IMG/VR virus record: IMGVR_UViG_3300008110_001209
Span: 1 to 27,340 of that record
DNA length: 27,340 nucleotides
Strand: one strand, 5' to 3'
Origin: a virus
Within the stretch, counting starts at the first letter, position 1. Each line of letters begins with the position of its first letter. Of the stretch, positions 1 through 27,340 are shown one piece after another. The notes below the pieces were generated by a model, which did no database searches, was not told the DNA's origin, and saw only the letters and a program-made list of their open reading frames with translations. The position numbers and the translations under genes were made by a program.

Positions 1-1
1 C

Positions 2-1312
2 GACTTTAGCATGGGCGAACAGTCTTGCTGGCTGGATTTGGACGGCGACGGCTACAAAGAGCCGTATGCGGTGACGTTCGACAGGGTGACAGGCGAGGGT
101 TACAGACTTCTCGCCCGTTACTACACGACCGATATTAAGAGAGTGCCAGAAGGAAGGAAGTTTGCGGGTGACATTCAACGGATCGAAGCTGAGAACTACT
201 ATACAAAATTTACCTTCATTCCTAGCCCTGATGGTGGTTTTTACGATTTGGGTTTTGGTGTTCTGCTTGGGCCTATTAACGAGTCAATCAACACGGCATT
301 CAACCAGATTTTCGACGCGGGGACGATGAAGACACTTGGCGGCGGCTTCTTAGGCCGTGGCGTCAAGATGCGTGGTGGTGAGACTTCATTCCGTCCGGGC
401 GAGTGGAAGCCCACAGACTCTACCGGTGTGTCCCTAAAAGACAACATCGTTCCCCTTCCGGTGGGTGAGCCGTCGATGATTCTCTTGGAGTTGATTAAGT
501 TCCTCGTTGGGTACGGGGAAAGAATCGCCGGAGCCTCAGAGATTGAAATGGGGCAACTTCCAGACAATGCCAAAGCCGGAGCCGTTGATACGGTAAACGC
601 CAACGGCCAAAAGATATTTAACGCCACCTACAAGCGGGTGTGGAGAGCATTCAAGAACGAGTTTAAGAAACTCTACAAGCTGAACCAGATATTCGTGAAG
701 TCCGATGGCTACATGGACAACGCGCAGTATTTTGAGATTACCGCTGAGGACTACACCGAAGACGCAAACGGTATCTGTCCGGTGGCTGATCCTAACGTCA
801 TCTCCGACTCGGATAGACAGGCACAAGCCGCAATGGTTGCAGGACGGGCGCAGACAACGGGTGGGTACAACAGGTACCTCGCGGAAAAGAACCTCTTGGA
901 AGCCTACTCCGTGCCGAATATCGACAACCTTCTGCCTGACCCACAAGGCCCAATGGCGCTTCCGGCTCCGGGCCCTGATCCGAAAATGCTTGAGATTGAA
1001 GTCAAGCAAAAAGCCCAAGCCCTCAAGGAGCAACAGTTCCAGATGGAAACGCAGCAGTTGGGCGTTGAGATTCAGATGGAAATTGCCGAATCTCAGGCAA
1101 GAACACAAAAGCTACAAGCTGAAGCCATTTTGATTCTGAAAGAAGCAGACAGCACAGAAATGGATCAAAAGATTGCGCTGATTAACGCGCAAATCGGCGC
1201 TGAAAAAGCAAATAGCGACCGACTATTCAAGCAAGCCGACTTAATTTTGAAAGCGAATAAAGATGGACAGAGACGCGTGGGTGTCGTGGATGCAGCAAGA
1301 AGTAACGCTTGA
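2..1312 (+). CDS. Portal protein, C-terminal part (5' end outside window)
   Basis: The frame is open from base 2, so the first ATG at 11 is internal and the true start lies upstream. Portals form the dodecameric ring at the capsid vertex through which DNA is packaged and ejected. The visible 436 codons begin with the motif WLDLDGDGYKEPY, which I recognise from large P22-type portals of environmental podoviruses. A stem/wing-like body follows, rich in conserved glycines (GFGVLLGPINESINTAFNQ), and then a long Gln/Glu/Lys-rich coiled coil from about residue 330 to 410, as expected for the C-terminal barrel or crown of large portals. The stop overlaps the next gene by 50 bp. Its place before a co-chaperonin, scaffold and capsid gene supports the call. 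Family assignment is from recalled motifs, not from a search. Confidence 0.85.
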   Translation, partial: DFSMGEQSCWLDLDGDGYKEPYAVTFDRVTGEGYRLLARYYTTDIKRVPEGRKFAGDIQRIEAENYYTKFTFIPSPDGGFYDLGFGVLLGPINESINTAFNQIFDAGTMKTLGGGFLGRGVKMRGGETSFRPGEWKPTDSTGVSLKDNIVPLPVGEPSMILLELIKFLVGYGERIAGASEIEMGQLPDNAKAGAVDTVNANGQKIFNATYKRVWRAFKNEFKKLYKLNQIFVKSDGYMDNAQYFEITAEDYTEDANGICPVADPNVISDSDRQAQAAMVAGRAQTTGGYNRYLAEKNLLEAYSVPNIDNLLPDPQGPMALPAPGPDPKMLEIEVKQKAQALKEQQFQMETQQLGVEIQMEIAESQARTQKLQAEAILILKEADSTEMDQKIALINAQIGAEKANSDRLFKQADLILKANKDGQRRVGVVDAARSNA

Positions 1313-1502
1313 GTTTTTCAAGAAGCTGCAATACGCAAAAGACGAAGCTAAAGAAGATTGGGCGCGAGAGATGTTTCGTGCTGAGGATATGCAGGAATGG
1401 GCGCTAAAAAACGCCTTCGCATTAGGTGGAATCAAGGTTATCAATCAAATCTTAGACAAGGAGTTCATGCCAGATGAAGAACGAAAGCGGGATACACCCT
1501 AA
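1263..1502 (+). CDS. Small hypothetical protein between portal and co-chaperonin
   Basis: A 79-residue acidic, mostly helical protein rich in Trp, Glu and Lys. It starts inside the end of the portal gene (50 bp overlap) and ends 29 bp inside the GroES-like gene. An in-frame ATG at 1290 is an alternative start that would shorten the overlap; I cannot decide between them because neither has a strong Shine-Dalgarno sequence. No catalytic motif or membrane segment is visible. Similar small genes often follow portal genes in environmental podoviruses, but I do not recognise a function. Reality is supported by its phasing between two certain genes with overlapping ends, the usual style of this operon. 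Confidence 0.7.
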   Translation: MDRDAWVSWMQQEVTLEFFKKLQYAKDEAKEDWAREMFRAEDMQEWALKNAFALGGIKVINQILDKEFMPDEERKRDTP

Positions 1503-1812
1503 AGGCTACGCGGTACTCGTCAGACTCGATCCAGTTGAAACCAAAATTGGCTTTTTGGAAAAGACGGAACAGCAAATTGCTGAAGCCTTTTTTTCACAAA
1601 CCAAAGCCACCGTCGTTGAGATTGGGCCGCTGGCATGGGCTGATGAAGTCGTTGAAGGCCAGATTGTTCCTCGTTGCGCCGTTGGCGACAAGGTAATCAT
1701 CAAGCGATATGCCGGTGAAACGATTGAAGGCAACGACAAAGACGAAAAGGGCAAGCCAATCCAGTACCGATTGCTTGGAGACAAAGATATTTTTGCAATT
1801 AGGAGTGAATAA
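1474..1812 (+). CDS. GroES-like co-chaperonin (Cpn10 fold)
   Basis: A 112-residue protein matching the GroES/gp31 layout: an N-terminal strand HPKGYAVLVRLDPVETK, a variable mobile-loop-like stretch (about residues 25-42), the middle signature ATVVEIGPLAW, then VGDKVIIKRYAGE and a C-terminal YRLLGDKDIFAI, equivalent to the EEVLIMSESDILAI end of bacterial GroES. Such proteins cap the host GroEL chamber; T4 gp31 and related phage proteins help fold the major capsid protein. Its position between the portal and scaffold/MCP genes fits that role. The stop TAA overlaps the ATG of the next gene (TAATG at 1810-1814), suggesting translational coupling. The acidic insert near the C-terminus (GNDKDEKGK) is not typical of GroES. 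That it works with host GroEL is inference. Confidence 0.8.
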   Translation: MKNESGIHPKGYAVLVRLDPVETKIGFLEKTEQQIAEAFFSQTKATVVEIGPLAWADEVVEGQIVPRCAVGDKVIIKRYAGETIEGNDKDEKGKPIQYRLLGDKDIFAIRSE

Positions 1813-1892
1813 TGGTTGACACAGCTACCGTTGATGTGGTAACGTCCGACAGCGTGACGGATTCTAAAAAGGCCAGCACGTACTCCCGATAG
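1812..1892 (+). CDS. Scaffold protein, N-terminal fragment (frame broken)
   Basis: ATG at 1812 has a good Shine-Dalgarno (AGGAG, 1801-1805) at 6 nt spacing and overlaps the stop of the co-chaperonin gene, so this is where ribosomes should begin the scaffold gene. The frame gives an acidic Thr/Val/Ser-rich N-terminus and stops after 26 residues at TAG 1890-1892. The scaffold body continues in the -1 frame, open from 1868. Reading across as KKAST then VLPIVKSK gives a natural sequence if one base (or a length equal to 1 mod 3) is missing between about 1868 and 1890. It is therefore annotated as the start of the scaffold gene and not as a separate peptide. Confidence 0.6.
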   Translation: MVDTATVDVVTSDSVTDSKKASTYSR

Positions 1893-1927
1893 TCAAGTCA
1901 AAACTCAAAGAAGAAACCGCAGCGCGG

Positions 1928-2521
1928 TTGAAACTTGAGGCCGAGTTAAAGCAAACCCGCCAAGACACCATTGCCTTAAAACAGCACATGGAAAAAGCGT
2001 CTGCAAGGGAAAAGGCTGAACTCGCTAGTGAGATTGCTCGCCTAAAACAAGAGCGCATTACCGCGATTCAAGAAGGTGATGGCGTTCGTGTCGATCAGGT
2101 CGAAACCCGCATAGAAGAACTCAAGGCGGCACAAAAAGAAGAAGTCAAGCCGGTTCAACAGCAAGTCAGGCAAGAAGTCCATCCCGCTTATGCTGAGTGG
2201 GTAAAAGACAACAAGTGGTATCAAAGCGATGCAGTAATGACGGCTTATGTCAATGCTCGTGCTTATGAAATGAATTTAGGTGGTCATTCTCTTGAGGACA
2301 CGCTAAAGGCCATTGATGTTGAAATACGTGAGCGTTTCCCAGAAAAGTTCCAAGACAAGTCAACAGAACGTCCTTCGGCTCATCGAGGAGGAAGTGTGGC
2401 GAAGAAAGCCGCACCAAACTCGTATGAAGCGATGCCGCTAGAAGACCAAAAGGCTTGTGACCGAATGGTTAAGCAATATGGCCTTAAGCGCGAAGACTAC
2501 GTTAAAAACTACTGGAGCTAA
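1928..2521 (+). CDS. Scaffolding-like protein, main part
   Basis: 197 residues counted from a TTG at 1928, but the frame is open back to 1868 and the TTG lacks a ribosome site, so the real N-terminus is probably the fragment at 1812. The first half is a long charged coiled coil (Lys/Glu/Ala/Gln, about residues 1-85). A compact segment with HPAYAEWVKDNKWYQSD follows, then a basic linker with AHRGGSVAKKAAP and a basic C-terminal helix ending DYVKNYWS. A helical, charged protein of this size just upstream of the capsid genes is the usual form of a podovirus scaffold, which guides procapsid assembly and leaves or is cleaved. The basic C-terminus would suit capsid binding as in P22 gp8 (family knowledge). 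The exact family was not searched. Confidence 0.65.
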   Translation: MKLEAELKQTRQDTIALKQHMEKASAREKAELASEIARLKQERITAIQEGDGVRVDQVETRIEELKAAQKEEVKPVQQQVRQEVHPAYAEWVKDNKWYQSDAVMTAYVNARAYEMNLGGHSLEDTLKAIDVEIRERFPEKFQDKSTERPSAHRGGSVAKKAAPNSYEAMPLEDQKACDRMVKQYGLKREDYVKNYWS

Positions 2522-2523
2522 TC

Positions 2524-3042
2524 ATGGGACGACCAAGCAACGCAGAAATCGCAGCACGTAGTGAGAAGCAAGAAGTTAGAGCAAGAATCGACGCACGGGA
2601 ATATGCGGCAAAGGTTCGACGCGAGAGAGTAGGCATCACCAGTATTACGAAGCGTTTACCTGACTTTGGTGACAATCCCGGCTGGAAACGGCGCTGGGTG
2701 AATGAAGAAAACTTGCCCCAACGGAAACGAGAGGGTTACAGGTTTGTGACCAAAGACGAAGTAAACGATCCGTCGTATGACGCTTCTCGTAAAGATAGTG
2801 ACCCATCTAACTATCTTTGTTTTGCAGTAGGCGGCGTTACGGATCAGGGTAATTTGCGTCAGGCGTACCTCATGGAGATACCGGACGAAATAGCCTCCGA
2901 GTTAGATTTTGAGAAAAGCATCAAGCAGGTCAAGGTGTCCGAGAGCCAAATCCGCAACGGTACGGTGGGTAATCCACAAGCCAAAGGCGGTGTACGGGGC
3001 GCCGAAGACGGCGTAACACCAATCAAAATTTCGACTACATAG
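2524..3042 (+). CDS. Hypothetical head-region protein with basic N-terminus
   Basis: 172 residues. The N-terminus MGRPSNAEIAARSEK resembles an AT-hook-like GRPS element, followed by a strongly basic helix. The middle contains WKRRWVNEENLPQRKREGY, a pattern (basic, RWVN, then a GY/GW and V) that I associate with a widespread phage protein of unknown function encoded between scaffold and capsid genes. The second half is less basic. A Shine-Dalgarno-like GGAG lies about 7 nt upstream of the ATG, and the gene starts 2 nt after the scaffold stop. It may be a minor capsid or assembly factor; nothing in the sequence shows an enzymatic role. Confidence 0.7.
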   Translation: MGRPSNAEIAARSEKQEVRARIDAREYAAKVRRERVGITSITKRLPDFGDNPGWKRRWVNEENLPQRKREGYRFVTKDEVNDPSYDASRKDSDPSNYLCFAVGGVTDQGNLRQAYLMEIPDEIASELDFEKSIKQVKVSESQIRNGTVGNPQAKGGVRGAEDGVTPIKISTT

Positions 3043-3051
3043 GAGGGCTAA

Positions 3052-3672
3052 ATGCCTACATTAAATGCTCCATTCGGGCTTCAACCTTATCGCGGTGGTG
3101 GTTCGTCTGCGTATGCGTTGCAGACCCGTCGTTACTTCATTCCGTCGTCTAACGGTAACGCTTTCTACATCGGTTCGCCGGTTAAGTTTGCCGCTACTGG
3201 TGATGCAGACGGCACTCCCGGTATTGACGTTGCTGCCGGTACTGACACGTTCTGCGGTGCAGTTGTTTCGATTGAGCCCGCAAACGTCGGTGGTATCTCG
3301 CAAGTCGGCTCTAACTTGAACTTGGAACAGGTTTCGATTCCAGCGTCCAAGACCCGCGACTACTACGTCTATGTTGCAGACGATCCCAATCAAGTGTTTG
3401 AGATTCAGGGTGACGCTACCGCAACCAACCAAGTCCTCGCAAACAGCAACAAGTGCGCTTCGATGACCATTACGGCTCCATCGCCAGCATCCTTCCCGAC
3501 CTCTGCGACCGTGTTGAACAGCTCTACTATCGCCACCAACAACACGCTGAACCTGAAGTTGTTGGGTTTGTCGCCGCGTCCAGAAGCAAACCGCAAAGGC
3601 TTTGGTGCTTATGCTGTTTGGCTTGTCAAGATCAACCTGCACCAGTTGGCTAACGGCGCAACCGGCGTATAA
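3052..3672 (+). CDS. Head decoration/structural protein (putative)
   Basis: 206 residues, beta-rich, with a strong ribosome site (AGGAGG at 3041-3046, 5 nt before ATG). The start MPTLNAPFGLQPYRGGG matches the common phage pattern N-A-P-F-G-(F/L)-x-P seen in proteins encoded directly before MCP genes in environmental podoviruses. Further motifs are RYFIPSSNGNAFYIGSPVK and the central DYYVYVADDPNQVFEIQ. Position and beta-rich composition suggest a capsid decoration or stabilising protein. The length is in the range I would expect and no truncation is seen. The capsid-decoration role is inference from context. Confidence 0.65.
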   Translation: MPTLNAPFGLQPYRGGGSSAYALQTRRYFIPSSNGNAFYIGSPVKFAATGDADGTPGIDVAAGTDTFCGAVVSIEPANVGGISQVGSNLNLEQVSIPASKTRDYYVYVADDPNQVFEIQGDATATNQVLANSNKCASMTITAPSPASFPTSATVLNSSTIATNNTLNLKLLGLSPRPEANRKGFGAYAVWLVKINLHQLANGATGV

Positions 3673-3684
3673 GGGGGAATAAAA

Positions 3685-3792
3685 ATGAGTGGATTTATTG
3701 GTACAGGCAATCACCCCAAAGCTCTCTGGCCGGGTGTAAAAACGTGGTTCGGAAGGCCTACGAGGAAATCGTGCAAGACACGGGTTTCGTAA
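3685..3792 (+). CDS. Major capsid protein, N-terminal fragment (frame broken)
   Basis: ATG 3685 has a Shine-Dalgarno AGGGGG (3672-3677) 7 nt upstream and begins with MSGFIGTGNHPKALWPGV and KTWFG, the typical N-terminus of this MCP family (PKALWxGVxxWWG). After WFG the frame runs into unrelated residues and a TAA at 3790-3792. The capsid body resumes in the -1 frame as KAYEEIVQDTG from 3753. In family members as I recall them, about 20 residues with an acidic consensus (E-H/L-P...DLF) separate the WWG and KAYEE motifs. That segment is absent here, so the junction looks like a deletion whose length is not a multiple of three. Confidence 0.7.
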   Translation: MSGFIGTGNHPKALWPGVKTWFGRPTRKSCKTRVS

Positions 3793-4550
3793 CGGCTCCT
3801 GTCAAAGCGCAAGGCGCGGGTATCGCGTATGACGCAAACGTGCAGGGCTACACAACTCGTGCAACCAACGTTACCTATGCTTTGGGTTACGCGGTGACGA
3901 TGGAAGAACTCGCAGACAATCTGTACGAAAAAGTCTCGATGGCTCGTTCCAAGGCTCTTGCTTACTCCCACGCTCAGGCGCGTGAGATTGTTACGGCTAA
4001 CGTGTTGAACAACGGCTTTAGCTCGTCCCTTCAGGTTATCGGTGACGGTCAGGCGTTCTTTTCCACAACCCATCCGTTTACTTCTGGCGGTTCGTTTGCC
4101 AACAAGTCAACGGTTGATGCCGATTTGTCGGAAGCCTCGCTGGAAGATGGTTTGATCTTGGTTCGCGGTTTCACTACGGACAAAGGCCAGCCAATCCGCG
4201 TTGCGCCTAAGAAGTTGATCGTGGCTCGTCAAAACGAATACAACGCAGCACGTATTCTAAAGTCGATCCTGCAAAACGACACGGGCAACAACGCAATCAA
4301 TGCGATTCGTGCTACCGGCGCTCTGCCAGAAGGTTACATGGTTTGTGACTATCTGACAGATACGAATGCTTGGTTCATCAAGAACGATATCCCAACGGGT
4401 TCGGGCTTTATGTTCTTTGACCGTATGCCAGTCACGTTCGACAAGGACAACGACTTCAACACCAAGAACGCGCTCGCTTCCGCAGTACAGCGTTTCTCGG
4501 TAGCCGTTGCTGATCCGCGATGCTATTTTGGCTCTAGCGGTTCGTCTTAA
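3744..4550 (+). CDS. Major capsid protein, main part
   Basis: 268 residues if counted from GTG 3744, but the genuine start is at 3685 in another frame. Recognisable MCP motifs in order: KAYEEIVQDTGFVTAPVK, YTTRATNVTYALGYAVTMEE, LADNLYEKVSMARSKALA, FFSTTHPFTSGGSFANK, then an alpha/beta region with KKLIVARQNEYNAARILKS, and the C-terminal AVADPRCYFGSSGSS. This pattern belongs to an MCP family common in aquatic podoviruses, presumed to have the HK97 fold, which builds the icosahedral shell. The protein would be about 290 residues if joined with the fragment at 3685, slightly short for the family because of the apparent deletion near 3753. As written the sequence cannot give a full-length capsid protein without frameshifting. 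It ends with two tandem stop codons (TAATAA). Confidence 0.85.
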   Translation: MVRKAYEEIVQDTGFVTAPVKAQGAGIAYDANVQGYTTRATNVTYALGYAVTMEELADNLYEKVSMARSKALAYSHAQAREIVTANVLNNGFSSSLQVIGDGQAFFSTTHPFTSGGSFANKSTVDADLSEASLEDGLILVRGFTTDKGQPIRVAPKKLIVARQNEYNAARILKSILQNDTGNNAINAIRATGALPEGYMVCDYLTDTNAWFIKNDIPTGSGFMFFDRMPVTFDKDNDFNTKNALASAVQRFSVAVADPRCYFGSSGSS

Positions 4551-4558
4551 TAAAGGAC

Positions 4559-4578
4559 GGGGCGGGGAAACTCGCCCC
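4559..4578 (+). other. GNRA-capped hairpin directly after the MCP gene
   Basis: GGGGCGGG (4559-4566), tetraloop GAAA (4567-4570) and CTCGCCCC (4571-4578) form an 8-bp stem with one G-U pair, starting 8 nt after the MCP stop. No U-tract follows (next bases TACTGACAATG), so it is not a standard intrinsic terminator. It may protect the 3' end of the abundant capsid mRNA or pause or partly terminate transcription. It also buries the only G-rich stretch upstream of the gene at 4587, which has no other Shine-Dalgarno sequence. Confidence 0.6.
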
Positions 4579-4586
4579 TACTGACA

Positions 4587-4937
4587 ATGACAGATATGAA
4601 GCCAACTCAAGAACCAGTAATCGAAGATTCTGAAATTGACGGCATGGTGGCTGGGTCAATCAACGACCTCGCCATTATGGAGCAAGTTATTCAGAACAAA
4701 CTCGCCCAAAAGGAAGCGGAAATCGCTGAATTAAAGGCTGAGATAGCCGCTGAGAAGGAAGTTGTGTTGTCCCTTCGCGGTAAAGCGGAAAGCGGTTTGC
4801 GTTCCGTTGATGACGAACGTGCCCACGTTGCACAACAGCAAGCCGACCTGATTACTCTGATGCAAGAGTACGACGCGAAGTTGCTTGCCATGAAAGCTGC
4901 TGCAAAGCAGTTTTCGGAAACCATCGAATCTATCTAA
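4587..4937 (+). CDS. Hypothetical coiled-coil protein
   Basis: 116 residues: an acidic N-terminus (about residues 1-25), then an almost continuous Ala/Glu/Lys/Gln coiled coil to the C-terminus. No membrane segment or catalytic motif is seen. The start at 4587 (or the in-frame ATG at 4596) has no free Shine-Dalgarno; the G-rich stretch upstream is the 5' arm of a stable hairpin (4559-4578). Expression may therefore be low or depend on ribosomes arriving from the MCP gene. Position after the capsid gene suggests a minor virion or assembly protein, but no function is shown. Confidence 0.7.
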   Translation: MTDMKPTQEPVIEDSEIDGMVAGSINDLAIMEQVIQNKLAQKEAEIAELKAEIAAEKEVVLSLRGKAESGLRSVDDERAHVAQQQADLITLMQEYDAKLLAMKAAAKQFSETIESI

Positions 4938-4938
4938 T

Positions 4939-4978
4939 CCTTTGCGCCTTCGGGCGCTGAGAAATCAGCGTAAAGGAG
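4939..4978 (+). promoter_or_regulatory. Structured leader masking the Shine-Dalgarno of the gene at 4986
   Basis: Between two genes lie GCGCC-TTCG-GGCGC (4944-4957, a C(UUCG)G hairpin), CGCTGA-GAAA-TCAGCG (4955-4970, GNRA hairpin) and an outer helix CCTTT (4939-4943) with AAAGG (4972-4976). The outer AAAGG is part of the Shine-Dalgarno AAAGGAG of the gene starting at 4986. The outer helix can extend to 9 bp (4939-4947 with 4968-4976, one G-U pair) only if the UUCG hairpin opens, so two folds exclude each other. This looks like an RNA element controlling translation of the downstream structural gene; function is inferred. Confidence 0.55.
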
Positions 4979-4985
4979 TTTCACC

Positions 4986-5735
4986 ATGTCAGTTTCAAAA
5001 CCAACACGTTACACCAAAGGCGTTAGCAATCAGCCTTCATATTCACCTCTTGGTGACTTCCCAATTCCAAGCCCACTTGCCGCGCATATCTACATCAATG
5101 ACTTTGATGATTACCATGCTGGCGAATGGACGGTTACAACTACTACCGGCACAACGGCAAGATTGGCTTTTAACGGTGGTGCGCTCATTCAAACCACTGC
5201 CGCAACGCTGAACGACATTCAATCCAACGTCAAGAACCCTGCATCTTTTACCCCTGTTGCGGGTCAAGGTGTATGGTTTATGTGGCGCGGTCAGTTGTCT
5301 AACGCGGCTGGCTGTACGCTTCAAGTCGGCCTTCAAACGGGTGGTACGTTCTTGGCTCCAACGGACGGCATCTACTTCACCAAAGCGGCTGCGGCTACTT
5401 CGGTAAGTCTAGTGATTCGCGCATCTAGCGTATCAACCACTGTTGCAATCCCGACCTTCGCATTTGCTGATGCAACTAACGCCATGCTTGCCTTTTACTA
5501 CGATGGTAAGCAAGTAACGGCATGGGCTTCGACCAGCGCATCTACTGGCGTTCCCGTAACTAACCCCGGTACGGCCAACTCGCCGTCTGTTTACACGGCT
5601 ACTACCGGGACGCAAACATTGACTAACTTCCCAACGGCTAATTTGTCAGTCGGCTTTGGCTTGAGCGCAAGTTCTGCCACTGTCCGCACCATGACCACTG
5701 ACTACATCTTGGCAGCTAACGAAATTATCCGTTGA
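4986..5735 (+). CDS. Beta-rich virion structural protein
   Basis: 249 residues, rich in Thr/Ala/Ser/Gly strands and almost free of charge clusters, starting after AAAGGAG (4972-4978) at 7 nt spacing. The segment YINDFDDYHAGEWTVTTTTG, followed by ATLNDIQSNVKNP and GVWFMWRGQLSNA, is a pattern I recognise from phage structural proteins encoded just after MCP genes. They resemble concanavalin/jelly-roll sandwiches (FDDY...W...G...N.Q). It may be a head fibre or decoration protein. The Shine-Dalgarno lies in a folded leader (4939-4978), suggesting translation control. The stop TGA overlaps a TTG that could start a small gene (TTGA at 5732-5735). Confidence 0.75.
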   Translation: MSVSKPTRYTKGVSNQPSYSPLGDFPIPSPLAAHIYINDFDDYHAGEWTVTTTTGTTARLAFNGGALIQTTAATLNDIQSNVKNPASFTPVAGQGVWFMWRGQLSNAAGCTLQVGLQTGGTFLAPTDGIYFTKAAAATSVSLVIRASSVSTTVAIPTFAFADATNAMLAFYYDGKQVTAWASTSASTGVPVTNPGTANSPSVYTATTGTQTLTNFPTANLSVGFGLSASSATVRTMTTDYILAANEIIR

Positions 5736-5908
5736 TCGTCATTAAACGGATTGATGAGATACGGAGTGAGGATGACAAGGAAACTTTTGTCATCTCTCGC
5801 CCGCCTTATCGGTGGTACAAGTTTCGATGGTTGCAGATAAAGGAAATAGCCCGTGTCATCAATGGTCATTGCAAACGTCTATTCCGCAGAGGGGACGGTA
5901 GCCGGTAG
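5732..5908 (+). CDS. Possible small basic protein (TTG start)
   Basis: A 58-codon frame from TTG 5732, overlapping the previous stop as TTGA, fills most of the 117-bp gap before the gene at 5853 and overlaps it by 56 bp. The product is rich in Arg, Lys, Ile and aromatic residues (for example RPPYRWYKFRWLQIKEIARV), which looks protein-like. No Shine-Dalgarno is visible, so it would depend on re-initiation. The same TTGA arrangement occurs at 6098. Without homologues this remains tentative. Confidence 0.35.
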   Translation: MIVIKRIDEIRSEDDKETFVISRPPYRWYKFRWLQIKEIARVINGHCKRLFRRGDGSR

Positions 5909-6101
5909 TTCGGTTATTACCTTCCCGTGGAGACCGCGCAAGGTTGTTGTGACAAACGACTCGGTGATAAACAACATCACCGTGACGATTAAGGGGCAAG
6001 CCTTAACCCTAAAGCCCACCGAAACACTAACAGCAATGCTGACGTTGAGTGATCTTACGTTAGCGGGTAACGCAGACTATCGTGTTTGGGGGTTCGGTTG
6101 A
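5853..6101 (+). CDS. Small hypothetical beta-strand protein
   Basis: 82 residues from GTG 5853, chosen because AGGA (5841-5844) lies 8 nt upstream; the ATG at 5862 would be too far from it. The sequence alternates polar and hydrophobic residues (FPWRPRKVVVTNDSVINN, ITVTIKGQALTLKPTETL), the pattern of a small beta sandwich. No signal peptide or catalytic motif is present. It sits among structural genes and its stop overlaps the next start (TTGA at 6098-6101), so it is probably a minor virion component. I do not recognise the family. Confidence 0.65.
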   Translation: MSSMVIANVYSAEGTVAGSSVITFPWRPRKVVVTNDSVINNITVTIKGQALTLKPTETLTAMLTLSDLTLAGNADYRVWGFG

Positions 6102-6664
6102 GTGATTTGGGTTCAGACCTTCGCAAGAATAGCGTCGTTATCCTCGATGACGGCGTAGTTCAAGGCGTTGTCAATCGTATCGACTTTACTGGCGGAACTG
6201 TAACGGTCTCCGGCGTTACTGCCACCGTCCCATTAGGCGGGGGCGGTGGTGGCGGGACTACGATCACGGTTCAAGATGAAGGCGTCACCCAAAGCACAAC
6301 CGTTACCACGTTGAACTTCACGGGTTCCGGCGTAACCGCTTCTGGTGGTGGTGCGACGGCAACAATCAATGTGTCAGGGGGCGGTGGCGGTTCTTCCGTC
6401 TGGACTGAAATGGATGTGGACTTCGGCACAAAGCCCGTCTACGACGCCCAATTCACGATTACAGACGCGGGTATCTCCGCCTCCAGCAAGGTTATGGTTC
6501 TCCCAAGCGGCAAAGCCGCAACAGGACGTACTGCTGATGATTGGCAATGGGATGGCGCTGTCTTTGCCGCGAATCCTGCGAGTGGTTCTGCTACGTGCTA
6601 CGCAACATTTCTTCCGGGGCCGATTGTTGGCTTCCGCAAACTTCAATACCAAGTGGCGGCATAA
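6098..6664 (+). CDS. Structural protein with repeated beta modules and Gly linkers
   Basis: 188 residues from TTG 6098, which overlaps the preceding TGA and has G-rich sequence (6088-6092) upstream; an in-frame TTG at 6086 is the alternative. Two copies of a roughly 45-residue module are visible: VVILDDGVVQGVVNRIDFTG and TITVQDEGVTQSTTVTTLNF, each going on to a G-V-T-A stretch and ending in a poly-Gly linker (7 and 5 glycines). This DEG...NF.G.GVTA...GGG pattern is common in phage fibre and neck proteins. The C-terminal part (about residues 105-188) is a separate beta domain ending RKLQYQVAA. Likely a virion appendage component; the exact location is unknown. Confidence 0.65.
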   Translation: MSDLGSDLRKNSVVILDDGVVQGVVNRIDFTGGTVTVSGVTATVPLGGGGGGGTTITVQDEGVTQSTTVTTLNFTGSGVTASGGGATATINVSGGGGGSSVWTEMDVDFGTKPVYDAQFTITDAGISASSKVMVLPSGKAATGRTADDWQWDGAVFAANPASGSATCYATFLPGPIVGFRKLQYQVAA

Positions 6665-8155
6665 ATGGCAGTTATTGACTCAGGATCAGACAGCGCGGGC
6701 AAAGCAAACGTCGATGCGGCGTTTAACCTAAAAACAACGCTGCCACAAGTCACAACACCCGCTGGCGTTGTTGCTCCGCAATACGTGGGCGCTGCTCGGA
6801 TGTTCTGCGAGAACGACCCCGGCACAATTAAAGGAACGGCTACATTAAAGTCGCCAGAAGTGTCGCAAGACTACCGGCTTCGCGTCGGTACTGATACTGT
6901 GCTGTTGGTTGACACGTTCAACGCAACCGCGCAAAACACAGGTAATTGGTCGTACACATTCAACACCCTAACCGCCGCACAACCCGGCGCGGGAACGGTG
7001 AACTTTAGCACCGTACAAGGTACAACGTCGGCGCACGGCGCGTTTATGCGGACGTTCCAGTATTTCCCGTTGTTTGGTACGGCTCCGCTATCGGTTGAGT
7101 TTACTTTTGGACAGTTCACCGCTGCATTGGTGACTAACGAAAACTGGCTCATGGGCTTGGGGCTTCCAACAGCCGCCACGACGGAGCCAACAGACGGCGC
7201 ATGGGTTCGTTTGACCACGGCGGGATTGATTGGTGAAATTCGTTTTAGCGGATCAACAACGCAATCAGGCGTACTCCGCACGCTGGCACAGCTACCTGTT
7301 GGCAACCTAGACAAGCTGGCAATGGTTGTTGGTGAGCGCAATATTGAGTATTGGCTAGACGATGTTCTGTTAGATACGCTGGATATTCCGGCAGGTAACG
7401 GTCAGCCGTTTCAGACTACCGCGCTTCCTGCGTTTATGATGAAGTACAACACGGGCGCGGTGTCAAATACGAACACCATGCGCGTATCAGACCTTACCGT
7501 CTGCATTTTGGATGTGGCAACTAGTATGCCTCTTGCTCATCAAATGGCGATGGGCGGCAAAATGGCCTATCAAGGTCAAAACGGCGGCACAATGGGTACT
7601 ACTGCCCTATTGCCGAACGCTACCGCAGCCACGGTTGTTACTGGCGCTGCTCTATCGCAGACTGTGCCGATTGCCGTAGGTCTTGGTGGACAAGCGGGTA
7701 TCGTTGCGGCTGTTCCGGGCGTCGATGGTTTGGTTACGTCTTTTCAAGTTCCGACAGGCGGCATCAACCAAACCCCTCGTAACCTAGTGATTACCGGACT
7801 CCGTATCGATGCGGTAAATATTGGGGCTGCTGTTGCAACGACGGCTTCTATTTTGCAATGGTCACTAGCTTACGGAGCCACGGGCGCTACGGTTCCTACT
7901 CTTGCTCAAGCGGAGTCGGCGTCATTTGCAACCGGTACTACTAAAGCATGGCGGCGCATACCTTTAGGCGTTCAATCGTGGGTTGTCGGCGCTGCCATCG
8001 GCGCACCTGCCGAACAAATCACAATGCCGTTTGCCTCTCCTGTTGTTGTTCGTCCGGGCGAGTGGGTTGCATCAGTTGCTAAGTTTATCGTCGGTACGGC
8101 AACGGCTTCGCAAGTTGAGTGGGCAACTGTGACGTTTGATGCACATTACGTATGA
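6665..8155 (+). CDS. Large beta-rich structural protein
   Basis: 496 residues, ATG directly after the previous stop. Composition is Thr/Ala/Gly/Val with few charges, typical of extracellular virion proteins. The N-terminal segment (about 1-70) has AGVVAPQYVGAARMFCENDP. The middle (about 70-285) looks like a lectin-type sandwich with DTFNATAQNTGNWSYTFN and ERNIEYWLDDVLLDTLDIP. The C-terminal region (about 290-496) starts MPLAHQMAMGGKMAYQGQNG and ends WVASVAKFIVGTATASQVEW and TVTFDAHYV. The stop overlaps the next ATG (ATGA). I infer a fibre, neck or head-surface role; no enzyme motif is seen. Confidence 0.65.
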   Translation: MAVIDSGSDSAGKANVDAAFNLKTTLPQVTTPAGVVAPQYVGAARMFCENDPGTIKGTATLKSPEVSQDYRLRVGTDTVLLVDTFNATAQNTGNWSYTFNTLTAAQPGAGTVNFSTVQGTTSAHGAFMRTFQYFPLFGTAPLSVEFTFGQFTAALVTNENWLMGLGLPTAATTEPTDGAWVRLTTAGLIGEIRFSGSTTQSGVLRTLAQLPVGNLDKLAMVVGERNIEYWLDDVLLDTLDIPAGNGQPFQTTALPAFMMKYNTGAVSNTNTMRVSDLTVCILDVATSMPLAHQMAMGGKMAYQGQNGGTMGTTALLPNATAATVVTGAALSQTVPIAVGLGGQAGIVAAVPGVDGLVTSFQVPTGGINQTPRNLVITGLRIDAVNIGAAVATTASILQWSLAYGATGATVPTLAQAESASFATGTTKAWRRIPLGVQSWVVGAAIGAPAEQITMPFASPVVVRPGEWVASVAKFIVGTATASQVEWATVTFDAHYV

Positions 8156-8646
8156 GTTATGTATCTGGACAATGGAATGCCGATTGTGACCAATGCGGTC
8201 GGATGTTCAAGTCAGGCTCACTCCGCAGACAGTGGAACGGGCTGTACACCTGTTCGCAATGTTGGGAGCCAAGACACCCACAAGACTTTGTACGTGCGGT
8301 CAAGGATGGTAGCCCCCCGGCGTTTGTTCGGGGTGGCAATTTCTCCCCAACGGAAGCAGAGTTGGATTTTTCGTTACTTGCTCAAGAGGACGGCGTATCT
8401 CTTATCTTGCTAGAAGACGGATCAGCGATTGTTTTAACTTACACCACAAGCACACAGACGACCATTACGGTTGATGACGCATCCGGTTTCCCAACAGTCT
8501 TTCCTTATTACTGCTTGATTTCGGAAGGAACGGTAAGTGAAGGAGTAAAAGTTACAAATTTGGTAGGCAATACGTTTACGGTTGTTCGTGGGTACAACTC
8601 AACAGCCCTTGACTGGAACAACGCACGTTTTTCGTTGATGAGTTGA
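8152..8646 (+). CDS. Zinc-ribbon phage structural protein
   Basis: 164 residues. Four cysteines, C12-x2-C15 and C34-x2-C37, frame a short ribbon, followed by WEPRHPQDFVRAV. The set C-x2-C...W.GL..C..CW.PRHPQDFVR is a hallmark I recognise from small proteins in many podovirus structural clusters, presumably binding one zinc ion. The C-terminal part (about 85-164) is a beta domain with TTITVDDASGFP and VVRGYNSTALDW, a pattern found in phage connector or fibre proteins (value sets, bounces, then a small hydrophobic end). It starts with a 4-bp ATGA overlap. It is probably a minor virion protein and its partner is unknown. Confidence 0.7.
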   Translation: MSYVSGQWNADCDQCGRMFKSGSLRRQWNGLYTCSQCWEPRHPQDFVRAVKDGSPPAFVRGGNFSPTEAELDFSLLAQEDGVSLILLEDGSAIVLTYTTSTQTTITVDDASGFPTVFPYYCLISEGTVSEGVKVTNLVGNTFTVVRGYNSTALDWNNARFSLMS

Positions 8647-8647
8647 T

Positions 8648-10207
8648 ATGAACCTTGAGCCGCCACCAAACGAAAGCACTCCTGTTGAGCATCCACAGTT
8701 TCGGCAGTGGATATACCAACTATGGGAGAGAGTAACTGGTCGTCGTGCTACTGCGGGGACAAAGAACGATGACGGGCTATTGTTAGCGGCGTTTCGGTCT
8801 AACCGCCGCACCACTACCAGCGGGTCTACTGCCCCAACGCTAACAGCAACTTATGTTGGGTATGGTTCGGGTGTAAACACGCTGACGGGGGATGCAAACC
8901 TAACATGGACTAGCGGCACGGCCACGCTGCGTGCAACCAACATTCAATCTACTGCAATTGGAACTTCCACGGCGGCGGAGGGTGTTTTCACCACGCTTAA
9001 TGCAGGCATCCCTGCTAACAGTGATACATTTTTAGGTGGTGGCGCGGGCAATCTATCCGCATCCGGCACCAATAACGTCGCCGTTGGCACTAACGCCATG
9101 AACGCCCTAAGTAGTGGCAGCAACAACGTCGTTGTAGGCTCTAATGCTGGCAAGGCTATTAGTAGCGGCGGCTCTCATACTGCGCTTGGTAATGCGGCGC
9201 TAAAAACAATGGCAACAGGGACAAACTGTACTGCCGTGGGCGCAAGTGCTTTAGAACTTTGTACGGGCAACGGAAACACGGCGGTAGGTTCGGCTTCTGG
9301 CGATGCCGTTACAAGCGCGACAAACAATACGCTTGTTGGCACTTCTTCTGGCGGGGCAATTACAACTTCATCAGATAACGTAGCAATTGGTGTTAGTGCG
9401 CTTCAAACGCAAACAACAGGAACTGGTAGGAACGTCGCAGTAGGAGTAGAGGCGCTAAAGGTTGCCACGGGAACTGGCTCTGTTGCCGTGGGTTGGCAAG
9501 CTGGCATAAAGATTACTTCTGGCGTAAGAAATACCGCGCTAGGAACGTCGGCAATTAGCGGCATTGTCACCGTTGATGACTGTACGGGAATCGGCTATCA
9601 GACTGGTTTTTACAATACGGGCGCAGCAAATACTTTTGTTGGTTCATCATCTGGGTTTGGCGACGTAATGGGCGCACAGACTGCAAACAACTGTACGGGA
9701 TTAGGCTATCGCGCTTTGTATGCGATTGATTCTGGCTCAGGGTGTACTGCGGTGGGTTATAACGCCGGTAACAACATGGCTAGTAACTCAAACAGCATGT
9801 GTTTGGGTAACGGCTCTACCGCGTCTTCCTCGTCAGTCTCAAACGAGATTACGCTTGGCAATACTTCGATTGCGACGATCCGCGCTCAAGTTACAACGAT
9901 TACTGCAATCTCTGACGCCCGCGACAAGACAGACATTGAAGACCTCCCCGTAGGATTGGACTTTATCAACTCGCTTCGTCCTCGCCGTTTTACATGGAAT
10001 ATGCGTGACGGCGGGAAAGTTGGCATTCAAGACTACGGTTTCATCGCCCAAGAACTCAAAGCCGCACAAGGCGATAAAGATTGGCTGTCACTGGTCTACG
10101 AATCAAACCCTGACCGTCTTGAGGCGTCTGCGGGGAAGTTGATTCCTGTTCTGGTGAAGGCCATTCAAGAACTCAGCGCAGAAGTGGAAAGGCTGAAAAA
10201 TGCTTGA
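8648..10207 (+). CDS. Tail fibre/spike with YadA-like repeats and S74 chaperone domain
   Basis: 519 residues. Residues about 1-45 (with HPQFRQWIYQLWERVTGRR) may attach to the virion. From about 140 to 400 there are many short repeats of the type NNVAVGTNAMNALSSGSNN, AVGASALELCTGNGNTAVG, the left-handed beta-roll style of YadA/Hia heads, which trimerise and bind receptors. From S422-D423 (SDARDKTDIEDLPVGLDFIN) to the end is an S74-type intramolecular chaperone with RPRRFTWNMRDGG and GFIAQEL, finishing in a coiled coil EVERLKNA. In this family the Ser-Asp site lets the chaperone cut itself off after trimer folding. The stop lies 8 bp inside the next gene. This is the clearest candidate receptor-binding protein. 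Confidence 0.85.
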   Translation: MNLEPPPNESTPVEHPQFRQWIYQLWERVTGRRATAGTKNDDGLLLAAFRSNRRTTTSGSTAPTLTATYVGYGSGVNTLTGDANLTWTSGTATLRATNIQSTAIGTSTAAEGVFTTLNAGIPANSDTFLGGGAGNLSASGTNNVAVGTNAMNALSSGSNNVVVGSNAGKAISSGGSHTALGNAALKTMATGTNCTAVGASALELCTGNGNTAVGSASGDAVTSATNNTLVGTSSGGAITTSSDNVAIGVSALQTQTTGTGRNVAVGVEALKVATGTGSVAVGWQAGIKITSGVRNTALGTSAISGIVTVDDCTGIGYQTGFYNTGAANTFVGSSSGFGDVMGAQTANNCTGLGYRALYAIDSGSGCTAVGYNAGNNMASNSNSMCLGNGSTASSSSVSNEITLGNTSIATIRAQVTTITAISDARDKTDIEDLPVGLDFINSLRPRRFTWNMRDGGKVGIQDYGFIAQELKAAQGDKDWLSLVYESNPDRLEASAGKLIPVLVKAIQELSAEVERLKNA

Positions 10208-10535
10208 ACCCGTACAGATCATCCCCGGCTCGGTAATGACGGGTACGGCAGCGACGTATTACACCGCTGTCTACAAGACGATCATTCAGTCAATGGACTT
10301 GGTAAACACAACGGGCGCTGCTGTCTCTTGCACGGTCTACCGGATTGCGCGGGGTGACACGGCTGCGGCTAGGAACACGACAATCAGCGCGTCCTCAGTA
10401 GCGGCAGGTGCGACTTACCTCTGTCCTGAGATGGTGGGGATGGTATTAGAGCCGGGCGACTTCATTCAAGCCTTTGGCAACGGCGTAACGATTATGGCTT
10501 CTGGCCTATGGGTGGTAGACGATGGCGACAACTAA
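10200..10535 (+). CDS. Small hypothetical virion protein
   Basis: 111 residues, starting 8 bp before the end of the fibre gene and ending 14 bp inside the connector gene. Beta-rich with conserved-looking LVNTTGAAVSCTVYRIARG and a C-terminal LEPGDFIQAFGNGVTIMASG. Small beta-sandwich proteins of this kind are common next to fibre and connector genes in podoviruses and may join fibre to tail. I do not recognise a named family and see no enzyme motif. Confidence 0.65.
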   Translation: MLEPVQIIPGSVMTGTAATYYTAVYKTIIQSMDLVNTTGAAVSCTVYRIARGDTAAARNTTISASSVAAGATYLCPEMVGMVLEPGDFIQAFGNGVTIMASGLWVVDDGDN

Positions 10536-11262
10536 TACAACTTCATTCTCATATACAACAGCAGATTGCATTACTGACGCCCTAGACATTTGCGGGCGGC
10601 TTGGTGCTGGCGCTACCCCGACCACGGAAGACAATACCAAGTGTTTGCGTAAGCTAAACCTAATTATCAAAAACCTCAACACAAGGGGTTATCAGATTTT
10701 TGTGTATAAACGCGCAACCTACGCCCTTCCTGCTGGCACGGCATCTGTAACCATTGGCCCAACAGGAACTATTGCGGTTCCGCGTCCGGTTCGCATCCCG
10801 CAAGCGTGGATTCGTGACTCTAACAATATTGACCAGCCGGTAATGCCGCTGTCGCGTAGTGACTTTAACAACCTGTCAAACAAGACCTCAACAGGGAAAC
10901 CCGTCAATTTTTACTACGACGCGCAAGTGGTCAATGGTTCCACGTGGAACAATCTAGGCACAATCAATCTGTGGCCTTTGGCAGATGTAGCCACTTACAC
11001 GCTAGTTTTGTCGTACCAAGCTCCGCTTCAAGATGCGGGCGCAACGACGACTGAGTTTGAGTTGCCGCAAGAGTGGTTCTTGCCGTTATGTTGGCTCTTG
11101 GCGGCTGAGATTGGCCCGATGTACTCCGTGAACCTTCAAAAGCTGCAAATCATTCGCGCACAAGCAAACGAATACATTGAAAACGCGGTCGCATTCAATC
11201 AGGAGGAGGCAAGTGTCTATTTTACGGCGTCTCCTGAGTTGGCTATGCAGAACAGTTTGTAG
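10522..11262 (+). CDS. Head-to-tail connector, P22 gp4-like
   Basis: 246 residues. The N-terminal helical part with ITDALDICGRLGAGATPTTE, DNTKCLRKLNLIIKNLNTRG and the following strand TYALPAGTASVTIGPTGTI fits the P22 gp4-type head-completion family: AL..(I/C)G.L..G..PT.E....L..LN..I..., then RP..I..A.I....  The second half has ELPQEWFLPLCWLLAAEIGP, the helix that in relatives faces the portal. Twelve gp4 copies bind below the portal ring and provide the platform for the hub (gp10), matching the next gene. A gp10-like gene follows 10 nt later, supporting the assignment. Identification is by pattern recall. Confidence 0.75.
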   Translation: MATTNTTSFSYTTADCITDALDICGRLGAGATPTTEDNTKCLRKLNLIIKNLNTRGYQIFVYKRATYALPAGTASVTIGPTGTIAVPRPVRIPQAWIRDSNNIDQPVMPLSRSDFNNLSNKTSTGKPVNFYYDAQVVNGSTWNNLGTINLWPLADVATYTLVLSYQAPLQDAGATTTEFELPQEWFLPLCWLLAAEIGPMYSVNLQKLQIIRAQANEYIENAVAFNQEEASVYFTASPELAMQNSL

Positions 11263-11272
11263 GAGAAATACT

Positions 11273-11557
11273 TTGCCATTTAATCAGGCTGGCGACTCGC
11301 TAAACATCACAAATACGTTAGGCGTAGATATAACCTCGCGCACCTCTGCTGGCGGGGCGATCTACACTAAAGACTCGTATGTGCAAAACGGATATGTGGA
11401 GCAAGACCCGAACTCTGGTGAGTTGAACGTGGTTAAACGCCCTGCGCTATCGACAGCCTTTGGTGGTTCCGGTGGTGCGTACTATCCCGCTGCGCCGGGT
11501 GGACTCAGCTTAATGCGTCCTCGGCTGGAAGTGCCATTGTATTTAAGAATCAGATAA
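11273..11557 (+). CDS. Tail hub (P22 gp10-like) N-terminal fragment
   Basis: The start is TTG 11273, chosen because AGGAG (11261-11265) lies 7 nt upstream and the product begins MPFNQAGDSLNITNTLGVD. The first 75 residues (up to GGAYYPAAPGG) resemble the N-terminus of gp10-type hub proteins, with YTKDSYVQNGYVEQDPNSGE and a conserved KRPAL. After about position 11500 this frame degenerates and stops at 11557. The hub continues in the -1 frame as TQLNASSAGSAIVFKNQIM, open well upstream of its first ATG at 11557. A length equal to 1 mod 3 therefore appears to be missing near 11490-11505. Confidence 0.65.
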   Translation: MPFNQAGDSLNITNTLGVDITSRTSAGGAIYTKDSYVQNGYVEQDPNSGELNVVKRPALSTAFGGSGGAYYPAAPGGLSLMRPRLEVPLYLRIR

Positions 11558-12663
11558 TGATTGTCGGCGGTATTGCTTCTGCTTCTAGTGTTTATGTTGC
11601 GTCTGTTCAAAACACTAGCGACGGCAAGAATTGGGGACAGCTGACTCAGGCGGCGGCTTGGGGTTCGGTAGGCGGCACTACTGGTCGAAACCGCGTAAAT
11701 CTAGCAGTGTTGAATAATCGTCTTTACATGATGAACGGCGAGAACTTCAACATCAGCTTGAATGGTGGCACGGCTTTTAACGATTGTTGGTCAACTGACG
11801 ACGGCGTTGTTTGGGTGCGTGAAACCGAAGATATGGGTATTGCAGCAGGATTTTTCCCTCGCACTAATTGTGCCACAGTCGTTTTTAACGGAACGATTAT
11901 GATGATCGGCGGTCGTGAATCTACCGGAACGACTACCGCCATTGCAAATACTATTCTTTATTCGTTTCAAGGTAAGTATTGGGCCAAAGGTTTAACCCCC
12001 TCTTTTGGAGTTAGGGAACTTCACGCAGCTTGCGTGTTTAATGGAGCTATCTACGTCATCGGCGGGTATAACGGCGCAACTTATAACACTGATTGTTGGC
12101 GGTCGTTTGATGGTCAAACGTGGACAAACATCTATTCTACGGGCTTTGCTTCTGGTCATACGTTTTCCTCGCTGCTTGTTTATCAAGGGCGTATGTATGC
12201 CACCGCAACATCGGATAATGGCGCTGCGGCTAGGCGGGTTTATTCGTCTCCCGATGGGATAACGTGGACGCAACTAGCAACTCCTCCGTGGCCTACGGGT
12301 AGCTCGGTAACCCCTATGGGCGTTGTGTTCTCTGCTCCTCGTGGCGAGTACCCAATCCAATACCCATCGCAAACAATCTACCAAATAGACACGCTTAACC
12401 GCGTCGTTTATCACGCCACCCTAAACACAAACATGGCGCTGTCCTTCCCTATCGCAACAGCGGGGGCGGTGACTGACCAGTTCCAGACTCGCGTGATGAA
12501 TGGCGGGCAATACCTGTTTATTAAGAACACTTCCGACGCTTGGTATTTTACTGCGGGGACAATGAATCTCTCGCGTGTACGTCCTAGACCTACAAAGTCG
12601 GATATGGGGATCAGAGTTAAACGACCCTTCCAAGTGGAACGGCTTGAACTTTATTCGCGCTGA
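11557..12663 (+). CDS. Tail hub (P22 gp10-like) middle part, kelch-like propeller
   Basis: 368 residues counted from ATG 11557, but the frame is open upstream to about 11460 and this is an internal part of the hub gene. Kelch-type blades are visible: IMIVGGIASASS, RLYMMNGENFN, GTIMMIGGRESTG, ACVFNGAIYVIGGYNG, with intervening SxDGxxW elements (NTSDGKNWGQL, RSFDGQTWTN, SSPDGITWTQL). These make a beta-propeller of several blades (about residues 1-260). P22 gp10 also has a beta-propeller and connects gp4 to the tail needle and spikes. The last 20 or so residues are out of frame; the real continuation is the next entry. As written this piece could not form a hub on its own. Confidence 0.65.
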   Translation: MIVGGIASASSVYVASVQNTSDGKNWGQLTQAAAWGSVGGTTGRNRVNLAVLNNRLYMMNGENFNISLNGGTAFNDCWSTDDGVVWVRETEDMGIAAGFFPRTNCATVVFNGTIMMIGGRESTGTTTAIANTILYSFQGKYWAKGLTPSFGVRELHAACVFNGAIYVIGGYNGATYNTDCWRSFDGQTWTNIYSTGFASGHTFSSLLVYQGRMYATATSDNGAAARRVYSSPDGITWTQLATPPWPTGSSVTPMGVVFSAPRGEYPIQYPSQTIYQIDTLNRVVYHATLNTNMALSFPIATAGAVTDQFQTRVMNGGQYLFIKNTSDAWYFTAGTMNLSRVRPRPTKSDMGIRVKRPFQVERLELYSR

Positions 12664-13549
12664 CTTCTCAGGGGATGGTGCGGTTGCGATTGCAAAGCAT
12701 CAGAACTACGTCGTGGTGTTCAAGGTTGGCTCGATGATGTTCTTCTACGATAACGGTAACGCTATCGGTAATACCTTGTCTCCCGTACAGAACGCTAACG
12801 CCTCAGTTGGTTGCGGTAATGCAAATAGCGTTGTTGAAATGTCCAACACGGTATTTTGGGTGTCAACCTACGGCAGCTTGCGTCGTTCCGTCTCCAAGCT
12901 GAACGGCCTGACCCCGCAACGAGTCTCGACCGACGATATTGAACGGCTCCTAGATACCAACCCGTTCACAACCGTCTACGCGATGAGTCTGAAGGTAGGC
13001 GGGCAAGAGTTGTACGTCTTGACTCTAACTGACTCTCCCGCGACTACGCTTGTCTACAACAACACAACAGGGAAGTGGACGGTATGGGCTTCCGGTGCTG
13101 ACGGCGTATCTACGGGAACCCTCCCCTTCCGTGGAATCAACCGTGCTGGCTTGGGGCAGATTACCTACATCCAAGATCAGAAGACAAACGGCGTGTATGC
13201 GCTGAATGACTCGGCTTTTCAGGATACCGACCAAAACGCGGTAGCTACGGCTATCACGACGGTTATTCAACCTCCCAAAGTCGATATGGCGACCGCACAA
13301 CCCAAGTTCTGCGCGTCCCTAGACCTATCGGGGGATCGTTACTCAACTTCCAACCCCGTCACTGTGGAATATACGGACGACGATTGGATTACCTCGACAA
13401 CTTGGGGTACGTGCGATATGTCTCTGGATAGACCGCAAGTGTACCGTGGGGGTAGTTTTAGGAAGCGTGGACACCGATTTACCCATACTGCAAATCAGCC
13501 GTTGAGACTCAATTCTTACCGACTGACGATGGAACCGGGCGACATTTGA
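12575..13549 (+). CDS. Tail hub (P22 gp10-like) C-terminal part
   Basis: 324 residues in the +1 frame relative to the previous fragment. Its start YVLDLQSRIWGSELNDPSKW and NGLNFIRADFSGDG are strongly reminiscent of the gp10-type core (SDLNDP..WN.L.FI.AD), followed by VFKVGSMMFFYDNGNAIGN, NTVFWVSTYGSLRRSVSKLN and a C-terminal beta region ending RLTMEPGDI. The join to the preceding fragment is near 12570-12580. Gp10-type proteins, as I recall, have about 20 more residues (a proline-containing loop and a Y-LDG strand) before this point, so the break may be a short deletion. The gene ends inside the -35 element of a promoter. Confidence 0.7.
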   Translation: MYVLDLQSRIWGSELNDPSKWNGLNFIRADFSGDGAVAIAKHQNYVVVFKVGSMMFFYDNGNAIGNTLSPVQNANASVGCGNANSVVEMSNTVFWVSTYGSLRRSVSKLNGLTPQRVSTDDIERLLDTNPFTTVYAMSLKVGGQELYVLTLTDSPATTLVYNNTTGKWTVWASGADGVSTGTLPFRGINRAGLGQITYIQDQKTNGVYALNDSAFQDTDQNAVATAITTVIQPPKVDMATAQPKFCASLDLSGDRYSTSNPVTVEYTDDDWITSTTWGTCDMSLDRPQVYRGGSFRKRGHRFTHTANQPLRLNSYRLTMEPGDI

Positions 13550-13574
13550 CATTGTAGTTTTGGTGTGTTAGACT
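13546..13574 (+). promoter_or_regulatory. Sigma70-type promoter with extended -10
   Basis: TTGACA (13546-13551), a 17-bp spacer (13552-13568) and TAGACT (13569-13574), preceded by TGT (13566-13568) giving an extended -10. It overlaps the hub stop codon and lies 75 bp before the ATG at 13649, in one of the few non-coding gaps of the late block. It would give a separate transcript for the putative ejection-protein genes. The start is expected near 13580. No experimental support. Confidence 0.7.
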
Positions 13575-13586
13575 CGCCCTGCGTCT

Positions 13587-13639
13587 GCGATAAAATCGCT
13601 TGCCGCTAGTCAAGATTCCCACATTTTAATCTTAGCTAG
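13587..13639 (+). promoter_or_regulatory. Two hairpins in the leader of the ejection-gene transcript
   Basis: GCGAT-AAA-ATCGC (13587-13599) is a 5-bp hairpin just after the expected transcription start. A second, longer inverted repeat pairs CTAG..AAGATT (13606-13617) with AATCTT..CTAG (13628-13639), 12 positions with one G-U and one C-A, loop of 10 nt. It ends directly before the AGAGG ribosome site of the gene at 13649. It could be an mRNA stabiliser, a translational control element or, in DNA, an operator downstream of the promoter. Confidence 0.5.
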
Positions 13640-13648
13640 AGGCAATTC

Positions 13649-13894
13649 ATGGCGTGTCCGTTTCATTCTGCCGTTACTATCTTTCCCTACAAGATAGATG
13701 AACTGACTTCCTTTATTCAGCAGTATTACATCCAGAAGCCCTATCGCGGGTACTTCCGTAGTCTGATCAAAGCGATCATCAAAGCCTCAAAAGGCACGAT
13801 CTACATAACCACGCAGTTGGATAAAGATTGCGGCAAGGTATTGGAGAAGTCTGGCTTCCTGCCGACTGAGCGTATTCATCGGAGGGCTGCATGA
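13649..13894 (+). CDS. Small hypothetical protein, possibly acetyltransferase-like
   Basis: 81 residues from ATG 13649, with AGAGG 6 nt upstream. The sequence ends IYITTQLDKDCGKVLEKSGF plus a basic tail; strand-helix-GF at this place is reminiscent of the C-terminal half of GNAT acetyltransferases, but the acetyl-CoA P-loop motif (R/Q-x2-G-x-G/A) is not present, so I would not claim activity. It is the first gene of the transcript from the promoter at 13546 and overlaps the next gene by 4 bp (ATGA). Role unknown. Confidence 0.6.
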   Translation: MACPFHSAVTIFPYKIDELTSFIQQYYIQKPYRGYFRSLIKAIIKASKGTIYITTQLDKDCGKVLEKSGFLPTERIHRRAA

Positions 13895-15003
13895 GTTTCG
13901 TAACCGACCTTTTTAGACCCAATTCCAGAGGCTCTAGCGCACAGGCGGGGCAACAGAGTGGGCGTGATGCTGCTGCTTTGTCCGACCCGTTTTCCGCGCA
14001 TCGTGGTCAGATTGGCAACTATCTAGCATCTTTGTTTGCGAACGGTCAGACGCCTTCCTACTTCACGCCGGGTCAAGGCATGAATATGGGCGCTGGCATT
14101 CAGGGGATGGCCGGTCAAGGAATCAACAACGGTCAGACGTTGACTGACATGGCTACGCAAGGATTACCAGTAGGTGGTCAAGGTCTTCCTGTTGCCGGTC
14201 AGGGGCTACCTGTTGCCGGTCAGGGGCTACCTGTTGCTGGACAAGGAATCCCTATTGCCGGTCAAGGCATGGCGAATGCCTCGCTCTTAAATCCTACTTC
14301 TGCCGATATTCAGAATGATCCTGTTCGCGCTGCACAAATGCGAAGCATGACCAACGCTGTGCAGAACTCGGCGGCGGCTAGTGGGACGTTAGACTCAGGC
14401 GGTACGTTAGCGGCATTGCAACAAAACGCATCTGACATAACGGCGAATGCGGGTGATCGCCTTTACGCTCGAAATGCAAACACCTTTGGCTTGCAGAACC
14501 AAGCGCAAAACCAAGCGTTCGGACAAGGTTTATCAGCGCAAGGGCAATCCTTTAATCAAGGCTTTAACAACCAGAACACGGCGTTTAATCAAGGCTTTGC
14601 AACGCAGGGTGCCAACTTCGGTCAGGGTATGGCAGCGCAACAGCAGGACTACGCGCAAAGATTAGGGTCGCAGGGGCAAGGCTTCGCGCAAACATTAGCT
14701 GCGCTTGGGTTTGGCAACAATGCACAAAACCAAGGCTTCGCACAGAACTTGGCTGCGGGTGGGTTCACGAACGCTGCACAAGGACAGATGAACCAACAGG
14801 GCAACCAGTACCTTAACTTCCTTGCGGGATTGGCTGGTGCGACTCCTCAGAACGCAGCAGTAGCGGGGAGCAATATCGTTCAAGGGTTCAACGCCGGTAC
14901 GGCTGCGCAAGGCTCGCAAAATCAATCCATGTTAGGGAGCAATGGTTCTCTATTCGGAACAATCGGCAATATCGGCTCGTGGTTGGTGGTTGATGGCTTC
15001 TGA
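13891..15003 (+). CDS. Gln/Gly-rich putative ejection protein (C-terminal S74 domain split off)
   Basis: 370 residues as written, with a strong ribosome site GGAGGG (13881-13886). Composition is extreme: Gln, Gly, Asn and Ala dominate. Residues about 90-124 hold five near-perfect heptads QGLPVAG; residues about 200-310 are a low-complexity series of NQAFNQGF, AQGQSFNQGF and QNQGFAQNLA type units. Such proteins precede the large internal proteins in many environmental podoviruses and may correspond to P22 gp7 (inference from order only). A perfect 7-bp tandem duplication (14979-14992) shifts the frame so the protein ends in WLVVDGF. With one copy removed it would run on as GSWLMASDERLKTD into the S74 domain, giving 432 residues. 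Confidence 0.7.
   Translation: MSFVTDLFRPNSRGSSAQAGQQSGRDAAALSDPFSAHRGQIGNYLASLFANGQTPSYFTPGQGMNMGAGIQGMAGQGINNGQTLTDMATQGLPVGGQGLPVAGQGLPVAGQGLPVAGQGIPIAGQGMANASLLNPTSADIQNDPVRAAQMRSMTNAVQNSAAASGTLDSGGTLAALQQNASDITANAGDRLYARNANTFGLQNQAQNQAFGQGLSAQGQSFNQGFNNQNTAFNQGFATQGANFGQGMAAQQQDYAQRLGSQGQGFAQTLAALGFGNNAQNQGFAQNLAAGGFTNAAQGQMNQQGNQYLNFLAGLAGATPQNAAVAGSNIVQGFNAGTAAQGSQNQSMLGSNGSLFGTIGNIGSWLVVDGF
14158..14262 (+). repeat. Five 21-bp units encoding the heptapeptide QGLPVAG
   Basis: Five consecutive in-frame 21-bp units (14158, 14179, 14200, 14221, 14242) encode QGLPVGG, QGLPVAG three times, and QGIPIAG; a sixth degenerate unit (QGMANAS) follows. Codons differ between most units (only units 3 and 4 are nearly identical), so the peptide appears to be kept by selection rather than by very recent slippage. 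Confidence 0.9.
14979..14992 (+). repeat. Perfect 7-bp tandem duplication breaking a reading frame
   Basis: GTGGTTG occurs twice back to back (14979-14985 and 14986-14992), immediately before ATGGCTTCTGAC, the start of the S74-type motif. Seven bases shift the frame by one. Deleting one copy fuses the upstream protein to the S74 domain as GSWLMASDERLK. Confidence 0.85.
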
Positions 15004-15196
15004 CGAACGACTTAAAACCGACGTAGAGCATATCGGCAAAACCCACGCGGGGCTTCCTATTTACTCTTACAAGTACAAGTGGGGCGGGCCTCGTCAGATG
15101 GGCGTGATGGCGCAAGAGTTGGAGAAGGTTGACCCGTCTGCGGTCTATACACACTCGTCCGGTTTCAAGCTAGTTGACTACGGCAAGGTGCATTGA
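14993..15196 (+). CDS. S74-type chaperone domain, separated from its upstream protein
   Basis: 67 residues from ATG 14993, which overlaps the end of the previous gene by 11 bp and has no clear Shine-Dalgarno. The sequence MASDERLKTDVEHIGKTHAG, then YSYKYKWGG, MGVMAQELEKV and a final VDYGKVH is a complete small S74 (endosialidase-type intramolecular chaperone) module, with S3-D4 at the cleavage site. A chaperone without its own fibre makes little sense; the 7-bp duplication just upstream shows it was, or should be, the C-terminus of the gene at 13891. If expressed alone by re-initiation it would act in trans, which would be unusual. The stop overlaps the next ATG (TGATG). Confidence 0.7.
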   Translation: MASDERLKTDVEHIGKTHAGLPIYSYKYKWGGPRQMGVMAQELEKVDPSAVYTHSSGFKLVDYGKVH

Positions 15197-15993
15197 TGGC
15201 TTTTACCTTACAAGACTTCTTTAGCGGATTGGCCGGAAAAGATTTAGAGGCCACACAACTTAAACGCGCTCAACTTGAAGCGGCGCAAACGGCATTAGCA
15301 GACGCTAAGGCTGCGAAGGAAGGCGAGCAAGCTACAGCAAGCAAGATTGCCTCAATGTTCGCCCCACAAGGCAACGCAGAAGAACAAGGCGGATTGATTG
15401 GGCTTGGCGGTACGCCAGATATGTTGCCGTCTATTGGTCAGACGTTCGGTCAAATGCCAGCGGGTCAGTCTGCTACGCAAGGCGGCGGCGGTCAACCGCA
15501 AAAGTCTGCCTTTCAAACGCTGCAAGAACAAGTAGCACAGAACAACGCAGTCATTCAAAACCTCTCCAAGTCGTCCAACATTTACGACCAACGCGCTGCT
15601 GAGAAATATAAAGCAGAGAACGCGAAGATTCTGGAGAAGATGCCTGAGATGCAGTCTAAAGAGTTGGACACAAGGCTCAAGAGCGAACAGGCTAACTACA
15701 ACCGACTTTCGGGGATTGTTGACGACCAATCGTTGAATCTTGCAATGGCGCAAGCCTCGCCAGAAGAACGCGCCATGATTGCCAAGAACTACGGAATCAT
15801 CCCGAACTTTGGCACGGGGATGTATAGCTTTAACACTCCCGAAGTGCAGACGCTAATCAAGGGCGCAAAACAACAGTCATTGACGCAAGTGCAACGCTAC
15901 GAGCAAGAAAAGCGCCTTGCCGACATTGCAACGCTACGAGCAAGAAAAGCGCCTTGCCGACATTCGCAATCAAGAGGCTCAACGCATTCTTGA
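15196..15993 (+). CDS. Putative internal virion/ejection protein, N-terminal part
   Basis: 265 residues from ATG 15196, chosen over the adjacent TTG 15193 because AAGGTG (15185-15190) is 5 nt upstream and the TGATG overlap matches the local style. It begins MAFTLQDFFSGLAGKDLEAT, then an Ala/Gln/Lys helical region, a Gly-rich linker (about residues 65-105, GGGGQPQ) and more helices. After codon position 15927 a 37-bp duplication pushes the frame into about 22 unrelated residues and a stop. The natural continuation is the next fragment; together they would make 449 residues. Helical, Ala/Gln-rich proteins in this position in podoviruses are ejected with the DNA (inference). Confidence 0.65.
   Translation: MAFTLQDFFSGLAGKDLEATQLKRAQLEAAQTALADAKAAKEGEQATASKIASMFAPQGNAEEQGGLIGLGGTPDMLPSIGQTFGQMPAGQSATQGGGGQPQKSAFQTLQEQVAQNNAVIQNLSKSSNIYDQRAAEKYKAENAKILEKMPEMQSKELDTRLKSEQANYNRLSGIVDDQSLNLAMAQASPEERAMIAKNYGIIPNFGTGMYSFNTPEVQTLIKGAKQQSLTQVQRYEQEKRLADIATLRARKAPCRHSQSRGSTHS
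15890..15964 (+). repeat. Tandem duplication with 37-bp period that breaks a gene
   Basis: Bases 15890-15927 are repeated exactly at 15927-15964 (period 37, 38 identical positions). The unit encodes QRYEQEKRLADI and appears twice in different frames. Since 37 is 1 mod 3, the reading frame is lost; removing one unit restores a single 449-residue protein with RYEQEKRLADIRNQEAQ across the junction. Perfect identity of the copies means the event is very recent or an assembly artefact. Confidence 0.95.
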
Positions 15994-16579
15994 GGAGCGG
16001 CGCGACGCAGAGACAAAGCGCAACAATATTGCTGTTCAAGCTGGGTTGCGTGAACGGATGAAGGTAGACCAGAACATTGCGGGGACTAATCTCTCTGCCG
16101 GAACCGCTGCCCGTGGTGCTGAACTTCGCAAAGAACAGCGTGACGCGCTCAAGCCGATTGAGCCATTGGTCAATAATCTTTCAAAGATCAAAACTTTCCT
16201 TGCAACATCCAACACCGCTGCGGATCGGCAACTTAACGCTGCGCTTACCGACTTGGACGGCAATGTCCGTGCGACCAATCTTCTTTTCCAAGATAACAAG
16301 AACTTTGGTTCTCTTGGTGGCAAGGTAGCGGGCTTTGTAAGTCAAGCGTTTACTGGACGCTACACGGCAGAACAAAGAAAGCAAATCCGCGAGTTGGTGG
16401 ACGAGCTTGAGAAAGAAGCGACAACCGTTCGTAGTAGCGTAAATAGCTATTACAAAGACTTGGCTAAAGTGACGGGCGTTCCTGAAGCGTTGGTGAAGAC
16501 GCCAAACTTCTACGGTGGCAACAGCGCACAAGCAGAGGCAGACGCCTTCCTATCCAGCATGGGAGCGCCTAAACCATGA
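15917..16579 (+). CDS. Putative internal virion/ejection protein, C-terminal part
   Basis: 220 residues in the frame that continues the gene at 15196 after the 37-bp duplication. The apparent start inside the duplicated unit is not genuine. A long charged coiled coil opens it (LADIRNQEAQRILEERRDAE), followed by helices with EPLVNNLSKIKTFLATSNTA, GSLGGKVAGFVSQAFTGRY and a C-terminal segment ending SSMGAPKP. I recall segments like KQIRELVDELEKEATTVRSS in internal or ejection proteins of podoviruses. The stop overlaps the next ATG (ATGA), so the two proteins are translationally coupled, a sign that they act together. Confidence 0.65.
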   Translation: MPTLQRYEQEKRLADIRNQEAQRILEERRDAETKRNNIAVQAGLRERMKVDQNIAGTNLSAGTAARGAELRKEQRDALKPIEPLVNNLSKIKTFLATSNTAADRQLNAALTDLDGNVRATNLLFQDNKNFGSLGGKVAGFVSQAFTGRYTAEQRKQIRELVDELEKEATTVRSSVNSYYKDLAKVTGVPEALVKTPNFYGGNSAQAEADAFLSSMGAPKP

Positions 16580-19293
16580 GTCTAGCGGCGCTGCAAAGCA
16601 ATCCTGAGTTTCAAAAGCTATCGCCCGAAGCGAGGGCGATTGTGATTGAACGTATGTCGGCTAACGACGAGAACTTTGCAAAACTATCACCAGAAGCACA
16701 GACCGTTGTTAAGCAACGGCTGACTGGCGCTGCCCCAAAGAAAGAAACAGAAGCCGAACCAATCACGCCTTATGTTGTGGATCGGGTAAAAAAGGGTTTG
16801 GCTGGCACGTTGTCTTTGCCTTCTCTGCTTGCCGATACATTACTTTCTCCCGCAACTGCGCTGGTTAAGGGGGGGGTGGCTATTGCCAACCAATTCAGGG
16901 ATGAGGACAAGCAACTCCAATCGCCAGATTGGTTGAAGTACAGCAAGGCGGCTAGTGGGGCATTTAAGGAGTCGTTAGGCGTTAAGGATATTGCTACCCC
17001 AAAGGATGAGTACGGCAAGCCAAGCAAGACCAATGAATATCTTGGCGCTATTGCTGAATTTGCAGGTGGCGGTGTCATTCCCGGCGCGGCTGTTGTTGCT
17101 GCTGCTCCACGGAAGGGTATTGCCCTTGCCACGGAAGCGGCTACTACTTTGTTGGGCGCTACGGGTGCAGTAGAAGGCAAAGAGATTGGCAAGAGTGCCG
17201 CTGAGATGATTGGGTTCGACCCAATTGCCGGCGAGAAGATTGGCGAAGTCTTAGGATCTACATTGGGCGTAGGAACCGCCGCCATTGCCGCCAATGCCGC
17301 GCAAAAGGGTAAGAGTGCCGCTGCTGACTTTATTAAAGATCGGACGGGGCTAGGTGGTGGACTAGGCTCGGACGCACAAAAGCAAGCCGCTAAAGTTATG
17401 GCATCCCGCGATATTGGGAAGGCGATTGAAGCCTCTCCCGCTGCCCCTGCAAATATGGCAGAGGCCGTTGCGTTGCAAGACCAAGTGCCGGGTTTTCAAC
17501 CTACACTGGGTTCTGCTACGAACGCACCGGGCGTTATTGCGATTGAAAAGAAGATTGCTAACAGCACACCGGAAGCCCTTGCAAAAGCCGCTGAACGCGA
17601 AGCAAGCAACATCAAGGCCATTTCTGCCTTTGAGCAAGATAAGTTCCCGCCCACAGCCGTTAGCCCGATTGCTGCGGTAAAGCAACGCGCCACTGAGATT
17701 GAAAAGACATTACAGAACCGACTTGCTGATACCGAAACGAAGATTGGCGATCTGGCGGCTAAGATTGATTCTGGCGTAGATACCGCTGCGATTGGCAATC
17801 GACTCCGCGTGTTGCGTGAGGAATCCCGTCAAGTAGCGCAAGGCATCAAGAACCAAAAATACCAAGCCGTTTACAAGGCTGCGGACGAAGCCAAGATCAC
17901 CGAACCCGTCTCTGACGTTCTGGCGACTATCAAAACTATTGCTGGAGATGATGCCAACGCCGCGCAGATGATGCCGCGTACCTTTGATGCGCTGAAGTCC
18001 GCCGCCAAGAAGTATGAAGCCGAAGCCCCAAAGATATTGACGGCTAGTGGCAACACGCGCCAAGCGCCAGAAGCAAAGGTTCCGTTCCAAGCCCTCCACT
18101 CTATGCAAAAGGAAGTGAACAAGGACTTGGGAGCTGCCGTAGCTGCGGGAGATGGCACAAGGGCTTATTACATCAACCAAGTCAAAGATGTTATTGACGC
18201 CAAGGTTGCCAAGTATGAGGGCGCTGAGTACGGTGACGTTGCTGCAAAACTGAAAGACGCTAACGACTTCTACAAAAACAAATACGCAGCCGTGTTTAAC
18301 GAGGGCGTTGGTGGTCGCATGGGGCCACGCGCCGTCACCAAGTTTGGCGAGATGACGCAAGACGCCGACATTGTTAAGAAGTTGGTGTTCAGTCCTGGCA
18401 ATCGTCGCGGGGTTGAGGAGTTTTATTCAATCTACGGCGTCAATCCAGAAGCCTCAAAGCTGTTAAAAAACGGCGTCTACGATATGTTGGCGACGGATGT
18501 TGTTCGAGATGGCGTGATTAAGCCCGGACTGGTTGAGGCGTTTGTCCGCAAGCACAAGCAGCAACTAGACCTGATGCCGGGTTTCCAAGCCGAGCTAAAG
18601 AGCGTTGATGCGCTTAACGACAAATTGCTTGCCCGGCGCGTTGACCTGCAAGAACTTCAAAAGCGGTTGGACAACTCGGTTGTTCAGAAGATTGCACAAA
18701 CAGAAGACGTTGCCAAGACGATTGACTCTGCGCTGACAAGTCCAAAGGAAATGCGGGCGCTGTTGTCTCAAGCGGTAAAGACCAAAGACGGCTCAATGGC
18801 GCTGTCACGGGCGATTGCCGATGCCGTTTCGCAGAAGCCGAACTCGTATCAGTTTTTGATGGAGAACCAAGAGTTGTTGAAGCCCGCCTTAGACAAGTTG
18901 GGTAAAGATCATTTCAACAACCTAAAGACACTTGCCAAAGCCCAAGAGATTGCGGGGCGAGTAAAGGCTCCAACAGACGTGAACCTGACTCGCCTTCAAG
19001 ACTTGGCAGAACAAGCCATTGGCACTTCAGGTAAGGGCATCTTGTCTAGGATGATGAATGCCGAAAAAGGCTATATGTCCGGCACATACGTCACGTTCGA
19101 CTTGGGCGGTCGGTATATCTACAAGATCAAGTCCGAAGAAGCCGCCAAGTTGACCGAAGCCGCTATCTACGATCCTGCGCTTGCGAAAGCATTGCTTGAT
19201 ATGCAGAAGCAGCCCGCAAAAGAAGCCATGAACAACCTTAAATACCACGCATACAGCCACGGCATCCGCGTGCTTTCTACACAACAGGAGTAA
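16576..19293 (+). CDS. Large internal virion/ejection protein
   Basis: 905 residues, the largest gene here and intact. The N-terminus carries two similar units (LQSNPEFQKLSPEARAIVIE and NDENFAKLSPEAQTVVKQRL). From about 60 to 260 there are Gly/Ala-rich hydrophobic helices (FAGGGVIPGAAVVAAAP, GSTLGVGTAAIAANAA) that could insert into or cross a membrane. The remainder is long amphipathic helix (about 290-880). The combination of amphipathic and Ala/Gly hydrophobic helices, size and order after two other Ala/Gln-rich proteins fits P22 gp16 or T7 gp16-like proteins, which form a channel through the cell envelope for the DNA. No lysozyme or transglycosylase motif is seen. Function is inferred. Confidence 0.7.
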   Translation: MSLAALQSNPEFQKLSPEARAIVIERMSANDENFAKLSPEAQTVVKQRLTGAAPKKETEAEPITPYVVDRVKKGLAGTLSLPSLLADTLLSPATALVKGGVAIANQFRDEDKQLQSPDWLKYSKAASGAFKESLGVKDIATPKDEYGKPSKTNEYLGAIAEFAGGGVIPGAAVVAAAPRKGIALATEAATTLLGATGAVEGKEIGKSAAEMIGFDPIAGEKIGEVLGSTLGVGTAAIAANAAQKGKSAAADFIKDRTGLGGGLGSDAQKQAAKVMASRDIGKAIEASPAAPANMAEAVALQDQVPGFQPTLGSATNAPGVIAIEKKIANSTPEALAKAAEREASNIKAISAFEQDKFPPTAVSPIAAVKQRATEIEKTLQNRLADTETKIGDLAAKIDSGVDTAAIGNRLRVLREESRQVAQGIKNQKYQAVYKAADEAKITEPVSDVLATIKTIAGDDANAAQMMPRTFDALKSAAKKYEAEAPKILTASGNTRQAPEAKVPFQALHSMQKEVNKDLGAAVAAGDGTRAYYINQVKDVIDAKVAKYEGAEYGDVAAKLKDANDFYKNKYAAVFNEGVGGRMGPRAVTKFGEMTQDADIVKKLVFSPGNRRGVEEFYSIYGVNPEASKLLKNGVYDMLATDVVRDGVIKPGLVEAFVRKHKQQLDLMPGFQAELKSVDALNDKLLARRVDLQELQKRLDNSVVQKIAQTEDVAKTIDSALTSPKEMRALLSQAVKTKDGSMALSRAIADAVSQKPNSYQFLMENQELLKPALDKLGKDHFNNLKTLAKAQEIAGRVKAPTDVNLTRLQDLAEQAIGTSGKGILSRMMNAEKGYMSGTYVTFDLGGRYIYKIKSEEAAKLTEAAIYDPALAKALLDMQKQPAKEAMNNLKYHAYSHGIRVLSTQQE

Positions 19294-19296
19294 ACC

Positions 19297-19701
19297 ATGC
19301 CAGATGCAGTCACCACAAACGTACAAATCAACGGCGCTAAGAACTATCAGGCGACCTTCACCAATATATCTGACGGTACGGGTGAAAACGCTGTCGTCAA
19401 GATCGACAAGTCCACCCTTGTCAATGAACTCGGCAAAGAGCCTTTAGAACTCGCCATTAAGCGTGTTCAGTGGTCAATGCAAGGTTTTTCAAGCGTTCGT
19501 ATCTTGTGGGATCACACCACGGATGACGTTGGCATTGTTTTGACGGGTCAGTACGGCGACATTATGTATGATAAATGCGCTCCTTTACAAGACCCTAATT
19601 CGACTGGCGGTACGGGCGATATTCTGTTTACCACTATCGGGGCGTCTGCAACTGCAACCTACACGATTACGTTGTGGGTAGTAAAAGTCGGTAGTCTGTA
19701 A
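19297..19701 (+). CDS. Conserved phage structural protein
   Basis: 134 residues with AGGAG (19286-19290) upstream of the ATG. Beta-rich, with [25 protein letters not shown], and [20 protein letters not shown]. The pattern NVSDGTGE..V.K.D.S.L followed by a W.....M.....LWD motif is familiar from phage virion proteins located next to fibre genes, but no function is known to me. It ends one base before the ATG of the fibre gene. Confidence 0.7.
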
Positions 19702-19702
19702 A

Positions 19703-21094
19703 ATGGCTAACACCAAAATATCCGATTTACCAAGCGGCGCACCCGCGCAATCGGGCGATTTGTTTGTCGTTGCGCGTTCTGGGTCAAACTACAAGCTAAC
19801 GCTCGCGCAGATATCGTCTGGTGGATCGACGTTCCTTGATGGTTCGTTCCGTGTTCAGAACACGAGCGATTCGACCAAGCAGTTTGCCTTTGATATTTCT
19901 GCGGTGGCTACGGGAACAACTCGCACGTGGATTATCCCAAACTCGTCTGACACGTTTGTTGGTTTAGCTGCAACGCAAACCTTAACCAACAAAACAATCT
20001 CCGGCGCGTCAAATACGATTACGAACGTATCGCTAAGTTCAGGCGTTACTGGAAACCTCCCTGTTACCAACTTAAACTCAGGCACGGGCGCATCAGCCGC
20101 AAGTTTTTGGCGTGGTGATGGCACTTGGGCGACTCCGGCAGGGTCTGGCGATATGGTGTTGGCAAGCGTCCAGACCGTCACGGGCGCTAAGACGTTCGGC
20201 TCGGCTGGTGCTGTCGGCAAACTTATCGTCGCTGGTGCAACTTCCGGCACGACAATAATTGACGCAACTGCCATTGCGGGTTCCGGTACAGTAACGCTTC
20301 CGACTACGGGAACGCTTGCCACTCTCGCGGGTTCGGAAACGCTTACCAACAAGACCCTAACGACTCCGGTACTAAACGGCATTCCTACGGGTACGGGTGT
20401 TGCAACTGCGGCAACGGTATCGACTCTTGCTCTACGAGACACCAGCGGCAACTTGACCGCTGTAAACGCCATTCTTGGCTACACGACAACAGCGACAGCG
20501 GCGGGAACAACGACGCTAACCGTCACCAGTTCGCAGACGCAAATCTTCACGGGTTCGACTACACAGACCGTTGTGCTTCCGGTCACAAGCACTTTGGCAT
20601 TAGGATTGACTTATCGCATAGTCAACAACTCCACTGGTAACGTCACGGTTCAATCGTCCGGCGCGAATAACATTCTTGTTATGTCCGGTGGGTCAGAGGC
20701 AATCTTTACCGTCATCCTAACTTCGGGAACTACGGCGGCATCGTGGATTCAAAATCAGATCACAACCAAGCACATCCCACAGAACTCACAGTCTGCCGCG
20801 TACACAACTGTTATCTCTGACGCCAACAAGCACATTCTGCATCCATCAGCAGATACCACGGCGCGGGTATTTACGATTGATAGTAACGCAAACGTGCCTT
20901 ATCCAATAGGTACGGCGATTACGTTTGTCAACCAAAACGCGGCGGGAACACTCACGATATCGATTACAACGGACACGATGCGACTAGCGGGCGCGGGAAC
21001 GACAGGATCACGAACGCTAACGGCTAACGGTATTGCGACGGCCTTAAAAGTCACAGCAACCGAATGGATTATTTCTGGAACCAACTTAACTTAA
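19703..21094 (+). CDS. Tail fibre protein
   Basis: 463 residues. It begins [25 protein letters not shown] (interrupted here only for length), the usual phage-fibre N-terminus (T.ISDLP....). Two fibre repeats with TLTNKT are present at about residues 92 and 212 ([16 protein letters not shown] and [20 protein letters not shown]), together with [16 protein letters not shown]. From about residue 258 comes [20 protein letters not shown], then [19 protein letters not shown], a beta module spread widely among viral surface proteins. It would form elongated trimers that recognise the host. No S74 or other self-cleaving chaperone is visible in this one. Few charged residues and an extreme Thr/Ser content are typical of fibres. 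Confidence 0.8.
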
Positions 21095-21098
21095 GACT

Positions 21099-21440
21099 AT
21101 GGCCGACTATAAAGCGCAAGAAATATCAGGCTCTGCCTGGCAACGCTGTTACAAGGTAACGGTGTTGAACAACCGCAACTCAACCCCAACGATTACCTTT
21201 GACGAGCAAAAAGTCTACCTAATGCCGGATCGGGAAGTTGTGTTAAACGTGGACTCATGTTCCGCGACATTCGATCCGCAAGGTGTAATTGATGTTCGCA
21301 ACCCTGAAACTGGCGAATTGACTGGAGCAACGGTGACGCAAGCGGAACTCTACGCAATCGTCTACTCGCTCTACATACAAACGGCGACGGCGAGAGATAC
21401 CCCTCCTGCTCCTTTTATCCAGCCAAATAGTCCGGGCTAA
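21099..21440 (+). CDS. Hypothetical protein between fibre and LamG gene
   Basis: 113 residues from ATG 21099, no clear Shine-Dalgarno, 4 nt after the fibre stop. The central part (SAWQRCYKVTVLNNRNSTPT, then YLMPDREVVLNVDSCSATFD) is a small beta domain and the C-terminal third is helical ending in a Pro-rich tail (PPAPFIQPNSPG). It is probably a fibre accessory or adaptor protein by position. I do not recognise the family. Confidence 0.65.
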   Translation: MADYKAQEISGSAWQRCYKVTVLNNRNSTPTITFDEQKVYLMPDREVVLNVDSCSATFDPQGVIDVRNPETGELTGATVTQAELYAIVYSLYIQTATARDTPPAPFIQPNSPG

Positions 21441-21443
21441 AGA

Positions 21444-22157
21444 ATGAGTATCCAACAAATGCTATTAGCAGGCGGCGCAGCAGGCGGCGCTCTCGACCCT
21501 AATTACGCTAGTGTTGGGCTATTGCTGCACTTCGACGGCACTAACTTCGGGACGACTTTTACAGACAATTCGCCGTCACCAAAAACGCCAACATCAACGA
21601 ACGGCACAACAACTAGTACCGCAACGGTTAAGTTTGGCACAGCGTCGGGAAGTTTCAACGGTTCAAGCAACTATCTGGAATACGCAGACAACGCAGCGTG
21701 GCAGTTAGGTACGGGTGATTTCACAATTGAGTTTTGGATAAATGCTTCGGCTTCCGGCACTTACACAATGGTAGTCGGGACGCAGGGAAGCGGCGTAGAT
21801 AACGGGTTCTGGCGCGTTGGCAATCGGTTTAATAGCTTGAACCAAATATATTTCGCTAGAGGCACTGGCACCGGCTTTAATGAAGTCCAAGCAAGCGTAA
21901 ACGTCAACGATGGTTCTTGGCACCACGTCGCAGTAGTTAGAAGTTCAGGAACTGTCACTATTTATGCTGATGGTATATCCTCAGCTTCATCTTCTATTAC
22001 AGGTACTTGCTCAACCAATCAAGTCTTAAGAGTTGGCTATAACCAGCGAGATTCCGCCTATATATCTGGAAATGTTGATGACCTTCGCATCACTAAGGGG
22101 GTTGCAAGGTACACGGCGAATTTCACGCCGCCAACCGCTGCATTCCCAGACAGCTAG
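21444..22157 (+). CDS. LamG-like (concanavalin fold) adhesion protein
   Basis: 237 residues. The stretch GLLLHFDGTNFGTTFTDNSP, then GTGDFTIEFWINASASG, WHHVAVVRSSGTVTIYADG and VDDLRITKGVARYTANFTPP is the standard layout of laminin-G-3/concanavalin-like domains of phage surface proteins. It spans about residues 24-230, so nearly the entire protein is this fold. Such domains bind carbohydrate, so cell-surface binding by the phage is likely. N-terminal residues 1-20 (MSIQQMLLAGG) are a short hydrophobic Gly/Ala tag also common in phage fibre tips. It is the last virion gene before the lysis cassette. Confidence 0.8.
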   Translation: MSIQQMLLAGGAAGGALDPNYASVGLLLHFDGTNFGTTFTDNSPSPKTPTSTNGTTTSTATVKFGTASGSFNGSSNYLEYADNAAWQLGTGDFTIEFWINASASGTYTMVVGTQGSGVDNGFWRVGNRFNSLNQIYFARGTGTGFNEVQASVNVNDGSWHHVAVVRSSGTVTIYADGISSASSSITGTCSTNQVLRVGYNQRDSAYISGNVDDLRITKGVARYTANFTPPTAAFPDS

Positions 22158-22167
22158 TGCAGGCAAC

Positions 22168-22186
22168 TTGTAAGCCTTACTTACAA
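22168..22186 (+). promoter_or_regulatory. Perfect 7-bp inverted repeat just before the endolysin start
   Basis: TTGTAAG (22168-22174), loop CCTTA, CTTACAA (22180-22186), ending 8 nt before ATG 22195. No Shine-Dalgarno precedes the endolysin, and no T-run follows, so it is not a standard terminator. It could limit or time endolysin translation, or be a protein-binding site. Confidence 0.45.
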
Positions 22187-22194
22187 ATTCAAAT

Positions 22195-22656
22195 ATGAAT
22201 ATCAAAGCTAAAGCCGGATTAACCGCCGCAACCCTAGCCGCTGCCACGGCATTTATTGTTTCTTGGGAAGGGAACAAGATGAAGCCGTACAAAGATATGG
22301 CTGGAATTGATACGGCCTGCGCGGGCGTCACTAAGGGCATCGACTTCTCAAAGATTTACACGGCTAAAGAATGCGCCGAGATGAACGCCACACAGATACA
22401 AATCCACGCGCAAGAAGTCTTAGCGTGTGTAAAGCGTGACGTTACACAAGATGAACAAGTCGCACTTGTTTCGCTCGCGTATAACGCGGGATCGTCGGCT
22501 ATTTGTAAGTCGACTTTGATGCGAAAACTCAACGCAAACGAATCATATTGCGATGAGTATCTCCGCTGGAACTTGGTGAACGGCAAGCCCGTTCGTGGAT
22601 TAACAAACCGGCGCACAGCGGAACGCGCCTTATGTATCAGAGGAACGCAGCAATGA
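22195..22656 (+). CDS. SAR endolysin, GH24 lysozyme
   Basis: 153 residues. Residues about 7-22 form a weak, Ala/Thr/Gly-rich hydrophobic segment without a cleavage site, the hallmark of a signal-anchor-release (SAR) endolysin such as P1 Lyz. The catalytic triad of T4-type lysozymes is visible with correct spacing: E25 (WEG), D34 (YKDMAG) and T40 (IDTACAG), that is E-x8-D-x5-T. Later motifs DEQVALVSLAYNAGSSAICK, STLMRKLN and GLTNRRTAERALC complete the family. Cysteines at 42 and elsewhere could serve disulphide control. It degrades peptidoglycan once released into the periplasm. No Shine-Dalgarno; a hairpin lies upstream. The stop overlaps the holin start (ATGA). Confidence 0.9.
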   Translation: MNIKAKAGLTAATLAAATAFIVSWEGNKMKPYKDMAGIDTACAGVTKGIDFSKIYTAKECAEMNATQIQIHAQEVLACVKRDVTQDEQVALVSLAYNAGSSAICKSTLMRKLNANESYCDEYLRWNLVNGKPVRGLTNRRTAERALCIRGTQQ

Positions 22657-22859
22657 CACCAGAACGCCACCACATGATAGAGGAAGCCGTGAAAGCATCC
22701 CCACCCGCTGCCGTCGCTGGCATGACCATATTTGGCGTATCGCTGCCCGATTGGGCGGCGTTGCTTGCTTGTATATACACGGCGTGGTTACTTGGAGAGA
22801 AAGCGCTTCACTATTGGAATCGTCGGCAAGAAAAGAAACGTCGCCGGAGCGATAAGTGA
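22653..22859 (+). CDS. Holin (class II/pinholin-like)
   Basis: 68 residues from ATG 22653, preferred over 22632 because it overlaps the endolysin stop as ATGA. It has a short polar N-terminus, SPPAAVAGMTIFGVSLPDW, one clear membrane helix (about residues 27-44, DWAALLACIYTAWLL, possibly a second weak one before it) and a very basic tail (RRQEKKRRRSDK). This is the layout of small T7-type or pinholin holins that depolarise the membrane and trigger release of SAR endolysins. Its neighbours (endolysin before, spanins after) support this. The stop overlaps the GTG of the Rz gene. Confidence 0.8.
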   Translation: MTPERHHMIEEAVKASPPAAVAGMTIFGVSLPDWAALLACIYTAWLLGEKALHYWNRRQEKKRRRSDK

Positions 22860-23353
22860 TTTGGGCGCTGCTTATCCGCAATCCCCTAGCCTCTGCCCTC
22901 GGTGCGCTGCTAATCGCGCTTGGCGTTTATACGGGCTACCTAAAGCTAAATAACGCATACCTCACAATGCGGGTTGACTCGCTAGAGAGCATTGAGAAGC
23001 AACGCGACGAACAGGTGATAGCCGCACTCAAGCGCAACGCAATCAAGGTCGAACAGAACAAACGATTCACGAAAGGGCTGCAAGATGAGAATGAACGATT
23101 ACAAGCCGAAACAAAGCCTCTTATTGGTCGCATTGACGTTCTTACTCGCAAGCTGCGCGACGCCCAGCCTTGTTCCTTGTCCACCCTTACCAGATCCGCC
23201 GAAAGTCGCCCTAGCGCCCCTGCCGACAAGCTACCTGACACGGGCAGAGACATTTTTGACCGACTTGTTATCGAGTACGCAGACCTCGCCAAATCCGCAG
23301 AAGTAGTAAGGTTGCAAGCGCAAACGTGCCAAGCATTTATTAAGGGTCAATAA
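22856..23353 (+). CDS. Rz: i-spanin, Rz-like
   Basis: 165 residues from GTG 22856 (GTGA overlap with the holin stop). One N-terminal membrane helix (about residues 10-27, NPLASALGALLIALGVYTGY) is followed by a long periplasmic coiled coil (about 35-95) rich in Glu/Lys/Arg/Gln. This is the usual layout of an inner-membrane spanin. It contains the entire Rz1-like gene in the +1 frame. Rz and Rz1 bridge the two membranes and disrupt the outer membrane after peptidoglycan cleavage, so the host has an outer membrane. Confidence 0.8.
   Translation: MIWALLIRNPLASALGALLIALGVYTGYLKLNNAYLTMRVDSLESIEKQRDEQVIAALKRNAIKVEQNKRFTKGLQDENERLQAETKPLIGRIDVLTRKLRDAQPCSLSTLTRSAESRPSAPADKLPDTGRDIFDRLVIEYADLAKSAEVVRLQAQTCQAFIKGQ
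23085..23306 (+). CDS. Rz1: o-spanin lipoprotein, Rz1-like (nested in Rz)
   Basis: 73 residues, fully embedded in the Rz gene in another frame. A basic start (KPKQ), a hydrophobic core and the lipobox L21-A22-S23-C24 give a type II signal peptide; the mature protein would begin at C24 and is Pro-rich (PCPPLPDPPKV), as usual for Rz1. AAAGGG at 23072-23077 provides a ribosome site about 7 nt before the ATG. It should sit in the inner leaflet of the outer membrane and bind Rz through the periplasm. Confidence 0.85.
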   Translation: MRMNDYKPKQSLLLVALTFLLASCATPSLVPCPPLPDPPKVALAPLPTSYLTRAETFLTDLLSSTQTSPNPQK

Positions 23354-23788
23354 ATGACAACCATCGTTGCTAGTGTGAAGCATGGCTGTATGTGTTCTGA
23401 CTCTCGTATGACTTCCGGTCACGCAATGGTGAACAGTCGGAAGTTAGAAAGAATCGGCGGTTCCCTTTGGGGTGGCGCTGGTGACGCAGAGGCGATAGAG
23501 GAATTTTTCATTTGGGCGCGGGCAAGTTTTGACGAAAAGAAAATCCCCAAGTGGACAGGTGAAGATAGACCGGAGTTTGAGATGGTCGAACTCGGCTCCG
23601 CAGGAATCAGGCTTTGGTCTAGTCGTTGTGTACCCATCCCCGTAGACAATGAATTCTGGGCGATAGGTTCAGGTGGACTCGCTGCAATGGGCGCTCTATA
23701 CGCTGGCAAGAAGCCGCAAGACGCCGTTCGCATAGCGATTCTGTGTGATGAATATTCTGGCGGGGCTGTACGCACGCTGAAAAGATAA
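23354..23788 (+). CDS. Proteasome beta/HslV-like Ntn hydrolase
   Basis: 144 residues starting MTTIVASVKHGCMCSDSRM and continuing TSG. In proteasome beta subunits and HslV the mature chain begins with a nucleophilic Thr and carries DSR.T.G and a Lys; here T2 would become N-terminal after Met removal, D16 lies in SDSRMTSG and K30 in NSRKLERI. Further matches are GGSLWGGAGDAEAIEEF, FWAIGSGGLAAMGALYAG and PQDAVRIAILCDEYSGG (GSG and the conserved C-terminal helix). There is no propeptide. It is shorter than HslV (about 175). Peptidase activity, a ring, or an ATPase partner is not shown; no unfoldase gene is seen nearby. It lies between the spanins and a phosphoesterase gene; the TAATG overlap links it to the latter. 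Confidence 0.8.
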   Translation: MTTIVASVKHGCMCSDSRMTSGHAMVNSRKLERIGGSLWGGAGDAEAIEEFFIWARASFDEKKIPKWTGEDRPEFEMVELGSAGIRLWSSRCVPIPVDNEFWAIGSGGLAAMGALYAGKKPQDAVRIAILCDEYSGGAVRTLKR

Positions 23789-24675
23789 TGCCGACTCCCC
23801 CGCTAAGTAGAGAACTCGCGCAAGAAGCCCTTAACCTTTTCGAGAAACATGGGCGCAGCTTCAAGATAGCCGCGTCTCACTCTGGCCTAAGTGATATGGG
23901 CTTTCGGCGCAGGGTAGACGCAGCGCACCGATACAGACTAGACCCCGAAATCGCCAAAGAACTGCCAACGCTTTCGGGTAAAGGACTCCGAGTTCTGGCG
24001 ATTCCCGACCTACACGCCCCCTTCCAGCATCCCGACGCCCTAGACTTTCTAAAGGCTGTCCGCGATCAGTTCACGCCCCAGCGTATCGTCTGCCTCGGTG
24101 ACGAATTAGACCAACACGCAATATCGCAGCATGACCCCGATCCCGATGGTTATTCAGCAGGACACGAACTAAACGTGGGCTTGGAGTTTATGCAGGAACT
24201 CTACAAGATTTTCCCCGTATGCGCGGTTGTCGAATCAAATCACGGCGTTAGACCGTTCAAACGGGCGTATAGGGCTGGATTACCCAAAGCCTATCTGAAG
24301 GACTATCACGACTTCATGAGTGCCCCAAAGGGCTGGTATTGGCAGCATAAGGTGGAAATTGACGGGGTTGTGTATATTCACGGCGAAGGGTACTTAGGCA
24401 AAGACGCCGCAATGAATTGCGCTAAAGACAACATGAAGCCCGTTGTTATTGGTCACGTTCACGGGTTCGCCGGGGTGCAGTATTTTAACAACGGCGAAAA
24501 GCAGATATGGGGCATGAACGCCGGATGCCTGATCGACTCGGACAGCTACGCAATGAAGTACGCCAAACACCATCGGTCTAAAGCCGTTCTCGGTGTCGGC
24601 CTGATAGATAAAGGGGTTCCGCTTTACTTCCCAATGAGGCTTGATGACAAGAAACGATGGACGGGGCAAATATGA
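23788..24675 (+). CDS. Calcineurin-like metallophosphoesterase with N-terminal HTH-like region
   Basis: 295 residues. Residues about 5-50 (ELAQEALNLFEKHGRSFKIA, then ASHSGLSDMGFRRRVDAA) look like a helix-turn-helix of the type that precedes phage phosphoesterases. The metal motifs are in order: D74-x-H76 (DLHAPF), G104-D105-x2-D108 (GDELD), N151-H152 (SNHG, in place of GNH[DE]), H198 (HGE) and G222-H-x-H225 (GHVH). This set binds two metal ions and would hydrolyse a phosphoester, perhaps nucleic acid given the HTH-like part; the substrate is unknown. The start overlaps the previous stop (TAATG) and the stop overlaps the next start (ATGA). Confidence 0.85.
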   Translation: MPTPPLSRELAQEALNLFEKHGRSFKIAASHSGLSDMGFRRRVDAAHRYRLDPEIAKELPTLSGKGLRVLAIPDLHAPFQHPDALDFLKAVRDQFTPQRIVCLGDELDQHAISQHDPDPDGYSAGHELNVGLEFMQELYKIFPVCAVVESNHGVRPFKRAYRAGLPKAYLKDYHDFMSAPKGWYWQHKVEIDGVVYIHGEGYLGKDAAMNCAKDNMKPVVIGHVHGFAGVQYFNNGEKQIWGMNAGCLIDSDSYAMKYAKHHRSKAVLGVGLIDKGVPLYFPMRLDDKKRWTGQI

Positions 24676-24905
24676 GCATACCTGACCACGGAGAGTACGA
24701 CCCCAAGCCCCTGATAATGGGCTACGCCGATTCCACCGTTACTTGCTCCCCTGCCTGTTTCGATAGCGCCCGGCTACTGCTAGACCACTTTGAACAGACG
24801 CGGGAACCCGCAGACTTCGACGCGCTCCTATGCGTTGTTAAACGCCTTCAACTGCTGGCGGTGGTGGTACCTGAGTCGGTGATGCTAGAGACACCGGATG
24901 ATTGA
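24672..24905 (+). CDS. Small hypothetical protein, last rightward gene
   Basis: 77 residues from ATG 24672, chosen because it overlaps the preceding stop (ATGA); an upstream in-frame ATG at 24657 would overlap more. The sequence is helical in its second half (SARLLLDHFEQTREPADFDA, then VVKRLQLLAVVVPESVML) with an acidic end. No motif is recognised. It ends the rightward late operon; beyond it lies the hairpin-rich convergent region. Confidence 0.6.
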   Translation: MSIPDHGEYDPKPLIMGYADSTVTCSPACFDSARLLLDHFEQTREPADFDALLCVVKRLQLLAVVVPESVMLETPDD

Positions 24906-25300
24906 CGCAACTTGGTAGGTAAGATAGATTGTGGTGGCGGGGCTTGATACCCGCTTGCGATCTACACTACTCGCCGGTCGCTCACTGGTAAGGCCGCTAA
25001 GCCCTCAGCTCTTGCCGCGTGTTGCCATTCCACGCCGCACCACAAGTCAGGAAACGGGCCGCAAGTTAGTGATTAGCTAACAGGGGAGAGTCGTGTTCCA
25101 TTCCCTGATTTGTGATGACTCCTTACGGGAGTCAGTCGGCCTCTTTAGCGGGGCTTCCGCAACTTTCATGCGCTGCGTCATAGGCTGTCAGTTCGGTTAG
25201 TTCGCGTCACTACTGCCCCTAACGGGGGCAAGTCGCCTGCTGAAACAGGACGTATGCTGATTAGCTGACGTTCGCAGCTTTGTGGCACCGATCAGCACGG
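24906..25300. other. Hairpin-rich convergent intergenic region, possible structured RNA
   Basis: About 395 bp with no convincing gene. Folds seen on the plus strand: TAGATTG...CGATCTA (24925-24964) enclosing GCGGG...CCCGC (24937-24954); CAGGGGA...TTCCCTG (25081-25107, one G-U); GACTCC-TTACG-GGAGTC (25117-25133); TGCCCC-TAACG-GGGGCA (25214-25230); CCTG...CAGG (25236-25249). The two 6-bp hairpins with loops TTACG and TAACG are both followed within a few bases by AGTCG(G)CCT, so the motif appears twice 97 bp apart. None has a U-tract for either direction. It could be bidirectional termination, mRNA 3' ends or an unknown structured RNA; it contains only very short reading frames. Confidence 0.5.
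25077..25181 (-). CDS. Possible 34-residue leftward peptide
   Basis: A short frame with two early Met residues (MTQRMKVAEAPLKRPTDSRK) ending TTLPC. It is preceded 18 nt upstream by a copy of TAGTGACGCGAAC, the 13-mer that also precedes the better supported gene at 25450. No Shine-Dalgarno is visible, and its coding strand includes one arm set of a hairpin (25117-25133). Very tentative; the region may be non-coding. Confidence 0.15.
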   Translation of the reverse strand: MTQRMKVAEAPLKRPTDSRKESSQIREWNTTLPC

Positions 25301-25450
25301 TTAGCAAGGCAAGCGCTGCCCTGATTCAAATTTTTCTCGTTCGTCCATCGCGTTGTGTACGCAAACTCCGTCATCAACTGTTGGGCTGCACCAGCAGTCT
25401 CGTGATCTATCGTGTTCGCGCAAATCATCAATCGGTAAAACATGAATCAT
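25301..25450 (-). CDS. Small conserved phage protein (49 residues)
   Basis: ATG at 25450 (leftward) with GGGGA six bases upstream, stop TAA at 25303-25301. The product begins MIHVLPIDDLREHDRSRDCW and continues CSPTVDDGVCVHNAMDEREK, then FE. I recognise this arrangement (HV.P.NDLREH..S..CWC.P.V......V.HN.MDGRE.(Y/F)E) as a very common small phage protein of unknown function. The conserved Cys/His residues (C19, C21, C30, H32) might bind metal. It begins a short leftward transcription unit with its own weak promoter-like site (25478-25486). The longer overlapping frame at 25261-25443 is rejected in its favour. Confidence 0.75.
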   Translation of the reverse strand: MIHVLPIDDLREHDRSRDCWCSPTVDDGVCVHNAMDEREKFESGQRLPC

Positions 25451-25459
25451 TTTTTCCCC

Positions 25460-25472
25460 GTTCGCGTCACTA
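25460..25472. repeat. 13-bp direct repeat GTTCGCGTCACTA, copy 2 (copy 1 at 25200-25212)
   Basis: GTTCGCGTCACTA is found at 25200-25212 and 25460-25472. On the leftward strand each copy (TAGTGACGCGAAC) lies shortly upstream of an ATG (25450 and 25181). It may be a shared leader or protein-binding element, or the trace of a local duplication. One chance 13-mer repeat would not surprise in 27 kb, but two copies in 270 bp are noteworthy. Confidence 0.5.
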
Positions 25473-25477
25473 GCGCG

Positions 25478-25486
25478 AGTGTATCA
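25478..25486 (-). promoter_or_regulatory. Extended -10 promoter-like site for the 49-residue gene
   Basis: Leftward TGATACACT (25486 to 25478): TACACT as -10 with TG one base upstream. No good -35 hexamer at 16-18 bp. Transcription would start near 25471, at the TAGTGACGCGAAC 13-mer, giving a leader of about 20 nt. Modest support. Confidence 0.35.
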
Positions 25487-25682
25487 CAATTTACCCAACA
25501 TCATGCGTATATGGGGATTACGTGACTCGTTGCGTATGCTATACGCATATTGCATATAAACGGCGCTTTCTTTAACACGATCTGGAAACGTGTCTCATAT
25601 TTAAGGTTTCTTTATCATGTGCCATATCTGGCGCGTATGGCGCATATTTACGGTTTTTGCGCCATTGATGGCGTGGGGTCGC

Positions 25683-26015
25683 TCATTTCGGCTCCTGTTC
25701 TGCTATGGCTGCGGCGATTGGCGGTGCTGGTAGCGGTTTCCAGTGGGTGGGAGTTTCGGTGAGCGCCCCGCCATAGCCAAAGATGCGCCACCAAGTCAAG
25801 TTGCCAACGTCACCCCATGTAACGATATAGGTGTTTTTGTACTCGGCACAGTGAACCATTATGGCCCTTGATGTTTTGGGCGCACTCTCAATCGGTTGCC
25901 ACTCGGCATCCCTTTTGTAGGCTGCAAGTTCGGCGGTGAGTGCTTCGACTTTATTGACAAGCTCGAAAATTGCTACGCTTTTATTTTTTTTCGCTAGATA
26001 GTAGGATAGGCTCAT
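25683..26015 (-). CDS. DUF551-like accessory protein
   Basis: 110 residues from ATG 26015 (leftward), which overlaps the stop of the gene before it (ATGA). After a helical N-terminus (MSLSYYLAKKNKSVAIFELV) comes AEWQPIESAPKTSRAIMVHC, a strand VTWGDVGNLTWWRIFGYGG and PTHWKPLPAPP. The W.PI..AP......W......PTHW.PLP.PP layout is the DUF551 family, frequent in phage early operons; its function is unknown. The last residues AAIAEQEP are also the end of the neighbouring protein, encoded by a 34-bp near-perfect repeat. Confidence 0.8.
   Translation of the reverse strand: MSLSYYLAKKNKSVAIFELVNKVEALTAELAAYKRDAEWQPIESAPKTSRAIMVHCAEYKNTYIVTWGDVGNLTWWRIFGYGGALTETPTHWKPLPAPPIAAAIAEQEPK
25687..25720. repeat. 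34-bp repeat, copy 1 (copy 2 at 26019-26052)
   Basis: TTCGGCTCCTGTTCTGCTAT and the following 14 bases are repeated at 26019-26052 with one mismatch (C25715 versus T26047). Both copies encode the C-terminal residues AAIAEQEP of two adjacent leftward genes, ending just before their stop codons. This suggests duplication of gene ends or in-frame fusion and reassortment of modules. Confidence 0.9.
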
Positions 26016-26815
26016 TTGTTCGGCTCCTGTTCTGCTATGGCTGCGGTGATTGCTGCGCCTCGGCCAATTAGTCCGCATCGAGCCCTATTGCTTTCGTTGT
26101 CGCGCTCCATAGCTTTGAACAAGGCAATACAAGCGTTACGAGTGTGCGGACTTCCGCCCCCGCCAAAGCCAGTCGTGCAAAACTCAACAGAGCCGCCAGT
26201 GTCGTAGCTGTTAGGGTCCGGAACAATCGCCACGATTACATCACCATCGTTATCAAACGCAACGCGAAGTCTTCCTAATGGCGACATATCCCCAAGCCGC
26301 TCAACGAAATTCTGCGATCCCCAGCCTTCCGGCATGGATTCGGTCGGTTGCCATTCAGCATCCTTTTTGTCAGGCTCTACTGAGGCTGGTGGGGTGGTGT
26401 CACGCGCTGCAATCGTGCGCTCTGCCCATCGCACAGCCTTTTGCATGGTTTTAATGTCGCACGGGCAGTAAGGGTTGTTGACGCTGAATATCTCCTGCCG
26501 ACCTTGCTCTATCTCAGCGTCTGTCAGTCGCGCAACAGGCTCTACTGAGGCTAGTGGGGTGGTGAATAGCGCCATATCGCAATCACTGTATTTCTTGCGC
26601 CACCCGTTGAACGACTGTCCCCGCGCAAGCGCATCGTGGAACTCTTTAGAGTTAGCCCACGCAACAGGCCCTACTGGGGTGGCTTGTGCGGGTTGCCCGT
26701 TCACTGTTGCGACGATCTGCCCCCACTGTTCAGGCGTCACAAAGCCCTCAAGCGATGACCGTGCGCCCTTGCTGACCAACGAAATTTTTATCTTGGCTCG
26801 TTCTCTATCGCTCAT
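26012..26815 (-). CDS. Modular hypothetical accessory protein
   Basis: 267 residues from ATG 26815 (leftward), chosen because it overlaps the stop of the preceding gene (ATGA). Regions: a basic start (MSDRERAKIKISLVSKGARS) with FVTPEQWGQIVATVNG; a segment with PVARLTDAEIEQGRQEIF and NNPYCPCDIKTMQKAVRWAE, typical of phage accessory proteins; a short DUF551-like start KDAEWQPTESMPEG without the rest of that domain; then VRVAFDNDGDVI-like strands and GGSVEFCTTGFGGGGSPHTR, a pattern seen in phage proteins of unknown function. Linker words PLASVEPVARL and PPASVEPDKKDAEWQ recur, as if built from repeated modules. It ends with the shared AAIAEQEPNK. Confidence 0.7.
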   Translation of the reverse strand: MSDRERAKIKISLVSKGARSSLEGFVTPEQWGQIVATVNGQPAQATPVGPVAWANSKEFHDALARGQSFNGWRKKYSDCDMALFTTPLASVEPVARLTDAEIEQGRQEIFSVNNPYCPCDIKTMQKAVRWAERTIAARDTTPPASVEPDKKDAEWQPTESMPEGWGSQNFVERLGDMSPLGRLRVAFDNDGDVIVAIVPDPNSYDTGGSVEFCTTGFGGGGSPHTRNACIALFKAMERDNESNRARCGLIGRGAAITAAIAEQEPNK

Positions 26816-27261
26816 GGCTTTGTGTCCTTTAAGGCTCGGATATTGCCGGCGCATTGCTCGGCGGCTCTTGCTTGCGCCCAAACACGCTCACGGGTTTCGG
26901 AGTTTTCAGGGTGCAAGTTACCCGCTTTTGCGTAGACAGCATTAACCTCGTTGCACTCACGTATGGCCTCATCTAGCACATCGCTGCGTCGTTGCTGCTC
27001 CCATGCCGCTACATCGGCTTGGGTGGAGGTTGCGGCTAGGGCGGCCAGCGCCAATTTGCGCGTCGGCGTTTGCATTGATAGCTGCGGACTTACAAAAGCG
27101 TTCAGCGCCTCCCGCAGCATGGCGATCTGCGCAGCCTGTCGGTCTAGTTCTGCGTTTGCCTCATAGACCGTATGCGCGTACTTGCTGAAATTGGTCGTTC
27201 CCGTTAGCACTTCTGCCAGCCGGTCTAGGCGCTTGGTTAGTGTTGCCTTATCGTTACTCAT
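26812..27261 (-). CDS. Hypothetical coiled-coil accessory protein
   Basis: 149 residues from ATG 27261 (leftward), overlapping the stop of the upstream gene (ATGA). Mostly helical: LTKRLDRLAEVLTGTTNFSK, a coiled coil with ANAELDRQAAQIAMLREALN, an Ala/Thr linker and a second helical region (EAIRECNEVNAVYAKAGNLH). Such proteins are common in phage early operons (Ea22-like in style), and their function is unknown. The stop overlaps the start of the next gene. Confidence 0.65.
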   Translation of the reverse strand: MSNDKATLTKRLDRLAEVLTGTTNFSKYAHTVYEANAELDRQAAQIAMLREALNAFVSPQLSMQTPTRKLALAALAATSTQADVAAWEQQRRSDVLDEAIRECNEVNAVYAKAGNLHPENSETRERVWAQARAAEQCAGNIRALKDTKP

Positions 27262-27340
27262 TTAGACCTCGCTCTCAGCATTGCATCTGCCAATTGGTAA
27301 CAGCACTCAGCCATGCGCTCTAGGTCAATGCTGGTGCATT
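27258..27340 (-). CDS. Leftward hypothetical protein, C-terminal end only
   Basis: The last 26 codons of a leftward gene that begins beyond the window. The end MAECCYQLADAMLRARSK resembles the common phage ending (A..QADAML.AR). The stop TGA overlaps the ATG of the next gene (ATGA), which confirms the frame. Confidence 0.6.
   Translation of the reverse strand, partial: CTSIDLERMAECCYQLADAMLRARSK

Follow-up and report, generated by a model that had tools for sequence, protein, structure and literature searches.

Previous work described PPH, a phage family of proteasome homologs whose job is uncharacterised, and, in the same paper, RPC, a PPH relative carrying a C-terminal extension (Fuchs 2021). 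PPH proteins have about 140 residues, a proteasome fold that lacks helix H2 and keeps H1, H3 and H4, and the Thr1/Asp17/Lys33 residues without a propeptide, and they come from tailed phages and prophages (Fuchs 2021). The other relevant proteasome homologs are HslV (ClpQ) of HslUV, an HslU-stimulated peptidase that forms a double hexameric ring, is encoded with or paired to HslU and has subunits of about 170 residues with both helix pairs, the beta-proteobacterial proteasome homolog BPH (PDB 5ovs, 5ovu), with chains of about 190-200 residues that contain H2 (PMC8665760), and connectase, likewise a proteasome homolog with an N-terminal Thr, in which H1 and H2 are missing and a helical insertion lies over the active site (PMC8665760). 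Our literature search for PPH function found no paper, and one Citromicrobium phage paper lists 'BPH' without experiment.

The gene product and its family

The window, meaning the whole stretch of 27,340 bases that was analysed, is an IMG/VR virus record and probably a fragment, in which portal, head, connector, tail and lysis genes were identified. The forward-strand ORF at 23354-23788 has an ATG start and encodes 144 residues that begin MTTIVASVKHGCMCSDSRMTSGH, with the N-terminal letters MTTIVASVKHGCMCSDSRMTSG. All of the motifs that a preliminary description had listed were present in it, namely Thr2, D16-S17-R18-x-T20-x-G22, Lys30, G105-S106-G107 and, at the C-terminus, D132-E-Y-S135-G-G, which resembles the Asp166/Ser169 motif of proteasome beta subunits; such a set of motifs is far beyond chance. 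The ATG directly precedes the Thr codon and a propeptide is absent, as had been claimed, and Thr2, after Met removal, is the predicted nucleophile, with Asp16, Lys30, Ser106, Asp132 and Ser135 as the other predicted active-site residues.

PHROG 1040 ('peptidase HslV family') matched the product over its whole length (E = 1.5e-26). The same profile also gave matches in control genomes, among them E. coli and archaea; therefore a match to it does not establish HslV, and automatic annotation based on it assigns HslV too often in phages. The Pfam Proteasome profile reached 15.6 bits, under its curated cut-off of 22.4, and a 20S proteasome beta subunit was rejected on this score. Searched against PDB chains, a profile of the family found BPH, which forms a double ring, as its best match (E = 1.3e-12), then HslV (5.4e-11) and also 20S beta subunits, and its alignment to 1m4y placed Asp16, Lys30 and Ser106 on HslV Asp17, Lys33 and Ser124.

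Structure prediction without relatives was useless (pLDDT 31), and with 55 IMG/VR relatives AlphaFold2 gave a model with pLDDT 95 and pTM 0.88. The structural comparison with HslV and 20S beta subunits that had been suggested placed HslV first (4g4e, Z 18.9, 141 residues, 2.7 A) and 20S beta subunits next, and the top 50 Foldseek matches in the PDB were all proteasome, HslV or BPH chains, which bears out the proposed proteasome/HslV-type Ntn fold. Residue 2 of the model superposes on residue 1 of the solved chains, HslV included, which is the catalytic Thr1, and Asp and Lys are in place, so the model agrees with the claim of a Thr at the mature N-terminus. By predicted fold and residue position, the product belongs to the Ntn hydrolase superfamily, which is defined by a catalytic N-terminal nucleophile on an alpha-beta-beta-alpha fold. 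Helices were predicted at H1 (45-56), H3 (108-116) and H4 (121-131) only, with none at the place of H2.

The product fits PPH, an already-published phage family, by every tested published feature: it has 144 residues, its AlphaFold2 model contains H1, H3 and H4 without H2, Thr2/Asp16/Lys30 stand in the places of Thr1/Asp17/Lys33 without a propeptide, and the portal, head, tail and lysis genes of the window indicate a tailed phage or prophage (Fuchs 2021). No definite difference from PPH appeared in this comparison, which was made by published description, not by sequence set. The preliminary description had called the protein HslV-like, and this stands for the fold and for the shared Thr1-Asp17-Lys33-Ser124 residues; it does not stand for HslV itself, from which the protein differs in being about 30 residues shorter, in lacking H2, in a structure-based identity of about 20-27% and, apparently, in having no HslU gene. 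The lack of H2 and the shorter chain likewise separate it from BPH. Phage phi92 gp58, which is probably an RPC, has the catalytic domain in common with the window protein (31% identity in the part that both contain), but it has 217 residues with a C-terminal extension, whereas the window protein stops after the last strand.

Among 56 aligned sequences, Lys30 was invariant, residue 2 was Thr in 52 and Ser in 4, Ser106 was kept in 46 and Asp132 in 42, and position 135 was Ser or Thr in 44 and Cys or Ala in 12. The patterns used for the viral search did not contain residues 2, 30, 106, 132 and 135, although the choice of start sites leaned to Thr at position 2; Asp16 belonged to the search pattern, and its invariance therefore proves little. 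The dN/dS ratio was 0.06-0.33 in 36 of 37 close pairs, the remaining pair having no usable dS, and the family is thus under protein-level selection. A dead or degenerate enzyme was ruled out by this ratio and by the conserved active site. Identity of the window protein to the relatives found was only about 27-38%; exact peptide patterns recovered no close relatives of PPH or of the adjacent phosphoesterase from viral contigs, and no near-identical phage DNA was found.

The lysis region of the window

Directly upstream of PPH on the same strand we found the lysis neighbours that had been reported: an endolysin of the phage lysozyme type with an N-terminal hydrophobic segment (22195-22656; PHROG 7, 2.8e-42; PF00959, 7.1e-31), a holin (22632-22859; PHROG 920, 5.4e-15; PF10746 weak, below cut-off) and a putative Rz-like inner-membrane spanin (22856-23353), which was recognised by a weak PHROG 1403 match (0.0014), its position and an N-terminal hydrophobic segment. 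Out of frame within Rz lies a candidate Rz1 outer-membrane lipoprotein (23085-23306, forward), read from its LLASC lipobox and Pro-rich sequence; a PHROG search of this ORF gave no match. The PPH ATG immediately follows the Rz stop codon, and the gene is located inside this lysis region, about 19 kb from the head genes.

Downstream, the ATG of a calcineurin-like metallophosphoesterase (23788-24675, forward; PHROG 221, 4.3e-56; PF00149 weak, below cut-off) overlaps the PPH stop by one base (TAATG). The claimed coupling to a phosphoesterase thus holds in the window, but not as a general partnership, which we rejected since PHROG 221 was present in just 5 of 50 PPH records, one of them by a very weak match; it lay within 3 kb of PPH in 4 of those 5, including the window and the weak match. 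The absence of a cognate AAA+ ATPase, also claimed, was borne out for the record: no AAA_2 protein (HslU/ClpX type) exceeded the cut-off in the window or in the other 49 PPH records, although records may be incomplete and the phage could use the HslU of its host.

Further to the right, about 0.8 kb without a convincing gene (24906-25682) separates the rightward late genes from the leftward right-end genes, and an Rfam scan gave no match there and nothing relevant overall. The leftward ORFs at 25683-26078 and 26012-26881 both carry the motif AEWQPxESxP, which looks like the duplication of a small domain. The tRNA scan of the window gave nothing relevant; ARAGORN called a 97-base tRNA-Pro at 20119-20215, which lies inside a repetitive structural gene (19703-21094) and is probably spurious.

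Genomic contexts across the family

The survey covered 80 PPH loci from viral contigs in 59 clusters, the records being mostly fragments and the gene calls simple ORF picks. The PPH start lay no more than 10 nt from the upstream gene, or overlapped it, in 36 of 53 usable loci, so that PPH usually sits inside an operon. Terminase large subunit (TerL), portal, major head and head-tail adaptor genes were the commonest named families among about 220 immediate neighbours, scaffolding genes also occurring, and there was no single conserved partner, no family exceeding 5 of about 110 per side. TerL was located within 1 kb of PPH in 8 of 30 records, compared with 1.76 for random placement (P = 2e-4), a null that ignores module order, and three of the eight cases (L022, L026, L054) belong to one lineage. 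When four Pfam families of endolysin were taken together, 9 of 25 records including the window and 8 of 24 without it (expected 3.9, P = 0.025, weakly significant) had one within 3 kb of PPH; for PF00959 lysozymes alone the count was 3 of 11 viral records (expected 1.45, P 0.16, not significant). In a separate viral clade, PPH adjoins a PF00959 lysozyme (L008) or an M15 peptidase (L009 and L010). No spanin was recognised among the upstream neighbours of nine viral loci. Closeness to terminase or endolysin genes could be simple synteny, because late genes cluster in all tailed phages.

The PPH protein was also the query in a search of 247 genomes from the taxonomic family to which a Lysobacter MAG belongs. 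At the similarity used PPH was rare in bacteria, with 5 of 247 genomes in the family and 4 of 369 in the class, two of these marginal. The five prophage loci, which are divergent and were chosen solely by PPH similarity, all had an endolysin within 2 kb of PPH, a lysozyme in four and an amidase in one, so the lysis neighbourhood of the window recurs in related prophages. The gene orders were PPH, holin, lysozyme and a spanin-like gene in L114; TerL, lysozyme and PPH in L115, where the PPH GTG overlaps the lysozyme stop; PPH, a holin-like gene, lysozyme, Rz and TerL in L116; TerL, two small membrane proteins, amidase and PPH in L117, where the PPH ATG overlaps the amidase stop; and lysozyme, an Rz-like gene, others, a lipoprotein-like ORF and PPH in L118. 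With the window (lysozyme, holin, Rz/Rz1, PPH) there are six such loci. The arrangement is not one inherited block, because it involves two unrelated kinds of endolysin and terminases from different families (phrog_38 and phrog_2). In a prophage of 40 kb, the stretch no more than 3 kb away from any one gene makes up about 0.16 of the length, so that five of five by chance would be about 1e-4, a post hoc estimate with an assumed prophage length. The recurrent closeness of PPH to endolysins in prophages and of PPH to TerL in metagenomic viruses is what is new here.

Other contexts are unlike lysis. The Caulobacter jumbo phages (Bertelyvirus) carry PPH in terminal repeats, at the start of the record, and phi92-like phages have PPH copies beside PhoH and sugar-nucleotide genes; with such placements, action at the lysis stage cannot be a property of every family member. 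One jumbo phage record (IMGVR_UViG_2974567213) has two PPH copies, L042 and L046, near its two ends, and the annotated records of Caulobacter phages C1 and RB23 mark this region as terminal repeats. Within the set L001, L004, L005 and L014, phi92 and Vibrio phage 1.187.O have a PhoH-like ATPase gene followed by one small gene and then by an extended PPH relative; the gene layout is shared by Citrobacter phage Tr1 and L014, PhoH having been recognised in phi92 and the Vibrio phage. A proteasome homolog may here have an ATPase as its neighbour.

Rhizobium leguminosarum plasmid pRL23b2 also carries a PPH-like gene (L002, 6001-6534), with the annotation 'peptidase S14', in a nif/nod island, after nifA, nifB, a 4Fe-4S protein gene, nifT and a hypothetical gene. 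Fourteen Rhizobium plasmid records have a PPH-like match of this kind, and none at close similarity was found in a sample of 247 genomes from the family of Shinella. The plasmid gene seems to be a copy that the host has adopted within a nitrogen-fixation cluster.

Probable role of the protein

Our strongest claim is that the product is an Ntn hydrolase of the PPH type and very probably active. We further lean, with real reservation, to a fuller reading in which this minimal enzyme is made late and acts as an ATP-independent peptidase at the packaging or lysis stage, not as an HslU partner. The host would remove Met1 and leave Thr2 as the N-terminal nucleophile, Lys30 and Asp16 would assist it, Ser106, Asp132 and Ser135 would complete the site, and maturation would need no propeptide cleavage. 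The protein would be made from the lysis/packaging transcript and would act, as infection ends, on a single protein or a small number of them, a late action that we infer from gene position. Kinship makes a peptidase likely; counting against it, proteasome homologs include a few ligases, such as connectase, and some of the others could be hydrolases that do not cleave proteins. The link to lysis is suggestive for the branch of the window and not for the whole family. A more specific proposal, in which a dedicated, stand-alone lysis-stage protease translationally coupled to endolysin or spanin genes decides when lysis occurs or how complete it is by cutting a lysis protein, the inhibitor of one or a host envelope protein, seems to us quite unlikely. 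We know of no description of such a proteolytic component in phage lysis cassettes.

Other roles were weighed against the preferred one. If PPH cleaved a structural or scaffolding protein in head or tail maturation, its commonest named neighbours (TerL, portal, major head, head-tail adaptor and scaffolding genes) and the excess of nearby TerL over random placement would be accounted for; however, any late region is rich in head genes, the window gene is far from its own head genes, and three neighbour proteins match the dedicated head maturation protease family phrog_595, so that PPH is not a general substitute for that protease. We regard virion processing as unlikely, and replacement of the head maturation protease, given the phrog_595 matches, as unsupported. 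Equally unlikely is a role against the host, in which PPH would break down or process one of its defence, stress or regulatory proteins. Terminal repeats often hold pre-early genes, and both the Caulobacter jumbo phage copies and the sporadic, accessory distribution of PPH would fit such a function, but in the window and its relatives PPH is part of late modules and is coupled to lysis genes, and no defence or counter-defence gene was recognised beside PPH, although no dedicated defence-library search was made.

The fold, closest to HslV, raises the idea that PPH replaces host HslV on host HslU or another unfoldase, and all seven bacterial genomes in which PPH occurs have a second PHROG 1040 match, presumably to the HslV of the bacterium or to something similar. 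PPH, however, lacks helix H2, in a region that bears much of the ring surface (Fuchs 2021). That region would also serve in HslU docking, and with no phage HslU found among the 50 records such a partnership is very improbable. No more credible is protein ligation or transpeptidation of the kind carried out by connectase, a proteasome homolog that shares the Thr1 chemistry (PMC8665760): PPH keeps H1, and by its length and predicted structure, which has no helices before residue 45, it is without the two-helix insertion between strands 3 and 4 that is the connectase signature (PMC8665760).

PPH is among the smallest proteasome folds and would be useful for studies of minimal catalysis and assembly. 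Moreover, its recurrent position in lysis cassettes, with starts overlapping endolysin stops in unrelated cassettes, is a hint of when PPH acts.
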